DNA from: Methylotuvimicrobium buryatense 5G
Lineage (GTDB): Bacteria > Pseudomonadota > Gammaproteobacteria > Methylococcales > Methylomonadaceae
Assembly: GCF_000341735.1 (NCBI RefSeq)
Contig: NZ_KB455575.1
Coordinates: forward strand, 3,744,286 to 3,808,285
Direction: 5' to 3'
DNA length: 64,000 bases
The position numbers and the translations under genes are program-made. Numbering within the stretch: the stretch's first letter is position 1; the number at the start of each line of letters is the position of its first letter. The notes below the pieces were generated by a model. That model made no database searches, was not told the origin of the DNA, and saw nothing but the letters and a program-made list of their open reading frames with translations. This document shows positions 1 to 64,000 of the stretch, piece by piece.

Positions 1-678
1 GTTATGGATGCCCTGGCAAATATTGCCGATAAAACGATCACCGGCGACGCTCTTTTAACACAGCGTAAACTGGCGCACTATCTGGTCGAAGACCGGCAGG
101 CCCATTATGTATTTACCGCCAAAGACAACCAACCCACAGTCGCCCAGGATATTCGCCTGGCCTTTGAAAATCGCCAAGCGCCTGACTATAGCGAGCCCTA
201 CACCTTAACGCATGGTCGTATTGAGTCACGCTCTATTTGGACGTCTACGCTCCTGAACAACTACCTTGATTTCCCTTTCGTCGGGCAAATATTTGCCATA
301 CAACGCCACACCATCGACAAAAAAAGCGGCCAAGAAACCTTTGAGATGGCTTACGGCCTGACCAGTCATTCGCCGATGAGCGCCAACGCTGAACAAGTGC
401 TCAAGTTCAATAGAGATCATTGGGGCGTTGAGAGTCATCATTACCTACTGGATTGGAATTGGAATGAAGATCGTTGCAGGATAAGCAAAGGCCATGGACC
501 TGAAAACATAACCTGTCTGCGCAGATTTGCCGCAGGGTTGATTAAGTCCATGAGTAAAGACAGTGTGGCAGCCACTACCGAAAAGCTGGCGCGTAATGTA
601 CGACGGGTATTCGATTACCTACGCATGACAGAGAATTCGAGAAAGGTTATATTGCGATACCAAAGTCAAGAAGTTTAG
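1..678 (+). CDS. ISAs1-family transposase, C-terminal part
   Basis: This is the C-terminal ~225 residues of a DDE transposase of the ISAs1 (H-repeat associated) type. The reading frame is open to the window edge, so the N-terminus lies outside. Visible family features are the ITGDALLTQ stretch around a catalytic Asp, the YVFTAKDNQ motif, and the terminal NRDHWGVESHHYLLDWNWNEDRCR region that carries the catalytic Glu. The bases just after the stop (about 679-693, ACGGTTTCGCCGTG) resemble the right terminal repeat of ISAs1 elements, so the element probably ends there. Whether it is intact depends on sequence to the left of the window. Confidence 0.88.
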   Translation, partial: VMDALANIADKTITGDALLTQRKLAHYLVEDRQAHYVFTAKDNQPTVAQDIRLAFENRQAPDYSEPYTLTHGRIESRSIWTSTLLNNYLDFPFVGQIFAIQRHTIDKKSGQETFEMAYGLTSHSPMSANAEQVLKFNRDHWGVESHHYLLDWNWNEDRCRISKGHGPENITCLRRFAAGLIKSMSKDSVAATTEKLARNVRRVFDYLRMTENSRKVILRYQSQEV

Positions 679-859
679 AACGGTTTCGCCGTGCTTTCAC
701 CGGCGTGGCCCCTTGTCAGGTAATCAAGCTTAAGAAATTGATCGCAGGCTGAGTTGACTCTATAATCGGCCACGGCCTGTATGACAGACTTCTTTTCATG
801 GACCCTTCGATGATCGAGCGCGAGCTTGTATCGGGTTCGACGCCAACATTGGGGAAGTA

Positions 860-2089
860 ATGACCAAGCGATCAGCCGAAGGGGCCGAAAAAGATAGTCG
901 TAGCGACGTTCTATCGAAACGAAGCAATCAGGACAAACAGATCATGATTGTTTCGCAGAACGATGATCATGCGGCTGAGTTGACCCGGCGGCTCAGACAA
1001 CAAGGCTATGCCGCCTTCAATGTCTCGCCCAATGCCGACTTTCGACCCCTCGCCGGCACCGATCCGCGTTTGATCCTGATCGATTGTCCGGGCTCCTGTC
1101 TGCCGATTCGGGAGTTCTTGCAGCGTCGACGCGACAATATCGACATTCCGGTCGTCTGTCTGCTCAACAAAGCGGTACATCAACAAGTCCATGCCTTCGA
1201 TGCTCCTAATGATTCGGGCTTTTTGGAGCAAGCCGTGCCATTCGAAGTCGTCGAAGACCGTATCAAGCAGGTATTGGCTCTCGAAGACGGCAATCGCTCC
1301 CCGGAATGCGCGAAGCAACCCGATTCCGCGATGGCGCCGCAGGATCGGGTCTGCCCTGTTACGGAAGGGCGTTGCGGTTCAATCGGCCGTATCGACACAA
1401 CAGCGATCGCACAGGCGCCGCAAAACGCCACGGCCCCGGTTTGCACCGTGTTGATCGTTTCAGCGCGGAAAGGCTTCGGCACTCAAATTGCCCAATTATT
1501 TGATCGCGAAGATCGGATCCGAGTGATCGGGCAATTCATCGACGAACTGACCTTCGTGCCGACCTTATTGAGCCTAATCGAGCCGAAGCTATTGCTGCTC
1601 GACCTTACGTCGATCGAAGGAACGCTAGACGACTGGTTGAGAACGATCAGACAAGCGGATCGGGAGCTCAAAATCATGCTATTGACCCATCTCGACGCGC
1701 CGGATTTTTTCAACGAGACGTTGAGTTATGAGGTATTCGGTCGTCTGTCGACGCTCGATTCGACCGATGTATTAAAAAAGGCCATCCTAGCCGTCAGCGA
1801 GGGCGAGCATTGGCTGCCCCGTCAGATGCTGCAAAGAGCGCTGCAGGAATTGACGAAGATTCACGGCGAACAAAAACCGGAAGACTCTTGGCACGATGAT
1901 TGTGCTTCGATGACCGAGCGCGAACAAAACATTGCCCGGCTGGTCGCGGAGGGCCTGACGAACAAGGAGATCGGCAGGCAACTTCAGATCAGCCCGGAAA
2001 CCGTCAAGATGCATCTCAAGCATATCTTCAATAAACTCGGCATTCAACGCCGTAGCCAACTGGCCGCCAAGTCTAATTTCCCGCGCTGA
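860..2089 (+). CDS. LuxR-family regulator with two receiver-like domains
   Basis: 409-aa predicted DNA-binding regulator. Residues about 27-130 and 195-310 each look like a degenerate response-regulator receiver fold (for example IMIVSQNDDHAAELTRRL and CTVLIVSARKGFGTQIAQLF starts, followed by LILIDCPG and LLLLDLTS strands). Residues about 350-405 form a LuxR/NarL helix-turn-helix with the typical MTEREQNIARLVAEGLTNKEI and TVKMHLKHIFNKLGI segments. The tandem receiver layout is unusual for NarL-type proteins, and acidic phosphorylation pockets are not obvious, so it may act without phosphorylation. The start at 860 has a GGGAAG ribosome site. It stands alone; the next gene, a secreted protein, follows after about 180 bp and may be a target, but that is a guess. 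Confidence 0.8.
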   Translation: MTKRSAEGAEKDSRSDVLSKRSNQDKQIMIVSQNDDHAAELTRRLRQQGYAAFNVSPNADFRPLAGTDPRLILIDCPGSCLPIREFLQRRRDNIDIPVVCLLNKAVHQQVHAFDAPNDSGFLEQAVPFEVVEDRIKQVLALEDGNRSPECAKQPDSAMAPQDRVCPVTEGRCGSIGRIDTTAIAQAPQNATAPVCTVLIVSARKGFGTQIAQLFDREDRIRVIGQFIDELTFVPTLLSLIEPKLLLLDLTSIEGTLDDWLRTIRQADRELKIMLLTHLDAPDFFNETLSYEVFGRLSTLDSTDVLKKAILAVSEGEHWLPRQMLQRALQELTKIHGEQKPEDSWHDDCASMTEREQNIARLVAEGLTNKEIGRQLQISPETVKMHLKHIFNKLGIQRRSQLAAKSNFPR

Positions 2090-2268
2090 CGTTGCCGAGT
2101 CGCGACACGTGCATCAAGCTACCCATTCGGGTAATGTGAACTTCGTCACATTTATGGAACACTGCCCCTGCAGTTTTTGAAAGTTTCTGGAAATAACGCG
2201 ATCGAGCGGAATTGCTCGATCGCACTAATCAACGAAAGGAATTCGAATTAAACCTAAGGGGGTTTATC

Positions 2269-3105
2269 ATGAAAACGTTACAACACAACAAAATCGCGAT
2301 CGCATTGTTCGCGTCGGCGTTGACGCTCGGCATTGGCGGCGCAGCGTTCGCAGAAGAAATTACGGTTGTCGAAAATCCGGTTGTCTATCACAGCGACAAC
2401 TGGCAATCCGGGAATGCAGGAGCCGAATGCAAGCAAATCGGAGATTATGTTTACTCATATAAATGGAATGAAGAAGAAGCTGGTAATTGTCCAACTTTTA
2501 CTTTTGTTAAGCCGGATGGAACCACTGAATGCGAAGGCGCGCCGAACGGCAGCGAAACCGCCAATTTTTACGATTTGGACGGTAATCTCGTGCACAGCAA
2601 CACGATCACGATTTCAGACAGCAATGGCCAAATCTTCGACTGGAGTTCGTCGCCAAATGGCATCGGCGCGGTGATCGTCAAAGCGGGAACGGGTGCGAAC
2701 GTCTGGTTCTACGATCCGCAAGCGATGTCCGATACCAGGCTTTATGGGTATGGAAATAAAGACATCAGCCATGTCACGTTCTGCTGGAATCCGGATGATG
2801 CTCAAGACGATGGACAATGGTGCTCGCCCGGCTACTGGCGGCAAGAACACCACTATGACTCTTGGGCAGTGACCGGCTACGCCCCATCTGATCTTTTCTC
2901 TGTCGCTTTGGGTTACTATCCAAAATTGAGCAAACTAGGAGTCAGGGACGGGGCCACAGCTAATCCTACTTTGGGACAAGTGTTGAATGCTCCGCAATAC
3001 TATGGCGGCGATGCCTTCAACGCGGTCGGTGATTTACTGAGTGGAGCCCACCCGGATGTCAATTTCAGTGGCGAACGTGTCGAAGATAGCTGCCCATTGG
3101 ATTGA
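2269..3105 (+). CDS. secreted protein with CSPGYWR motif
   Basis: 278-aa protein with a clear Sec signal peptide (MKTLQHNKIA then a hydrophobic stretch ending GGAAFA-EE). I chose the ATG at 2269 because AAGGGGG lies just upstream and the signal peptide starts there; a longer frame back to 2212 has no such support. The mature part begins with a beta-rich region containing four spaced Cys. It ends with a CSPGYWRQEHHYDSW module followed by a TLGQVLNAPQYYGGDAFNAVGDLLSGAHPDVNFS stretch. This C-terminal module recurs in exported proteins of many bacteria and has no assigned function that I know of. A strong terminator follows. Confidence 0.75.
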   Translation: MKTLQHNKIAIALFASALTLGIGGAAFAEEITVVENPVVYHSDNWQSGNAGAECKQIGDYVYSYKWNEEEAGNCPTFTFVKPDGTTECEGAPNGSETANFYDLDGNLVHSNTITISDSNGQIFDWSSSPNGIGAVIVKAGTGANVWFYDPQAMSDTRLYGYGNKDISHVTFCWNPDDAQDDGQWCSPGYWRQEHHYDSWAVTGYAPSDLFSVALGYYPKLSKLGVRDGATANPTLGQVLNAPQYYGGDAFNAVGDLLSGAHPDVNFSGERVEDSCPLD

Positions 3106-3152
3106 CAAACAAACTTGACGAAAAATAATTACCAGGGATAAGTAAAAATACA

Positions 3153-3190
3153 GCCGGGGTCTCGGTCGACGACCGAACCCCGGTTTTTTC
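3153..3190 (+). terminator. rho-independent terminator
   Basis: CCGGGGT...ACCCCGG with an inner CGGTCG-ACGACCG pairing, followed by TTTTTTC. It ends the transcript of the secreted protein at 2269-3105. The convergent gene begins about 25 bp further on. Confidence 0.9.
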
Positions 3191-3213
3191 ATGCCTATCG
3201 TTCTGTGGCCGGT

Positions 3214-4221
3214 TTACTTCTTGCCTCTTCCATTGTTGCCGCCACCACCGCTTTTCGTGCTGCCGGCCGCATCGCTGGCGCCGGCTGAATAACTATAGAC
3301 GGTGCCCGAAGTCGTGTTGCTGTCGGTAAATCCGGTGTTGGTCACGTTCGCGATTATCGCGCCGTCGCGGTACACGGTATAGCCCGCGAGGCCCGACAGC
3401 GCGTCGGTCGAAGCCTGCCAGGACAGATTGACGCGGCCTTGTTTATCGACCGATGCGGTCAAGCCCGCAGGCACGTTCGGCGGCGTGCCGTCGACGATCA
3501 CAGTCGCGCTGCCGGTCGTGTGGGCGAGATTCGGATCGTCGGCATTCAATGCGGTCACGATCACATCGACCGGATAGCTGCCCTCGAGCGCGCCGCCGGC
3601 ATCGGCCTGCAGCGTCGCATTGCCGGTTTGTCCGGCATTTAGTATTTGTTCAGCCGGTGTCACGCTGCCCGGCAAGTAGCCTTCATAGTCGATGGCATAG
3701 CTGCCCGAGCCGCAGCTCGTGCTGTCCTGATTCGTCACCGAAACCGAAAAGTTGACCGATTGACCGGAGCGCAAGGCCAGGGCTACCGGAGCGACCGAAA
3801 CTTGCGGCGCGGTCGCTGCGCAGCCGAAGCTGACCTGCACCGTTGCAGTGTTGCCGTTGCGGGCGATCTGCTGCACGGTTATGCCGTTCACGTCGTCGTT
3901 GAACACGCCGCCATCGCTCAGGGTTTGCAGATGTGTCGTGGCCGCATAGCCGCTGCCTCGATAGCGGTGAATGTTGATGCCGCGCGTGAAGTTTGTCGAC
4001 AGCTGCCCGTAATCACCAATGGCCTGACGGTAAGACAAATAATAAAAATCCTTGTTGTTCGGTTTTGATATTTTCAACATGGTTGGAACGCCGGATGTCC
4101 ATGGGGCGTTACCGATCGCGGCGATCTCATGAGTGCCGCTGCTTATCACGGTCGTGACCGCGCTGGGAACGCTCGTATACCAGCTCATCTGGTCGATATG
4201 AGCGGCGTTGAACAGATACCC
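3214..4221 (-). pseudogene. 5'-truncated FN3-domain exported protein
   Basis: Reading on the minus strand, the frame has a convincing protein from about 4221 (GYLFNAAHIDQMSWYTS) to the stop at 3214. The region YYLSYRQAIGDYGQL...INIHRYRGSG resembles the C-terminal portion of secreted M11-like zinc peptidases. A bacterial immunoglobulin-like segment (PVALALRSGQSVNFSVSVTNQDSTSCG) follows, then a fibronectin type III domain (PPNVPAGLTASVDKQGRVNLSWQAS) and a Gly/Lys-rich tail. Upstream of 4221 the frame hits a stop and turns into repeat DNA (4223-4800). The signal peptide and catalytic domain are therefore missing, and I read this as a decayed gene truncated at the repeat boundary. An internal ATG at 4188 could still allow translation. 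Confidence 0.7.
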
Positions 4222-4308
4222 GCTACTGCATCGTCTAAGCGCCTACTGTTCTGTTGGTGCCCAGCTACACGACATAAAAGGCGTTCGTTCCTCACCTAGC
4301 TTTAGGTG

Positions 4309-4792
4309 CACTGCCATTAAGGTAAGCGGCTACTCACTTAACGCGGGACAGTTTAAGGTTAATCCGTTCGTGGTGAGCCTGTCGAACCATGGGCGGATTA
4401 ACCGTCCACCCTTCGACAGGCTCAGGGCGAACGGTTAATCCTTAGTGCTTTTGTCCCGCCTTAAGCATAAGTATCTACACATCTTTATCATTTAAAATCA
4501 TGCTGTTATAAAGTTTCTTCTGGTTTATTATGAAGATAGGGACTAAAAATTGAGGTTTTTAATCTACTTTTTTATCCTAGATCACAGAAGAATTAACTTA
4601 ACTAATTGTTTTATAAAGCTGAAAACTTGTGTAGATACCTATGCGCCTTAAGTGGGAAGCCAGTTAAGCCATCATAGAATTAAGTAATGCTTGTATCCAG
4701 GATCTACTTTGCCTCAAAAGCTTGCCATCCATGGCGCTGGATTCCGCCAGTCCATGGCGGAATGACGGGCTTCCCTTAACTTAATGGCAGTG
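4309..4792. repeat. IS4-like MITE, composite copy with 11-bp TSD
   Basis: Non-coding element with ends CACTGCCATTAAGGTAAG and CTTAACTTAATGGCAGTG. It is flanked by a perfect direct repeat AGCTTTAGGTG (4298-4308 and 4793-4803). The 484-bp interior holds further insertions, including a GCGGGACAGTTTAAGG-bounded block and the AT-rich element at 4471-4638. Shorter copies lie at 16519-16660, 47759-47892 and 53131-53264. Confidence 0.8.
4471..4638. repeat. AT-rich TIR element nested in the 4309-4792 repeat
   Basis: 168-bp AT-rich segment bounded by perfect 11-bp inverted ends GTATCTACACA and TGTGTAGATAC. Partly matching flanks (GCCTTAAGCATA on the left, CTATGCGCCTTAAG on the right) suggest insertion or a palindromic target. 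It contains no ORF. Confidence 0.55.
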
Positions 4793-4880
4793 AGCTTTAG
4801 GTGAGGAAGCATAGAATATCTACAGGGACGTATTCACGGATTTCCCGGAGTCGATGTTTGAGCGAAGGGATATATTTTTG

Positions 4881-4909
4881 TTGACATATAAATGAGAATC
4901 ATTATTATT
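4881..4909 (+). promoter_or_regulatory. Fur-box promoter
   Basis: TTGACA (4881-4886) and TATTAT (4903-4908) are spaced by 16 bp. A Fur-like operator (core AATGAGAATCATTATT, 4888-4906, matching 14 of 19 positions of the classical Fur consensus) overlaps the spacer and -10. Iron-loaded Fur would block polymerase here. It reads toward the candidate small RNA and the haem uptake genes. Confidence 0.85.
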
Positions 4910-4913
4910 AGCG

Positions 4914-5007
4914 CTACGATAGATATTTGACCTCTCCTGACTATCGTTTGGCGCACGATGCTTGTCTCTCTTAAACATATCGCACACTGCGTGCGCCAAT
5001 TTTTTTT
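4914..5007 (+). ncRNA. candidate Fur-repressed small RNA or attenuated leader
   Basis: A transcript from the Fur-box promoter would start near 4914 and meet an intrinsic terminator at 4948-5007. The terminator is TTGGCGCAC...GTGCGCCAA followed by eight T. An upstream hairpin pairs ACGATAG (about 4915) with CTATCGT and exposes a C/U-rich loop containing CCTCTCCT, which is complementary to Shine-Dalgarno sequences. Length (~95 nt), Fur control, a C-rich loop and a terminator fit an iron-responsive sRNA of the RyhB/PrrF kind. It could instead be an attenuator of the haem genes, since the next start codon is only about 20 nt after the U-run. No homology claim is made. Confidence 0.55.
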
Positions 5008-5028
5008 GCTTACTCGAATGAGGATGTC

Positions 5029-5307
5029 ATGTTGGAAAATCAATCGGAAACATCGGCTCTGCATGAAATTACACATCTTCATGCGAGCACGTTAATGCTA
5101 ATCACCCAATTCAGTAACGGACATCATTGCCCGAAACTGGCGCACATGATCGTCAATCAACTACGCCGACTCATTACCGAGTCCGAGCTGGAACAACTGC
5201 CCACGGGCCAACAAATGTATCGGCAATTACTCAATCATTGGCAACAAGTGACGCAGACATTGCTGGAAAAGCGGCAACAAAACCGCAAGCGCACTCAATT
5301 ACACTGA
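5029..5307 (+). CDS. 92-aa protein of the haem locus, function unknown
   Basis: Small soluble, mostly helical protein, rich in Gln, Leu and His, with a GAGGA ribosome site just before ATG 5029. It lies between the Fur-controlled promoter/terminator and the TonB receptor, so it is probably iron-regulated. I do not recognise the family. A second protein of exactly the same length (10497-10775) precedes the haem-degrading factor. Both share a loose core of the form V-x-x-(L/I)-x-x-L-I, then P, then L-x-x-x-W, so they may be distant paralogues. Confidence 0.6.
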   Translation: MLENQSETSALHEITHLHASTLMLITQFSNGHHCPKLAHMIVNQLRRLITESELEQLPTGQQMYRQLLNHWQQVTQTLLEKRQQNRKRTQLH

Positions 5308-5346
5308 GTTTGTTCAGGATGAAACCTAAAAAATTCACTCGCCAAC

Positions 5347-7731
5347 ATGTTAAACGCCTTTTCGTTTATTCGGCTATGTCCTGCGCCGCTAAACTGCAAA
5401 TATTCGAAAACCGCATGCGCTTGCTTTTGCGTACTATTGGCGAATGCGCCGGCGATTGCCGATGAGAAGGCCGCGATGAAAGATACGGTGGAGCTCGATA
5501 CGATGATTGTCGAAGGCACTTCAAGCGCTCGTCCGTTGGATGAAGAGCCGGGTACCGCTTCGGTAATCGACGCCGAAACGATCGAACGGCGAATGGTCCG
5601 TAGCATCAAAGATCTGATCCGTTACGAGCCGGGCGTCAACGTCGGCAACGATCCGCAGCGTTTCGGCGCGACCGGCTTTACGATTCGCGGTCTCGGCGGC
5701 AACCGCGTGTTGATGCAAGTCGACGGCGTCCGTTTGCCGGACGCTTTTTCGATCGGCTCGTTCGCATCGGCGACGCGAAACATGGTCGATATGGATGCGC
5801 TGAAATCGGTCGAAATTATCCGAGGAGCAGGGGCTGCCCAATACGGCGGCGATGCGCTGGGCGGCACGGTCGGCTTTGTCACCAAAGATCCGCGCGATTA
5901 CCTCGACACATTCGGCAACGATTATTATGCCGACGCCAAGCTCGGCTACAACTCGACCGACCGCAGCTTCTTGAAAACCGCAACCTTAGCCGGCGAATCG
6001 ATGGGTTTCGAGAGTTTGCTGTTGTTAACGCATTCCGAAAGCCGAGAAACCGACACGAAAGGCGACAACAAAGAGCTGAATCCAAGACGGACCGCGCCAA
6101 GCCCGCAAGACAACGAAGTCTACAACGGACTCGGCAAGCTGCTCTACCGCTTCGACGAGGACAACGTACTGCGCTTGACCGGCGAGTGGATGCACAGCGA
6201 GTCCGAGCTCGACGCTTATCATGCCAGAGATCCATTGGGCATCGGTTTTCCGCCGAACACGAAAATCTTCAGCCTGATCACCGATGACAGACAAACGCGT
6301 TGGCGGATCTCATTGGATCATACGCTCGACCGTCTCGGTTTTGCGGTATTCGATAGCGCATTCTGGCGCGTATACCGGCAAAAAACTGCGGCGACACAAG
6401 AGACTTGGCAAGATCGCGACAATCCGCTGAATAAACGCCATTTAATCCACCGTATTTTCAGCTTCGATAACGACGATATCGGCGGAGAAATTCGCTTCGA
6501 CAAACATTTCTCGACCGGTATTTTCGATCATGCACTGCAATACGGCGGTCAAATCAGCATGAACACGATTACGCAAAAGCGGGACGGCACAATAACCTAT
6601 ATCAGCGGTAGACCGCCGTTCATTCAACCGGGTACCGTTTCGAAAACCGTCGCGCCCGACACGTTTCCGGTGCGCGATTTTCCTGAAAGTATCGTGACGA
6701 AGGCGGGAGCTTATCTTCAAGACAGCATCACGTTTCTCGATCGGCGCGTAGAGTTGATTCCCGGCGTACGCATTGAGCTCTACTCTTTAAAGCCGCAAAA
6801 AGACTCGCTATACGATGCGACGTCGAAGGTGCAGCCGACTGAACTCGACGAGTACAAGATTCTGCCTAAGTTGGGCGCGTTATTTCATATCACCGATGAA
6901 TTAACGATTCACGGGCAATATGCGGAAGGGTTCCGAGGCCCGAATTTTGGCGAAAGCAACGCCGGTTTCGTCAACGATCAATTCGGTTATCAAACAATCC
7001 CGAACTTCAATCTGACACCCGAAACCAGCACCGGATTCGAGATCGGTTTGCGCGGCAAAGGTGCGGCCGGAACGTTCGATCTGACTTTTTTTCGCAACGA
7101 TTACAAGAATTTTTTATTTTTGGACACGGTTTGCGTGCCTTCGGCCGAGACCGGATTCTGTTTGGCCTACGGCGATACGCCAAGATTGACATTTCAGCAA
7201 ATCAATAACCCTGACGATATTCGGATTCAGGGCGTCGAATTCAAAAGCCAACTTTACTTGGATTGGTTTCATGAAACTTTGGAAGGAGCGAGTTTAATAG
7301 CCAGCGGATCGTATGCAGAGGGCGTCAATCTCGAAACCGGTTCCTTGAACGACGTGTCCTTACGCGGCATCAGCCCCGCCAAAGGCGTGATCGGTCTGCG
7401 CTACGAAGAACCTTCGGGAATCTGGGGTTCTGAATTGATATTAACCTTGGTCGACGCCAAGCGTCCGAAGACCGCGCCGGACGATGCGCAATTCCTGCCC
7501 CGAGGATACGGCGTCGTCGACTTTAACGGCTACTATCGTTTCAACGATCATGTTTCGGTTAACGTCGGCGTGTTCAATTTGTTCGACAAAACCTATATCG
7601 ACTGGGAAGACATCAATACGCGGGCCGGCGACCCGCATGCAACCTTCGGAGCCTACGCGAACGCCGATTTCTGGAAGCGTTATTCGCGACCGGGGCGCAA
7701 CGTCGGCGCGACGTTGAAAATAGCATTTTGA
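5347..7731 (+). CDS. TonB-dependent haem/haemoglobin receptor
   Basis: 794-aa outer-membrane receptor of the haemoglobin/transferrin/lactoferrin receptor family. A signal-like segment (TACACFCVLLANAPAIA) is followed by a TonB-box region (DTVELDTMIVEGT), then the plug domain (residues ~60-180, with TGFTIRGLGGNRVLMQVDGVRLPD and VEIIRGAGAAQYGGDALGGTVGFVTKDP). A 22-strand-type barrel follows, ending in the aromatic KRYSRPGRNVGATLKIAF. The FRGPNFGESN and NFNLTPETSTGFE segments correspond to the FRAP and NPNL boxes of haem receptors, but no His lies between them here. It follows the Fur promoter and the 92-aa gene, and a small gene follows 3 bp after the stop. Substrate is inferred from family and neighbours. 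Confidence 0.88.
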   Translation: MLNAFSFIRLCPAPLNCKYSKTACACFCVLLANAPAIADEKAAMKDTVELDTMIVEGTSSARPLDEEPGTASVIDAETIERRMVRSIKDLIRYEPGVNVGNDPQRFGATGFTIRGLGGNRVLMQVDGVRLPDAFSIGSFASATRNMVDMDALKSVEIIRGAGAAQYGGDALGGTVGFVTKDPRDYLDTFGNDYYADAKLGYNSTDRSFLKTATLAGESMGFESLLLLTHSESRETDTKGDNKELNPRRTAPSPQDNEVYNGLGKLLYRFDEDNVLRLTGEWMHSESELDAYHARDPLGIGFPPNTKIFSLITDDRQTRWRISLDHTLDRLGFAVFDSAFWRVYRQKTAATQETWQDRDNPLNKRHLIHRIFSFDNDDIGGEIRFDKHFSTGIFDHALQYGGQISMNTITQKRDGTITYISGRPPFIQPGTVSKTVAPDTFPVRDFPESIVTKAGAYLQDSITFLDRRVELIPGVRIELYSLKPQKDSLYDATSKVQPTELDEYKILPKLGALFHITDELTIHGQYAEGFRGPNFGESNAGFVNDQFGYQTIPNFNLTPETSTGFEIGLRGKGAAGTFDLTFFRNDYKNFLFLDTVCVPSAETGFCLAYGDTPRLTFQQINNPDDIRIQGVEFKSQLYLDWFHETLEGASLIASGSYAEGVNLETGSLNDVSLRGISPAKGVIGLRYEEPSGIWGSELILTLVDAKRPKTAPDDAQFLPRGYGVVDFNGYYRFNDHVSVNVGVFNLFDKTYIDWEDINTRAGDPHATFGAYANADFWKRYSRPGRNVGATLKIAF

Positions 7732-7734
7732 GAT

Positions 7735-7992
7735 ATGGCGATGCAGTCAAGCTACCAAGACATTAAACAAAAATTGTCGTCGCTATTCGACGAATTATTC
7801 ACGCATGAAGGCTATGCCGATATGCGCATCGAGATGCGCATTCTCAAACGAGGACAAAAAGAGGTGATTCTGCATTGCGGCAAACAATACCGTTATGTTG
7901 TCGATTTTCGGCCCGGTGATGACTCGCTAAATGCCGGCAAGGAAACCGGCAGTCATGCACTCGAATCCATCCGGTGCGAATCGAGGCGCTAA
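7735..7992 (+). CDS. 85-aa protein following the haem receptor, unknown
   Basis: Starts 3 bp after the receptor stop (ATG 7735, or 7741 in the same frame), so it is surely co-transcribed. The sequence begins with a helical part (YQDIKQKLSSLFDELFTHEGY). A basic beta-hairpin-like part follows (DMRIEMRILKRGQKEVILHCGKQYRYVVDF), with a polar tail. It has no signal peptide or membrane segment. I do not recognise it. Its position implies a cytosolic accessory role in haem uptake. Confidence 0.6.
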   Translation: MAMQSSYQDIKQKLSSLFDELFTHEGYADMRIEMRILKRGQKEVILHCGKQYRYVVDFRPGDDSLNAGKETGSHALESIRCESRR

Positions 7993-8160
7993 CAAATTCT
8001 TTTCAATGGCGTCTTGCCGCCGCGCCTCCCATGTCTTCGATAGAGTTGCGGATTGACTGTTCGGGATCGAATCAAAGCGGCTTTAAAAATTTGTACCGAC
8101 TCGCCCTGCGTCTTTGAGGTTAAGAAAAGGGTTTTTAACTTTCATTTACGAGGATAAAGA

Positions 8161-9939
8161 ATGAAAACTTTATTGATATTAACTTTAAGCGCAGCATTTT
8201 TAAGCGTATCCGGCCTGGCTGCGGCCGATATACAAAACGGCCCGAATCCTTACAATCCGGGATACGGTTTCGATGCCCCGCATGCGGCATCTTGGGGCGG
8301 ATGGGCGCGCGGCGATGCCGGTACGCTCTACGCCGAATGGGATACCTTCATCGATGCTTCCTATGGTACTGCAACCGACCGCACCGCAGCTCCGGACGTC
8401 GGCGAAGCCAATGTCTCCGATGCTTTTGCCGCTTGGAGTGCCGGGACTTTTGTTGCCGGCTCGGGAAACCTTTACAGTTTTTCGGTTCCTCAAAACTATA
8501 ATTTCTCGGTTACCGGTAACGTCGGTATGGGACAGGTTCGAGCTGTTCTGCAATTCGAAGCTTCGGGCATACAGATGAATTATGACTCGATTAAATTAAA
8601 CAATTTGGCGCCTACCTTTACCGAGAAAACGTTTTATGATGATGCCTTCCCAAGCTCTATGGGCCCAACCGATTTAGTACACTACCTGGCTATCTGGGAC
8701 TTACCTGCAGAACCTGTCACATATAATTTTTCATTCAATAGTCCACCACATCAAAGCCTAACTCAGGTTGCGATCGATATTGCCGCGGCTTCTCTTTTTG
8801 ATCATGATCTTGAGCCTGGGCCGACACCGGATCCCGATACAACGCCGGATTCGCCTGCATGGACCCGATTAGACCTTGCTGTCGTGGATATGCTGAACGA
8901 TGTACCAAGTCTATTGGCCCAGATTGGCGAAAAAGCCTACTTGCTACCTGAAAACGCAAACAGAAGTTTTGCAGTGACCGATACTGGGATTTTATCCAGT
9001 CTAAAAGAATACGTAAGTACGATTACAGACGGTAAGCTTTATATCTTGGGTATGGAAACGACTAGAGTTTACGAGTTAAATGAAGATCATCTTGTGGAAC
9101 AGTCTGAACTTGATGCCATGCCGACATCCCGGTTCGAGGCAACTGCGCTAACTACGGATCGAGGGGAGATATTTGTCTTCGGCGGCAAACAAACCCGGCC
9201 GAATGGCACAAGCAGATTGATCAATCGTCTCGAAAGCTTTAATCCCGAAACTAATGAATGGAAAAGGCATCGCAACATACCCGGTATTAATCGGCGCGAA
9301 GGCGCCGCCTTGGCCGCTGTCTCTATCGACGGCAAAGCCCACGCATATCTTCTAGGCGGCGGCGTGTTGCAAAGAAATAGACTATTCGGTGCGATTGCGG
9401 CCTACGATTTTGAGCTCAATCGCTGGGAGACGAGAGCCATGACTCCGATGCCGACGCCGAGGGCATTTCAAAGCGGTATACAGGCCCCGGTGTTGGATGG
9501 AAAAATCTATCTAATCGGCGGACGCTCCGTTAATAGCGCCGGCGGCTTGGCCAAGTCGGATAAAGTCGAAATCTATGACCCGGTGTCCAATACTTGGCAA
9601 ATCGGCCCGAATTTGCCTAAAGAGATAGCCGAGCCGGTATCGTTCGCGACCGATGGAAAAATCTACGTCATCGATGCAGCTCAACAAACTGAGCAATCGG
9701 CAATAACGGCATGGGAACTGGATGGCACCTGGAAACCCTGGCTGGAAGAAGACCAAACCTGCGATTTAGATGGGGACGGACGATTCACTAATCGCGATGT
9801 CAATTTGTTTGCCCGTGCTTGTAGAGCCGGAACGGCTTACTGGAATTGCGATTTAACCGAAGACGGTGCGCCTATCGCCAGAAATATAAGGGAATATCGG
9901 CGCCAATGGAGTGATTATTGGAACCAAGCATGCCCCTAA
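8161..9939 (+). CDS. secreted Kelch-repeat protein with dockerin-like Ca-binding tail
   Basis: 592 aa. Signal peptide MKTLLILTLSAAFLSVSGLAAA. Residues ~25-215 are an exported beta-sandwich-like domain (NPYNPGYGFDAPHAASWGGWARGD...), also found as a relic at 10203-10413. A DxDPDTTP linker follows, then Kelch-like repeats at ~290-520 (IFVFGGKQ, FNPETNEWKRH, IYLIGGRS, YDPVSNTWQIGPNLP). The last ~55 residues contain DLDGDGRFTNRDVNLFARAC and CDLTEDG loops typical of dockerin/EF-hand calcium sites. Function is unknown: probably an extracellular binding or scaffold protein. It has no sorting tail of its own, unlike the relic next door. It begins 168 bp after the 85-aa gene, and no Fur box was seen in that gap. 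Confidence 0.75.
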   Translation: MKTLLILTLSAAFLSVSGLAAADIQNGPNPYNPGYGFDAPHAASWGGWARGDAGTLYAEWDTFIDASYGTATDRTAAPDVGEANVSDAFAAWSAGTFVAGSGNLYSFSVPQNYNFSVTGNVGMGQVRAVLQFEASGIQMNYDSIKLNNLAPTFTEKTFYDDAFPSSMGPTDLVHYLAIWDLPAEPVTYNFSFNSPPHQSLTQVAIDIAAASLFDHDLEPGPTPDPDTTPDSPAWTRLDLAVVDMLNDVPSLLAQIGEKAYLLPENANRSFAVTDTGILSSLKEYVSTITDGKLYILGMETTRVYELNEDHLVEQSELDAMPTSRFEATALTTDRGEIFVFGGKQTRPNGTSRLINRLESFNPETNEWKRHRNIPGINRREGAALAAVSIDGKAHAYLLGGGVLQRNRLFGAIAAYDFELNRWETRAMTPMPTPRAFQSGIQAPVLDGKIYLIGGRSVNSAGGLAKSDKVEIYDPVSNTWQIGPNLPKEIAEPVSFATDGKIYVIDAAQQTEQSAITAWELDGTWKPWLEEDQTCDLDGDGRFTNRDVNLFARACRAGTAYWNCDLTEDGAPIARNIREYRRQWSDYWNQACP

Positions 9940-10016
9940 GTGATAAAGCGAGGGTGTTATTCATGACTCAGTTAATAAAAAAAGCTGTATCGCCGTATTG
10001 GCCGGCTATGCCGGTC

Positions 10017-10176
10017 TATACCCATCGCAGATCAAAATTCGGCGCCGGGGTGTCCGTCAAAGGACGCCGTGAATACATCCCTGTAGGCTCTATGCCAGCT
10101 CCATGCTGGCAAAGCCTTTGCCACACACCCCGGCGCCTCCTCAGGCACTGCCGAAACTTGAAGTGCGAAAGGTATA
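10017..10176 (+). repeat. TATACC-type TIR element
   Basis: 160-bp element with imperfect inverted ends TATACCCATCGCAG.TCAAAATTCGGC-like on the left and GAAACTTGAAGTGCGAAAGGTATA on the right. It carries the internal hairpin module GGACGCCGTGAATAC..CC. Other copies are at 16261-16422, 21395-21556 and 41731-41889, with fragments at 47921-47969 and 59397-59489. A long frame reading through it from 9918 is not a gene. Confidence 0.75.
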
Positions 10177-10202
10177 GCTGCGGCCGATCTTTTCCAGAGA
10201 TC

Positions 10203-10413
10203 TCTAATCCTATGTACTCGCCTACGGTTTCGATAATTCCCATGAAGCCATTTTGGGTAGTTGGACTCGAGGCGGCGACGGGAGCTTATACGCCAAATGG
10301 TACGCATTATTACCGAGGTTCCCGTTCCAGCCTTCGCCTGGCTGTTGAGTTCGAGCGTGCTGGGCTTGATCGGTTGGCGGCGCAGACAAAATGTGTCTGC
10401 GATTTTAGGCTAA
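10203..10413 (+). pseudogene. relic of a VPLPA-CTERM paralogue of the Kelch protein
   Basis: Around 10206-10305 one frame reads YGFDNSHEAILGSWTRGG and then DGSLYAKWYALLP. This is clearly homologous to YGFDAPHAASWGGWARGD / AGTLYAEWDTFID near the N-terminus of the 8161 gene. About 10 bp later a different frame (10318-10413) reads VPVPAFAWLLSSSVLGLIGW then RRRQNVSAILG and a stop, a textbook VPLPA/PEP-CTERM sorting signal. The two parts are out of frame and the middle is missing, so a whole paralogue has collapsed to its ends. The TIR element at 10017-10176 sits at its left edge. Confidence 0.7.
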
Positions 10414-10496
10414 ACCCTATCAACCCCGCACCGGACAATTCGGCCCGGCTAGGGCCATATTTTAATCTAAAAGCGCCTAAGCGCCCGGAGGATGAA

Positions 10497-10775
10497 ATGT
10501 ATCGAATACAGACGCAACCGGCTAGCCCCGGTCCCGCCGAAATCGAGAAGGAAATTCGGCTGTACATGCACCTATATCTCACGCAACGAGTATGGTTCAT
10601 ATCGCAGGCGGTAGTCGAACTGATCGACGCACTGATCGGCCATCCCGACTTCGACGGAACGCCTGAACAGCGCTGCGGTTTCATACGCCTGGCAGGAGTT
10701 TGGCGCTGCATTGCATGGATAGACCGCTGTACGCAGACTCAGTCGTCCGGTTACGAAAATTCGCAAGAGGAATGA
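10497..10775 (+). CDS. 92-aa protein before the haem-degrading factor, unknown
   Basis: ATG 10497 has a GGAGGA ribosome site 5 bp upstream. The stop (10775) overlaps the start region of the haem-degrading factor, so the pair is coupled. It is a soluble helical protein with MHLYLTQRVWFISQAVVELIDALIG and GFIRLAGVWRCIAW segments. It has exactly the length of the 5029 protein and a loosely similar core, hence a possible paralogue. I do not recognise the family. A longer frame starting at 9918 reads through a repeat and a pseudogene and is rejected. Confidence 0.65.
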   Translation: MYRIQTQPASPGPAEIEKEIRLYMHLYLTQRVWFISQAVVELIDALIGHPDFDGTPEQRCGFIRLAGVWRCIAWIDRCTQTQSSGYENSQEE

Positions 10776-10777
10776 TC

Positions 10778-11779
10778 ATGTGCCAAGCAAACGATAGTCG
10801 AACGAACTCGATTTCTCCCGAGGCGTTAAAACGCCGCTGGGACGAACTACGCGAGAACAGGCCGCAATTGCGGATTAGGGAGGCCGCTTCCGCTTTGGAA
10901 GTCAGCGAGGTCGAACTCCTGGCGACCGGCTGCGGAGAAAACGCGACTCGTCTTGAGGCCGATTGGCTCAGTCTGTTGAACGGAATCCAATCCCTTGGCC
11001 CGGTGCTTGCGTTGACACGCAACGATGATGCGGTGCACGAAAAAACCGGTTTTTACCAAAGTATCCGGCTGACCGATACCGGCGGACAGATTCAGGGTGA
11101 AAACATCGACCTGTTTTTGGATTTTCGCCATTGGCATTCTGCTTTCGCCGTGACCGAACAAACTCGTCAGGGAGCTCGCGACAGTCTGCATTTTTTCGAT
11201 CGCGACGGTACTGCCGTGCATAAGATTTACATGACCGAAAGCAGATGTATACCGGCCTACCGGGCCTTGATCGAACGTTACCGCTCCGAAGATCAATCCC
11301 AACGGCAATATGTCGAACCTCCGGTGCTAAACATTGATTCGGTAGCCGCCGTGGCCGGCAACGATAGGCTAGGACAGGCATGGCATGAGCGTTTGATCGC
11401 CTGTGGAGCCGTGCCTTATCAAAGCACCGAGCCGCTGCAAACCGAACGACTGCCGCCCTCGTCGTTTCGGCGTTTCATGGAAAAAGCGTCAGAAATCGGC
11501 GCCGGTTTGACCGTTTTAGTAGGCAATGCCGGCGCGCTGCAGGTTCATTCGGGCCCGATCGAGAAACTGATGATCACCGGCCCCTGGTTCAACGTGCTCG
11601 ACGACGGTTTCAACCTGCATTTGAAGGAAGACGCGTTGGCGGAGCTTCGTCTGGCCGAACGGCGGGCAGGTAATACTTCGGTCAATACTCTGGAGCTTTA
11701 CGATGCCGCCGGGCGTCATATCGCGATGATTCTCTTCGAGCATGCGGATTTGGGCGAATGCTTTACGACGGATGTTTGA
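10778..11779 (+). CDS. hmuS: haem-degrading/transfer factor HmuS-like
   Basis: 333-aa cytosolic protein of the HemS/HmuS/ChuS family, which accepts haem after import and degrades or hands it on. The family's duplicated architecture is visible. The N-terminal repeat contains LRIREAASALEVSEVELLAT, then HEKTGFYQSI and DLFLDFRHWHSAFAV. The C-terminal repeat contains ASEIGAGLTVLVGNAGALQVHSGPI, then WFNVLDDGFNLHLKEDALAE. I chose ATG 10778 because AAGAGG lies 8 bp upstream; ATG 10772 is too close. The stop at 11777-11779 touches a repeat that may help end the transcript. Confidence 0.88.
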   Translation: MCQANDSRTNSISPEALKRRWDELRENRPQLRIREAASALEVSEVELLATGCGENATRLEADWLSLLNGIQSLGPVLALTRNDDAVHEKTGFYQSIRLTDTGGQIQGENIDLFLDFRHWHSAFAVTEQTRQGARDSLHFFDRDGTAVHKIYMTESRCIPAYRALIERYRSEDQSQRQYVEPPVLNIDSVAAVAGNDRLGQAWHERLIACGAVPYQSTEPLQTERLPPSSFRRFMEKASEIGAGLTVLVGNAGALQVHSGPIEKLMITGPWFNVLDDGFNLHLKEDALAELRLAERRAGNTSVNTLELYDAAGRHIAMILFEHADLGECFTTDV

Positions 11780-12125
11780 ACCTGAAAAGAGCAGTTGGCA
11801 TGTAAGTATTCAGTCCCCCTCTTTGAAAAAGAGGGGCTAGGGGAGATTTTTTAAATAAATCCCCCTCAATCCCCCTTTTTCAAAGTGGGATGCCAACAAT
11901 ACGCCTGGATTGCGGTAATTTGCCAACGGGGTCTGAATACTTACGTTGGCATGTGTTGTAGACCGTTCGTGCTGAGCCAAGTCGAAGCATGAAGGGGCTA
12001 CAACACTTTCACCGGCCTGGTGAAGCCTCAAACTATCCATCACCCTTCGACAGGGCTCTCCTGAGCGTAGACGAAGGGGTCAGGGCGAACGGTAGTTTGG
12101 GGCTCTCAACTGCTCTTTTTAGGTT
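11779..12125. repeat. AACCTAAAAAGAGC TIR element, copy A (carries nested MITE)
   Basis: Ends AACCTGAAAAGAGCAGTTG (11779-11797) and CAACTGCTCTTTTTAGGTT (12107-12125), 18 of 19 complementary. The interior has the TGTTGTAGACCGTTCGTGCT repeat with its CTACAACA partner. A 143-bp MITE (11802-11944) has inserted near the left end. Uninterrupted copies are at 29860-30045 and 38014-38121. Confidence 0.75.
11802..11944. repeat. GTAAG-ended MITE with 8-bp TSD, copy 1
   Basis: 143 bp, ends GTAAGTATTCAGTCCCC and GGGGTCTGAATACTTAC (16 of 17 complementary). It is flanked by a perfect direct repeat GTTGGCAT (11794-11801 and 11945-11952). The GTAA terminus plus 8-bp duplication is what IS66-family elements produce, so a related transposase is the likely mobiliser (inference). 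Copy 2 is at 23970-24113. Confidence 0.82.
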
Positions 12126-12219
12126 GAATGTTTATCAACCCAAATTTCGCTATGCCGACCATCGTAAATTCAACAACATAACGGGCAATTCTTTTTGAAA
12201 TAACTAACGAGACAATGAC

Positions 12220-12768
12220 ATGAACGATACCACAGTAGATTTTGAACAAGTCCGTGAGGACTGCAACCGCCTGACCGATTCTTTCGATTCGGTGTTGATG
12301 GCGACCGTAGGTTTGGACGGTAAGCCGGAAGCCAGTTACGCAGCCTATGTGAAATACCAAGGCGATTATTACATCTATATCAGCGAATTGGCGGCTCATA
12401 CCCGCAATCTTTCGGAGAACGACAAGGTCAGTCTGTTGTTCATAGAAGATGAAGATAAAGCATCGCATTTATTCGCGCGGCAACGGGCCACGTTTCAAGG
12501 GCAGGCCGAAGAAATCGCGAGGGATAGCGAACAATTTCATTTTGTCATGGATGCGTTTCAACAGAAATTCGGGCAATTCATCGATATGCTGAAAAAATTG
12601 CAGGACTTCCATTTGTTTCGTATTCATCCGACGAAAGGATCGTTTGTACAAGGTTTTGCCCGCGCTTTCACGATCGAAGGCGAAGCCTTGGACGAATTCC
12701 GCCATGTCAACGATACCGGGCATCGGAACAGCGCACAAAGCAAGCCGGAATCGATGCCGGCGCATTGA
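12220..12768 (+). CDS. HugZ/HutZ-like haem utilisation protein
   Basis: 182-aa member of the pyridoxamine-5'-phosphate-oxidase-like split-barrel fold. The N-terminal strand LMATVGLDGKPEASYAAYVKY and the FHLFRIHPTKGSFVQGFARAF segment are typical of HugZ/HutZ haem-handling proteins. The C-terminal FRHVNDTGHRNS stretch provides the His-rich loop used for haem binding in that family. It probably acts as a cytosolic haem-binding or haem-degrading enzyme alongside HmuS. It lies between the haem-degrading factor and the HmuTUV genes, separated from both by repeats. The start follows AACGAGACAATGAC. Confidence 0.82.
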   Translation: MNDTTVDFEQVREDCNRLTDSFDSVLMATVGLDGKPEASYAAYVKYQGDYYIYISELAAHTRNLSENDKVSLLFIEDEDKASHLFARQRATFQGQAEEIARDSEQFHFVMDAFQQKFGQFIDMLKKLQDFHLFRIHPTKGSFVQGFARAFTIEGEALDEFRHVNDTGHRNSAQSKPESMPAH

Positions 12769-13088
12769 TTTCGGATATCGTGATAAAAACCTCCTGGAGC
12801 TATGAGCTTTGTTGAGGGTTCGGTAACTCGCTTGACAGGACGCCGTAAATACGTCCGTGTAGGCTTGACGGCGGCGACTGATTGCCAAGGATGGCATGAA
12901 TGCGGATTTTGCATTACGCCATGGGTGGCGTGTATTAGGACAATGCAGGAGCAAAAATCTGCAAACGACAAGGATGGCGTGAATGCAGATTTTGCAGGAG
13001 CAAAAATCTGCCCTGCCGCCGACACCTGTCAATCGAGCAACCGAACCCTCTATCAAATAGGGAAGTTATTTAAGACCAAACCTTTCAA
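12767..13088. repeat. GGATTTSGT TIR element, copy 1
   Basis: About 320 bp. Left end GATTTCGGATATCGTGATAAA continues as GAGGGTTCGGTAACTCGCTT. The right end is the inverted partner (AACCGAACCCTC...GGAAGTTATTTAAGACCAAA). The interior contains the GGACGCCGTAAATACGTCC module and two GCCATGGGTGGCG / GATGGCGTGAATGCAGATTT blocks. It starts inside the stop codon of the preceding gene. A 120-codon frame inside it is not a gene. Confidence 0.7.
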
Positions 13089-13103
13089 GGTCAGTAACAC
13101 AAC

Positions 13104-13976
13104 ATGCATAAAAACAAACTATTCAAGATCGTCCGTACCGTCATGTGTTGCGTCGTGTTCGTAACTGCAGGCGCTTCGGCAAGCGAGCCGCGTATCGTTG
13201 CGGTCGGCGGCGCATTGACCGAAATTGTCTATGCACTCGGTGCGGAAAACCTGTTGGCCGGCGTCGACACAACCAGTCAATGGCCTGAAGCTGCGAAAGC
13301 ATTACCGCAGGTAGGCTATATGCGCAATCTTTCGGCAGAAGGCATTTTGTCGCTAATGCCGACTCTATTGTTGACGACGCAAAGTTCGGGGCCGCAAACG
13401 GTTATCGAGCAGATCCGACAAGCCGGTGTGGAAATCAAAACCGTTAACGAAGACAATTCGGCGGACGGCGTGGTGTCCAAAATTCGAGCCGTCGCCGAAT
13501 GGTTGAATGCGACCGAACAGGGCGAGCGCTTGGCGAAACAGGTACAGGAAGATTTCGATCGACTCGATCGATTCACGTCCGGGATTGCGAAACGTCCGAA
13601 AGTATTGTTTGTGCTGGCTATATCGCGCGGCGCTCCGATCGTCTCGGGTGAGGGAACGCCTGCCGATGCGATGATCCGTATCGCCGGCGGCGACAATGCT
13701 TTGAAAGGTTTCGAAGGCTTTAAGCCGGCAAGTAGCGAAGCTTTGATCGAAGCAGCGCCGGATGTGATCGTGTTGACCGATATGGCAGCGAATGCGATCG
13801 GCGGCATCGAGCGCTTGTTCGACATGCCCGGTTTCGGTGCGACACCGGCCGGCAAGCTAGGCAAAGCGGTAACGATGGATGCCCTGTATTTGTTGGGATT
13901 CGGCCCGAGATCCGGTCAAGCCGCGTTGGATTTAGCGACGCGCCTGCGCACCGTCGATACCGTGGCGTCTGAATGA
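13104..13976 (+). CDS. hmuT: haem ABC transporter periplasmic binding protein
   Basis: 290-aa substrate-binding protein of the FepB/BtuF/HmuT type with a signal peptide (KIVRTVMCCVVFVTAGASA-SE). The mature N-terminus EPRIVAVGGALTEIVYALGAENLLAGVDTTSQWP and the PQVGYMRNLSAEGILSLMPTLLL segment are typical of HmuT proteins. It binds haem in the periplasm and delivers it to HmuU. Its stop overlaps the hmuU start by 4 bp. AAGGTC lies upstream. The upstream element (12767-13088) separates it from hugZ, so a promoter may lie in or beside that repeat; no Fur box was seen. Confidence 0.9.
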   Translation: MHKNKLFKIVRTVMCCVVFVTAGASASEPRIVAVGGALTEIVYALGAENLLAGVDTTSQWPEAAKALPQVGYMRNLSAEGILSLMPTLLLTTQSSGPQTVIEQIRQAGVEIKTVNEDNSADGVVSKIRAVAEWLNATEQGERLAKQVQEDFDRLDRFTSGIAKRPKVLFVLAISRGAPIVSGEGTPADAMIRIAGGDNALKGFEGFKPASSEALIEAAPDVIVLTDMAANAIGGIERLFDMPGFGATPAGKLGKAVTMDALYLLGFGPRSGQAALDLATRLRTVDTVASE

Positions 13977-15043
13977 TGAAAGCGGCGTTTGCAATGTCTG
14001 GCGAAACGAAACGTTATGCAGTTCTGAGCGGTTTGACGCTGCTGCTGTTTGTAACGGCCGTCGTATCGCTCGGGATCGGCGCCTATTCGATTTCACCGGG
14101 GCAAGTACTCGCCATTCTGAGCGAGGTTTTCGGTCTGCAACTGCCCTGGTCGTTCGATGACGGCCATCGCGCCGTATTGGAATCGATACGCGGTCCGCGT
14201 ATCGCACTCGGCGTGTTGATTGGCGCGACGCTGGCCGTCTCGGGAGCGGCAATGCAGGGCTTGTTCCGTAACCCGCTTGCCGACCCGGCATTGATCGGCG
14301 TATCGAGCGGCGCGGCATTGGCAGCGGTCGCTGCGATCGTGCTCGAAACCAGCCTGCTGCGGAACGTGGCGCAAATACTCGGTTATTATTATCTGCCTGC
14401 AGCGGCTTTTTCAGGCGGATTCGCGGTGACTTGGTTGGTCTACCGTTTCGCCGGTTCCGGCGGCCGTCTCGATATCGCTTCGCTGCTGCTGGCCGGAATC
14501 GCCGTCAACGCATTGGCAGGTTCCTTAACGGGGTTGTTGACTTCGATCGCAGACGATCAGCAATTGCGTACCTTAACATTTTGGAGCATGGGCAGTCTCG
14601 GCGGCGCTAACTGGAGTCAAGTCGCCGCCGGCTTGCCGTTTTTTTTGCTGAACTTGTTGCTGCTCCCGTATTTTTCAAGCGCTTTGAATGCGCTATTACT
14701 CGGCGAGGCGGAAGCCGGCCATCTCGGATTTTCGGTCGAAACCGTCAAAACCGCAGTGATCGTTTTGGTTGCACTCGGTGTGGGCTGTTGCGTCGCATTG
14801 GGCGGCATCATCGGTTTCATAGGGCTGGTCGTACCGCATTTGCTGCGGCTCAGGCTCGGTCCGGACCATCGCATTATACTGCCGGGTTCGGCTTTGCTCG
14901 GCGCCAGTCTATTGTTGGCATCGGACGGTCTGGCACGTAGCTTGGCCGTACCTGCCGAAATACCGATCGGGATCGTCACCGGCGTTTTGGGCAGTCCGTT
15001 CTTTTTGTGGTTACTGTATCGGCAACGGATGCTAGGAGGCTGA
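13973..15043 (+). CDS. hmuU: haem ABC transporter permease
   Basis: 356-aa FecCD-family permease with about ten transmembrane helices. Family landmarks: the RGPRIALGVLIGATLAVSGAAMQGLFRNPLADPALIGVSSGAALAA block (residues ~80-125), the cytoplasmic coupling region, and FIGLVVPHLLRLRLGPDHRIILPGSALLGASLLLASDGLAR. The last strand IPIGIVTGVLGSPFFLWLLYR is also canonical. It forms the homodimeric channel of the HmuTUV importer. Start ATG 13973 overlaps the hmuT stop (ATGA). The hmuV ribosome site AGGAGG lies across its own stop. Confidence 0.92.
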   Translation: MMKAAFAMSGETKRYAVLSGLTLLLFVTAVVSLGIGAYSISPGQVLAILSEVFGLQLPWSFDDGHRAVLESIRGPRIALGVLIGATLAVSGAAMQGLFRNPLADPALIGVSSGAALAAVAAIVLETSLLRNVAQILGYYYLPAAAFSGGFAVTWLVYRFAGSGGRLDIASLLLAGIAVNALAGSLTGLLTSIADDQQLRTLTFWSMGSLGGANWSQVAAGLPFFLLNLLLLPYFSSALNALLLGEAEAGHLGFSVETVKTAVIVLVALGVGCCVALGGIIGFIGLVVPHLLRLRLGPDHRIILPGSALLGASLLLASDGLARSLAVPAEIPIGIVTGVLGSPFFLWLLYRQRMLGG

Positions 15044-15847
15044 ATGCTGGAGGCGCGTAAGATAGTTGTCGGCATCGGCGGCAAGCGTTTGTTGAACGAT
15101 ATCACGCTGTGCGTTAAGCCCGGCGAAGTACTCGCGGTCGTTGGGCCGAACGGCGCAGGCAAGTCGACATTGCTGAAAACAATGTGCGGCGATTTGAAAC
15201 CGCGGCACGGTTTTATTACCATGAACGGCACCGAGCTCGACGATTGGCCGATAGCCGAACTGGCCCGTGTGCGCGGCGTGCTGCCGCAAAACTCGACGCT
15301 ATCGTTTCCGTTCACGGTACTCGAGGTCGTAGCGATGGGGCGCTGCCCGCATCGGCGTAACGGCGATCCGGCGCACGACAATGCTATCATTCGGCAAGCA
15401 ATGGCATTGACCGATACCGAAATGTTCGTCGATAGAATTTATACTACGCTATCGGGCGGCGAGCGTCAGCGCGTACAATTGGCGAGAGTTTTGACGCAGA
15501 TATGGGAACCGGTCGGTGATCTGCCTCGCTATTTATTGCTCGACGAGCCGACATCGGCGCTCGATCTTGCGCATCAGCATAGCGTGTTGGCGATCGCCAG
15601 ACGATTCGCCGACCGTTTTCAGGCCGGCGTTCTGGCGATTCTGCACGATTTGAATTTGGCTGCACTCTATGCCGACCGTATTGCGGTTCTGCATTCGGGT
15701 CGCTTGATGGCATTCGACAGTCCGGACCGGGTTTTAGATGCCGATTTGATCATGGAAATTTTCGGCTATCCGGTAACGATAGCCGTTCACCCTACTAAAA
15801 CGAATTGTCCGCTGGTGATTCCGCATTTGTTGCAAAATGCCGAATGA
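15044..15847 (+). CDS. hmuV: haem ABC transporter ATPase
   Basis: 267-aa ABC ATPase. Walker A GPNGAGKSTLLKTM (about residue 35), signature LSGGERQRVQLARVL, Walker B YLLLDEPTSALD and switch His in ILHDLNLAALYADRI are all intact. It powers HmuU and matches HmuV proteins in length. It abuts hmuU with no gap, so the three genes form one unit. No terminator is evident right after it. Confidence 0.93.
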   Translation: MLEARKIVVGIGGKRLLNDITLCVKPGEVLAVVGPNGAGKSTLLKTMCGDLKPRHGFITMNGTELDDWPIAELARVRGVLPQNSTLSFPFTVLEVVAMGRCPHRRNGDPAHDNAIIRQAMALTDTEMFVDRIYTTLSGGERQRVQLARVLTQIWEPVGDLPRYLLLDEPTSALDLAHQHSVLAIARRFADRFQAGVLAILHDLNLAALYADRIAVLHSGRLMAFDSPDRVLDADLIMEIFGYPVTIAVHPTKTNCPLVIPHLLQNAE

Positions 15848-15894
15848 ATACAGACACCTGCCTAACAGTCGAATTGCGAATACAGAACGACAAA

Positions 15895-16053
15895 TTACAA
15901 GCGAGTCATCTTATCCCGATTCCTTTTCCGGTAAATAAAAATCCCTGTGACTACAATGCCAGCGGTTAAAATCAGCATCAAAATGGGATGTTGATAAAAC
16001 AAATCAAAAAAAGCGCCTACGCCTTGCGATGAGCCGCGATAGTAAGGTCCCAT
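15895..16053 (-). CDS. 52-aa single-span membrane protein
   Basis: A short minus-strand gene with a strong ribosome site (GAGGAGGAACTT directly before ATG at 16053). The product starts MGPYYRGSSQGVGAFFDLF, followed by one transmembrane helix (PILMLILTAGIVVTGIFIY) and a basic RKRNRDKMTRL tail, giving an N-out/C-in topology. I do not recognise the family. It is convergent to hmuV, with no co-directional neighbour for about 800 bp on either side. Confidence 0.6.
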   Translation of the reverse strand: MGPYYRGSSQGVGAFFDLFYQHPILMLILTAGIVVTGIFIYRKRNRDKMTRL

Positions 16054-16260
16054 AAGTTCCTCCTCGGTTGAATATGAATTTTAAGAGCATACCTTCAGAA
16101 TGTGCTTTGTCTATTCCTTTTATACCGCACATTACCGAACCCGAAGACAGGTCCCCACCACCCAGGTGCGCGATGCTCACCCTGCACCTGGCGTTTTCTA
16201 GCCTATGGTCACCAACAGTTTCTAGAATATTTTGAGATTAAAAAGTGTGAACACAAAAAC

Positions 16261-16422
16261 TATCCCCTTTGCTAGTCAAATTTCGGCGTCGGGGTGCCCG
16301 TCAAAGGACGCCGTGAATACGTCCATGTAGGCTCTATGCCAGCATCCATGCTGGCAAAGCCTTTGCCGAGCACCCCGGCGCCTCCATACGCTAATGCCGA
16401 AATTTGAAGTGCGAAAGGTATA
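16261..16422 (+). repeat. TATACC-type TIR element
   Basis: 162 bp, ends TATCCCCTTTGCTAGTCAAA and TTTGAAGTGCGAAAGGTATA. It contains the GGACGCCGTGAATACGTCC module and a GCCAGCATCCATGCTGGC hairpin. It is close to the 10017-10176 copy. Confidence 0.75.
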
Positions 16423-16518
16423 CATAAGTCAAAAATTACCCTTTTGCAATCTTAACCAATGAGACCTCGATACCCTTTATTGTCACTTAAAACCCTCGGA
16501 TATCCCGCACTTAACGCT

Positions 16519-16660
16519 CACTGCCATTAAGTTAAGCCATCACAGAATTAAGTAATGCTTGTATCCAGGATCTACTTTGCCTCAAAAGCTTGCCATCCAT
16601 GGCACTGGATTCCGCCAGTCCATGGCGGAATGACGGGCTTCCCTTAACTTAATGGCAGTG
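16519..16660. repeat. IS4-like MITE, simple 142-bp copy
   Basis: Perfect-looking ends CACTGCCATTAAGTTAAG and CTTAACTTAATGGCAGTG. Flanks GCACTTAACGCT (left) and ACACCTAACGCT (right) match at 10 of 12 positions, a decayed target duplication. The interior holds a CCATGGCACTGGATTCCGCC / GGCGGAATGACGGGC block, also in the 4309 copy. The rest of 16054-16837 shows no gene. Confidence 0.8.
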
Positions 16661-16837
16661 ACACCTAACGCTAGGTGATCCTACAATTTATGTATAACGA
16701 TGAGAGATGGAGCTTGGGTAACAGCATATTTTAGTTTTTGCGACTACGATTGCCCCCTGCTCGGACACTTGGCTTCGGCAAGCTGAAGCATCTTGCTAAT
16801 CAGGACAACCCATGCTTTAGCCGAATGACCAACGCAG

Positions 16838-17404
16838 CTAGGCTTTCGGTAATGTCACGCCGGTTTGGCCTTGATATTTACCGCCTCGGTCCGCGTAAGA
16901 CGTTTCACAGACCTCGTCGCCGCCTAAAAATAGCATTTGCGCGACACCTTCATTCGCGTAGATTTTGGCCGGCAACGGTGTGGTATTTGAAAACTCCAAG
17001 GTTACATGGCCTTCCCATTCGGGCTCGAGCGGCGTGACGTTGACGATAATGCCGCAGCGCGCATAAGTCGATTTGCCAAGACAGATCGTCAGTACATCTC
17101 GCGGAATGCGGAAGAATTCGACAGTGCGTGCCAATGCGAACGAATTCGGTGGAATAATACAGACATCGGATTTAACGTCGACGAAACTCGCTTCGCTAAA
17201 ATCCTTCGGATCGACGATTGCCGAATTAATGTTCGTGAAAATTTTAAATTCGTCCGAGCAGCGAACGTCGTATCCGTAACTCGAGGTGCCGTACGAAATC
17301 ACTCGGCCTTTTTCCGTCTCCCTAACCTGCGTTGCGGCGAACGGCTCGATCATGCCGTGTTGTTCCGCCATCCGGCGTATCCACTTATCCGATTTGATGC
17401 TCAT
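16838..17404 (-). CDS. dcd: dCTP deaminase
   Basis: 188-aa enzyme that deaminates dCTP to dUTP for thymidylate synthesis. The full family length and hallmarks are present: [13 protein letters not shown] near residue 40, [51 protein letters not shown] (the catalytic Glu is in the TLEFSN strand) and the C-terminal [19 protein letters not shown]. It is cytosolic, and no operon partner is obvious. The upstream apbC gene on the same strand is separated by a repeat. Confidence 0.96.
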
Positions 17405-17527
17405 TGAATTCTTGTCCTAATTAATTGAAATCCGGTTTTTTTTACCATAGAAGCAAGCCATTATAAAACAATAAGGATTTCCTGTTTCAACAGCAATTCC
17501 CAGTTTGAGGAGTTTCGCCGATTTTAG

Positions 17528-17740
17528 GGTCTGGGGTGTGCCTGTCGAGGAACGCCGTAAACCCATCCATGGGGGCTTGGCGGCAGCTCGAACGCCAAGG
17601 ATGGCCTGTAGTAGGGCAATGCAGGGCAGAAAAATGCTCCTGCATTTTCTGCATTCATTACATCCATGTAACTCAGCAATTGCCGAGGAGCAAAAATCTG
17701 GCCTGCTGCCGACATCCTCGCCAAGCATACCCCACACCCT
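17528..17740. repeat. GGGTSTGGGG TIR element sharing the common core
   Basis: About 213 bp, ends GGGTCTGGGGTGTGC and GCATACCCCACACCC, nearly complementary. The interior has a diverged copy of the GGACGCCGTGAATACGTCC module (GGAACGCCGTAAACCCATCC) and the GAGCAAAAATCTGGCCTGC block also found at 20396-20776. It lies between dcd and apbC. Confidence 0.65.
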
Positions 17741-17807
17741 TTTTGATCTCCAAATTGGGAATTGCTGCTGTTTCAATATCTCGTTTGCAAAGTCCGTCCG
17801 CGCGAAT

Positions 17808-18899
17808 TTAGGTATTCTGAATCACGATATTCGGAAATTTAGTGCTGAAATCTTTGGCTTTCAAGGCCAGTTTTGCGGCCATTTTTCGCGCAATTTCACG
17901 GTAAATTTCAGCCGAGCGACCGTCGGGATCGGAGACGACCGTCGGACGGCCCGAATCGGCATTTAGCCTGATGTCTTTATCTAACGGTAACGCACCCAAT
18001 AGCGGTACCTGGTTTTTTTCAGCCATCGCCGCGCCGCCGCCGCTACCGAAAATCGCTTCTTCATGACCGCACTGGCTACAAATATGCACGCTCATATTTT
18101 CGACGATGCCCAACACCGGTACGTTGACCTTTTCGAACATCGCTAAACCGCGTTGCGCATCGAGAAGCGCGATATCTTGCGGCGTCGTGACGATAACCGC
18201 ACCGCTAACCGGTATTTGTTGCGACAGCGTTAATTGAATGTCCCCTGTGCCGGGCGGTAGATCCACTATCAAATAATCGAGATCGGTCCAACGCGTTTCC
18301 TTGAGCAATTGCTGTAACGCGCCGGTTACCATAGGGCCGCGCCAAATCATCGGCTGACTAGTGTCGACCAAATAGCCGATCGAATTGGTTTGTAAACCGA
18401 ACGACATCTTCGGCAGCATGGTTTTGCCGTCTTCGCTTTCCGGAAAACCGGATTGTCCGAGCATCGTCGGAATGCTCGGCCCATAGATGTCGGCATCCAG
18501 AATACCGACCTTAGCGCCTTCCGCCGCCAAGGCCAGGGCTAAATTAACCGCCGTTGTCGATTTGCCGACGCCCCCTTTGCCGGATGCGACTGCGATGATG
18601 TTTTTGATGCCCGGCAGCGGATTCAAGCCTTGCTGTACCGCATGCGACAAAATATTGATAGTAATATCGATCGTCACGGTACCGATGCCATCCAGCGTCT
18701 TTAAATGCTCCAATACAGCTAACTTATACTCATCGAGATGTTTTTTGGCTGGATAGCCTAATTCCAGTTTTATCGAGACATCTGCACCGTCAACGTTGAT
18801 CGATTTAATCGATTTAGCCGAAACCAAATCGGTTTCAACATTGGGGTCGATAAACGTCTTCAATCGATTTTGGATGTCTGCTTGGGTAATTTGTGCCAT
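17808..18899 (-). CDS. apbC: Mrp/ApbC iron-sulfur cluster carrier ATPase
   Basis: 363-aa P-loop NTPase of the Mrp/NBP35 family that carries Fe-S clusters to apo-proteins. The N-terminal ~90 residues are a MIP18/DUF59 domain. The deviant Walker A VASGKGGVGKSTTAVNLA and the YLIVDLPPGTGD switch are intact. The cluster-binding CSQCG motif (VHICSQCGHEE) is present. I chose ATG 18899, with GGAGCACTC just upstream and the MAQITQADIQ start, over a longer frame to 18938. It is a single gene in front of dcd. Confidence 0.94.
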   Translation of the reverse strand: MAQITQADIQNRLKTFIDPNVETDLVSAKSIKSINVDGADVSIKLELGYPAKKHLDEYKLAVLEHLKTLDGIGTVTIDITINILSHAVQQGLNPLPGIKNIIAVASGKGGVGKSTTAVNLALALAAEGAKVGILDADIYGPSIPTMLGQSGFPESEDGKTMLPKMSFGLQTNSIGYLVDTSQPMIWRGPMVTGALQQLLKETRWTDLDYLIVDLPPGTGDIQLTLSQQIPVSGAVIVTTPQDIALLDAQRGLAMFEKVNVPVLGIVENMSVHICSQCGHEEAIFGSGGGAAMAEKNQVPLLGALPLDKDIRLNADSGRPTVVSDPDGRSAEIYREIARKMAAKLALKAKDFSTKFPNIVIQNT

Positions 18900-19102
18900 G
18901 AGTGCTCCGGGGTAAGGAAGTGTTGAATTAATAACCAACTAAAATACTAAGGATTGGTATTGTACAATCTGAAACCATTATTGACCACTGAACACGCTAT
19001 TTCAAAACTTAGCGGTCGTTATCCCACGCTTGCGAAAATTGCTTTAGCGAACTATTTTTTTAATATCTTGATGTCATATCGCTCATTTTCCAGGTTGTTG
19101 AA

Positions 19103-19585
19103 ATGGTCAAACGAATTTTTATTGTTGTCTTAGCGGTGTTGACGATGACGGCTTATTCTAACGAGAATTTGAAACAAAAGGCTCATACTGCTTTAAGTGA
19201 CTTTTTTCAATTAAACGGGAAGTCGCTAAGTTTTGATGGGACTTATGTCGATACGCCGGCCGAATTTGGTCGAACATGTCGCATAAGCATTGATTTTACA
19301 ATTCCGGGCCGGGAATATTTAACGATTAGCGGAGAATATACCGCAGTCGGCACATTGGGGGACGGCATTTATTTCGATGCCGCACCCGAAACTTTTACCC
19401 GAGTCGAGTTGCTTAACGGCAAGCTGATCGTGGAACAAAAATTTAGCGATAGTTTCGTCACCGGTTCCGAATACCTGTTGCAGGCAACTCAGCATTTCGG
19501 TCAACTTGAAATCAAATTAAAGCAAATGAATCGGTTTTTATTTTTTACCGATACCGTGGAAAAACGCTGTATTGCAAAACTTTAA
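19103..19585 (+). CDS. small exported protein, unknown
   Basis: 160 aa with a signal peptide (VKRIFIVVLAVLTMTAYS). The mature part starts helical, then is beta-rich, with two Cys (GRTCRIS and KRCIAKL) that could pair. I do not recognise it. It sits 12 bp upstream of the lipase-like gene and is probably co-transcribed with it. Confidence 0.6.
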   Translation: MVKRIFIVVLAVLTMTAYSNENLKQKAHTALSDFFQLNGKSLSFDGTYVDTPAEFGRTCRISIDFTIPGREYLTISGEYTAVGTLGDGIYFDAAPETFTRVELLNGKLIVEQKFSDSFVTGSEYLLQATQHFGQLEIKLKQMNRFLFFTDTVEKRCIAKL

Positions 19586-19597
19586 AGGAGAGCTTCC

Positions 19598-20398
19598 ATG
19601 GCTGTAGACCCGAAAAAACCGCGTACCGTTTTGATCATTCATGGCGTTCAGACCGGCGACGATAGCGATTTGAATCAAGATCGACTCATCGAACAGTTAC
19701 TAAAAAGTCGTCTGGGCAATATGCCGCTTCAATTCAAGACCGATCTTTATCGTTATGAAAATTTAAACAATCAAGCGCAAAGCAAATATGGGAAATTAAT
19801 CAAACTCATTGCCGCCAATCCGATAGGCGAAGTTTTGGCCGGCAATGCCCTCGATCTCATCGGCGATGTCGTCACCGCGCGCCTCGACACCAGCACCGCA
19901 GCACAAATTAGGCAAGGCTTCAAGAATAAGATTCTCGAGATTTTTACCGGAGGCAGTCCTTGCTATGTTGTCGCTCACAGTTTAGGTTCGATCTATGCCT
20001 TTGATGTGATCAACGAGTTGATCAAGGATAACCATTACTTCGACAGAAATTCGCGCCGAACCTGGCCGGTACAGGGATTAATCACGCTCGGTTCGCCGAT
20101 AGGGTTGTCGATGTTCAAGAAAAGGCGTCAGAAAGTCCAATCTCTTGGCGAGGGAACCAAGATGTTCCGCTGGCTCAATTATTGGGACCGGACCGATCCG
20201 GTCGTATCCGGAAAACTGTTCGGCCAAACGCTAAACGGCTTCGAGATCGCCGAAAAATACCGCACCGAATCGCCGGACTTAGGTTGGGTCATCCGCGACC
20301 GGCCGGTCGATACCGGAAAAGCCTGGCTCATGGCACATGTGGCATATTGGGAAAACCCGATGGTCGGCGATGGCTTGTTCGATTTAGTCACTAACTAA
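19598..20398 (+). CDS. alpha/beta-hydrolase (lipase-like)
   Basis: 266-aa protein. The N-terminal strand TVLIIHGVQTGDDS and the nucleophile elbow VAHSLGSIYAFDVINEL (GxSxG-like, H-S-L-G) mark an alpha/beta-hydrolase. LITLGSPIG follows, with a terminal His in WLMAHVAYWENPMVGDGLFDLV, as in lipase/PGAP1-type folds. It has no signal peptide, so it is cytosolic. A strong AGGAGAG ribosome site precedes ATG 19598. The substrate is unknown. The stop codon lies inside the left end of the 20396-20776 repeat. Confidence 0.72.
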   Translation: MAVDPKKPRTVLIIHGVQTGDDSDLNQDRLIEQLLKSRLGNMPLQFKTDLYRYENLNNQAQSKYGKLIKLIAANPIGEVLAGNALDLIGDVVTARLDTSTAAQIRQGFKNKILEIFTGGSPCYVVAHSLGSIYAFDVINELIKDNHYFDRNSRRTWPVQGLITLGSPIGLSMFKKRRQKVQSLGEGTKMFRWLNYWDRTDPVVSGKLFGQTLNGFEIAEKYRTESPDLGWVIRDRPVDTGKAWLMAHVAYWENPMVGDGLFDLVTN

Positions 20399-20776
20399 GG
20401 ATTTCGTGATAAATAACGTCCTGGAACTATACGCTTTGTTGAGGGTACGGTAACTCGCTTGGCAGGACGCCGTGAATACGTCCTTGTAGGCTTGACGGCG
20501 GCGACTAATTGCCATGGATGGCATGAATGCAGATTTTGTATTACGCCATGGATGGCGTGTATTAGAGCAATGCAGGGCAGAAAAATGCTCCTGCATTTTC
20601 TGCATTCATTACATCCATGTAACTCAGCAATTGCCGAGGAGCAAAAATCTGCAAACGCCATGGATGGCGTGAATGCAGATTTTGCAGGAGCAAAAATCTG
20701 CCCTGCCGCCGACACCTGCCAATCGAGCAACCGAACCCTCCGTAAAATAAGGAAGTTATTTGCGACCAAACCCTAA
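20396..20776. repeat. GGATTTSGT TIR element, copy 2
   Basis: About 380 bp, ends TAAGGATTTCGTGATAAATA and GTTATTTGCGACCAAACCCT. It has internal GAGGGTACGGTAACTCGCTT / GAGCAACCGAACCCTCC arms, the GGACGCCGTGAATACGTCC module and three ATGGATGGCRTGAATGCAG-type blocks. Frames through it (20459-20776 and the opposite strand) are not genes. Confidence 0.75.
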
Positions 20777-20790
20777 GCGGAACAGAAAAC

Positions 20791-21321
20791 ATGAAAAAAC
20801 TTTTTACTTCGATTTATTTATTAGTCCTGCTCAACGGTTGTACGCTTTCGATGTATACAGCTGAACTGGATGCGTTGAATTCCGACGGCGAGCCGCGAAA
20901 AGCCCTGCTGTATTGGTCGAAAACCGACCGGTTGATCGGCACCTCGAAAGCCGGTCCGGTCATCTTGATGACCGAATGCAGCACACGCAGGTTGAGCTTC
21001 GATGAAACCGAGGCGCGAATTATTTACCGAGGCGAGCCGGGACGAGACCGGATTGCCGGACAAAACGAAACAATCGAGGACGGGACGGTTTGCGCGAAAA
21101 TAGAAACGCAGTTGAAACTCACCGAATTGCAAGCCGGCGAGTTAATGCTGACAATGCTTTGCGAAGCCGTGTATGACGAATTCAGTATACAAGAGGGGTT
21201 ATATACGCCCGCTTATCTTAAGGCCCGCGAAGCGCCGTACCTTTTCGACGTTCAAGAAAATACGAGTTGGAGCTTGTTCGGGGAAACCCCGAAAGCACCG
21301 GAGCCGCCGGAGTGCAAGTGA
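20791..21321 (+). CDS. predicted lipoprotein, unknown
   Basis: 176 aa with a lipoprotein signal (KKLFTSIYLLVLLNGC, Cys at residue 16). The mature domain is beta-rich, with paired Cys (TECSTRR, GTVCAKIE, MLCEAVYD) and a Pro-rich tail (PKAPEPPECK). The family is not recognised. It probably sits in the outer or inner membrane facing the periplasm. It follows the same-strand hydrolase gene, but a 380-bp repeat intervenes. Confidence 0.65.
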   Translation: MKKLFTSIYLLVLLNGCTLSMYTAELDALNSDGEPRKALLYWSKTDRLIGTSKAGPVILMTECSTRRLSFDETEARIIYRGEPGRDRIAGQNETIEDGTVCAKIETQLKLTELQAGELMLTMLCEAVYDEFSIQEGLYTPAYLKAREAPYLFDVQENTSWSLFGETPKAPEPPECK

Positions 21322-21394
21322 GCAATACGTTCGGGGCGAGTTGTATAAACCAGTCCCATGAGTTAAAGACTGTGAAGTATTCAATCTTACGAAA

Positions 21395-21556
21395 TATACC
21401 CATCGCACTTCAAATTTCGGCATTGATGCGTGGAGGTGCCGGGGTGTTCGGCAAAGGCTTTGACAGCTGGGATGCTGTCACAGAGCCTACATGGACGTAT
21501 TCACGGCGTCCTTTGACGGATACTCCGGCGCCGAAATTTGACCAGCAAAGGGTATA
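21395..21556 (-). repeat. TATACC-type TIR element, inverted copy
   Basis: 162 bp in reverse orientation, ends TATACCCATCGCACTTCAAA and TTTGACCAGCAAAGGGTATA. It contains the reverse complement of the GGACGCCGTGAATACGTCC module. Right of it, 21557-21640 carries a CATGAAGTGACATGAAC / TTCATGTCCTTCATGGTG inverted pair, also seen at 24648-24795. Confidence 0.75.
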
Positions 21557-21677
21557 ACCATGAAACGCATGAAGTGACATGAACAATTAGTTTATTGCAG
21601 TTATAGTCTTTTTCTTCATGTCCTTCATGGTGAATAAATTTTTTAATGATGTATTTGCCAGCACTTTTAAATCCTCG

Positions 21678-22601
21678 TTAGCTAGTCAATTGGTCGGCCA
21701 TTGCGGCAATGTCGTCAAGCGAAGCACTGAGTTCGGCGAGTTTTTGATGAACCGCATCCGAATTCAAATTCAATACTGCGAATTCCTCTTCGCTGTAAAT
21801 TTGATTTTGCCCGTCGCCGATACCTAAGGTTCCCAATAAGCAATCGCTTAAATACACCAATAAATTAAGAGGGTAATTGTCGCCGCGGTAATGAGGGTTA
21901 TGGTGATGATAAACGACATCGACAATCGGTTTCGGCATCGACCAGCTGCGCATGAGCCAAGCGCCTAGCAAAGTATGGTCGACGCCGAAGGCAAACCGCT
22001 CGATGTTGTAAACGCTTAGTGTGGCATTGGCATCGATGATTCTCGATAAATAAGCAAACTCTTCCGGAAACTCGTGCCCGAGCAATGGAAAGCCGATGTT
22101 GTGCAGCAACGAGGCTAAAAACAACGTTTGACGGTCCGGTCTTTCTTCGGCCGGCATCATTTCGCCGAGTGTCAATGTCAGGCGGGAACCGGCAATGGCT
22201 TGAATCCATAACATTCGAGTGCCGACCTTCCCGATTTTCGGCGCTTTAAGCGGCGATAACGCGCTAAGGCCCAGAGCCAAATTCATCACAAAATCATAGC
22301 CTAATACACGGGCTATCGACTCTTGTATCGATACGAGCTTGCCCCGGTAGCCGTAAAGGGCCGAACCGGCCCAGCGAATCACTTGCGAGCTCAGAATGGG
22401 ATCCATTTCGATGATTGCCGCCAATTTTTTAACATCCGCTAACGGATCCGACGCCAATTCAATAATTTGCCGAGCGATACCCGGCAAGGGTGGTAGCGCC
22501 TTGATGCGATTGATTTCTTCACGCAAGTCTACCGGATGCGAAAAATTATCCAAGCCTGGATCGATAGTGTTGATAGTCCAACTACTCAGTGATGATTCCA
22601 T
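21678..22601 (-). CDS. HDOD-domain signalling protein
   Basis: 307-aa protein whose central part (residues ~30-230) is an HDOD domain: IKALPPLPGIARQIIELASDP, LSSQVIRWAGSALYG, then LFLASLLHNIGFPLLGHEFPEE with H/N in place of the catalytic HD. HDOD proteins are non-enzymatic regulators in signalling. The start is ATG 22601, with GAG upstream. It follows the sigma-54 activator by 11 bp on the same strand, so the two likely work together. No further partner is seen downstream. Confidence 0.85.
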   Translation of the reverse strand: MESSLSSWTINTIDPGLDNFSHPVDLREEINRIKALPPLPGIARQIIELASDPLADVKKLAAIIEMDPILSSQVIRWAGSALYGYRGKLVSIQESIARVLGYDFVMNLALGLSALSPLKAPKIGKVGTRMLWIQAIAGSRLTLTLGEMMPAEERPDRQTLFLASLLHNIGFPLLGHEFPEEFAYLSRIIDANATLSVYNIERFAFGVDHTLLGAWLMRSWSMPKPIVDVVYHHHNPHYRGDNYPLNLLVYLSDCLLGTLGIGDGQNQIYSEEEFAVLNLNSDAVHQKLAELSASLDDIAAMADQLTS

Positions 22602-22612
22602 TGTCAACTCTA

Positions 22613-23929
22613 TTAATTGATATTGAGGCGATTTAATTTGCGGTATAAAGTTCTTTCGCTGATATTCATTTCAGAAGCAATCAGCTTACGGTTGCCTTGA
22701 TATTTTTTGATCAAGGACCGAATGAACTCGGCTTCGATAGTATCCAAAGGGTTTATGTTTGATGCCCCAGTGTCCTCAATTACCGCTCCTTGTCCGCGTC
22801 TTTCTATCATACCGGGTTTTAATGTAGCGCCTTGACGCCGCATGATGGAAATATCCAGTTCATCGATAGTGTGGTTTTTGCAAAGGCATGTTGCCAGCTG
22901 CAGGCAATTTTTCAGTTCGCGTATATTGCCGGGCCATTTGTGCTGCATTAATTTTTGCATGGCGGCTTTGGTCGTACTATATACACAGCAGTCGCGTTGC
23001 CCGAAAGACTTAAGAAAATGTCCTACCAGTGCCGGCATATCCTCTATCCGGTCTCTCAAAGCCGGTATTTCCAACGGAAAAACCGACAATCGGTAAAACA
23101 AATCTTCCCGGAACAGTCCGTTTCTCACCATTTCTCCAAGGTTTCTGTGTGTGGCCGTCACGACTCGAACCGTCGATGTCAACGATGTGGTACCGCCTAC
23201 CCGCCTAAATTGGCCGCTTTCTAATGCTCTTAATAACTTAGGTTGTAAAGAGACCGGCAATTCGCCGACCTCATCAAGAAACAAAGTGCCTCCGTCCGCT
23301 AGTTCGAACAATCCTTTTTTGGCGGATGCTGCCCCGGTAAAGGAGCCCTTTTCATGGCCGAACAGTTCGCTTTCGAACAAGTCTTCTCCGAGTACCGTGC
23401 AATCGACGATGACAAATTCTCCATAGGCATTTTGCGATTGCCGATGAATAAATTCGGCGGCGAGCTCTTTGCCGGTTCCGGTTTCGCCGTTTAACATGAC
23501 CGGTACATTCGATTGAGCGGCCTTTTGCAAGTTAGATTTCAGATTTATGAAAGCAGAAGACGTGCCAACCATCTTCGGGCTTTTATCCTGAGGTTCCGAC
23601 GCACCGGCGGTAAGTACCGACTCCCCCAGATAAAGCGTGCCGTCGGTATCGAGTAAAGGATAGCCCCGAACTTTCAATAAATACTCGCGCTCGTCCAAGG
23701 TATCGCTGAATAAACCCGCATAAGGCTCAAGCGTTTGAAAAAAACGTCGATGCCGGCAATCGCCCGGATTATTGCAGCACGCATTACCCAAAATACTTTC
23801 TCTGGTCTGCCCGAAATGATTTTCCCAAGCGCGATTAACGCCGACGATTTGTTGAGCTGCATTGACAATAATAAAAGGCAGGTCGTGGGTTTCGAGCAGC
23901 GAATTCAGCGTGAACGAGTTTATTTGCAT
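22613..23929 (-). CDS. PAS-containing sigma-54-dependent activator
   Basis: 438-aa enhancer-binding protein. Residues 1-120 form a PAS sensor with a cluster of cysteines and histidine (NACCNNPGDCRHRRFF), which could bind a metal, haem or Fe-S cofactor. Residues ~130-360 form the AAA+ domain, with Walker A GETGTGKE, the sigma-54 contact loop as GSFTGA (usual GAFTGA), and Walker B GTLFLDEVG. The C-terminus has a Fis-type helix-turn-helix (GNRKLIASEMNISERTLYRKLNRLNI). The target is unknown. ATG 23929 is preferred over a frame start at 23962 near a MITE. Palindromic TGTCAG sites lie upstream beyond that MITE. Confidence 0.88.
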   Translation of the reverse strand: MQINSFTLNSLLETHDLPFIIVNAAQQIVGVNRAWENHFGQTRESILGNACCNNPGDCRHRRFFQTLEPYAGLFSDTLDEREYLLKVRGYPLLDTDGTLYLGESVLTAGASEPQDKSPKMVGTSSAFINLKSNLQKAAQSNVPVMLNGETGTGKELAAEFIHRQSQNAYGEFVIVDCTVLGEDLFESELFGHEKGSFTGAASAKKGLFELADGGTLFLDEVGELPVSLQPKLLRALESGQFRRVGGTTSLTSTVRVVTATHRNLGEMVRNGLFREDLFYRLSVFPLEIPALRDRIEDMPALVGHFLKSFGQRDCCVYSTTKAAMQKLMQHKWPGNIRELKNCLQLATCLCKNHTIDELDISIMRRQGATLKPGMIERRGQGAVIEDTGASNINPLDTIEAEFIRSLIKKYQGNRKLIASEMNISERTLYRKLNRLNIN

Positions 23930-23969
23930 AGTTCCAATCAGCAAGTTATATCCGAAAACCAAATTTCAG

Positions 23970-24113
23970 GTAAGTATTCAGTCCCCCTCTTTGAAAAAGA
24001 GGGGTTAGGGGAGATTTTTTAAATAAATCCCCCTCAATCCCCCTTTTTCAAAGGGGGAGGCCAACAATTACGCCTGAATTGCGGTAATTTGCCAACGGGG
24101 TCTGAATACTTAC
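23970..24113. repeat. GTAAG-ended MITE with 8-bp TSD, copy 2
   Basis: 144 bp, nearly identical to the copy at 11802-11944. Flanking octamers AATTTCAG (23962-23969) and AAGTTCAG (24114-24121) match at 7 of 8. It sits 40 bp before the start of the sigma-54 activator gene, between it and the palindromic sites. Confidence 0.82.
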
Positions 24114-24152
24114 AAGTTCAGCGCCACTTGTCAGTATTTCGATTTAGTGACG

Positions 24153-24187
24153 TGTCAGCCCTGACAGTCAACATGACATTGTTGTCA
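24153..24187. promoter_or_regulatory. pair of TGTCA palindromes
   Basis: Two dyads lie 7 bp apart: TGTCAGCCCTGACA (24153-24166) and TGACATTGTTGTCA (24174-24187), with a further TTGTCAG half-site at 24128. They look like binding sites for a dimeric or hexameric regulator, perhaps the neighbouring activator itself. I could not place a promoter with confidence. Confidence 0.5.
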
Positions 24188-24244
24188 GGCCCGGAAAGCA
24201 TTCTAACTGATTAATTCATTATTAATAGAATTTCGGTTTTAATC

Positions 24245-24287
24245 AAAAAAAGAACCGTTGCTTGCCGTATGAGGCGGTTCGGTTCTT
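24245..24287 (-). terminator. rho-independent terminator reading leftward
   Basis: On the minus strand AAGAACCG pairs with CGGTTCTT and is followed by TTTTTTG. It would stop leftward transcripts before they reach the sigma-54 activator promoter region. Confidence 0.65.
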
Positions 24288-24419
24288 AGAAGGCATTGGC
24301 TTGGTTATGTTCATTGATGCAGTAAGCAGGAATAGGGACTTAAGAGAGTTGGCTTGAAAAATGCTGTTGATTAAATAGCAGTTACTTTTTTGAAACTTAA
24401 TTGAATTATAGGATCAACA

Positions 24420-24563
24420 ATGAACGCAAAATCAATATTGCTATATTCCATCTTGGCCCTCCTGTTTAAAGCGTTGACGTCAACGGCTCCCGGACCTTCT
24501 TTATTTATTCTGTTGAGTTTTGCATTGATTACATTCGGCTTCATGAGAAAAAGCCGGTCATAG
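24420..24563 (+). CDS. 47-aa mini-protein with PEP-CTERM-like tail
   Basis: Short frame with a weak AGGA site before ATG. The product has an N-terminal hydrophobic segment (SILLYSILALLFKAL) and then APGPSLFILLSFALITFGF followed by MRKSRS. The second half has the layout of a PEP-CTERM sorting signal (P-x-P-S, a hydrophobic helix, a basic end), with Gly replacing Glu. It lies about 300 bp upstream of a true PEP-CTERM gene on the same strand. It may be a real small membrane protein or the collapsed remnant of a PEP-CTERM gene. A 77-codon frame on the other strand overlaps it and is less convincing. Confidence 0.45.
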   Translation: MNAKSILLYSILALLFKALTSTAPGPSLFILLSFALITFGFMRKSRS

Positions 24564-24647
24564 CGAAGACTAGAAGCGCAACGGCACTGAATGATTAATT
24601 GCACTTTTGATCAGGCATAAACGTTCAGCCTAAATTCGGCAGTTTAA

Positions 24648-24795
24648 TCATGAAGCTCATGAAGTTAATGAAGTATTTCAAAAGATTACCTAAGCATTGC
24701 AGCTAACCTTTCGGGCGAGCGAAAGTTGCACACAAACAAATGACAAGGTAATTAACTTCTTATTCTTCATGATCTTCATGGTGAAATTCTTTTTC
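24648..24795. repeat. CATGAAG inverted-repeat element
   Basis: AATCATGAAGCTCATGAAGT near 24648 is complementary to the ACTTC...TTCATGATCTTCATGGTG stretch near 24760-24790. Related pairs occur at 21560-21640 and 30050-30072. There is no ORF inside. Confidence 0.45.
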
Positions 24796-24868
24796 TAGAT
24801 TCAGACCAGCATTATCAAATTTTGTTGTTCATTATTGCCCTCTTTTTTAATTTCTTTAGGAATGCAAC

Positions 24869-25531
24869 ATGAGACTTTGTGAGCCTGTTTTACTGTGGAT
24901 ATGTATATTTTTACTGGGGGTGCCGTTAAATTCGACGGCAGCGATAATTGCTTGCAATGCGAATGACGCAATGGCTAACGGCTTCTATGCCAATGCTTGT
25001 GTCGGCGATGACAATATTAAACCCAAAGATGAACAAGCTTTTGTAATCGATAACTTTCAAGATGACGGAGATGCATTTTCCTTTATCGGTAAATTCAATG
25101 ATGGCGAGGGTTTTGAGTCAAGCGACTCTGATATTGGCGGCTTCACATTAAGCGTATCGAAATTATCAGATCCCAATACAGGAGATTACTTTTTTTCTTA
25201 TGCGCTGCTTGCACCGGAAGATTGGCTGGGAAAATTTGTCGATTGGACTTTGCTTGTTAAGCAGGCAAACAATAGTGTCATTGCTTATTTGTTCAGCGGT
25301 ATCACACTTGGTATTGATGGTGGATTCAATAGCCGCTGGACAAACCCTCGCGAAAAGATCGTCAATGATTACTCTCATGTATCCGGCTTTATCCGGCTTG
25401 CCGAAGACCGCGGCATCAGTACACTAGCATCGACGGTGCCGGAGCCTAGTTTAACGCTGCTTTTCAGTATCGGATTGTTGGGTTTAGGAGCTAGATCGCA
25501 GATAAAACGGAAACACCTATTCGGCATGTGA
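24869..25531 (+). CDS. PEP-CTERM exported protein
   Basis: 220 aa with an N-terminal signal (LLWICIFLLGVPLNSTA) and a C-terminal sorting tail VPEPSLTLLFSIGLLGLGA followed by RSQIKRK, the classic PEP-CTERM signal processed by exosortase/archaeosortase-type enzymes. The mature beta-rich domain (DNFQDDGDAFSFIGKFNDGEG..., LLAPEDWLGKFVDWTLLVKQANNSVIAYLF, GGFNSRWTNP) is typical of short PEP-CTERM proteins, with no enzymatic motif. It is probably secreted or linked to exopolysaccharide. No exosortase is encoded in this window. Confidence 0.85.
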   Translation: MRLCEPVLLWICIFLLGVPLNSTAAIIACNANDAMANGFYANACVGDDNIKPKDEQAFVIDNFQDDGDAFSFIGKFNDGEGFESSDSDIGGFTLSVSKLSDPNTGDYFFSYALLAPEDWLGKFVDWTLLVKQANNSVIAYLFSGITLGIDGGFNSRWTNPREKIVNDYSHVSGFIRLAEDRGISTLASTVPEPSLTLLFSIGLLGLGARSQIKRKHLFGM

Positions 25532-25676
25532 TACGCGAGAGTCGCCGGGGATATTCAGCGATAGAATGTCGGCAGTGCCATAGATTTTGTAGGGCCAAAA
25601 GCCTGCACTGCCGAAGGCGCAATTCAATTGAGCAACCGAATTTTGATATACGATGAGTATAACCAAATCCTTAGCT

Positions 25677-28070
25677 TTATTCCGGCCCCTCTTCTTTATC
25701 TTCCTCATGCGCCATATCGGAGATTTCCTTAAGTCTCGAAATGGCCTTGAAGTTAATACTATTTTCCGGATAGTTGCCTTCCGAATCCATGGAGCCGGCT
25801 TCTTGGCCGGTTAATAATTCTAGTGCTTCATCGACGGTCGAGACCGCATAGACGGCAAATTGTCCCGCTTCAACCGCATCGATAACATCCTTCATCAGCA
25901 TGAGATTACGTTTATTCGCCGCAGGAATGATCACGCCTTGTTGACCGGTTAAGCCACGCGCTTTGCATAGTCTAAAAAAGCCTTCGATTTTTTCATTGAC
26001 GCCGCCGATGGCTTGCACTTCGCCGTATTGATTGATCGATCCGGTCACGGCAAAACCTTGCTTGATCGGCGTTCGTGTCAGCGCCGATATCAAACAACAT
26101 AATTCGGCCAAGGATGCGCTGTCGCCGTCGATATAACCGTAGGATTGTTCGACTGCGATGCTGGCAGAAATGGCAAACGGAAATTGTTGTGCGTAACAAT
26201 GCCCGAGATAGCCGGTCAATATCATCACGCCTTTCGAATGAAGGGCTTGACCGAGTTCGGCTTCGCGTTCGATATCGACGATGCCACGGGAACCGGGGTA
26301 AACCGTCGCGGTGATACGCGCCGGCGCGCCAAAACTGCTGCCGCCGATTTCCAGAACAGTCAAGCCGTTTGCCTTACCGATTGCGGTGCCGTCGGTATCG
26401 ATCAAAATCGTACCGTCGAGCATTTCGTCGAGAATTTCCTCGGATAGCCTACCGTTTCGTTGTTCGCGCGCGGAAAGGGCCTGCTCGATATGGGCTTGGT
26501 CGATGAATTCTGCGGCGTTACGCGCGCACAAGAGGTTTGCTTCGCCGATGATTTCGAGGGAATCGTTAATATGCGCCGATAAACGGTGCTGGTTTTCGGA
26601 AAGCCTGCAGCTATGCTCGATGAGGCGGGCAATAGCGGCCGAAGTCAATGTTTTGGAGCCGGTGTCGCGCGCATGTCTTATCATCAGTTGCGCAAAATTT
26701 TGCATCGAATCCGGATTCAGCAAAATGCGGTGATCGAAATCGGCCAGCACTCTGAACATTTCGTTAAATTCGTCGTCCAGTTCATGCAATAGGTAATAAA
26801 TATCCCGCGAGCCGACTAAAACTACTTTGATGTTGAGTGGGATAACTTCCGGCTTTAACGTCATTGTATTGATGCCGAGCTCCGAATAAGGCGACTCGAT
26901 TTCGATACGACCGGACTTCAGCGCGCGCTTTAAACCTTCCCAGACGAAAGGATAAGTGAGCAGTTTTTCGGCGTCGAGTATCAAATAACCGCCATTTGCG
27001 TGATGTAGCGAGCCCGGGCAGATTCGTCGGTAGTTGGTGACCAGGGTGCCTTGATCGCTGATATATTCGATGCGCCCGAATAAATTCGGATAAATCGGAT
27101 GCGGGTCGTAAACGACCGGCGCACCGCATTCGGTTTTATAATCGACCAAGACGTTAGGAGCGTACTGCTCTTTCAGCAAAAGGCGCTTACTGATCTGATC
27201 GCGGCTATCGAGTCCAGGATTCGCAGCCAATACGTCGACGATGGTTTGACTCAGGTTTTTTTTGATTTCGTCTAAATAGGTGATGGCATCGTCGATGTTT
27301 TGATAGTCTTCGATCAACGCCTCGAAAAGCGGTTCGATGGCTTGATTAATCGTCGCATCGTCCAATTGCTTAAGTTGTTCGACAAGCGAACGCCGCCATT
27401 GCGGCAGTTCCAGCAAGACATCGCCTAGATAGTTTTCGAGCTCCTCGGTATGACGGTGAAACGCTTCGCGCTCGACTTGCGGTAATTGTATGAATTGCTC
27501 GTCTTCCAATAACTTGTCGTCCTTAACGGGCACGAAAGTGATCGTTTCACTCTCGCGATAGAGCGCGACATTCAAGGATTCCGCTTTTTCCTCGACTTGA
27601 TGAATCGCCATGTTGTAGCGTTGATTAAAGCCGCGTTCGATCGCGGCTTTTTTTTGCTGATAGGTCGGACTTTCAAAAACGGCCGGAAAAGTAGCCAGCA
27701 AATTGTCGATCAATTCATCGATATCGGCGCAGAACTTCTGCCCGTATCCTGCCGGCAATTCGATCGAGACCGGTTCGCGCGGATTATCGAAATTATCGAC
27801 ATAAGCATAACTTGGCGGCGTCGGTTGATTTGGAGCCGATTGTTCAAGCTGTTGGGTAATCATTGACAGGCGCCCTGTGCCCGGTTCGCCCATGACATAA
27901 ATGTTGTAGCCGGGATTTTGCATCGCGACGCCGAATTCCAATGCCGATCGGGCACGGGCTTGACCTAATATGGACGTTTGTTCGATGGCTGTTGCCAGGA
28001 GGATATCAAGGTTTTTCGGATTGACGGTTAATTTCAAGGCTTCCGGCGGAAGCGGCTGGTAGTCAGGCAT
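25677..28070 (-). CDS. Lon-like ATP-dependent protease (LonB/YcbZ-type)
   Basis: 797-aa AAA+ serine protease. N-terminal part: LGQARARSALEFGVAMQNPGYNIYVMGEPGTGR (Walker A-like GEPGTGRL), then a long helical insertion (residues ~110-290) and a Walker B region GGYLILDAEKLL. The C-terminal proteolytic domain has the Ser/Lys dyad: Ser in YIDGDSASLAELCCLISALT and Lys in GEVQAIGGVNEKIEGFFRLC. It has no membrane segment, unlike archaeal LonB, and is likely a cytosolic quality-control protease. The acidic tail (AHEEDKEEGPE) is notable. No clear ribosome site precedes ATG 28070. Fragments of the TATACC repeat lie on both sides (25600-25670, 28137-28166). Confidence 0.9.
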   Translation of the reverse strand: MPDYQPLPPEALKLTVNPKNLDILLATAIEQTSILGQARARSALEFGVAMQNPGYNIYVMGEPGTGRLSMITQQLEQSAPNQPTPPSYAYVDNFDNPREPVSIELPAGYGQKFCADIDELIDNLLATFPAVFESPTYQQKKAAIERGFNQRYNMAIHQVEEKAESLNVALYRESETITFVPVKDDKLLEDEQFIQLPQVEREAFHRHTEELENYLGDVLLELPQWRRSLVEQLKQLDDATINQAIEPLFEALIEDYQNIDDAITYLDEIKKNLSQTIVDVLAANPGLDSRDQISKRLLLKEQYAPNVLVDYKTECGAPVVYDPHPIYPNLFGRIEYISDQGTLVTNYRRICPGSLHHANGGYLILDAEKLLTYPFVWEGLKRALKSGRIEIESPYSELGINTMTLKPEVIPLNIKVVLVGSRDIYYLLHELDDEFNEMFRVLADFDHRILLNPDSMQNFAQLMIRHARDTGSKTLTSAAIARLIEHSCRLSENQHRLSAHINDSLEIIGEANLLCARNAAEFIDQAHIEQALSAREQRNGRLSEEILDEMLDGTILIDTDGTAIGKANGLTVLEIGGSSFGAPARITATVYPGSRGIVDIEREAELGQALHSKGVMILTGYLGHCYAQQFPFAISASIAVEQSYGYIDGDSASLAELCCLISALTRTPIKQGFAVTGSINQYGEVQAIGGVNEKIEGFFRLCKARGLTGQQGVIIPAANKRNLMLMKDVIDAVEAGQFAVYAVSTVDEALELLTGQEAGSMDSEGNYPENSINFKAISRLKEISDMAHEEDKEEGPE

Positions 28071-28187
28071 GATAAATAATAGATGACGCTAATGTAATGG
28101 TGAGTAGCTAATCGTTCGAAAGCAGGGGGCGCTATTATACCCGTAGATCAAAATTCGGCAGTCCCTACACAGTTGCGCGCGCGCCAT

Positions 28188-29768
28188 TTAACTTTGATTG
28201 TCATCGAACTGCTCGACCATTAGATCGAGATCTTTACTGAGTTTCGAAAGATTATGGCCGGCTTGACTGGCTATGGTTGCGTGTCCGGAAGTTTCTTTCG
28301 ACAAGCGATCGATGGCTTCGATGTTTCGAGCGATTTCTTCTGAAACGATGTGTTGCTCCTCGGCGGCACTGGCGATTTGTAAAATCATATCGCTAATCGT
28401 GCTGACCGATTGCGTGGTTTCGGTCAATAATCTGGCCGAATTTTCTCCGTGTTTGACGCCATCGGCTGCTTTGATTCGTACCTTGCTCATTTCATCGACG
28501 GCATTTTTGGCGCCTAGTTGCAAGACCTCGATCATTTTATTGATTTCTTCAGTCGATTTTTGCGTGCGTCCGGCTAGGGTTCTAACTTCATCGGCAACGA
28601 CTGCGAAACCGCGGCCTTGCTCGCCGGCTCGGGCTGCTTCGATTGCGGCATTCAGCGCCAACAAATTAGTTTGTTCGGCAATGCTTTGAATGACCTCCAA
28701 AACGCCGCCGATATCCTTGCTGTATTGAGCAAGATTTAAGATCGCCGATTCGGCGCTGTCGACCTCGGAAGACAAAGCGCCGATTAAAGTTACTGTATCG
28801 CCGACCCGCTGCATCGTTTGTTGAGAGATTTTATCGGCGTCTGCTGCAGCCTTTGCGGCATTACTGGCGCTTTGTGCAACTTCATTGATCGTCGCGGTCA
28901 TTTGATGCATTGCCGTGGCGACTTGTTCGGTTTCCAGCAATTGCCGCGCCATGGCATGGCTGACTTGTTTGATTTCCCGCTCAGTGGCCTCGGCTTGTTG
29001 TGTAAGCGTCTCGGTCGCTTGTATTAAACGGCGTACGATTGTCCTGGATTTTGCTTTAAGAAGTTTGACGGCGAGTAACAGCTGTCCGGGTTCGGCCCCA
29101 TCGTTAGTGTAAATTTGTTGCATGACCGGATTGTCGATAACCGAGCGCGCTTCGGACGCGGCATCGTTTAGCGGACGTACCAGCGCCGATATCAGGCCGA
29201 ACGAAAATATCAGCGATATCGTCCAGGAAATCGCGGCAGGGGTCAGTTCGATATTTCCGAGAATATAGAGTCCTGCAAAAATTAGCGTTTGTAGCAACGA
29301 GAGCCCGATCAATAATTTGGGTCCCAGTTTCATACGGTCAAGCAAGGTGTTGATACTTTTTTCCGACGCTAGTTTCGGGTAGATTTTCTTTGCCTGCTCG
29401 ATCGTTTCCGGCTCGGGCTTTACCCGAACCGATTCGAAACCGATGACTTTCCCCTTGTCGAAGCGTGGCGTTACAAAGGCGTCGACCCAGTAATAATCGC
29501 CATTTTTACAGCGATTCTTGACGATGCCCATCCACGGCTTGCCTTTCTGAATACTATTCCATAAGTCGGCAAACGCTGCTTCCGGCATTTCCGGATGGCG
29601 AACGATGTTATGAGGTTGCCCAAGCAGCTCTTGCTCATTGAAACCGCTTATTTTTAAGAAGTCCTGATTGATATATGTGATCTTTCCTTTAGGATCGGTT
29701 GCCGAAGTGATTGTGGCGGTACTGGGATAGTTGACTTCGTTTTGGGTAATGGGAAAGTTTTTTCTCAT
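28188..29768 (-). CDS. Aer-like PAS chemoreceptor
   Basis: 526-aa methyl-accepting-type protein. Residues ~1-120 form a PAS domain close to the aerotaxis receptor Aer ([52 protein letters not shown]). A two-helix hairpin ([20 protein letters not shown] and a second span) anchors it with little periplasmic loop. The signalling domain includes the invariant hairpin tip [40 protein letters not shown]. It probably steers swimming by redox or oxygen through FAD. ATG 29768 (AGGTC upstream) is preferred to the frame start at 29810. Confidence 0.9.
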
Positions 29769-29859
29769 GGTTTGACCTAATTGGGGGAGCACAAGATTCG
29801 CTGAGGACAAGCGAATTTAATCGGTTTATTTGCCATGTTCAGTCATAACGAGACCGTTG

Positions 29860-30045
29860 AACCTAAAAAGAGCAGTTGACATGTGTTGTAGACCGTTCGT
29901 GCTGAGCCGAGTCGAAGCATGAAGGGTCTACAACACTTTCACCGGCTTGGTGTGAAGCCTCAAACTACCGTTCGCCCTTCGATAGGACTCTCCTGAGCGT
30001 AGCCGAAGGGCTTAGGACGAATGGTATTACTGCTCTTTTTAGGTT
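29860..30045. repeat. AACCTAAAAAGAGC TIR element, copy B
   Basis: 186 bp, ends AACCTAAAAAGAGCAGTTGA and ACTGCTCTTTTTAGGTT. The interior holds TGTTGTAGACCGTTCGTGCT ... CTACAACACTTTCACCGGC and a second TTCGCCCTTCGATAGGACT arm. It has no nested insertion. The rest of 29811-30231 has no gene. Confidence 0.75.
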
Positions 30046-30231
30046 GAAAGACTTCATGCGCTTCATGGATAAACTGCCGAATTTAGGATGATTCGAATAA
30101 ACTTGGCGCCCTGTCCGTCTTGATAACAAAAATCCCAGTATTATTTCATAAATACATCAAAACCCGATTATTTGTTTCAGCGTTGTCACATAAATGTAAA
30201 ATTCCGCGCTTATCATGCAAGCTGAATTGAG

Positions 30232-30420
30232 ATGAGAGCAAAAAGCATGATATTTAACGAATTGGACGAAGTCTGCATCAGTTTTTATCCGGGTTTGAGT
30301 TCGGATTATTTAAGTACCTTGGGCGATGAGAAAAACGGTTCCGAGGCGGATAAGAGCGAAAAGGCATATTGGTCATACCGCTCGGAACTGGACGAGCATG
30401 AAATCGCTTTAGTCGACTGA
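30232..30420 (+). CDS. 62-aa acidic protein, unknown
   Basis: Short, very acidic frame (FNELDEVCISFYPGLSSDYL..., YRSELDEHEIALVD) with no signal or membrane segment. ATG 30232, or 30247 in the same frame with GAGAG upstream. It converges with and overlaps the end of the OYE gene by 12 bp. It may be real, but evidence is limited to base composition and position. Confidence 0.4.
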   Translation: MRAKSMIFNELDEVCISFYPGLSSDYLSTLGDEKNGSEADKSEKAYWSYRSELDEHEIALVD

Positions 30421-31503
30421 AGTCAAGGCCGGATAATCGGTATAACCTTTTTCATCGCCGCCGTAAAAGGTATCGGGGTCGGGCTTGTTGAGAGACGCAT
30501 TTAGGCGAAAGCGTTCGGTCAAGTCAGGATTGGCGATGTAAAGCTTGCCGAAAGCAACCGTGTCGCATAAATTTCGGGCAATACTGTTTCGTGAACTATC
30601 CGCGTCATAGCCGCCGTTGGCGATATAAGGCCCGTTGAAATGCCGCCGCAACGCGGCAAAATCGAATTCGGCGGTATCTTCCTCGATCGGAACCATGCGT
30701 TCGACAATATGCAAATAGGCCAAATCGAAACGGTTCAATTGTTCGGCCGCATAATTAAAGTGACATTGCGGATCGCTGTCGCTCATGCTGTTGAAGGCAT
30801 TGGTCGGGGACAAACGCAAACCGGTACGGTCGGCGCCGACCGTACCTACGACTGCTTCGGTGACTTCAAGCAATAGGCGCATTCTGTTATCGATGTTGCC
30901 GCCGTAAGCATCGGTTCGATGATTGGAACCGTCCCTCAGAAATTGATCCAGCAAATAACCGTTCGCGGCATGGATCTCAACGCCGTCGAACCCGGCAGTC
31001 AACGCATTTTCGGCTGCGATGCGGTATTGGTCGATAATGCTCGGTATTTCCAACAACTCCAACGCTCTAGGCGTAACAAAGGGTTTCAAACCTGCCTCGG
31101 TAAATGCCATGCCTTCGATACCGATAGCCGAAGGCGCGACCGGCAAAGCATGGCCCGGTTGCAGGTCGGGATGCGAAACGCGACCGACATGCCAGAGTTG
31201 CAAAAAAATTAATCCTCCCTCTTCATGTACCGCATCGGTTATTTTGCGCCAGCCGTCAATTTGCGCGGCGCTATAAATACCCGGAGTGAAGGCATAGCCC
31301 TTACCTTGCGGCGAAATATGCGTGGCTTCCGAGATAATCAATCCGGCACCGGCTCGCTGCCGGTAATAGTCGGCATTCAACTCCCAGGGAATATCTCCGG
31401 GTTGCTGCGCGCGGCTTCGGGTCAGTGGCGCCATAATGATGCGGTTTTTCAGTGTATATCTGCCTATTTTTACGGGGGTAAATAAAATATCTTCGGAAGT
31501 CAT
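30409..31503 (-). CDS. NADH:flavin oxidoreductase, Old Yellow Enzyme family
   Basis: 364-aa FMN-dependent alkene reductase of the NemA/OYE class, reducing activated C=C bonds (or nitro-esters) with NAD(P)H. Landmarks: LFTPVKIGRYTLKNRIIMAPLTRSRA, IISEATHISPQGKGYAFTPGIYS, the active-site FLQLWHVGRVSHPD, and GVEIHAANGYLLDQFLRDGSNHRTDAYGG. FNGPYIANGGYD and AFGKLYIANPDL at the end bind the FMN phosphate. ATG 31503, with AAGAG upstream, gives the family length; the longer frame to 31689 overlaps the divergent mpl gene. Divergent from mpl. Confidence 0.93.
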   Translation of the reverse strand: MTSEDILFTPVKIGRYTLKNRIIMAPLTRSRAQQPGDIPWELNADYYRQRAGAGLIISEATHISPQGKGYAFTPGIYSAAQIDGWRKITDAVHEEGGLIFLQLWHVGRVSHPDLQPGHALPVAPSAIGIEGMAFTEAGLKPFVTPRALELLEIPSIIDQYRIAAENALTAGFDGVEIHAANGYLLDQFLRDGSNHRTDAYGGNIDNRMRLLLEVTEAVVGTVGADRTGLRLSPTNAFNSMSDSDPQCHFNYAAEQLNRFDLAYLHIVERMVPIEEDTAEFDFAALRRHFNGPYIANGGYDADSSRNSIARNLCDTVAFGKLYIANPDLTERFRLNASLNKPDPDTFYGGDEKGYTDYPALTSVD

Positions 31504-31651
31504 TTTTTCTGCTCTTGAGGTGTTACGGGAAATTGGGGTGAACTCAACTTTCCAGTGATCCCATTGAATCGGAAAATTGGGTTTTGCAAAAAGAATCGCT
31601 ACGGCTATGATTGTACCGGACATCACATTGTTTTCGTAAAAGGATAAGACT

Positions 31652-33004
31652 TTGCACATACACATACTGGGCATCTGCGGAACGTTCATGGGCGGCCTGG
31701 CGCTTATCGCGCGCGAAATGGGTTATAGAGTCACCGGCTCCGATCAGAATGTCTATCCGCCGATGAGCACTCAGCTCGAACAGCAAGGTATCGAATTGAT
31801 GAGCGGTTACCGGCCCGAAAATCTCGATTGCAAGCCCGATTTGGTGGTGATCGGCAATGCGCTGTCTCGCGGTAATCCGGAAGTCGAAGCAGTCTTGAAT
31901 CGCGGCTTGAAATACGTTTCCGGCCCGCAATGGCTCGCCGAACATGTGCTCGCCGAGCGCTGGGTGCTCGGTGTCGCAGGCACGCACGGCAAAACCACGA
32001 CGACCAGCATGCTGAGCTGGATATTGGAATATCAAGGCTTCAAACCAGGCTTTCTGATCGGCGGCATTCCGCTCAACTTCGGCATATCGGCCCGGCTAGG
32101 CGAATCGTCGTTCTTCGTGATCGAAGCCGACGAATACGACTGCGCATTTTTCGACAAGCGCTCGAAATTCGTGCATTATCGGCCGAGAACCGCGATCCTG
32201 AACAATCTCGAATACGATCATGCCGACATCTTTCCAGACCTCGATGCGATCAAAAAACAATTTCACCATTTGCTCAGAACCGTGCCTGGCGAAGGTCTCG
32301 TGATCGCACCCGAAGCCGACGAGAATATAAGCGATGTGTTAGACATGGGCTGTTGGACGCCGGTCGAAAAGACTTCGATCGAAGGCCGGTCGGCCTGGAA
32401 TGCCGAATTGCTCAATTCGGACGGCACTCGATTCAAGATTAATTATCATGGAGCGGAGCAGGGCGAGGTGCTTTGGAATTTGACCGGCAATCACAATGTC
32501 GGCAATGCGCTGTCCGCGATTGCAGCGGCACGCCATATCGGCATTACGCCTAAGGATGCGATTGCGGCATTAGGCGAGTTCAAGAATGTCAAACGGCGCA
32601 TGGAAGTCTTGGCCAAAATCGACGGTATAACGATTTACGATGACTTTGCGCATCATCCGACCGCGATCAAAACAACCTTAGAAGGTTTACGCAAGCAAGT
32701 CGGTTCCGAACGCATCATCGCGATCGTCGAGCCTCGCTCGAATACGATGCGCATGGGCATTCATACCAAATCGCTGGCTAAATCGCTGGTTGAAGCCGAT
32801 CAAGCCATTCTATTCCAACCGGAAAACCTGGGCTGGGACTTAAGCGGTCTAAAAAATTACGCCGGCAATATCGAAATCTGTAAAACTCTCGACGACATCA
32901 TCGCCAAGCTCAAATTGGAAGCCCGTTACGGCGGTCACTTCGTATTGATGAGCAACGGCAGTTTCGGCGGCATTTATACGCGCTTACAGCAAGAGTTGAG
33001 ATAG
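31652..33004 (+). CDS. mpl: UDP-MurNAc:L-Ala-gamma-D-Glu-meso-DAP ligase
   Basis: 450-aa Mur-ligase-fold enzyme that re-attaches recycled murein tripeptide to UDP-MurNAc. The N-terminus HIHILGICGTFMGGLALIA and the ATP loop GVAGTHGKTTTTSMLSWILE are diagnostic. LEYDHADIFPDLDAIKKQFH and IYDDFAHHPTAIKTTLEGL follow. It begins with TTG at 31652 (AAGGATAAGACT upstream), and homology to other Mpl proteins starts exactly there. It is cytosolic. The large membrane protein gene follows 84 bp downstream. Confidence 0.95.
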   Translation: MHIHILGICGTFMGGLALIAREMGYRVTGSDQNVYPPMSTQLEQQGIELMSGYRPENLDCKPDLVVIGNALSRGNPEVEAVLNRGLKYVSGPQWLAEHVLAERWVLGVAGTHGKTTTTSMLSWILEYQGFKPGFLIGGIPLNFGISARLGESSFFVIEADEYDCAFFDKRSKFVHYRPRTAILNNLEYDHADIFPDLDAIKKQFHHLLRTVPGEGLVIAPEADENISDVLDMGCWTPVEKTSIEGRSAWNAELLNSDGTRFKINYHGAEQGEVLWNLTGNHNVGNALSAIAAARHIGITPKDAIAALGEFKNVKRRMEVLAKIDGITIYDDFAHHPTAIKTTLEGLRKQVGSERIIAIVEPRSNTMRMGIHTKSLAKSLVEADQAILFQPENLGWDLSGLKNYAGNIEICKTLDDIIAKLKLEARYGGHFVLMSNGSFGGIYTRLQQELR

Positions 33005-33088
33005 GAAGCGCAACGCGCGTACCTTAAGAGACAAAACGCATGCTTTAGCAATTGTTTTCCTCGCCCTTTATCGACAGGAGTTCAGATT

Positions 33089-36000
33089 ATGCTCAGAGTT
33101 CGGTGTTTACTATTGCCCTTATTATGGCTTGCCTTTCCCTGTTGGGCCGAGCCGCTCAAACCGGAAAATGTTCCCGAACCGCTCAAGCCCTGGATCGATT
33201 GGGTCCTGCACGACGATACGGAGCGAGGTTGTCCGTTTCTCTATAACAGTTTCGAACAGAAGCGCTGCGCCTGGCCGTCGCGATTGGACTTAGTGCTTAG
33301 CGGCACCGAAGGCCGCTTTACGATCGATTGGAATGCGTACCGGGAAAGCTGGGTCAATTTGCCCGGCCATGACAAACAATGGCCGCTCAATGTAACGGCT
33401 AACGGTAAGCCGCTATTGGTTACGGAAAAAAAGGGACGTCCAAGCGTTTTTCTCGAACCCGGCACTTACACGATTGAGGGTGCTTTTGCTTGGGATAAAT
33501 TGCCCGAAAACTTAACGATCCCGCAGGACACAGGCCTCATCACTCTCCGCATAAACGGCCGAATCATCGACCGACCCAACCTGAAACAAGGCCAATTGTG
33601 GCTTACCGGAACCGACGACCGCCCCGTAAAACCCGATGAACGCAATAGCTTGGAACTTCAGGTATTCCGGCAACTGATCGACGAGATACCGATGCAAGTC
33701 CTCACGCGATTGGATTTGAATGTGTCGGGCGAACAGCGCGAAGTCAAGTTAGCTTATCCGATGCTGGAAGGCTTTCTGCCGCTACGCATCGATAGTCCTC
33801 TGCCTGCCCGATTGGAACCGGACGGTCAGTTATTGGTACAAGTCCGACCCGGACGTTGGCAGCTTGACATCCTGGCGCGTAGTACCGAGGCGCTCAACTC
33901 AATTCCTATATCCGAACCTTTATCCGATCAGCCGGACGATTGGCCGAAATCCGAAATTTGGGTTTTCGATGCCCGACCGTCTTTGCGTGTCGTCGAAATC
34001 GAGCGTCCGGCTGCAATCGATCCGAGCCAAACCAATTTGCCCGAACATTGGAAGCGCTTCCCAGCATACGCGATTAAACAAGGCGAGAGCTTAGTCCTGA
34101 AAACGATTCGTCGTGGCGACCCGGACGGAGAACCTAACAACCTGAATTTGACCCGAATTCTATGGCTCGATTTCAACGGTAAAGGATATACCGTCAACGA
34201 CAAAATCACCGGGACCTTATCGCAAGGATGGCGACTCGATGCATTGCCTGGCGTCGAGCTCGGGCGCGTTAGCCTGGATGGTACAAACCAATTGATTACG
34301 CGCGCGCCTGACGGGCAAAGCCGAGGCGTCGAGATCAGAAAGGGCGTCATTCGGCTGGATGCCGATAGCCGAATCGATGGATCGCCCGGAGCATTGAACG
34401 CAGTCGGCTGGGCGCAATCTTTTCATCAAGTTCACGCCGAACTGAACCTGCCGCCCGGCTGGCGCTTACTTGCCGCCGGCGGTGTCGATAATGTGCCGGA
34501 TTCCTGGTTGTCGCGTTGGACCTTGCTCGATTTGTTTTTAGTACTGGTAGCGGCACTCGCGGCGTTGCGGCTATGGGATGTTTATCGCGGCGCATTGACT
34601 TTACTGACCTTGGTATTGATCTGGCATGAACCGGGGGCGCCTCAATGGGTTTGGCTCAATATACTGGCGGCGGTGGCTTTATTGAAAGTGTTACCGGAAG
34701 GGCGGTTCCGCAACGTGGCCGGCGCTTTCCGTAATGTCGCCTTAGCTGTATTGGTGTTGATTGCGATACCGTTTATGGTCGATCAGGTGCGCATCGGACT
34801 CTATCCGCAATTGGAAAAACCGTGGCAACAGATTCAAGGCCCTCGTTACGAGCGTCCCGTTGCCGGCGCGATGCCTGAAGCGGCGGATGAATTGATGATG
34901 ATGGAAGCGCCGTCGCTGGATACGGTTCGTAAAAAGGCGCGAAGCGCCGCCGGCATCGTCGCGAAAGCCGTGCCTTCTGCCGTACCGCAAAAACGGCTTT
35001 CCGAACGTACCGATCCGAATGCAAAAATCCAAACCGGCCCCGGTTTGCCGCAATGGCAATGGCAAACAATCAATTTGAGCTGGAACGGATCGGTAGCTCC
35101 CGACCAGCAAATCAGCTTATGGTATCTGTCGCCGTTCGTGACAATGCTCCTGAATTTTCTGAGAGTCGGCTTGATTGCGTTTTTGGCGATCGCGATGATC
35201 GAACGCTTGCCGAAACACTTCAAATTCAATCGTTCGGCAGCAAGTCTATTGGTCATACTGGGTCTGCCGCTATTGATGATGACGCCAAGTACACCGGTAC
35301 AAGCAGCGTTTCCCGACCCTGTATTGCTCGACGAATTGAAAAACCGGCTGCAGAAAGCACCTGATTGCGTGCCGAATTGTGCCGGCATTTCGCTGATGAG
35401 ATTTACGATTTCCGGCAAGGAATTGACGATCGATTTGGAAGTACACGCACGGGACAAAGTCGCGGTGCCGTTGCCGGGACACTACGAGCAATGGTTTCCG
35501 AATACGGTCAGCATAGACGGCGAACCGGCAAAAGCGCTGTACAGCTTCAATAACGGCTTATGGCTTGCTCTCGACGCAGGTTTGCATCGGGTCGTGATGA
35601 AAGGCACAGCGCCGGCAATGGCAAAATTTACCGTGCCGTTGCCATTGAAACCGAAGCGCGCCGAATTGGCAGTCAGCGATTGGCAGGTTTTCGGCGTTCA
35701 TGAAAACGGCTTGACCGACGATCAACTCCAGTTTTCCCGAATAGCACAAACCGAAGCAGTAACGGAAAAAGCCGCATTCGATCCGGGCATCTTGCCGTCG
35801 TTCGTTAGAATTGAACGGACTTTACAATTAGGCTTGGATTGGCGCGTCGAGACCCGCGTCGTCAGAGTCTCGCCATCCGGTTCTTCAATCGTCTTGGCCG
35901 TACCGCTGCTTGACGGGGAATCGGTGATTACCGGCGGCGTACGTGTCGAAAAGGGCAAGGCTTTGGTCAATATGACCGCTACGCAAAGCGTCATGCACTG

Positions 36001-37177
36001 GGAATCGGTGCTGAAAAAAACGGAACACATTGAATTGAGTGCCGAACAAACCGACCAATGGATCGAAGTCTGGCGTGCCGATGTGAGTCCGGTTTGGCAT
36101 ATCGAAACGGCAGGCATCGCAATGATGCATCAAGATAAACGCGGTTATTGGCTGCCCGAATGGCGGCCTTGGCCCGGTGAGCAAATCGTGTTGACGGTAA
36201 GCCGACCCGAACCTGCACCAGGCCAAACGCTGACGATTGAGAGCAGTCGCTTGAATTTGACTCCGGGAAGCCGCAGCCGTAATGCGCAATTGGAGCTTGC
36301 TGTGGATAGCTCGCTCGCCGTGCAACATACGATTCAAATCCCCGAGCAGGCCGTATTGGAGGCGGTCACGATCAACGGCCAATCCCGCCCGATCCGGCAA
36401 AAAGACCGTGAAGTGGTATTGCCGATCGATCCGGGCAAACAGCAAGTCGTCTTGAACTGGCAGGAGTCGGTACCGATGTCGAGCCTGCTAGAGTCGTCCC
36501 GAGTCGACTTGGCCTTGCCGAGCGTCAACAGCAACATACACGTCACGTTGGGCGAGGATCGCTGGGTTCTGATGACGATGGGGCCGCGTTTCGGACCGGC
36601 GGTGTTAATCTGGGGCGTGCTGGTGGTGATCGTGATCGTCTCGTTCGGCCTGGGCAAAGTCACATTGACGCCACTGAAAACCCGGCACTGGCTGTTGCTG
36701 TTGATCGGCTTGAGTCAAATACCGGTGTTGTCGGCACTGATCGTTGTGCTCTGGCTGATCGCATTGGGGCTTCGCAAAGAACGGCCGGCGCAATCGACCA
36801 AGACCTTCAATGCCGCGCAAGTCGGTCTCGGGCTTTTGACGTTGTTGTCGTTGATGTTGCTATTCTGGGCCGTCGAACAAGGGCTCCTAGGCACGCCGGA
36901 CATGCAGATTACCGGTAACCAATCGAGCGCCTACCGTCTGAATTGGTACCAGGACAGAAGCGCCGAGTTACTGCCGACCGCAACCGTCGTATCGGTTCCG
37001 CTGATGGTCTACCGCCTGCTGATGTTGGCCTGGTCGCTCTGGCTTGCAGTTGCATTATTAAACTGGCTGAAATGGGGCTGGACTTGTTTCTCGTCGAATG
37101 GGCTGTGGAAAAAGGACATCGTTAAGCTGGAATCGCCGTTGGATTTAGGACATCGGGAGGAGAACGGTAAGCAGTAA
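33089..37177 (+). CDS. 1362-aa membrane protein with two periplasmic lobes, unknown
   Basis: Very large protein with a signal peptide (LRVRCLLLPLLWLAFPCWA). Residues ~20-470 are a beta-rich periplasmic lobe. A membrane block lies at ~474-570. A further lobe and transmembrane span at ~590-700 are followed by an internal signal-like segment (SLLVILGLPLLMMTPSTPVQA-AF, ~720-740). A second large beta-rich lobe (~740-1160), four helices at ~1167-1270 and a last pair near 1300-1330 complete it. The tandem layout looks like two related export units fused. I recognise no enzyme motif. AGGAGT precedes the start. It may be co-transcribed with mpl, which would suggest an envelope role. Confidence 0.7.
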   Translation: MLRVRCLLLPLLWLAFPCWAEPLKPENVPEPLKPWIDWVLHDDTERGCPFLYNSFEQKRCAWPSRLDLVLSGTEGRFTIDWNAYRESWVNLPGHDKQWPLNVTANGKPLLVTEKKGRPSVFLEPGTYTIEGAFAWDKLPENLTIPQDTGLITLRINGRIIDRPNLKQGQLWLTGTDDRPVKPDERNSLELQVFRQLIDEIPMQVLTRLDLNVSGEQREVKLAYPMLEGFLPLRIDSPLPARLEPDGQLLVQVRPGRWQLDILARSTEALNSIPISEPLSDQPDDWPKSEIWVFDARPSLRVVEIERPAAIDPSQTNLPEHWKRFPAYAIKQGESLVLKTIRRGDPDGEPNNLNLTRILWLDFNGKGYTVNDKITGTLSQGWRLDALPGVELGRVSLDGTNQLITRAPDGQSRGVEIRKGVIRLDADSRIDGSPGALNAVGWAQSFHQVHAELNLPPGWRLLAAGGVDNVPDSWLSRWTLLDLFLVLVAALAALRLWDVYRGALTLLTLVLIWHEPGAPQWVWLNILAAVALLKVLPEGRFRNVAGAFRNVALAVLVLIAIPFMVDQVRIGLYPQLEKPWQQIQGPRYERPVAGAMPEAADELMMMEAPSLDTVRKKARSAAGIVAKAVPSAVPQKRLSERTDPNAKIQTGPGLPQWQWQTINLSWNGSVAPDQQISLWYLSPFVTMLLNFLRVGLIAFLAIAMIERLPKHFKFNRSAASLLVILGLPLLMMTPSTPVQAAFPDPVLLDELKNRLQKAPDCVPNCAGISLMRFTISGKELTIDLEVHARDKVAVPLPGHYEQWFPNTVSIDGEPAKALYSFNNGLWLALDAGLHRVVMKGTAPAMAKFTVPLPLKPKRAELAVSDWQVFGVHENGLTDDQLQFSRIAQTEAVTEKAAFDPGILPSFVRIERTLQLGLDWRVETRVVRVSPSGSSIVLAVPLLDGESVITGGVRVEKGKALVNMTATQSVMHWESVLKKTEHIELSAEQTDQWIEVWRADVSPVWHIETAGIAMMHQDKRGYWLPEWRPWPGEQIVLTVSRPEPAPGQTLTIESSRLNLTPGSRSRNAQLELAVDSSLAVQHTIQIPEQAVLEAVTINGQSRPIRQKDREVVLPIDPGKQQVVLNWQESVPMSSLLESSRVDLALPSVNSNIHVTLGEDRWVLMTMGPRFGPAVLIWGVLVVIVIVSFGLGKVTLTPLKTRHWLLLLIGLSQIPVLSALIVVLWLIALGLRKERPAQSTKTFNAAQVGLGLLTLLSLMLLFWAVEQGLLGTPDMQITGNQSSAYRLNWYQDRSAELLPTATVVSVPLMVYRLLMLAWSLWLAVALLNWLKWGWTCFSSNGLWKKDIVKLESPLDLGHREENGKQ

Positions 37178-37265
37178 GTAGTGAGTGGGACGGCGCTTGT
37201 AATACCGTCCCTCATGTTTTGCCGGATATTAAATTCGAACCACGCCGACTCATCGCGGCTCAAGA

Positions 37266-37679
37266 TCATTCGATGAAATCGTAAGCCTTGTATTTTTCGA
37301 CCAAGGGTTTCAAGACTTCTTTAAGGACTTGATCATGGACCGGGTGATTCAAATAATTTTCCAGCGCTTGCTGGTTCTCGAAGGTGCTGGAGATCGCGAT
37401 ATCGTAGGAACCGTCGAGCGAGTGACTGCCATGTTTACGTTTGACGGCGGTAGGCGTGCCGATGTTGTAGGCGAGCACTCCGGGTAGCTTGGCCAGGCGT
37501 TTGGTGCCCTCGATGTATTGACGACGCGCGTTTTCATCGCCGTGTTGTTTCAGCCAGATAATCACCACATGATGAGCCTTGCGCTGCTCACTGGGATCGG
37601 TTGCTTGTTCCTTTGCGCCTGCGGCCGAACTCAATGCGGCCAATATCATTAAGAGTGAAAGCGGTTTCGCTAATTTCAT
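37266..37679 (-). CDS. exported Dabb (stress-responsive A/B barrel) protein
   Basis: 137 aa with a signal peptide (KLAKPLSLLMILAALSSAAGA). The mature domain (HHVVIIWLKQHGDENARRQYIEGTKRLAKLPGVLAYNIGTPT..., YDIAISSTFENQQALENYLNHPVHDQVLKEVLKPLVEKYKAYDFIE) matches the dimeric Dabb fold. The function of bacterial exported members is unclear. GAGGAGG lies just upstream of ATG 37679. Confidence 0.85.
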   Translation of the reverse strand: MKLAKPLSLLMILAALSSAAGAKEQATDPSEQRKAHHVVIIWLKQHGDENARRQYIEGTKRLAKLPGVLAYNIGTPTAVKRKHGSHSLDGSYDIAISSTFENQQALENYLNHPVHDQVLKEVLKPLVEKYKAYDFIE

Positions 37680-37734
37680 TTTGTTTCCTCCTCGGAATTA
37701 AGGCGATGGTCGATCGCAGAATGGTAAAAGCCGG

Positions 37735-37931
37735 TTAGGATTTCGTGAAAAATAACTTCCTGGAGCTATGAGTTTTGTAGCGGGTTCGGTAACTCGCTTG
37801 ACAGGACGCCGTGAATACGTCCGTGTAGGCTTGACGGCGGCTTTCCTTGCCGCCGACACCTGCCAATCGAGTTACCGAACCTGCTTACCTTGCATTAACA
37901 ATAAGGAAGTTATTTATGACCAAATCCTTAA
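37735..37931. repeat. GGATTTSGT TIR element, copy 3 (short)
   Basis: 197 bp, ends TTAGGATTTCGTGAAAAATA and TTATTTATGACCAAATCCTT, good inverted partners over about 25 bp. It contains GGGTTCGGTAACTCGCTTGA / CAATCGAGTTACCGAACC arms and the GGACGCCGTGAATACGTCC module, but none of the GATGGCGTGAATGCAG blocks. It is the minimal form of the family. Confidence 0.78.
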
Positions 37932-38013
37932 TCTATCCGTCATGAAGCGGGAACCGGCATGATGAATCACGGCGGTTTTTGTTGTTGCCGTTTTAAACCC
38001 GACAAGAAACTAT

Positions 38014-38121
38014 AAGCCTAATAAGAGCAATTGGCATGTGTTGTAGACCGTTCGTGCTGAGCCCAGTCGAAGCATGGAGGGGCTACAACACTTTGAAGCC
38101 TCAAACTACCCTTTTTAGGTT
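38014..38121. repeat. AACCTAAAAAGAGC TIR element, copy C (short)
   Basis: 108 bp, ends AAGCCTAATAAGAGCAATTG and ACCCTTTTTAGGTTT, with the TGTTGTAGACCGTTCGTGCT...CTACAACACTTT core. It lies just after the end of the N-ATPase operon and could fold as a long hairpin at its 3' end. Confidence 0.65.
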
Positions 38122-38157
38122 TATAGGCAAGTTTTTGACAGGGTATGTTGTCGTACC

Positions 38158-39063
38158 TTACCTTTTGCCCGAATCGGCTTTTTTAGACATCGATTCATAA
38201 CCGGAAATGACATCGAACAATTCCTCGTCGATACTTCGCTGGCGTGTCTGATTGAAGGTTCGGCCGAGGTCATCCAACAGTTCGTCGATATTCTTTTCGG
38301 CCCGTTGCATCGCCGCCAGGCGACTGGCGTTTTCGCCGGCGAGCGACTCGGCGCAGGCTCTGTACATCGAAACGAAGAGATACTCCCGGATCAGGGCTCT
38401 CAGCGTCCCATCGTAATCGCCGACCGTTTCCGGAAGATTATCGGTCGGCCAAGCCGCCTTGACAAACTTGAGCCGCCACGCGGAATCCAGGGGCAACAGA
38501 CGCAGACAGACCGGCTCATAGACGGCGCCGATCTCCGATTTAGGCCGGTTATGGAAAAGATAAAGCGAACTTTCATGGCTTAGTTGCCGGGTTTCGGTTT
38601 CGAGCAACAGTTGGCCGATCAACGGTGTAATGGCAGCCACCGAATTGGGCGTCGCAAATACTCTGCTTACCTCCAATCCCGAGTCGAGCAGATGCCCGTG
38701 AATGCGTTCGCCAACGGTCCAGATGATTTGCTCGCCCGCTAATTCTTGAAGTCGCTTGATCGCGAATTCGACCAACACATCATTGAACTGTCCGACCAAG
38801 CCTTGATCGGTGCCTAAAACGATCACGCCGATCCGATCCTCGGCTTTGCGCCGCGTGGTTTCGCCATAGGCGCCTACGCCCATCGGCTTGAGACTCGCCG
38901 TCAACGCCAGTTCGACGGTGCGGGCGTAATCCTCCAATGAACGTACGGCTTCTTCGTATTGAACGATGCTGGAAGCGGCCAGCGCCTTCATCGTCCGCAC
39001 GACACTTTTCAGATCGCCCGCGCCTTCAATTTTACGGCGCAATTCGTTCGGCGTATCGGTCAT
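38158..39063 (-). CDS. atpG: N-ATPase gamma subunit
   Basis: 301 aa, central rotor stalk of the N-type ATPase. The N-terminal [31 protein letters not shown] helix and the C-terminal [42 protein letters not shown] helix form the coiled coil of gamma subunits. It is diverged relative to housekeeping F-type gammas, as is usual for N-ATPases. Last gene of the atpDCQRBEFAG operon. Its start overlaps the atpA stop by 4 bp (ATGA). Confidence 0.93.
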
Positions 39064-40589
39064 TTTTGCATCGGCGCCAGTGCCTTGCCGGCGAGTTCAA
39101 CGATAGCGCCGCGGTTCGAGTCGCTCAAAGGTTCGTCCGACAATAGACTTTGCCGTAGCGCTTCGGGCAGCTCCCGTGATGCATCGCGAACCGCGAGCTC
39201 AGCCTCGGGCATTCGGTCCAGCGGTACGGTATCGAACAAGCCTTCTGTCAATGCCAGTAAAACCGCTATTTGTTCGGCTACCGAAAACGTTTCGAATTCC
39301 GGTTGTTTAAGGCAGGTGCGGATACGACGTCCGTGTTCGATCGTCTTGCGGGTATGTTCATCGAGACGGGTGCCGAAACGGGCAAAGGTTTCCAATTCTT
39401 CGAATTGCGCGTAAGCCAGCTTCAGGTCGCCCGCAACGGAACGGTAGGCGGGGCGCTGTGCCTTGCCGCCCACCCGCGATACCGACTTGCCCACATCGAT
39501 GGCCGGCAATACGCCTAATTCGAACAAGGCCGGCGACAAATAAATCTGGCCGTCGGTAATCGAAATCAGATTGGTCGGAATATAGGCGGACAGATTCTGC
39601 GCTTCGGTTTCGATGATCGGCAGCGCGGTCAATGAGCCGCCGCCGAGATCGTCATGCAAATGTGTCGCGCGCTCCAATAATCGGGAATGAATATAAAAAA
39701 TATCCCCGGGAAAAGCTTCGCGTCCCGGCGGTCGCCGCAACAATAATGAAAGCTCGCGGTAAGCGCGGGCATGATTGGTTAAGTCGTCATAAACGATCAG
39801 TACGTCACGGCCTTGTTCCATGAAATATTCGGCTATGCTGGTCGCCGCATAAGGCGCGATATAGGCTAGACCGGATGGGCGGTGGCCGCCTGTGACCACG
39901 ACCACCGTATAATCCATCGCGCCTTTTTCCTGCAAGGTGGCGATCACTTGGGACACGGCCGAAGCCCGTTGGCCGATCGCGCAATAAACACATAGGACAT
40001 TTTGATCGCGCTGATTAAGTATCGTGTTGATCGCAATGGAGGTTTTGCCGATTTGCCGATCGCCCAGGATCAGTTCGCGCTGACCTCGACCGATCGGGAT
40101 CAATGCGTCGATGACTTTAATGCCGGTTTGCAGCGGTACGGTCACCGGAGACCGGTCCATGATCGCAGGCGCTTCGCGCTCGATGGGACGGCGCTCGCTA
40201 AAATCGAGCGGTCCTTTTCCGTCCATGGCATGACCTAGCGGGTCGATCACGCGTCCAATGAGCCCTGTGCCCACCGGCACATCCATCACCCGGCCGGTGC
40301 GTTCGACTTCATCGCCGGCCTGTAAATGCCAATAATCGCCGAGTAGAACGACGCCGGTTTCATCCTCTTCGACATTGAAGGCAATGCCGTATAAATCGTT
40401 CGGAAACCTGACCAACTCTTCAAAACCCACGCCCGGCAATCCGGACACTTTGGCGATGCCGGTAGACACGGTTGTGATCGTGCCCACCTCTTGCAAGGTC
40501 ATTTGCGGGCTATAGGTTTCACGAGCCTGTTTGATGTTCTCGAAGGCGCGCTCCAGAACGCTTGCTAACTGATCAGACGGCATGAGCAT
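39060..40589 (-). CDS. atpA: N-ATPase alpha subunit
   Basis: 509-aa non-catalytic alpha subunit. P-loop [34 protein letters not shown] and the C-terminal [18 protein letters not shown]-type region (here [21 protein letters not shown]) are intact. [21 protein letters not shown] carries the arginine finger. It partners with AtpD in the F1 hexamer. Its start overlaps the atpF end by 17 bp. Confidence 0.96.
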
Positions 40590-41373
40590 CGGGTCCGGAA
40601 TGGCTCTGAGATACGCTTTTGGCCGTTAGTGTCCGATCTATACTGCTCTCAAAGTCTTGCAGGTATTCTGCGATATTCCAAGATAGTTTCCGGCCATTCG
40701 AACTCAGTTCGATGCCGCTGATTTGATCGGCATCGATATCGAATTCAATCGGGGCATTGACCGTAAATACGTCGTTGACGGCTTGTTTGATGGCGCTTTG
40801 CTGTTCCGGCATTAGAGCGAAAACGCTACGGACCTGGATTGGACTCGATGACTCTTGGATCGCATCGCTAAGCCGATTTTTTTCGGAGTCGTCGAGCGTG
40901 TGCAGACGTTGGAGAAAGGCTTCGCAAATACGCTGCTCCAGGCTCACCGAAGCCAAATCGGCTAACGTTTTACGGCTGATGGCAAAAACTTCCTCCCGGG
41001 TATTTCGCATGAGTTCCCGGTGTAAGCGATTTTGCTCGTTTTTTAGCGCTTGCTGCCAGGCGGAACGAAGCTCATCGGCTTCAATTCTTGCCGCCTTAAT
41101 CAGTTTTTCGCGTTCGTGAGCCGCATCATCATGTACTTGTTTCAAAAGGCTCTCGCGCTGCTGCTCGAAACGTTCAATTTTGTCGACATATTCGATGCGT
41201 TCTCGTTCGGCAGAGGCCTTTATTTTTCGGGCTTCTTCCAGCTGTCCGGCAATTTTGTTTTCGCGATCGGTCAGCGCCTGCATGATGGGCTTATAAAGAA
41301 AGCGCTTCAACAAAGCCATCAAAATCAAGAAGTTGACAAGTTGAGCGAAAACGGTGAACCAGTCGATTAGCAT
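40573..41373 (-). CDS. atpF: N-ATPase b/delta stator subunit
   Basis: 266 aa, longer than ordinary b subunits. One N-terminal membrane span ([19 protein letters not shown]) and a long charged coiled coil (residues ~35-150) form the b part. The last ~100 residues ([22 protein letters not shown] ... [30 protein letters not shown]) resemble the C-terminal part of the delta/OSCP subunit. No separate atpH is present, in keeping with N-ATPase operons, so this protein probably supplies both stator functions. Confidence 0.9.
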
Positions 41374-41377
41374 GGCT

Positions 41378-41659
41378 TTACTGCCCCGCTGTCTGGGCTA
41401 TCACATAATTCCAAAAAGGATTGGCGAAGACCAGAATCATCGACACGACAAAACAATAAATGGCGGTCGATTCGACCATGGCCAGACCAACAAACAGCGT
41501 TCGGGTAATTGTTGCCGCAGCATCAGGTTGTTGCGCCAATGCCGTTAATGCGGCTGCAACCGCTTTTCCTTCACCCAAAGCTGGCCCAATACTCCCAATA
41601 CAGATGGTAAAGCCAGCGGTCATGATCGATGCGACGGCAATGTAAGCGATAATATCCAT
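41378..41659 (-). CDS. atpE: N-ATPase c subunit (rotor ring)
   Basis: 93-aa hairpin protein. Helix 1 ends SIGPALGEGKAV with Glu30 where Na+-type c subunits usually have Gln. Helix 2 is VGLAMVESTAIYCFVVSMIL with Glu63-Ser64-Thr65 and Tyr68, which match the Na+-coordinating set of known Na+ rings. Both a second carboxylate in helix 1 and the EST-Y motif are traits of N-ATPases. ATG 41659 has GAGGAGTC upstream; the longer frame to 41743 runs into repeat DNA. A TIR repeat separates it from atpB. Confidence 0.95.
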   Translation of the reverse strand: MDIIAYIAVASIMTAGFTICIGSIGPALGEGKAVAAALTALAQQPDAAATITRTLFVGLAMVESTAIYCFVVSMILVFANPFWNYVIAQTAGQ

Positions 41660-41730
41660 AATGACTCCTCTAATTTTTGATGTTAGTTTTGTAAGGTATG
41701 CTGCGCAGCCTTTGCAAAGGTATCCCGGCG

Positions 41731-41889
41731 ATACCTTTCGCACTTCAAATTTAGGCAGTGCCTAAGGAGGCACCGGGGTGCCTGACAAAGGCTTTGCCAG
41801 CATGGATGCTGGCATAGAGCCTACATGGACGTATTTACGGCGTCCTTTGGCGGGCCCCCGGTGCCGAATTTTGATCTACGATGGGTATA
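41731..41889 (-). repeat. TATACC-type TIR element inside the N-ATPase operon
   Basis: 159 bp, ends ATACCTTTCGCACTTCAAAT and TTGATCTACGATGGGTATA, in reverse orientation. It carries the hairpin module (reverse of GGACGCCGTAAATACGTCC) and GCCAGCATGGATGCTGGC. It lies between atpB and atpE, where N-ATPase operons normally have little spacing. Confidence 0.8.
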
Positions 41890-41937
41890 ATTTGTCCCGT
41901 AATGGGTACGCGATGCATACTTTACCTGCGCATGTCG

Positions 41938-42606
41938 TCAATCATGACGGCGGGTGGCCGCAGCAATATACACTGTCGCCAGTATCGTAAAGATATAGGC
42001 TTGCACGATGCCGGTTAGTAGACCTAATGCATTCATGATAATCGGAAAAAACAAGGGTGTCACAACTAACAATATCGCGACAATCATCGTACCGCTCATC
42101 ATATTGCCGAACAGACGCACGGCCAATGCCAAGGTGCGGGATAATTCACCGATGATATTGAACGGCAACATAATCAGCGTCGGCTTTAAGTAGGACTTTA
42201 AATAACCGCCAAAGCCTTGCTCGGCAATACCGTAAAACGGCACGGCTATGAAAACGGCGATGGCCAATGCTGCCGTGGTCGATAACGAACCGGTCGGCGG
42301 TTCATAGCCGGGTAAAATCGCAAACAGATTGGCGGTGACGATAAACAGAAATAAGGTACCCAGAAACCCGAGGTATTTTTCCGGTCGCTTCAGGCCGACC
42401 TCCTCGATTTGTTGATTCAGGGTAATGACGATGACTTCCAGAACACTCTGCCAGCGTTTATTTTCTAGGCTTCTGGTTAGGTTTCGAGTGATCAGAATCG
42501 CACCGACAACCAACACTAGCATAATAGCCCAAGTCGTCACGATCGTGCCGTTAAGCTTAAGAAAACCGTATTGCCAAAAAATGATTTGATCTGAACTCAA
42601 ACGCAT
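41938..42606 (-). CDS. atpB: N-ATPase a subunit
   Basis: 222-aa membrane protein with five or six helices. The essential stator arginine lies in GELSRTLALAVRLFGNMMSG, followed by the last helix NALGLLTGIVQAYIFTILATVYIAAAT. It is shorter than housekeeping a subunits, as is usual for N-ATPases. It forms the ion half-channels with the c-ring. It starts 4 bp after the atpR stop. Confidence 0.95.
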   Translation of the reverse strand: MRLSSDQIIFWQYGFLKLNGTIVTTWAIMLVLVVGAILITRNLTRSLENKRWQSVLEVIVITLNQQIEEVGLKRPEKYLGFLGTLFLFIVTANLFAILPGYEPPTGSLSTTAALAIAVFIAVPFYGIAEQGFGGYLKSYLKPTLIMLPFNIIGELSRTLALAVRLFGNMMSGTMIVAILLVVTPLFFPIIMNALGLLTGIVQAYIFTILATVYIAAATRRHD

Positions 42607-42610
42607 GTGC

Positions 42611-42913
42611 TTATTCCTCGACAGTTTCGGGCAATTTTATCGATTCGAAACGGGTCAACCGAACGACGATGAAACGAGCAACGACAAAGCCTAATAGACA
42701 AGCCAAAAGCCTTGGCCAATGATCGGCAGCCAACCAATAAAAACCGGCCAGCGTGATGCCGGTTCGAAGCAGCATACTGCTAAAAAACCAGAGTCCGGGA
42801 CGTTTTGACTGAAGGCCTTTTTGCACGGTCCACCAAAGTCCTCCGAAAAAAAACATCCCCAGCAAGCTGCCGGCCCCGAAAGCCAGTGCCAACATCAGAT
42901 TTTCAGTCATCAT
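42611..42913 (-). CDS. atpR: N-ATPase accessory membrane protein AtpR
   Basis: 100 aa with three predicted helices (NLMLALAFGAGSLLGMFFFGGLWWTV, LWFFSSMLLRTGITLAGFYWLAA, LLACLLGFVVARFIVVRLTR). The FGGLWWTV..., LRTGITLAGFY and GFVVARFIV pattern matches the AtpR family found only in N-ATPase operons. ATG 42913 (ATGATGACTGA) overlaps the atpQ stop by 11 bp, so translation is coupled. It likely assists c-ring assembly or ion supply. Confidence 0.9.
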   Translation of the reverse strand: MMTENLMLALAFGAGSLLGMFFFGGLWWTVQKGLQSKRPGLWFFSSMLLRTGITLAGFYWLAADHWPRLLACLLGFVVARFIVVRLTRFESIKLPETVEE

Positions 42914-43241
42914 TTTTATCCTGTTTTTTATGGATTCGGGTTTCTTCTTCGGACACCCAACGCCAGGCGTTCCAGCACCCAAGCATCAATCCCCCGATCA
43001 ATAACATCAAGGTCCAGGAATGGGAGCCGGGATATCGACTGTCTAGCCATAAACCGACGATGGTTCCCAGTAACATTGGAATGGCGACAGACCAGCCGAT
43101 CAAGCCGAACCAACCCAAGCCGAACCAGATTGTCTTATTCACTTGCCGTTGGGCTTCGAGCTTGCGTTCGGCCTTTGCACCGACTTGACGGCTCAACGGC
43201 GAGTCGGTAGACCGCTTTTTTTTATCGTTTGGTTCAGCCAC
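42903..43241 (-). CDS. atpQ: N-ATPase accessory membrane protein AtpQ (AtpI-like)
   Basis: 112 aa. A charged N-terminus (NDKKKRSTDSPLSRQVGAKAERKLEAQRQ) precedes two helices (WFGLGWFGLIGWSVAIPMLLGTIVGLWLD and SWTLMLLIGGLMLGCWNAWRWV). This is the AtpI/AtpQ family, with the GTIVGLWLD motif. I chose GTG 43241, which overlaps the atpC stop by 8 bp (GTGGCTGA) and has GGAG upstream. A longer frame to 43475 only shadows atpC. Confidence 0.88.
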   Translation of the reverse strand: MAEPNDKKKRSTDSPLSRQVGAKAERKLEAQRQVNKTIWFGLGWFGLIGWSVAIPMLLGTIVGLWLDSRYPGSHSWTLMLLIGGLMLGCWNAWRWVSEEETRIHKKQDKNDD

Positions 43242-43638
43242 GATGATACTCCATAAAGCGCCGGACAAAACCGCTTTCCAGTTTAGCCATGACCGAGCGA
43301 ACGTTTTTTTCGTGTTCGTCCAATTCAAGAAATTCGTGCTCCACAGCCTCGCGCAATCGATCCAATTCGATACCGCCGATGGCGTTGCGCACCGATACCA
43401 GGACCTCGCTTCCAATCTTGACCAGCACGCCTTGATCAATGGCCAAATAAACCTCGTCAGCCGACGCCGTTTCATAGGTTAGAATGCCCGGAGCCAAAGC
43501 CGCAGCACAATCCAGGCGGTTCGGCAATATGCCGAACGAGCCTTGGGAAGTCTCGGCAATGATCCGACTGACGTCCTCGTGCTCGGCGAATACCCGGAAA
43601 GGCAACAAGATTTTAAGATGCATCGATGACGGCTTCAT
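43234..43638 (-). CDS. atpC: N-ATPase epsilon subunit
   Basis: 134-aa epsilon subunit. The N-terminal beta-sandwich begins MHLKILLPFRVFAEHEDVSRIIAETSQGSFGILPNRLDCAAALAPGILTY, the family signature for ion-pump epsilon chains. The C-terminal helical pair ends FVRRFMEYHRG. ATG 43638 lies 7 bp after the atpD stop. An upstream in-frame ATG at 43665 overlaps atpD and looks less likely. Confidence 0.93.
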   Translation of the reverse strand: MKPSSMHLKILLPFRVFAEHEDVSRIIAETSQGSFGILPNRLDCAAALAPGILTYETASADEVYLAIDQGVLVKIGSEVLVSVRNAIGGIELDRLREAVEHEFLELDEHEKNVRSVMAKLESGFVRRFMEYHRG

Positions 43639-43645
43639 AGTGGAC

Positions 43646-45097
<1,452 letters not shown>

Positions 45098-45159
45098 TTA
45101 TTTAATAGAGGCTATGTTCGCGTTAATAGTTGAAGTTGTAGCACACCAGTCTCTTCTGC

Positions 45160-45264
45160 GGGACGGGTTATTTAACCCGTCCCCAACGTTTCGGTTTACC
45201 CTAAACATTTCGGCTTACTTCGGGCAAAGTCAAAACGTTTCGGACGGGGTTGCAAACCCCGTCC
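45160..45264. repeat. two GC-rich hairpins (REP-like)
   Basis: GGGACGGGTTATTTAACCCG continues into a perfect palindrome at 45160-45183. GGACGGGGTTGCAAACCCCG forms another at 45242-45264. Between them AACGTTTCGG occurs twice, with CATTTCGGC as a weaker copy. Either hairpin could separate the atpD promoter from the downstream chemoreceptor gene. Confidence 0.6.
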
Positions 45265-45315
45265 TGCTTGGGCATTTTCTATATTCCGAGCCGTCAAAAT
45301 AAAAATGGCGCCTGA

Positions 45316-46797
45316 CTAGGACAAATTTGCATGCTTTTCTTCAACCATCTCGCTGATCAAGGCCATCACTTCGGCGCTGGCATCTTCCGATTGTTGCATG
45401 TCGTTTATTATGTTGTCGATGATCGCTTTGTTACTTTGCCAGTTGTTTCGTGAATATTCATAGGCGCGTCGCGTGAATTTATGCACATCTTCGTGAGGTT
45501 TATTCAGCCTGGCATAGGCTTGCGTGGATCTAAATTGCTCATGCCCAAGCCCATCGAAATACCATTTGCCAAGCCTGCAATGCTGATGATCGACATCGAT
45601 CGCATCGGCTTGCGGACAACGCTTTAGGTTTTCGATCGCGATATAGCCGTTCTGTTTATAAACAATATGATCGACTTTGGTTAATAGTGCAAAGGTTTTA
45701 TCCTTGGCATAACTGATATAGCCGACCGACGCTTTTGCCGAAATTGAAAGATCGGCAAACTGACTCCGAAATTCGTCGACTTTTTCCATGATTTCTTGGG
45801 AAAGCTCGGCGGATGCCTCGGCTTCGGAATGCATTTGATTGACGCGCTTATTGAATGAATTGAGTGTTTTAGTAACCTCCAGCGCCGCATTCTTAGTGTG
45901 ATCGGACAAGTTTTTGACTTCTTCCGCGACGACCGCGAAACCACGTCCGTATTCGCCTGCGCGTGCGGCTTCGATCGAAGCATTGAGCGCCAACAGATTG
46001 GTTTGGTCGGCGATACCGGTGATCATCGATAAGGATTCGGTTACTTTTTTACTATCGTCGATCAGTGCGGTAATGACATCGGTAACCGAATGAATATTGT
46101 CATTGATATTGGTTAACGAATGGCTAATTGTATTGACCGACGACAAGCTATTTTCGGCGTTATTGCCGGTATTAATCGCGATGCTTTCAACCTTATGCAT
46201 TTGTTCGGTAATGCTCAGTAGGTCTTCCTGATTGGATTTGAGATTATCGAGTAAATTCGAGGTATTCAGCAGGTGCAGTCCGGCAGAAAGGCGATTTTTC
46301 GTGATCATCGTTTCATTATCGCTCATGACTCGCAGTGCTTTATTGACCGATTTCGCTGACGATTTAAGTAAGCCGGGAAAGCCGTCCGCAAGAGCGTAAC
46401 GGTTATGATTGCCTTTGGCCGCTTGATCGAAACAAGTCGTGATTTCCTTGAAATAAGACTCCATGATGTCGAGCATTTCGTTCAATTCCCAAGCGATTTT
46501 GCCGAGCTCGCCCATTCCCTTGGTTCCTGTGATTCGGTGGTAAAGTTCGCCGTCATTGGTTTTAATTAATACATCTTGGATGATGGCAATAATACGCAAA
46601 TATTTTTTTGTTTCTGTGAGCGCGTAAAATGCAATGACGGTGAGTCCAAGGTTAAAGAGTAGAACTAGCCATGAAAAGCCGCTGGTAAAAGTCGTGTAAA
46701 TAAAATTGATCGCAGCGAGGAAACTAATACCGGCCACGGCATAATTAACCTTAGCTTTGAGAAAAGGAATGTCGGCACTGGTGTGGCGGCTCATCAT
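45316..46797 (-). CDS. chemoreceptor with C-terminal CZB zinc-binding domain
   Basis: 493 aa. Two membrane spans (residues ~15-60) are followed by a HAMP-like segment. A chemoreceptor signalling domain carries [43 protein letters not shown]. The last ~120 residues form a chemoreceptor zinc-binding domain: [16 protein letters not shown] is the HxxCxxGxW motif, with further His in KPHEDVHKF. It has no sensor domain of its own. Its start overlaps the stop of the upstream PAS gene (TAATG), so the two form a split aerotaxis-like receptor comparable to CetA/CetB of Campylobacter (family knowledge). Confidence 0.88.
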
Positions 46798-47336
46798 TAA
46801 ACTCCATTCGGTTTATAAAGCCCCAGAACGAGACTGTCATAATTTTTGGCGCCGGTCTGCGCGACGACATCGAATAAATAGGCCAGCGATTTGTCCGGAG
46901 CTTCTTTCGCGGAACAGCCTTTTTCTATCGCCAGCATTTCCCGATAAACCGGCACCAAAACATCCAACGCCGACGTCGGCGGTTTGCGCCTAACCGAATA
47001 ATAACCCTGCAATTTGCCGTCTTTGTCGTAGTCCGGCGTAATATTCGCGAAGACCCAATAAAACCCACCATCTGAACACAGGTTTTTGGCAAAACCGAAA
47101 AATTCGTTTCCGGACTTTAAGGTATCCCACATAAACCGAAATACGCCGCGCGGCATTTCGGGATGCCGAATAATATTGTGTTGCACGCCAAGCAATTCGG
47201 ACTCGGAGTATCCGGCAATTTCCATGAAAATACGGTTAGCGTAAGTGATTTTGCCGCTAATATCGGTTTTCGAAACGATAAAGTCGTTATCGCCCAGTTT
47301 CTTTTCGTCATTATTCGGGATAATATTTTTTTTCAT
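46797..47336 (-). CDS. stand-alone Aer-type PAS protein, partner of the chemoreceptor
   Basis: 179 aa. Residues ~20-135 form an Aer-like PAS domain ([79 protein letters not shown]), expected to bind FAD. A short helical tail follows. It has no membrane span or signalling domain. ATG 47336 is chosen because homology to Aer begins there. It is translationally coupled to the chemoreceptor gene. Confidence 0.87.
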
Positions 47337-47532
47337 CGTTGTGATGCGCCTTATAAGGTTCGATACATTTTTAGCAGAGTCGATTCCATAAAGTCTAGCT
47401 GTTGTAAAAAATATCGCCACCAGCTAAATAATTTTCCTCATTCGCACTGCTCCAGCGTGGGAGTGCGTACCTATCTTGCCTGGCAGCGAAGTTATGAGGT
47501 CCCACAGAGGGCGCTCATCGTTATACATAAAT

Positions 47533-47640
47533 TGTAGGGTACCTCCAGGCTGTTAAGCTCCGAATCCCTGCCCAGATCAAACCATAAGGGCTTGTGGTAG
47601 CATTGGTGGGGTTGCCATGGTACGCACAGCGTACCCTACA
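47533..47640. repeat. GTAGGGTAC-ended TIR repeat
   Basis: 108 bp, ends TGTAGGGTACCTCC and GCGTACCCTACA, an inverted pair of about 10 bp. No ORF. It sits in the repeat-only gap 47421-48149. Confidence 0.5.
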
Positions 47641-47642
47641 CC

Positions 47643-47746
47643 TCACTGCCATTAAGGTAAGCCGTCACAGAATAAGTAATTCTGGCATTCAGGATCGAAT
47701 GTACTTCAAAAGCCTGCCATCTATGGCACTGGATTCCGTCAGTCCC
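47643..47746. repeat. left part of an IS4-like MITE, truncated
   Basis: Begins CACTGCCATTAAGGTAAG and follows the 16519-16660 copy through GGCACTGGATTCCGTCAGTC, then stops with no right end. The intact copy at 47759-47892 follows 12 bp later. Confidence 0.65.
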
Positions 47747-47758
47747 TCACCTAGCGTT

Positions 47759-47892
47759 CACTGCCATTAAGTTAAGGATTTTTCCGTTCGCCCTGAGCCT
47801 GTCGAAGGGTGAATGGAAAAATCCTGGGTCGATAAGTTAAGCCGTCCATGGTTCGACAGGCTCACCACGAACGGCTTAACTTAATGGCAGTG
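47759..47892. repeat. IS4-like MITE, 134-bp form with 12-bp TSD
   Basis: Ends CACTGCCATTAAGTTAAGG and GCTTAACTTAATGGCAGTG. Flanked by a perfect 12-bp duplication TCACCTAGCGTT (47747-47758 and 47893-47904). The interior consists of two TTCGACAGGCTCA-type arms. It is almost the exact reverse complement of the 53131-53264 copy. Confidence 0.85.
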
Positions 47893-47920
47893 TCACCTAG
47901 CGTTAGGTGAGGGATCGACA

Positions 47921-47969
47921 TCCCGGCGCCTACTCGGGCACTGCCGAAATTTGAAGTGCGAAAGGTATA
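47921..47969 (+). repeat. right end of a TATACC-type TIR element
   Basis: Only the last ~49 bp of the family remain (TCCCGGCGCC...GAAATTTGAAGTGCGAAAGG then TATA). Confidence 0.6.
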
Positions 47970-48149
47970 AAAAGCAGGAACACAGCAATTAGCAAAAAAT
48001 GGCTTTTATCGACAGCCTACCTTAGATACCCTTGCTATTGTCCGGTTTTGTAGGAAAGTATGATGGAAAAACGGAAATCGTTCGAGTTTTTTCGACGATA
48101 GATAAACGGGAGTTGAAGAGAGGATGAGGCGAGTTGTTTCATCAAATGA

Positions 48150-48181
48150 CCTTAGAGGCGATAAATATATCGCCTCTAAGG
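48150..48181. terminator. 14-bp-stem hairpin, probable terminator of the lipoprotein gene
   Basis: CCTTAGAGGCGATA, loop AATA, TATCGCCTCTAAGG, a perfect 14-bp stem. It lies 40 bp after the glycine-zipper lipoprotein stop. There is no long T-run on either side, so it may act as a stabiliser rather than a strict terminator. Confidence 0.55.
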
Positions 48182-48219
48182 ATTTAGGTAGCAATAAGCC
48201 GATTAATTAACGACTTTAT

Positions 48220-48615
48220 TTAATTGACGACTCTATGTCCGCGGTTACGTAAACAAGTGCGGTAAGATCGTTTGAAGGCTTCCTCGGCCTCGAAGCCTTG
48301 TTTAGCGCCGCCGCCGAAACCGCCCGCTGCCGCGCCGATCGCAGCCCCTTTGCCGGGATTGCCGGTAAAGGCACCGACAGCTGCACCGCCGGCCGCGCCA
48401 ATCAAGCCGCCGACACCCGCGCCGATAGCGGTTTCCTTAGCGGTACCGCCTGCTGCCTCACGAGCCAATTGTTCGCATTCGTAAAGGTCTTGATTCAAGC
48501 GATAAGCATTGGGGCTATCGTAGGTATCGACCGTGGGTGTCCAACCGGTTTGAGATGCACAAGCCGAAAGTAACAGTCCGCCGATCATGGTGATTCCAAG
48601 TGTCGATTTTTTCAT
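48220..48615 (-). CDS. glycine-zipper lipoprotein
   Basis: 131 aa. Lipoprotein signal KKSTLGITMIGGLLLSAC (Cys about residue 19). The central part has repeated GxxxG-type glycine zippers (AIGAGVGGLIGAAGGAAVGAFTGNPGKGAAIGAAAGG), which insert in or span membranes. The C-terminus FKRSYRTCLRNRGHRVVN is typical of this family (YMGG/Rick_17kDa-like). It is probably an outer-membrane structural protein. Single gene. Confidence 0.85.
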   Translation of the reverse strand: MKKSTLGITMIGGLLLSACASQTGWTPTVDTYDSPNAYRLNQDLYECEQLAREAAGGTAKETAIGAGVGGLIGAAGGAAVGAFTGNPGKGAAIGAAAGGFGGGAKQGFEAEEAFKRSYRTCLRNRGHRVVN

Positions 48616-48692
48616 AAAGATACCTCTTTGTTGAGTTTATAGTGGGTGCAAAAATATAACGTTGTATATGAATAAAGAATGAATTTTAACTA

Positions 48693-51176
48693 TTAAAGTT
48701 CCCTTAAAACGGATACCGGCGGTTTGTCGACTACTTGCCTAACGCCCCAGAAACCTGCGAGACCGATAAAAAAGCCGCTAAGCGTAGGCATGACCAACCA
48801 TAGCAGAAAATTGGGCCGGTAATTCAAGTGCAGCACTTCGGTATATAACGCGAAAAGCACGATTTCGGACAGGCCGATCGCCAAAATTCCCGCACTAAAA
48901 CCCAATAGCGCAAATTCGATTATATGCGTCTTCCGTAAAAATTGCCGATGCGCTCCTAGCGTTCGCATCAGCGCACCTTCATGAATGCGTTGGTCCAACC
49001 CGGCTTGAACCGCCGCGAACAGCACGGTAAATCCGGCTAGTAGTGCGAAATATAACAAATAGTTGATCGCTTGGGTTAGTTGCGCCAAGATCGTTTGGAA
49101 TTGTTTGAGAATCAAATCCACTTCCAGAACGGTTACACTCGAGTAGCGTTTGACCAGTTCATTCAAGAAATGTTTTTGATTTTCCGGCAAATAAAAACTG
49201 GTCATCGAGGTGCTGGCAAATCCGTCCAAGGTTCCCGGCGAAAAAATCATATAAAAATTAGGCTTCATCGTATCCCACTTAACGCTGCGAATACTGACGA
49301 CTTCCGCTTGCAATTGTTCGCTGCCGATAGTAAAAGTCAGCTTGTCGCCCAGCTCCACGCCAAGACTCGAAGCCAATTTTTGCTCGATCGACACCAAACC
49401 CGGGCTATCATTCGTCCACCACTTGCCGGATAGAATCTTGTTTTCATCGGGCACCTGCTCCGACCAGGTTAGGCTCAAGTCGCGATGCGTGGCTTGTTCG
49501 CCTTGGGAATCCTTACTGACGATTTTTTGCACCGGAATGCCGTTGATTCGGACGAGTCGTCCGCGAACGATCGGATAAAAGCGGCTGCCGGTCAGGCCTT
49601 GGTCATCCAAATCCTGCTGGAAACCGGCTTGTTGTTCGGGAAAAATATTCAACACGAAATGGTTCGGCGCCTGTTCCGGTAACTGACGTTGCCAATCGGT
49701 CAATAAATCGTTTCTGACCGTGAAGCTCAAGGTCATCGCCACCAGCGTGATGCTAAATGCCAAAATCTGACTCACCGATGCCTGCCGGTTACGAATCAAA
49801 CCTTGCACACCGAAACGCCAAGTTAGAGGCAAACTGGGTAACAATTTTTGACAGGCCCAAAGGATTCCGTAAACCGCGCTGCCCAATACGAGTAACGCGA
49901 TCAGGCCGACGCCGATGATGATGCCGGTCATTTTAAAATCTTCGGTATAACGCCATATCAAAACCGCGATAATAGCGATCGCCAAACCGTAAATCAGCCA
50001 AGCCGCGGACGGTAACGGCTCCAGGTCGCGGCGCAACACGCGTAGCGGCGACACCCGTTTGAGACGAAGCAGCGGCGGCAGAGCAAAACCCAGCAATACC
50101 GCCATGCCCGTCGCGAAACCGAAAAATACCGCAAACCAGCTCGGCGAGGCGATGGCATCCGGTAACAAATCATGCAAAAGATGAAACAGCCCGGCCTGCG
50201 CAAACCAGCCTAGAAGACAACCGATGGCGCTGGCCAACATTCCGAGAATAAAAAACTGACTACCGTAAAGCCATAAAATTTCTTTTTGCTTCAAGCCTAA
50301 GCATCTCAATACCGCCGTGGCATCGAAATGACGTTCGCTATACCGGCGCGTTGCAGCGGCAATCGCAACGCCGGCGATCAAAATCACGACAATGCTGGAC
50401 AAGCCCAAGTAGCGCTCGGCCCGATTTAGCGCATTGCCGACTTCAGGGCGGTCCTGATGAATATCCATGATGCGCTGGGACGGATTCAGCTGCGGCTTGA
50501 TCCAACGATTGAATGCCATGATGCTCTGCGCCTCGCCGGCAAACTGAAAGAAATAATGCACATGACTGCCCGGTTGTATCACTCCCGTAGCGGGTAAGTC
50601 GTCGGCATGCATCATGACCCGCGGCGATAGGCTGTAAAAATCGCCCCGCTTGTCCGGCTCGTAAGTCAAGACACGGCTGATCGTCAACGCTTTTTCGCCG
50701 ACCGTCAAGGCATCGCCGATTTGCAAATGCAGTGCCGACAGCACGCGTTTTTCAACCCATACCGACCCCGGCTCAGGTCCGGACGCCACTATTTGCTCGT
50801 CGCTGAAATCGGCGCCGGTGACCTTTAAAAAACCGCGTAACGGATAACGGGGACTGACCGCCTTCACGCCGGCCAGCAACAGTTCGTCGTTTTCCATCAA
50901 GACGCTTGAAAACTCGGCGGTTTCCGAACGGGTCAAGGCCAATTCGCCGGCCTTTTCCAGCCATGTGCCGGAAATGCGTTCGGGACTCGTTATTACCAAA
51001 TCGGCCGCGAGAAAATCGGCGGCTTGTAAGGTCATCGTACGATGCAGGCGATCGGCGAATAGCGTAATTGCAGTCGAACTGGTCACGGCGATGATCAACG
51101 CGGCAATCAGAATCGTGAGTTCGCCGGAACGGCTATCGCGAAACAACAAGCGTAGCGCCAGATTAAAACGCGTCAT
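48693..51176 (-). CDS. ybbP: YbbP-like ABC transporter permease
   Basis: 827-aa FtsX/MacB-superfamily permease with ten membrane spans. A first span near residue 25 precedes a periplasmic domain (to ~250). Helix groups lie at ~260-450 (including VVILIAGVAIAAATRRYSERHFDATAVLRCLGLKQ, the FtsX coupling region). A second periplasmic domain precedes a final FtsX unit (LLYFALLAGFTVLFAAVQAGLDQRIHEGALMRTLGAHRQFLRK). It partners with the adjacent YbbA ATPase (4-bp overlap). Such systems do not transport classical nutrients; envelope lipid or lipoprotein functions are suspected. Confidence 0.92.
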   Translation of the reverse strand: MTRFNLALRLLFRDSRSGELTILIAALIIAVTSSTAITLFADRLHRTMTLQAADFLAADLVITSPERISGTWLEKAGELALTRSETAEFSSVLMENDELLLAGVKAVSPRYPLRGFLKVTGADFSDEQIVASGPEPGSVWVEKRVLSALHLQIGDALTVGEKALTISRVLTYEPDKRGDFYSLSPRVMMHADDLPATGVIQPGSHVHYFFQFAGEAQSIMAFNRWIKPQLNPSQRIMDIHQDRPEVGNALNRAERYLGLSSIVVILIAGVAIAAATRRYSERHFDATAVLRCLGLKQKEILWLYGSQFFILGMLASAIGCLLGWFAQAGLFHLLHDLLPDAIASPSWFAVFFGFATGMAVLLGFALPPLLRLKRVSPLRVLRRDLEPLPSAAWLIYGLAIAIIAVLIWRYTEDFKMTGIIIGVGLIALLVLGSAVYGILWACQKLLPSLPLTWRFGVQGLIRNRQASVSQILAFSITLVAMTLSFTVRNDLLTDWQRQLPEQAPNHFVLNIFPEQQAGFQQDLDDQGLTGSRFYPIVRGRLVRINGIPVQKIVSKDSQGEQATHRDLSLTWSEQVPDENKILSGKWWTNDSPGLVSIEQKLASSLGVELGDKLTFTIGSEQLQAEVVSIRSVKWDTMKPNFYMIFSPGTLDGFASTSMTSFYLPENQKHFLNELVKRYSSVTVLEVDLILKQFQTILAQLTQAINYLLYFALLAGFTVLFAAVQAGLDQRIHEGALMRTLGAHRQFLRKTHIIEFALLGFSAGILAIGLSEIVLFALYTEVLHLNYRPNFLLWLVMPTLSGFFIGLAGFWGVRQVVDKPPVSVLREL

Positions 51177-51865
51177 ACCAGTCTCCCGGCATCGAGTTTA
51201 ATGCTGCGCCGGCAGCGTTCGGCCAAATGGCTGTCATGCGTGACCAATATCAGCGTGGTGCTGTTTTCGCGGTTCAATTCGAACAATAAATCGATGATTT
51301 GTTCGCCGGTTTTACTGTCCAGATTGCCGGTCGGTTCGTCGGCGAATAAAATAGCCGGCCGCGTCACGAAAGCGCGGGCCAACGCGACGCGCTGTTGTTC
51401 GCCGCCGGAAAGCTGCCTTGACGTATGATTGAGCCGGTGGCTTAATCCCACCCTGCCGAGCAAATCGGCGGCCAAAACACGCGCATTTTTGTTGCCGCCC
51501 AACTCCAACGGCAACATCACATTTTCGACAGCGGTCAAACCCGGCAACAATTGAAACGACTGAAACACAAAGCCGATCAACTCGTTACGTACCGCCGCCC
51601 GCCCGTCTTCATCCATCGCCGTCAAATCGCGACCGTCAATCGTCACGGAACCGCTTGTCGGCGTATCGAGCCCGGCCAACAAACTCAATAAAGTCGATTT
51701 GCCGGAACCGGACTCGCCGACCACCGCGAGACTCTCTCCCGGTTTGATTTGTAAATCGACCGATGCCAAGATATGTAAGGTGCCATCCGAAGTTTGCACG
51801 GTTTTACCGAGATTTTCGGTGACGATAATATCTTTTAACGTTCTTTCAGGTTGAGTCTGTGTCAT
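51173..51865 (-). CDS. ybbA: YbbA-like ABC transporter ATPase
   Basis: 230-aa LolD/MacB-type ATPase. Walker A GESGSGKSTLLSLLAGLD, signature LSGGEQQRVALARAF, Walker B ILFADEPTGNLD and the H-loop LVTHDSHLA are all intact. It drives YbbP. Its ATG (51865) overlaps the ATG of tesA (51864) on the opposite strand, so the promoters of each gene must lie inside the other or be shared. Confidence 0.93.
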   Translation of the reverse strand: MTQTQPERTLKDIIVTENLGKTVQTSDGTLHILASVDLQIKPGESLAVVGESGSGKSTLLSLLAGLDTPTSGSVTIDGRDLTAMDEDGRAAVRNELIGFVFQSFQLLPGLTAVENVMLPLELGGNKNARVLAADLLGRVGLSHRLNHTSRQLSGGEQQRVALARAFVTRPAILFADEPTGNLDSKTGEQIIDLLFELNRENSTTLILVTHDSHLAERCRRSIKLDAGRLV

Positions 51866-52466
51866 GTTTAAATTTTTGCTTGCAGTAATAATAGCGTTAA
51901 GTTCAGCGGTCGTGTCGGCTGAAACGATTGTCGTATTAGGCGATAGTATCAGCGCCGGATACGGAATAGAAGCGGGGAAAGGCTGGGTCGATTTACTTCA
52001 GAAAAAGCTGGAGGCCGAAAAGTTCCCGCATCAGGTGGTTAACGAAAGCATCAGCGGCGATACCAGCGCCGGCGGATTGGCTCGCATCGACAGCGCGTTG
52101 GCGCGGCATAGCCCGGAATGGGTGCTGCTGGAGCTTGGCGGCAACGACGGTTTAAGAGGATTGACCCCCAAGCAAATGCACGACAACTTGAACGAAATCG
52201 TCAAGCGTTCGAAACAAGCCGGCGCGCAAGTTTTGCTACTAGGCATGCGCATGCCGCCGAATCTCGGTAAACGCTATATTGAAATTTTTTACCAGGTTTA
52301 TCCGGAACTGGCCAAAGAACACGACCTGCCTTTCGTGCCTTTTATACTCGAAGACGTGGCCCTGAAAGCGGAACTGATGCAGCGCGACCGAATTCATCCG
52401 AATGCCGACGCACAACCGATTATCGCCGAAAAAGTATGGGAATATTTAGGTCCGCTGTTAAAATGA
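51864..52466 (+). CDS. tesA: GDSL esterase/thioesterase I
   Basis: 200-aa exported SGNH hydrolase (TesA/ArEst). Signal peptide KFLLAVIIALSSAVVSA. Block I GDSISAGYG has the catalytic Ser, block III GGNDGLRG has the oxyanion Asn, and DRIHPNADAQ has the Asp/His pair. It is divergent from ybbA, the arrangement seen in many gammaproteobacteria. No good ribosome site is visible in the ybbA-overlapping upstream sequence. Confidence 0.93.
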   Translation: MFKFLLAVIIALSSAVVSAETIVVLGDSISAGYGIEAGKGWVDLLQKKLEAEKFPHQVVNESISGDTSAGGLARIDSALARHSPEWVLLELGGNDGLRGLTPKQMHDNLNEIVKRSKQAGAQVLLLGMRMPPNLGKRYIEIFYQVYPELAKEHDLPFVPFILEDVALKAELMQRDRIHPNADAQPIIAEKVWEYLGPLLK

Positions 52467-52530
52467 CAAGCCTTATTTCGGGTTTCCACCCGGCCGATTC
52501 ACTCCAATAAATATAATAACGAGATCATTG

Positions 52531-52953
52531 ATGAATGCCTTAACTCTGGAAAAAGCCAATCAAATCATTCATGTCGCATTAACCAATGCCCGCCAACTCA
52601 ACCTAGAACCGCTGACCGTGGTCGTATTGGACGAAGCCGGCCATCTCAAAGCGATGCAACGCGAAGACGGCGCCACGATGATTCGAGAGCAAGTCGCGAT
52701 CGCCAAAGCGTGGGGCGCGGTCAACATGGGCATGTCGTCGCGAAATCTTGCTGCCGTCGCCGAGCAACGCCCCGACTTCATGAACGCGCTGATCGGCTTG
52801 GCCGACGGAAAAGTCATGCCCGTTCCGGGCGGCGTATTGATTCGTAATGCCGACCACAAAATTCTCGGTGCGGTCGGAATCTCCGGCGACGTCTCCGACC
52901 AAGACGAGCGCTGCGCGATCGCCGGAATCCACGCGGCCGGTTTATTTTGCTAA
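52531..52953 (+). CDS. GlcG/HbpS-like haem-binding-type protein
   Basis: 140 aa (ATG 52531, GAG upstream). Matches the GlcG/HbpS fold: LTLEKANQIIHVALTNARQLNLEPLTVVVLDEAGHLKAMQREDG, then VPGGVLIRNADHKILGAVGISGDVSDQDERCAIAGIHAAGL. HbpS binds haem and senses redox in Streptomyces, but many family members have unknown roles. It has no signal peptide. It follows tesA by 65 bp. Confidence 0.82.
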   Translation: MNALTLEKANQIIHVALTNARQLNLEPLTVVVLDEAGHLKAMQREDGATMIREQVAIAKAWGAVNMGMSSRNLAAVAEQRPDFMNALIGLADGKVMPVPGGVLIRNADHKILGAVGISGDVSDQDERCAIAGIHAAGLFC

Positions 52954-53130
52954 GGAACGAGCATGAAATAACTTCATTCTAATATCGCAAGGAAGGAGGA
53001 TTCGATTGACAGATGTCGGCCGCACGCCCCGAAGCCACCTTAGATAATACTGAAACAAAAACAAACCTCATCGTCATTCTTGTCGCATTGGTCGCCATGC
53101 CAATCGACTTATCTTCCCCACGCTAGTGCG

Positions 53131-53264
53131 CACTGCCATTAAGTTAAGCCGTTCGTGGTGAGCCTGTCGAACCATGGACGGCTTAACTTATCGACCCAGG
53201 ATTTTTCCATTCACCCTTCGACAGGCTCAGGGCGAACGGAAAAATCCTTAACTTAATGGCAGTG
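53131..53264. repeat. IS4-like MITE, 134-bp form with 12-bp TSD, inverted copy
   Basis: Perfect ends CACTGCCATTAAGTTAAG and CTTAACTTAATGGCAGTG. Flanked by perfect duplication CACGCTAGTGCG (53119-53130 and 53265-53276). It is inserted near the 3' end of the minus-strand frame 53183-53470. Confidence 0.87.
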
Positions 53265-53470
53265 CACGCTAGTGCGTGAATGTAGGCGAGTTTGCCCTGA
53301 ATTGCGGGTGTGATGAGCTCGTGCGTCAAGTCGAGCAACCCCATGTCCCTATTGATCTCATTCACCACCAAACCGATCGCGCCGAATGAGCAAAGTATCG
53401 CATCCAGGTCATCGGCGTAACCGCCACCGCCGAGCCCAAAATTCTGTGCGGTATCTTGCACGCTCGCCAC
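53183..53470 (-). pseudogene. gene fragment altered by the MITE insertion
   Basis: From GTG 53470 (AAGGGA upstream; the frame is also open before it) the minus strand reads SVQDTAQNFGLGGGGYADDL and DAILCSFGAIGLVVNEINRD through to KLAYIHALA at 53277. The sequence looks protein-like, but I do not recognise it. Without the insertion the frame would end three codons later (WGR-stop, near 53108). The MITE instead adds about 20 unrelated residues. It is probably the tail of an older gene. Confidence 0.35.
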
Positions 53471-53533
53471 GTCGAGGTATTCCCTTTCTATTGAAAAAAC
53501 GTCTAAAAATGAAAAGATATGGGGATATCTAGC

Positions 53534-53715
53534 AGGGTAAACGCATTAAAACTACATATAAAATCAAATGGTTATAATGCGTAGTATTTTCAGTAATTTC
53601 ATAGCGGCAGCCTTTATTGCCACAAAATAAAAAACTAACAAATAAAATATTCTGCAAGCTTAGGTTGAATAGTCATAACATATTGATATGGCATTTATTT
53701 TAATGCGTTTGCCCT
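53534..53715. repeat. AGGGYAAACGCATTAAAA MITE with 12-bp TSD
   Basis: 182-bp AT-rich element, ends AGGGTAAACGCATTAAAA and TTTTAATGCGTTTGCCCT (17 of 18 complementary). Flanked by a perfect duplication GGGATATCTAGC (53522-53533 and 53716-53727). No ORF. It ends 77 bp before the hydrogenase small subunit. The remainder of 52954-53792 has no other gene. Confidence 0.85.
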
Positions 53716-53733
53716 GGGATATCTAGCGATGTG

Positions 53734-53761
53734 TTGTGAAGTTAAGCAATTTCCCTATAAT
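53734..53761 (+). promoter_or_regulatory. predicted sigma-70 promoter of the hydrogenase operon
   Basis: TTGTGA (53734-53739), 16-bp spacer, TATAAT (53756-53761), 31 bp before the small-subunit ATG. It lies just inside the right-hand target duplication of the MITE. Confidence 0.65.
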
Positions 53762-53792
53762 GCAATGATTTACTTCAAATGAGACGAAAACG

Positions 53793-54734
53793 ATGGCTAC
53801 CTTATTCTGGCTACAGACAGGCGCCTGTGGCGGCGATTCGCTGGCGCTATTGAGTGCTGAATCACCGAGCCTCGAACAAATTTTTTCGGCTCACGGCGTT
53901 GAATTGCTATGGCACCCCTCGTTGTCCAACGCGTCGATGCGCGAGCACGACGCGCTGCTCGAACGCATCGTCAACGGCGAACAAGCGTTGGACATACTTT
54001 GCGTCGAAGGCAGCATCGTCACGGCCCCGCGCGGTACCGGTCTGTACGACAGCTACCGCGGCCGGGCGCGCATGGACATCGCGCGTGAATTGGCAGAGCG
54101 GGCCGGTACGGTCGTCGCGATGGGCACCTGTGCTGCCTACGGTGGCGTTCATGCCGCGGCGCCGAATCCGGGCGATTGTATCGGCCTGCAATACAACCGT
54201 TCGACTCCGGGCGGTCTGTTGCCGCCGGAGTGGCGTTCGCGCGAGGGCCTTCCTGTCGTCAACGTCTCCGGTTGCCCGGCACATCCCCACGCCATGACCC
54301 AGACGCTGGCCTGGCTCGCCGCCGGACTGCCGTTGCCGCTGGACGAACTGAATCGTCCTAAGGCGTTCTTCAATACCGTCGTTCATCAGGGGTGTACGCG
54401 TAACGAGTATCACGAATACGACATCGAAGAAAACGAACCGGGCGGGCGCGCCTGTCTGTTTTTCAATCTCGGCTGCCAAGGGCCGATGACGCAGGCGGTA
54501 TGCAACAGCGATCTGTGGAACGGCACCAGCAGCAAGACTCGCGCCGGTGTGCCTTGTTTCGGTTGCACGTCGCCGAGCTTCCCTCGCGACACCGATTTGT
54601 TCCTGACTGAGAAAATCGGCGACATTCCGTTGCGCTTGCCGCTGGGCGTCGAACGTCCCCGGTACATGGCATACAAGAATCTTGCCCGCGCCGCTGCGCC
54701 GGAACGCGTCAAAGACAAGAAAATGGACGTTTGA
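53793..54734 (+). CDS. [NiFe] hydrogenase small subunit, group-2-like
   Basis: 313-aa electron-transfer subunit. It has no Tat signal peptide, so it is cytosolic, as in sensory or cyanobacterial-type group 2 enzymes. The N-terminus ATLFWLQTGACGGDSLALLS has Cys12 but Asp15 where the proximal [4Fe-4S] motif normally has the second Cys. Cys113 (MGTCAAYGG) and Cys161 (VSGCPAHPH) complete it. Distal and medial cluster ligands are present: H-x-x-C in VVHQGCTRNE, ACLFFNLGC, AVCNSDLWN and GVPCFGCTSP. A single TGAGATG junction links it to the large subunit. It is probably part of an H2 sensor, because a c-di-GMP enzyme follows in the operon. Confidence 0.9.
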   Translation: MATLFWLQTGACGGDSLALLSAESPSLEQIFSAHGVELLWHPSLSNASMREHDALLERIVNGEQALDILCVEGSIVTAPRGTGLYDSYRGRARMDIARELAERAGTVVAMGTCAAYGGVHAAAPNPGDCIGLQYNRSTPGGLLPPEWRSREGLPVVNVSGCPAHPHAMTQTLAWLAAGLPLPLDELNRPKAFFNTVVHQGCTRNEYHEYDIEENEPGGRACLFFNLGCQGPMTQAVCNSDLWNGTSSKTRAGVPCFGCTSPSFPRDTDLFLTEKIGDIPLRLPLGVERPRYMAYKNLARAAAPERVKDKKMDV

Positions 54735-54735
54735 G

Positions 54736-56265
54736 ATGGCTACGATTGAAGTCAACATCAATTTGAACCGCGTCGAGGGAGACCTCGAAATCGCTTTGGT
54801 GCTCGACGACGGCGTCGTCACGGAAGCTCGGACCATCGGCACACTGTATCGCGGTTTCGAGCAGATCATGATGGGCAGGGCGCCCCGCGATGCGTTGGTG
54901 ATCACGCCGCGGGTCTGCGGCATTTGCGGTACGGCTCATCTTTACTCGGCAGTGCTCGCGCTCGAACATGCCTGGCGGACGCCGGTGCCGCCGAATGCGA
55001 CGCGCATCCGCAATCTTTGCCTGATTGCCGAAGGTATACAGAACGATTTACGTCAAACCTTTCTGTTTTTCGCGCCCGATTTTTGCCATCGGCGTTATAG
55101 TCAGCACAGCTGGTTCGACGATGCGGTCGACGCTTTCGAACCGTTTCGCGGTTCGATTTATCTCGAAACGTTGGCTCAAACGCGGAAAGCGGTCGAAATC
55201 GTCGCGCATTTCGGCGGGCAATGGCCGCATTCATCCTATATGATACCCGGCGGCGTGACGACGCCGGCCGATCTGCGCCGGCTGTTGGCCTGCCGCTCGG
55301 TATTGGATGAGATTCAGCGCTGGTACGAACGGCGCGTCATCGGCGCTTCGCTCGACGATTGGCTGGCCTTGGAAGATGCCGAGCGCTATTTCGCTTGGCT
55401 CGATACGCCGGCGCATGCCGGCAGCGCGCTGGGTTTGATGAGCCGCGCGGCCCGCTCGCTCGGCCTACACCTGTGCGCCTCGGGTACGCCGCACATGCTC
55501 AGCTATGGCGCCTGGTGCGATCCCGACCGTTGGTCCGCGCCGCACGACGCGCGTGTGCTGCCGGGCGGTTTCTACGACGGCGGAAGCGGCACGGTCGGGC
55601 CATACGATCAACAACTGATCAATGAGCACGTTCGTCATTCCTGGTTCCGGCCTTATGACGGCGGGCGGCATCCGTGGAACGGCGAAACCGTCCCCGATTT
55701 TCAGCCGAACAGCGACCGCTACACTTGGGCGAAGGCGCCGCGCTACGGCGATAAGGTGGTGCAGACCGGACCGTTGGCCGAGCTGCTAATCGGCGGCGAT
55801 GCACTGATTGCGTCGCTGCACCAAGCCGAAGGCGGCAGCGCTTGGCTTCGGCAATTCGCGCGGGTCAGGCGAATCGCCGTCGAATTGAAGCAAGCGCGAC
55901 TGATACTCGACGAGTTAACAGCGAATCTACACGAGCCGCATATTTTGAATCCGGCCAAAACACAGGAAACCGACGGAGAAGGATACGGTCTGATCATGGC
56001 CGCGCGCGGGGCGCTCGGGCACTGGCTCAAAATCAAAGACGGTGTCATCGAAAAATATCAAATCATCACGCCAACCGCGTGGAACGCCTCTCCTAGAGAC
56101 AGCGGAGGATTGCCGGGGCATTGGGAGCAAAGCCTAGTCGGACTGAGCGTTCAGGATCCGGACGATCCCGTAGAAATCGGGCATGTCATTCGCTCCCACG
56201 ATCCGTGCCTAGTGTGCACGGTACATGTGCTGAACACCGGCACGAGGCTACGTTTCGGGCCATGA
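54736..56265 (+). CDS. [NiFe] hydrogenase large subunit, group-2-like
   Basis: 509-aa catalytic subunit. The nickel-site motifs are complete: RVCGICGTAHL (Cys61, Cys64) and DPCLVCTVH (Cys491, Cys494, His497). The body has NLNRVEGDLEIALVLDDG and LGLHLCASGTPHMLSYGAW. Twelve residues (VLNTGTRLRFGP) follow His497, a short but present C-terminal extension of the kind removed by a maturation protease. Classical H2 sensors (HupV/HoxC) usually lack it. ATG 54736 directly follows the small-subunit stop. The last 4 bp overlap the protease start. Confidence 0.92.
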   Translation: MATIEVNINLNRVEGDLEIALVLDDGVVTEARTIGTLYRGFEQIMMGRAPRDALVITPRVCGICGTAHLYSAVLALEHAWRTPVPPNATRIRNLCLIAEGIQNDLRQTFLFFAPDFCHRRYSQHSWFDDAVDAFEPFRGSIYLETLAQTRKAVEIVAHFGGQWPHSSYMIPGGVTTPADLRRLLACRSVLDEIQRWYERRVIGASLDDWLALEDAERYFAWLDTPAHAGSALGLMSRAARSLGLHLCASGTPHMLSYGAWCDPDRWSAPHDARVLPGGFYDGGSGTVGPYDQQLINEHVRHSWFRPYDGGRHPWNGETVPDFQPNSDRYTWAKAPRYGDKVVQTGPLAELLIGGDALIASLHQAEGGSAWLRQFARVRRIAVELKQARLILDELTANLHEPHILNPAKTQETDGEGYGLIMAARGALGHWLKIKDGVIEKYQIITPTAWNASPRDSGGLPGHWEQSLVGLSVQDPDDPVEIGHVIRSHDPCLVCTVHVLNTGTRLRFGP

Positions 56266-56729
56266 GTAATCGGCAATTATGTCATATCGTTTGCTTCGGT
56301 AATCCGCTCCACGGTGATGACGGTTTCGGTCCGGCGGTTTACCAACGGCTAGCGGCGCTGCCGCTGCCGGATAACGTGCGCGTGTTCGACGCCGGAACGC
56401 CCGGTCTGGCGGCATTAGCGCTATTTCAAGGATGCCATGAGGTGATGATCGTCGACGCCGTCGCATCGGGCGGCATACCAGGGAAATTAAGCCGATTATC
56501 GCCGAATGTTGTTACGGCCGAAATCACGTTACCGGGCCACGGCATCGGCGTAGGCTATTTGTTAAAGGCCGTTGCCGCGTTGCCGGACTGCCCACGCATC
56601 GAGATCATCGCAGCGGAAATCCTTGGAGCGGCACCGTTCCGTCCGGGCTTGTCAAAACCGGTGCGCCAAGCTGTCGACGATGCCTTCGTTCTACTGGAAA
56701 AATATGCCGAGCAAGTTTCCCGTCAATGA
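56262..56729 (+). CDS. hydrogenase maturation endopeptidase
   Basis: 155-aa HyaD/HupD-type protease that trims the large-subunit C-terminus after nickel insertion. CFGNPLHGDDGFGPAVYQRL has the Glu/Asp metal ligand position (Asp in GNPLHGDDG). VFDAGTPGLAAL and VMIVDAVASGG give the second Asp, and PGHGIGVGYLLKAV carries the His. ATG 56262 overlaps the large-subunit stop (ATGA). A longer frame from 56121 is a shadow. Its 3' end overlaps the start of the signalling gene by 26 bp. Confidence 0.9.
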   Translation: MSNRQLCHIVCFGNPLHGDDGFGPAVYQRLAALPLPDNVRVFDAGTPGLAALALFQGCHEVMIVDAVASGGIPGKLSRLSPNVVTAEITLPGHGIGVGYLLKAVAALPDCPRIEIIAAEILGAAPFRPGLSKPVRQAVDDAFVLLEKYAEQVSRQ

Positions 56730-59373
56730 ATCGCACCTAAATGAGGAACTGACGCGTTTGCGGGTCGAAGTCGAAGCGCTTCGAATCGCCAACGCGGCGC
56801 TCGAGCAACAATTGTCGATCGACGCCAAGCAGGCCGATTCGATGCTGCGGGTGCTCGAAATACGTAGTAACGAGCTAAAGGAAGCCAACCTACATCAGCT
56901 GAATCAAAGTAATTTCATCCGTCGCGTCATGGATTCGACCGGCGCGATGATGATCGTGCTGGGACCTGATGGGCATATACGCCAAGTCAATCGGCGTTGC
57001 GCGCAGGAGTTGTCCGGAACCGATTCGATTCCGGACAATCGCGTGCTGGACGACTGGTTGCATCCCGACGAACGACAAGCGCTTGTCGCACAAGCGATCG
57101 GTTTGCCGTGGCCCGTTTTTTCTCCGCTGTTCGAAGTCGTGCGGCGTTCGGGTTCCTATGCCGCTGAGCACCGTCTGGGAAGCCGCGACGGAAGCTATCG
57201 CCATTATTGGTTTGAGGCGAGTCTGCAACACAACCCTCAAGGCAAAGAAGAAGGCGCCGTCATTTGCGCGAGCGATATCACGCGGCTCAAACAACAACAA
57301 GAGCGATTGAGCCGAAGCGAAAAACGCCTGAAAGAGGCGCAAAAAATCGCCCGCCTGGGGCATTGGGAAATGGATTTGACGTGCGACAAACTCACTTGGT
57401 CGGAGGAAGTGTGTATTATTTTCGAGCTCGATTCGGCTTCGATACCCCGTAACTATGCGGACTTTCTCGAACTCGTCTATCCAGCCGACCGGGCCGCAGT
57501 CGACCGGGCTTTCACATCCGCCCTAAGCACGCATGGTTCTTACGACATCGAACATCGTCTGTTAGCGGCCGGCGGACAAATTAAGTGGATACACGAACGG
57601 TGCGTCATCTACTATGACGATGCCGGGCGGGCTTTACGGTTGGTCGGAACGATTCAGGATATCACCGAGCAACGCTTGGCCGAAGAGCAGTTGCGTCTTG
57701 CGGCGAGCGTCTTCGACAATAGCCTGAATGGCATTCTAATCACCGATGCGAATACGCGCATCGTCAAGGTCAACCGCATGTTCAGCGAAGTCATGGGCTA
57801 TTCGTCCGACGAGGTGTTGGGACAAAAACCGAGCTTGCTGAAATCCGAGCACCACGATAAGCAATTTTATCGCAGTCTGTGGGCCGCACTCGAACGGGAC
57901 GGCAAATGGCAGGGTGAGATTTGGGACCGGCGTAAGAACGGCGAACTGATACCACTGTGGCAAAATATATCGTCGGTGCGCGACGCCATCGGACGCGTGA
58001 CGCACTATATCAGCGTCTTTTACGATTTAACCCAACAAAAGCAAAGCGCGAAACATATCTACCATCTGGCCTATTACGATGCCTTGACCGAACTACCGAA
58101 CCGGCAGTTATTCAACGAGCGCTGCGAGCATGCACTGGAGAGGGCGAATCGCGACTACCATCCGCTGGCAGTTTTGTTTCTTGATCTGGACCGGTTCAAG
58201 CACGTCAACGACAGTCTCGGGCATCCGGCCGGAGACGAGCTTTTGCGCATGGTCGCACACGCAATCAAGAGTTCTTTGCGCCAAGACGATACGGTCGCGC
58301 GCTTGGGTGGCGACGAATTCATCATTTTGCTCGAAAATACCGGGAGCCGCTCCGATGTCGAACAGGTCGCCCTCAAAATCATTGCGCACCTCTCTAGACC
58401 TTTCATCGTTCAAGGCCATAAGCTGGAGATCGGCACGTCGATAGGCATCAGTTGTTATCCTGAGGATGGCAAAGACACCATGTCCTTAATCAAACACGCC
58501 GATCTTGCGATGTATCGAGCCAAGGAAAAAGGACGCGGTAATTTTCAGTTTTACGAAACGTATCTAACTACGCGCGCGAAAGAACGTCTTTTTCTCGAAA
58601 GTGAGCTGCGCGACGCACTGGAACGCCAGGAATTCCATCTTCATTACCAACCGCAATTCGCCTTATCCGGCGGCGAATTGATCGGAGCCGAGGCTTTATT
58701 GCGCTGGAATCATCACGAGCACGGCCTGATCGCGCCCGACAAGTTCATTCCGATCGCCGAGGAATCGGGGCTGATCGTCGCGATCGGCGAATGGGTGCTA
58801 TCGGCCGCATGCAGTCAGGCCAAGGCATGGCTCGACGCCGGTTACGCATTCAAACAGGTCGCGGTCAATCTGTCCGGCGCGCAGATCGAACGCAGCGATA
58901 TTTTGGCAACGGTCGGCAACGTCCTTGCAACAACGGGACTGCCTCCCCGGCACCTAGAGCTCGAAATCACCGAAACCTATATCATGCGTCAAGCGAAACA
59001 GAACGTTCGTATCATGGAAGAGCTTCGCGCATTGGGCGTGAGCCTGGCGATCGATGATTTCGGAACCGGGCAGTCGTCGCTCAGTTATTTGAAACGCCTG
59101 CCGGTCGACAAGTTGAAAATCGACCGTTCATTCGTGATGGATATTCCGCAAGATAGCAATGATATGGCCATTACCCGAGCGATTCTCGCACTCGGACACA
59201 GTTTGAAACTAACCGTTTTGGCCGAGGGTGTCGAAACCGCAGAACAAGCGGCTTTTCTTAACGAATTAAAATGCGACGAAGTGCAGGGCTATTATTACAG
59301 CCGCCCGCTGGACGCCGAAAGCTTCCGGAAGCTATTGGCCAAGCAAAAGTTCGATGCAGATCTTTTTGATTGA
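56704..59373 (+). CDS. PAS-GGDEF-EAL cyclic di-GMP enzyme of the hydrogenase operon
   Basis: 889-aa cytosolic protein. A coiled coil (~10-65) precedes three PAS domains (~70-195, 215-330 and 333-450, each with a PAC segment). The diguanylate cyclase domain has intact RLGGDEFIILLEN (GGDEF at ~534) and an RQDD inhibitory site five residues before it. The phosphodiesterase domain has intact EALLRW (~663), DDFGTGQSSLSYL and KLKIDRSFV. Both activities are therefore possible. ATG 56704 (GGAA upstream) lies inside the end of the protease gene, so all four genes are translationally linked. PAS domains also couple HupUV/HoxBC sensors to their kinases, so H2 state may control c-di-GMP here. Confidence 0.92.
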   Translation: MPSKFPVNESHLNEELTRLRVEVEALRIANAALEQQLSIDAKQADSMLRVLEIRSNELKEANLHQLNQSNFIRRVMDSTGAMMIVLGPDGHIRQVNRRCAQELSGTDSIPDNRVLDDWLHPDERQALVAQAIGLPWPVFSPLFEVVRRSGSYAAEHRLGSRDGSYRHYWFEASLQHNPQGKEEGAVICASDITRLKQQQERLSRSEKRLKEAQKIARLGHWEMDLTCDKLTWSEEVCIIFELDSASIPRNYADFLELVYPADRAAVDRAFTSALSTHGSYDIEHRLLAAGGQIKWIHERCVIYYDDAGRALRLVGTIQDITEQRLAEEQLRLAASVFDNSLNGILITDANTRIVKVNRMFSEVMGYSSDEVLGQKPSLLKSEHHDKQFYRSLWAALERDGKWQGEIWDRRKNGELIPLWQNISSVRDAIGRVTHYISVFYDLTQQKQSAKHIYHLAYYDALTELPNRQLFNERCEHALERANRDYHPLAVLFLDLDRFKHVNDSLGHPAGDELLRMVAHAIKSSLRQDDTVARLGGDEFIILLENTGSRSDVEQVALKIIAHLSRPFIVQGHKLEIGTSIGISCYPEDGKDTMSLIKHADLAMYRAKEKGRGNFQFYETYLTTRAKERLFLESELRDALERQEFHLHYQPQFALSGGELIGAEALLRWNHHEHGLIAPDKFIPIAEESGLIVAIGEWVLSAACSQAKAWLDAGYAFKQVAVNLSGAQIERSDILATVGNVLATTGLPPRHLELEITETYIMRQAKQNVRIMEELRALGVSLAIDDFGTGQSSLSYLKRLPVDKLKIDRSFVMDIPQDSNDMAITRAILALGHSLKLTVLAEGVETAEQAAFLNELKCDEVQGYYYSRPLDAESFRKLLAKQKFDADLFD

Positions 59374-59396
59374 AGCCGGGTACGCTAGGTGAGGGG

Positions 59397-59489
59397 CCAG
59401 CATGGAGCTGGCATAGAGCCTACATGGACGTATTCACGGCGTCCTTTGACGGGGACCCCGGTGCCGAATTTTGAACTCCGATGGGTATA
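59397..59489 (-). repeat. fragment of a TATACC-type TIR element
   Basis: Right-hand ~93 bp of the family in reverse orientation (GGAGCTGGCATAGAGCC ... CCGAATTTTGAACTCCGATG then GGTATA), including the reverse of the GGACGCCGTGAATACGTCC module. It follows the operon end. 59490-59790 is AT-rich with no gene seen. Confidence 0.65.
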
Positions 59490-59804
59490 GTCATCGCGAT
59501 ATGGATACATACTTTGGGAGATAGGTGTCTATTTGCTTCTAGATGAAAGAAAAATGAAAGGAAAAATGGATAAATTTATATTCGAAGACGCCAATTAATG
59601 AAGTCTTTGGAAAATCATGCAGGGTATTTTTATGGAGTAATTTTTCGTAAATCAAGATTAGGCGGGCTGAAATAAGTAGCGGAATGCCGAAATATGAAAT
59701 GCGGAAATTATGTCCGGATTAACCCGAATGGCAATGAAAAATATGGAAGTTTAGCCTTGCCATTTTTTGCAAAATAATGTTCTTTCATCCTCTAGGAGGT
59801 CATT

Positions 59805-59996
59805 ATGATTCATGCGAACAAGTTGCATAAAATATTTCATCAACGTGCAGTTTTGAAAGCCGGATCTGAAGATCAGTCGCACTTGAAACAATCAACAGAA
59901 CCGAAAGCCGATACAATGTCGATTTTCGAAAAGATTGTCAGAAAAGAGTGCAGAACCTTGATTCGATATATTTTCCATAACGCTGGTGGCCGATAA
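59805..59996 (+). CDS. 63-aa basic protein with strong RBS, unknown
   Basis: ATG 59805 preceded by CTAGGAGGTCATT, an excellent ribosome site. The product is soluble, basic and helical (MIHANKLHKIFHQRAVLKAG...SIFEKIVRKECRTLIRYIFHNAGGR), with no signal peptide. A clean hairpin follows 8 bp after the stop. I do not recognise it. The well-formed expression signals on both sides argue that it is a real, monocistronic gene. Confidence 0.6.
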   Translation: MIHANKLHKIFHQRAVLKAGSEDQSHLKQSTEPKADTMSIFEKIVRKECRTLIRYIFHNAGGR

Positions 59997-60004
59997 CGGT
60001 CCCA

Positions 60005-60043
60005 AAGGGAGCAGGTTAAATTATTAATTAAACCTGCTCCCTT
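60005..60043. terminator. 13-bp-stem hairpin terminator
   Basis: AAGGGAGCAGGTT pairs with AACCTGCTCCCTT around an AT-only loop. It ends the 63-aa gene. The T-run is poor (TTCATGTG), so strength is uncertain. Confidence 0.7.
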
Positions 60044-60184
60044 CATGTGTAAATGCTTGACTGCAAGCCCCGCTTTGTTGATATCAAATGTAAATCCTGA
60101 CCTTTAGCTCAATGGAAGTGAGCATGAGTTTTCCGAAAATACGCTATCCTTAAAAAACCTGACACTAAACCAGGAGATGCGGCG

Positions 60185-61165
60185 ATGGACCGCTTTGAAC
60201 GAATCTACCAATTACACACCATCCTATCCGGTCGCCGAACGCCGGTTTCCAATGCCCAATTACAGGAAAAACTCGAATGCAGCGAAGCGACCGTAAAGCG
60301 GTTGCTAACACTCATGCGCGACCACTTCGACGCGCCGATCGCCTACGACCGTAAACGCAACGGTTATTATTACGACACCGAAGCCGGCGAACACCCTTAC
60401 GAACTGCCCGGCTTATGGTTCAATGCCGAGGAATTATGGGGCTTGCTGACCTGCCATACCATGCTGCGCAAAATATCGCCGGGCCTGTTCGGCGAGCAAA
60501 TCGCCCAACTGCAAAACCGGATCGAAAAACTTCTCGCGTTAGATCGAAGCAGCGCCGAACGCAAACTGGAATGCATTAAAATCGTCCCGATCGCCTCGCG
60601 ACAAAAAGTTCGAAATCCATGGTTCGCCAAAATCGCCGGCTCGCTATTCGATAATAAACGCCTCGATTTGGTCTACGACGCGCGTAGCGACGGACAAATA
60701 ACCACACGCAGCGTATCCCCGCAAAATCTAGTTTACTACCGGGACAACTGGTACCTTGACGCGTGGTGTCACTTTAGAAGAGAACTGCGCACCTTCGCAC
60801 TGGAACGCATTAAAACCGCCGCCCGCCAAGAAATACCCTCCCAAAACGTCGATCGACAGCAACTCGAAGATTATTTCAGTTCCTCCTACGGCATCTTCTC
60901 CGGCAAAGCCGAACACACCGCAAAACTGAAATTCACGCCCGAACGCGCCCGCTGGGTCGCCGACGAACAATGGCATCCGAAACAAACCGGCCGCTGGCAC
61001 GAAGACGGCAGTTACGAATTGAGCATACCCTTCGGCGATCACCGCGAGCTGTTGATGGACATCCTCCGCAATGGCGCCGAAGTCGAAATTTTGGAACCTG
61101 CCTTTTTACGCGAAGCCGTGATCGAGCAAATTCAAAAAATGGCGAAAATTTATCAAAAAGAATAA
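60185..61165 (+). CDS. WYL-domain transcription regulator
   Basis: 326 aa. Winged helix N-terminus (DRFERIYQLHTILSGRRTPVSNAQLQEKLECSEATVKRLLTLMRDHF), then a WYL sensing domain around residues ~150-235 (VSPQNLVYYRDNWYLDAWCHFRRELRTFALERI), then a WCX C-terminal extension (AKLKFTPERARWVADEQWHPKQT, ... GDHRELLMDILRNGAEVEILEP). Such YafY-type regulators often neighbour CRISPR-Cas and other defence loci, where they bind nucleic-acid ligands (family knowledge). Here it is the first gene before cas3. Confidence 0.9.
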   Translation: MDRFERIYQLHTILSGRRTPVSNAQLQEKLECSEATVKRLLTLMRDHFDAPIAYDRKRNGYYYDTEAGEHPYELPGLWFNAEELWGLLTCHTMLRKISPGLFGEQIAQLQNRIEKLLALDRSSAERKLECIKIVPIASRQKVRNPWFAKIAGSLFDNKRLDLVYDARSDGQITTRSVSPQNLVYYRDNWYLDAWCHFRRELRTFALERIKTAARQEIPSQNVDRQQLEDYFSSSYGIFSGKAEHTAKLKFTPERARWVADEQWHPKQTGRWHEDGSYELSIPFGDHRELLMDILRNGAEVEILEPAFLREAVIEQIQKMAKIYQKE

Positions 61166-61232
61166 GTACCGTATCACGCTTTGATACGGTGGCTATGCAT
61201 AATGACCAACTAGATCGGTAGACGAGGACGAA

Positions 61233-61295
61233 ATGAACCATAAATTCGATGCTGGATTAAAACCAAAATGTTCATTCCAAATGAAAGTGCTATGA
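61233..61295 (+). other. possible 20-codon leader peptide
   Basis: GAGGACGAA then ATG starts a 20-residue frame (MNHKFDAGLKPKCSFQMKVL). Its stop overlaps the ATG of the Phd-like gene at 61292 (ATGA). It may be a translational coupling device or chance. Confidence 0.3.
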
Positions 61296-61531
61296 AATTT
61301 TTCAATACAACTCAAGCCAAACATCTATTGAAGCAGACTCTCGATATTGCCCAGCAAGAGCCGGTTATTATCCAAAAGCACCGAAAATATTTTGCGGTTT
61401 TATTGTCGTCTGCCCGTTACTCGGAATTGCTTGCATACGAAGACAAGTACCTGCACAACTTGGCTGTTTTGGTCGAGAAAGAAGGCTTCATCGGTACCGA
61501 GGCCAGCCGAAATCTGTTGGATAGTATTTGA
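61292..61531 (+). CDS. Phd/YefM-like antitoxin-type protein
   Basis: 79 aa. MKFFNTTQAKHLLKQTLDIAQQEPVIIQKHRKYFAVLLSSARYSELL follows the Phd/YefM N-terminal fold, with the strand-helix-strand and VIIxKHxKxxAVLLS pattern that binds DNA and neutralises a toxin. The C-terminal helix is NLAVLVEKEGFIGTEASRNLL. No RelE/Doc-type toxin follows; the next gene is only 45 codons. Start at 61292 is based on family length; 61268 is an alternative. Confidence 0.65.
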   Translation: MKFFNTTQAKHLLKQTLDIAQQEPVIIQKHRKYFAVLLSSARYSELLAYEDKYLHNLAVLVEKEGFIGTEASRNLLDSI

Positions 61532-61668
61532 TGCGTCGAATCGATTTCATCCGGCCGGCAGGAGAAATTTTGCGACAATTGGCTAAGTCGGAGCAGCGTA
61601 TTGCCAAGCAGTTCGAAAACGAATTGCCGCCTTTTTCGAATGGCTTGATGCAGGCCGAATATATATGA
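61531..61668 (+). CDS. 45-aa protein overlapping the antitoxin gene, unknown
   Basis: ATG shares one base with the preceding stop (TGATG), so it is coupled. RRIDFIRPAGEILRQLAKSE then QRIAKQFENELPPFSNGLMQ is helical and charged. It is too short for a known toxin; it may be the stub of a degraded toxin or a small accessory protein. Confidence 0.4.
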   Translation: MRRIDFIRPAGEILRQLAKSEQRIAKQFENELPPFSNGLMQAEYI

Positions 61669-61687
61669 AAACAATCGGAATCCAATC

Positions 61688-61948
61688 ATGATTTTACATA
61701 TAACCGACGTCGTGTATCTCGATGATTATCGTATAAAACTGGTATTTAACGACGGATTGTCCGGTGTTGCCGATTTACGCAATGCGCTTTGGGGAGAAAT
61801 GTTTGAACCATTATTGGACCCGAATAATTTCAGCCAAATCAGATTAAATCCGGAATTAGGTACCGTTAGCTGGCCCAATGGCGCCGACCTGGCTCCGGAG
61901 TTTTTATACACATTGATACAACCGAAAAACGAACCCAATGAAAACTGA
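61688..61948 (+). CDS. DUF2442 protein
   Basis: 86 aa: [72 protein letters not shown]. This is the DUF2442 pattern (strand pair, [30 protein letters not shown]). The family often pairs with DUF4160 or sits in toxin-antitoxin-like clusters; its function is unknown. It precedes the cas3 relic by 7 bp. Confidence 0.85.
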
Positions 61949-61955
61949 GGTAGCC

Positions 61956-62069
61956 ATGACCGAAACAGCCGGATATTACAGATACTGGGGCAAAGCCAAA
62001 CCCGAAGGCGAGTCGGGCCCTGCCTATCATTTGCTGCCTTATCATTGTTTGGATGTGGCTTACTTATGA
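61956..62069 (+). pseudogene. N-terminal relic of a Cas3 HD domain
   Basis: ATG 61956 opens 37 codons reading [20 protein letters not shown] then LPYHCLDVA, then YL-stop. YWGKA...[13 protein letters not shown] is the conserved start of Cas3 (the HD domain, with the H of YHCLDVA as the first metal-binding His region). It breaks off where AVG... would follow and collides, with a 4-bp overlap, with the start of a second, different Cas3. I read it as the stump of an older cas3. Confidence 0.7.
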
Positions 62070-64000
62070 TTCAATTCAATCCAAAGGAAAGCGGTTGGGC
62101 CAAAACTAACCAAGACGGCTCGCCTGGCTTGCCGATTTTTGAGCATTGTTGCCATGTAGGCTGGGTTGCGTTGGAGTTGGTAAAGCAAAGCCGAAAAATT
62201 CCCGATGCCGACTTAACACCAATTGCGATAGCGATCATTGCCGCCATTCATGATATTGGAAAATGGTCGCCAGGGTTTCTCGTTAAATGTCCTCTGTGGT
62301 TAATTCGAGAAAATTTAGTTTTATTTGCTGCTGACCATGCTTGGGAAGCGCAACAAGAGAAGCGGCATGAGGCACACAGTCAGGATTCAATTCAGCTGTT
62401 GCTTCAAAAGCGTGGAGTGAAGCAATCGGTAGCACAAGCGTGGGCAATGATTGCTGGCGCGCATCACGGAAAAATGCATGTTCCTGAAAAATACGGCAAT
62501 TGTGATGTTACTCCTTTCATAGATGAGTGGCATTTCCAACGACAACAAATTATTTTCGAATTAGAAGCTGAGCTTGGTAGCGAGATACCCACTTATGAAG
62601 TAAATAAGCGTGATGCGATTGTTCCGTGGTTAATGGGATTAACCACTATTGCCGATTGGATTGGATCAGATGAAACATATTTTCCGGTAAATAAAGGCCT
62701 GGATACTGGCAACGGCAAAATAGCGGCAAAGCTTGCTGTCGAAAGTATAGGTTTAGCCAATCCACGCATACGAAAGGGGCTGAAGTTTAAAGATATTTTT
62801 GGCTTCATTCCAAACGAATTACAAGAAAAAGCGTTACTTGCCATTAAGGAACCCGGTATTTACGTCATAGAAGCGCCGATGGGTTTGGGGAAAACTGAAG
62901 CGGCATTGGCTTGCACTTACGAGCTTTTAAAAACCGGAAAAGCGTCGGGATTGTATTTTGCATTGCCTACGCAATTAACATCCAACCGGATTCATTTGCG
63001 GGTAAATGATTTCATTAACGCAATTTCTGAAACACCCGAAAATGCAAGACTGGCTCATGCTAATGCTTGGCTGGAGACGGATTATTACCAGCCAAGGGCA
63101 GTACAAACCATATTTAAAAAATTCGATGGTGATGCAACTGTCAGCCGTGACTGGTTTGCCTCCGCTAAAAGGGCATTATTGGCTAATTTTGGCGTGGGTA
63201 CAATCGATCAGGCGTTAATGTCAATTGTTGCAGTGAAACATTTTTTCGTCAGGCGTTTTGCATTGTCCGGCAAAGTCATCATCATTGACGAAGTCCACAG
63301 TTACGATTATTTCACAGGAACTTTGGTTAAGTGCTTATGCGATGAGTTATTAAAACTCGGCTGTACGATCATAATTTTGTCCGCAACGTTACTGCCAAAA
63401 GTTAGAAATAAATTAATCGGTATTGACGGTAATTTAGTAAATGTAGATACCTATCCTTTAATTACCGGAAAAACGATAAATGGCGACGTTATAAAGCCGC
63501 AGTTTGCAGTAGCACCCGAAAGGCCAGCGGTTCGTAAAATCTTTAAAAACTCGAATCACTTAATCGAAGATGCCGTCAAGGCGGCTCAAATGGGGGCCAG
63601 AGTCTTGTGGGTTTGTAATACGGTTAATCTCGCACAGCAAATTTTTGGGCAATTACCAAGCGATAGTGGTTTTGAATCCGGGCTATTGCATTCGCGCTAC
63701 CCGCATTTTATCCGGCAAGAGAGGGAAGCGTATTGGATGAAAAGGTTGGGTAAGACTGGTGCGCAACAAGGCGGTTGTATTTTGGTTTCTACACAAATTG
63801 TCGAACAAAGCGTCGATATTGACGCCGATATTCTTATCTCGGAATTGGCGCCAATGGATATGCTGTTGCAAAGGATTGGACGCTTATGGAGGCATATGGA
63901 TGTTAGATCTGCACGAATTAGGCCTGTTTCTGAGCCACAAGTATGGATTGTCGAGGAAGAAAAAACACTCGCTGAATTGGAACGAGAAGGTAGCGAACGC
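62066..64000 (+). CDS. cas3: Cas3 helicase-nuclease, type I CRISPR-Cas (runs off window)
   Basis: 645 codons without a stop. The N-terminus [30 protein letters not shown] begins an HD nuclease domain, with [16 protein letters not shown] (HD pair) and [10 protein letters not shown]. The helicase part has Walker [18 protein letters not shown], motif [14 protein letters not shown] (DEVH), motif [11 protein letters not shown] and motif [14 protein letters not shown]. It degrades target DNA after Cascade recognition. The C-terminal region and the rest of the cas genes and array must lie to the right. The subtype cannot be fixed from this part alone (type I; I-E or a relative is plausible). Confidence 0.92.

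Follow-up and report, generated by a model that had tools for sequence, protein, structure and literature searches.

A four-gene operon of Methylotuvimicrobium buryatense 5G, at 53793-59373 of the 64-kb stretch of DNA analysed here (the window), quite probably encodes a cytoplasmic group 2c H2-sensing unit, in which H2 oxidation would control cyclic di-GMP (c-di-GMP) turnover through the coil+PAS1 module of a regulatory protein, REG. By this arrangement H2 probably sets the c-di-GMP level. The 2c kind is already known and the window operon is one member of it; the link between H2 and c-di-GMP has been a classification label for about ten years (HydDB 2016). New here are a HoxJ-related coil+PAS module, output swaps, an unlinked hybrid kinase, REGs that bear a Rieske domain, and a particular mix of gas-channel and cluster-ligand residues. 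In the accessible portions of the open-licence PMC literature, a scope that leaves the 2c-defining paper outside, we found no mention of the coupling module, the Rieske variant, the output swaps or the orphan kinase. Together with the natural exchange of outputs and the Rieske relatives, the module makes the label a small, defined test of docking residues and of electrons versus shape, with a bearing on whether H2 guides methane oxidisers living where oxic and anoxic zones meet in their choice of an attached or a free life. The coil+PAS unit may also serve as a natural plug-in for engineered H2-responsive kinases or cyclases.

Operon organisation and group 2c assignment

The operon consists of four closely packed genes:

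53793..54734, + strand: small subunit, [NiFe]-hydrogenase (313 aa; start MATLFWLQTG; Oxidored_q6 and NiFe_hyd_SSU_C)
54736..56265, + strand: large subunit, [NiFe]-hydrogenase (509 aa; ATG start; PF00374, E 1.6e-84)
56262..56729, + strand: maturation protease, HycI/HupD-type (155 aa; ATGA overlap of 4 bases with the large subunit)
56704..59373, + strand: REG, a coil-PAS1-PAS2-PAS3-GGDEF-EAL protein (889 aa; ATG start)

A single base separates the small-subunit stop from the large-subunit ATG, and the REG gene overlaps the protease gene by 26 bases, in agreement with an earlier sequence-only reading in which the four genes overlap or abut. (Large-subunit references were started at 54733 and carry one additional leading residue, 510 versus 509 aa.) That reading also held that the hydrogenase has no Tat signal and no membrane partner or electron carrier beside it, and both points stood: by inspection the small subunit has no Tat motif, and none of the genes next to the operon in the window codes for a membrane subunit, a cytochrome or a ferredoxin. 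Upstream lie an HbpS-like gene and an 840-bp stretch in which no ORF of 100 aa is listed, and downstream a WYL regulator and cas3. Elsewhere the genome contains a hypD gene and a second, HoxEFUYH-like hydrogenase.

The order small subunit, large subunit, protease, REG was held, as far as contigs reach, in 35/35 genomes examined, so that the predicted synteny with a GGDEF/EAL gene in other genomes was found. Of these, 32 belong to the host's family, counting the window itself, and the others are L113, L124 and L185; large-subunit identity is at least 53.8% throughout. Four of the 35 are incomplete, one without the small subunit (L110), two without the end of REG, where contigs end (L097, L109), and one with REG in two frames (L103). 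L124 is a betaproteobacterial plasmid, from Ideonella dechloratans, whose large subunit is nested in the window's subclade (100/100), and the 2c operon therefore seems to have moved as one unit. For the 398 genomes sampled from the larger phylum, matches at E <= 1e-104 were listed, and other intermediates were possibly missed. Sulfate-reducer 2c members are named in print; among the 19 loci of the contig scan we recognised no sulfate-reducer name.

In a midpoint-rooted large-subunit tree with long branches (53 rows, drawing on 25 of the 35 2c genomes), the 25 2c rows formed one clade (100/99), separate from 2a-like rows (100/100) and from HoxC (100/99). The large subunit, expected to lie near groups 2b and 2c, was thus placed in a clade of its own, outside HoxC (group 2b). 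Group 2c was reportedly defined by Greening et al. At L2 the window reads SHDPCLVCTVH, which departs from the 2c consensus in print, SFDxCLVCTVH, at one residue only (H for F), and Thiomargarita likewise has SHDaCLVCTVH; since 2a-like rows carry SYDSCLVCTVH or SFDSCLVCTVH, L2 alone cannot separate 2a-like from 2c. By motif, tree and synteny, we take the window hydrogenase to be a [NiFe] group 2c enzyme, a name that rests on motif and neighbours. Group 2c, named in the sequence-only reading, proved to be as described there: HydDB labels it "Diguanylate cyclase-linked (putative)", gives its role as undetermined, and adds that it may sense H2 and regulate processes by way of c-di-GMP production (PMC5037454, in part). 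As far as the available parts of two sources go (PMC5037454, PMC4853749), HydDB group 2c is likewise a cytosolic group 2 with the L2 motif, a linked cyclase/phosphodiesterase gene and methylotroph hosts, and we found no difference that excludes the window operon.

Metal sites, gas channel and maturation of the hydrogenase

Three features of the subunits bear on how the enzyme may work:

53835-53837, + strand: D15 of the small subunit, proximal fourth-ligand position
54534-54536, + strand: K248 of the small subunit, medial fourth-ligand position
56227..56262 (codons), + strand: 12-residue C-terminal extension after the L2 histidine of the large subunit, absent from the six HoxC-type rows read

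The metal-site motifs, L1 (RVCGIC in the window) and L2, are intact in every aligned 2c row that reaches them. This argues against the very unlikely reading that what the hydrogenase signals to REG is not H2 itself but, for example, O2, CO or Ni supply, as does the finding that HoxBC, the closest tested analogue, reports H2 (PMC10073562, in part). Such a reading would draw on the common role of PAS domains as redox or gas sensors and on an assembly pathway that needs Ni and Hyp proteins, hypD being present.

The gas channel of the window large subunit carries an Ile/Phe pair, corresponding to Ile62/Phe110 of the group 2b channel. Apart from L185, which has Met in place of Phe, all 2c rows share the pair (24/24), as do 9/9 HoxC rows, whereas 6/6 2a-like rows have Ile/Leu. 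A narrow gas channel is described for group 2b in the portion of PMC5665086 available. The hydrogenase would bind and slowly oxidise H2, and its Ile/Phe channel, as in HoxC, should exclude O2, judging from these residues.

The small subunit tells a different story from HoxB. Where HoxB has Cys at the proximal and medial fourth-ligand positions (8/8), the window has D15 and K248, and Asp/Glu and Lys occupy these positions in 32/32 2c and sister small subunits; the distal cluster residue is H198. The window subunit thus does not match the full Cys ligand set, with three [4Fe-4S] clusters, given for the group 2b regulatory hydrogenase in the available part of PMC5665086. For both window subunits the best PDB match is Huc, a high-affinity group 2a enzyme (PDB 7UTD/7UUS/7UUR), which likewise has non-Cys residues at the proximal (Asn) and medial (Lys) positions. 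Unlike Huc, however, the window has gas-channel Phe for Leu, distal His for Gln, proximal Asp for Asn, and an operon that includes REG, and its clade lies apart from the 2a-like rows. The cluster ligands therefore appear partly Huc-like and not HoxB-like, and the residues of the 2c hydrogenase would also suit an enzyme that hands electrons onward.

The 12-residue extension is expected to be removed by the adjacent protease; HoxC has no such extension (PMC10073562, in part). Because of this extension, the adjacent HycI gene and the hypD gene in the genome, we infer a maturation step in which the protease would process the large subunit and a Hyp system encoded elsewhere would insert the [NiFe] site.

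Although the operon resembles HoxBC-HoxJ and HupUV-HupT (2b) in its lack of a Tat motif, its Ile/Phe gas channel and its partner with an N-terminal coil+PAS, its output is GGDEF-EAL where theirs is a kinase, its large subunit has the extension and a protease gene, and it belongs to a separate clade. As a candidate docking peptide we also considered the C-terminal tail of HoxB. The 2c small subunits are without the final HoxB extension and keep the segment up to an "AAP.R" stretch, a segment partly common to 2a-like rows.

The coil+PAS1 module and the output domains of REG

REG comprises the following parts:

56737..57300, + strand: coil + PAS1 module (aa 12-199), akin to the N terminus of HoxJ and a candidate for coupling to the hydrogenase
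57391..57654, + strand: PAS2 (PAS_3 fold), missing in the Rieske-bearing subclade
57712..58041, + strand: PAS3, closest solved relatives FAD redox PAS domains (MmoS, NifL), key flavin Asn replaced by Asp
58069..58539, + strand: GGDEF domain, with I-site RQDD at 58279-58290 and GGDEF at 58306-58320
58603..59307, + strand: EAL domain, every residue checked present in the window

HoxJ is the kinase that partners the known H2 sensor HoxBC. A profile of coil+PAS1, built from 22 of 33 modules, was run against 19 genomes that encode a large subunit of the HoxC type (19 of the 23 with a full-length match, G064, G350, G273 and G366 being left out; HoxC was confirmed in a longer stretch for seven of the 19 and from the match itself for the others). 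HoxJ was the best match in 16/19 and second in 1/19; in the remaining two HoxJ is short and without the N-terminal part, and Pfam gave no PAS match in the one of them that was run. By hhalign, 2c PAS1 matched the HoxJ PAS with an E value of 5.8e-18 and coil matched coil with 4.5e-7, against control values of 5.5e-11 and 1.8e-12 for 2c PAS1 and the HoxJ PAS, each aligned to PAS3. The reverse search was weak, a HoxJ N-terminus profile placing REG first in only 3/20 2c genomes and generic PAS proteins outscoring it elsewhere. The proposal of a PAS-mediated contact between partner and hydrogenase thus gained some support from the likeness of the REG and HoxJ modules in the forward search and hhalign, and little from the reverse search; since 2/19 HoxJ proteins are without the module, H2 signalling can do without it. 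We consider coil+PAS1 the likely docking module of REG.

The module also follows the hydrogenase across genomes. At E <= 1e-12, the profile matched 33 of 237 family genomes, namely every one of the 32 that encode a 2c large subunit and one other (G537), in which the gene begins at a contig edge; the remaining 204 gave no match. Could the enzyme instead be a cytoplasmic uptake hydrogenase of the ordinary sort, there to recapture H2 from fermentation, with the GGDEF-EAL gene merely co-promoted? HydDB lists its group 2a relatives as enzymes of H2 uptake (PMC5037454, in part), and the cluster ligands are nearer to Huc than to HoxB. We nevertheless rate this improbable because REG is linked in 35/35 genomes and no electron-accepting partner gene adjoins; the tracking of the 2c hydrogenase by the module over 237 genomes and the HoxC-kind gas channel also speak against it.

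In the H2-sensing unit that we favour, the hydrogenase would dock at the N-terminal end of REG, on its coil and PAS1, as profile ranking, co-occurrence and output swaps suggest. H2 turnover, by electrons or conformational change, would shift the coil-PAS1 dimer, and this shift, passed through PAS2 and PAS3, would alter the GGDEF/EAL balance, so that c-di-GMP would go up or down with H2. The H2 might be the cell's own, from the HoxEFUYH-like hydrogenase, or external.

The sequence-only reading of REG as a three-PAS protein with intact GGDEF, I-site and EAL was borne out: TIGR00229 found three PAS stretches, and RxxD, GGDEF and the checked EAL residues are intact. Across an alignment of 33 of 34 REGs (L103, in two frames, left out; L185 not included), the I-site is kept in 33/33 and GGDEF in 31/33, with SGDEF in two relatives, and the catalytic E, N, E, DD, K, E and Q of EAL are kept in all rows reaching them (33 or 32). 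Outside the catalytic residues EAL varies, with EVL in 3/33, Phe for Arg-667 in one and an altered Thr of ExTE in two. Both domains look intact and are predicted to be catalytically competent. Because SGDEF replaces GGDEF in two relatives, whereas no catalytic residue of EAL varies, we lean slightly towards phosphodiesterase as the indispensable output, although two sister operons have GGDEF only. The five top-scoring NCBIfam models on REG are phosphodiesterases, all below their cut-offs.

A special case of the H2-turnover step is a redox relay, in which the hydrogenase mainly donates electrons to a REG cofactor and REG reads redox, with H2 as one input. We regard this as possible but not the favoured reading. 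In a sister 2c subclade (Methylobacter-type), REG carries a Rieske [2Fe-2S] domain, whose cluster would be the cofactor there, its motif present in 20/20 and Pfam Rieske above cut-off in 5/5 tested REGs and in L185, and the Asp/Glu and Lys ligands (32/32) suggest, by analogy with Huc, higher-potential clusters (PMC10017518, in part). However, the Rieske motif occurs in 0/14 rows among the window, its subclade and L113; in the window the cofactor would perhaps be a PAS3 flavin. The closest PDB relatives of PAS3 are FAD redox PAS domains, from MmoS and NifL, and Aer also matched, but at the position of the Asn that binds flavin (MmoS N164) 30/33 REGs have Asp, two have Asn and one has Leu, and opposite MmoS H132 and R195 the window has Pro and Phe. 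FAD binding by PAS3 is therefore doubtful, and we do not claim it. PDB matches to PAS1 were weak (best 7e-4) and the eight to PAS2 were other sensor PAS domains (best 5.9e-14); from these no cofactor of PAS1 or PAS2 could be named.

Sister operons, output swaps and an unlinked kinase

A broader proposal, which we hold with a little less than even confidence, is that group 2 hydrogenases form a modular H2-signalling family with an inherited coil+PAS and swappable outputs (GGDEF-EAL, GGDEF, histidine kinase and hybrid kinase). Under this proposal, a duplicated module would let one 2c hydrogenase feed both c-di-GMP and a phosphorelay in some methanotrophs, and the Methylobacter-type Rieske domain would take electrons from H2, acting as a direct H2-electron-to-c-di-GMP transducer, while the window branch would work without Rieske or via another cofactor. 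Sister hydrogenases are accompanied by one coil+PAS ahead of GGDEF (2), HK-RR (4) or a hybrid HK (1), and across these outputs the modules are 37-44% identical over 171-178 aa. The sister-clade modules are weakly linked to the 2c module, for which the module tree includes 21 of the 33 2c modules. Finally, two Methylomonas-type genomes encode an unlinked hybrid kinase, such as the one at L198:5731-8742, that bears a module of the window type.

Operon, hydrogenase class and gene order

Four head-to-tail genes, on each of which Pfam and NCBIfam agree, make up the operon at 53793-59373 (+). In order, they encode:

small subunit, 313 aa (+), first gene of the operon
large subunit, 509 aa (+), after a 1-base gap
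protease, 155 aa (+), ATGA overlap with the large-subunit gene
REG, 889 aa (+), coil-PAS1-PAS2-PAS3-GGDEF-EAL regulator, 26-base overlap with the protease gene

The overlapping or abutting layout proposed in the sequence-only reading holds, as does its claim that a Tat signal is absent: the small subunit begins MATLFWLQTGACGGD, and no Tat motif was seen on inspection of the protein start. Among named records, the closest was Methylomicrobium sp. wino1 (large subunit, 97%).

Group 2c, to which the hydrogenase had been provisionally assigned, is where the large subunit falls. In a tree of 53 rows, midpoint-rooted and carrying a long-branch warning (L185 and L113 among the branches concerned), all 25 2c rows form a single clade (100/99), separate from 2a-like (6 rows, 100/100) and HoxC (9 rows, 100/99) sequences, with the labels 2a and 2b resting on gene neighbours, the named pHG1 HoxC (L125) and PDB matches to Huc. 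The window enzyme lies within subclade A (7 rows, 100/100), and its L2 motif is SHDPCLVCTVH; the 2c consensus is SFDxCLVCTVH, and the excerpt giving it places the group in methylotrophs and sulfate reducers, crediting Greening et al. (PMC4853749). HydDB lists 2c as "Diguanylate cyclase-linked (putative). Undetermined role." and adds that it "May sense H2 and regulate processes through cyclic di-GMP production" (PMC5037454), and, for Methylobacter, the available part of a FEMS paper records 2c genes, describing the enzyme as cytosolic and as not known to conserve energy (PMC12810054). The window operon belongs to this already known, putative H2-to-c-di-GMP kind.

The large subunit was matched (E <= 1e-60) in 37 of 237 genomes of the host's family, Methylomonadaceae, 32 of them 2c; the other hydrogenase types were in G383, G441, G517, G562 and G570. 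Protease and REG genes adjoin the 2c large subunit in the same order in 32/32 family genomes. Adding L113 (another family), L124 and L185, the synteny check proposed earlier finds this order kept in 35/35 examined loci, although contig ends cut off the small subunit of L110 and the REG end of L097 and L109. REG was absent from all six 2a-like rows (L112, L118-L120, L192, L193). HoxA and HoxJ lie in the stretch read for seven of nine HoxC rows; for L116 HoxJ is ~10 kb away (L131), and for L009 HoxA/HoxJ were not found in the stretch read.

In L103:4907-7521 (-), from genome G403, REG spans two overlapping frames, a frameshift or assembly error. The L124 operon is plasmid-borne (709 kb; Ideonella dechloratans, a betaproteobacterium); its REG is annotated as "bifunctional diguanylate cyclase/phosphodiesterase", and a c-type cytochrome gene lies downstream of the operon.

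The output motifs described as intact are largely so across the REG alignment. Among 33 REGs, I-site R and D never vary, and 31 have an unaltered GGDEF motif, L090 and L091 reading SGDEF. The EAL residues that we take to be catalytic (E, N, E, DD, K, E, Q) are kept wherever a row reaches them; deviations are EVL in three REGs, Arg-667 to Phe in one, and an altered Thr of ExTE in two. The top PDB matches of PAS3 are two FAD redox sensors, MmoS (3EWK, 2.6e-25) and NifL (2GJ3, 2e-12). With residue equivalences taken from PMC9668731, however, the MmoS N164 position is Asp in 30/33 REGs, and in the window H132 becomes Pro and R195 Phe.

The coil+PAS1 module and its outputs

Coil+PAS1 (aa 12-199 in the window's REG), PAS3, GGDEF and EAL are common to all REGs aligned; the REGs of subclade B, the Methylobacter-type branch (L090-L109), are without PAS2. 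When 19 genomes encoding a HoxC-type large subunit were searched with a profile of 22 coil+PAS1 modules (A1), the top match was HoxJ (at least 336 bits to the C. necator protein, blastp) in 16, and HoxJ came second in G045. The remaining two (G074, G157) have short HoxJ proteins (334 and 356 aa) aligning from HoxJ residue 160 or 162, and Pfam found no PAS in the one short HoxJ checked (L194). The 17 HoxJ matches start within the coil (A1 positions 16-30); most non-HoxJ matches start later. In the reverse search of 21 genomes, a profile of five HoxJ N-termini placed REG first in only 3/20 2c genomes (G415, G506, G486; G570, of sister type, is outside the 20), generic PAS proteins outscoring it in the others, the window's included. 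By hhalign, 2c PAS1 matched HoxJ PAS at E 5.8e-18, with PAS3 controls for each at 5.5e-11 and 1.8e-12, and coil matched coil at 4.5e-7. At E <= 1e-12, A1 matched 33/237 family genomes: all 32 with 2c and G537, in which the matching gene begins at a contig edge.

In the neighbouring sister clade (large subunits 43-47% identical to the window's), the first genes are as in 2c and the outputs differ:

L186, L187: coil-PAS..-GGDEF
L188-L191: coil-PAS-HisKA-HATPase-receiver
L196: coil-PAS-hybrid kinase-Hpt

By blastp the protease gene is present in L186 and L187 and was not found in L189-L191; L188 has a weak Pfam match below cut-off, and L196 a 150-aa ORF in the protease position, protease-like by eye. 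Sister N-terminal modules with different outputs are 37-44% identical over 171-178 aa; PAS2 of L186 aligns to its own PAS1 module over just 39 aa. The link to 2c is weaker: the six modules of L186-L191 match the 2c module at hhalign E 2.3e-9, and the A1 HMM reached four sister regulators at E 4e-4 to 9e-3, with no match below E 0.5 for those of L187, L189 and L196.

Two genomes of one genus label, both with the 2c operon (G476, G477), also encode an unlinked 1003-aa hybrid kinase bearing a 2c-type coil+PAS module:

L198:5731-8742 (-)
L200:5414-8425 (-)

No hydrogenase gene was found near it within the 17.0 and 9.7 kb read. The module of the G477 copy is identical to the window's at 73/187 positions. 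In a midpoint-rooted tree of 45 modules with long branches, the orphan-kinase module is nested in subclade A (100/98), and diguanylate cyclase and kinase modules cluster in line with their hydrogenases. Elsewhere, G084:C6:61864 (L148) is a second HoxJ-like kinase of that genome, a few kb from another hydrogenase large-subunit match at C6:58060.

HoxBC signals only while it keeps oxidising H2 and is in complex with HoxJ (PMC10073562). The most likely reading, and one we hold with good confidence, is that the hydrogenase and REG form a complex responsive to H2. The hydrogenase would dock on REG via coil+PAS1, the response being passed by electrons or by shape.

Rieske relatives and hydrogenase residues

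An N-terminal CxH..CxxH motif is present in 20/20 subclade-B REGs versus 0/14 others, and Pfam Rieske matches were above cut-off in 5/5 subclade-B REGs tested and in L185. At L185:10616-13603, a Rieske [2Fe-2S] domain is fused N-terminally to the GGDEF-EAL protein adjoining a 2c hydrogenase. Since L185, on a long branch, splits off before the remaining 24 rows of the 2c clade (99/97 for those 24), the domain either arose early, with a loss in the line leading to the window, or was acquired on two occasions (two changes). The Rieske relatives would point to electrons as the signal in their own branch. Among the papers listed, 10 of 44 matches, none links a Rieske domain, GGDEF and a hydrogenase in this way; the accessible part of PMC12727194 describes gene clusters of the EAL/GGDEF/PAS and NifU-Rieske kinds in the vicinity of hydrogenases and does not mention a Rieske-GGDEF fusion. 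Relative to the open-licence literature searched, the additions here are the coupling module, output swaps, Rieske branch and orphan kinase.

The window enzyme resembles HoxC in its gas channel and, in part, Huc in its cluster relay. For the channel, Ile/Phe is shared by 9/9 HoxC rows and, L185 apart, by 24/24 2c rows. Ile/Met occurs in L185 and the seven sister rows, Ile/Leu in six 2a-like rows and Val/Leu in the group 1 row, while five distant rows carry Ile/Tyr or Ile/Leu. Positions were mapped on the HoxC channel residues I62 and F110. The Huc channel residues mutated, I64 and L112 (PMC10017518), are consistent with this mapping. In the small subunit, the proximal fourth ligand is D/E in 32/32 2c and sister rows, N in 6/6 2a-like and C in 8/8 HoxB; the medial fourth ligand is K in 2c, sister and 2a-like rows and C in HoxB; the distal ligand is H throughout except for Q in 2a-like rows. 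Huc has three [3Fe-4S] clusters, and clusters of this type generally have a higher potential (PMC10017518). The window enzyme therefore has a channel like that of HoxC and a relay that is Huc-like in part (non-Cys fourth ligands), from which we infer that its H2 affinity may be high.

Surroundings of the operon

The host genome (5.07 Mb, two contigs) matches PF00374 at one further site, C1:1476 kb, where the gene set resembles HoxEFUYH; we infer this name, because every NCBIfam match there fell below its cut-off. The hypD gene is at C1:1141 kb.

53123-53272, 5' of the operon: nested inverted repeats, 26-nt arms (92%, 98 nt apart) and inner 20-23-nt arms
60185-61165: WYL-domain regulator gene
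62045-64000: cas3 gene, top PADLOC model Cas3e

The repeats may represent a REP-like array or a small mobile element, and the WYL regulator and cas3 are perhaps the beginning of a type I CRISPR-Cas locus adjoining the operon.
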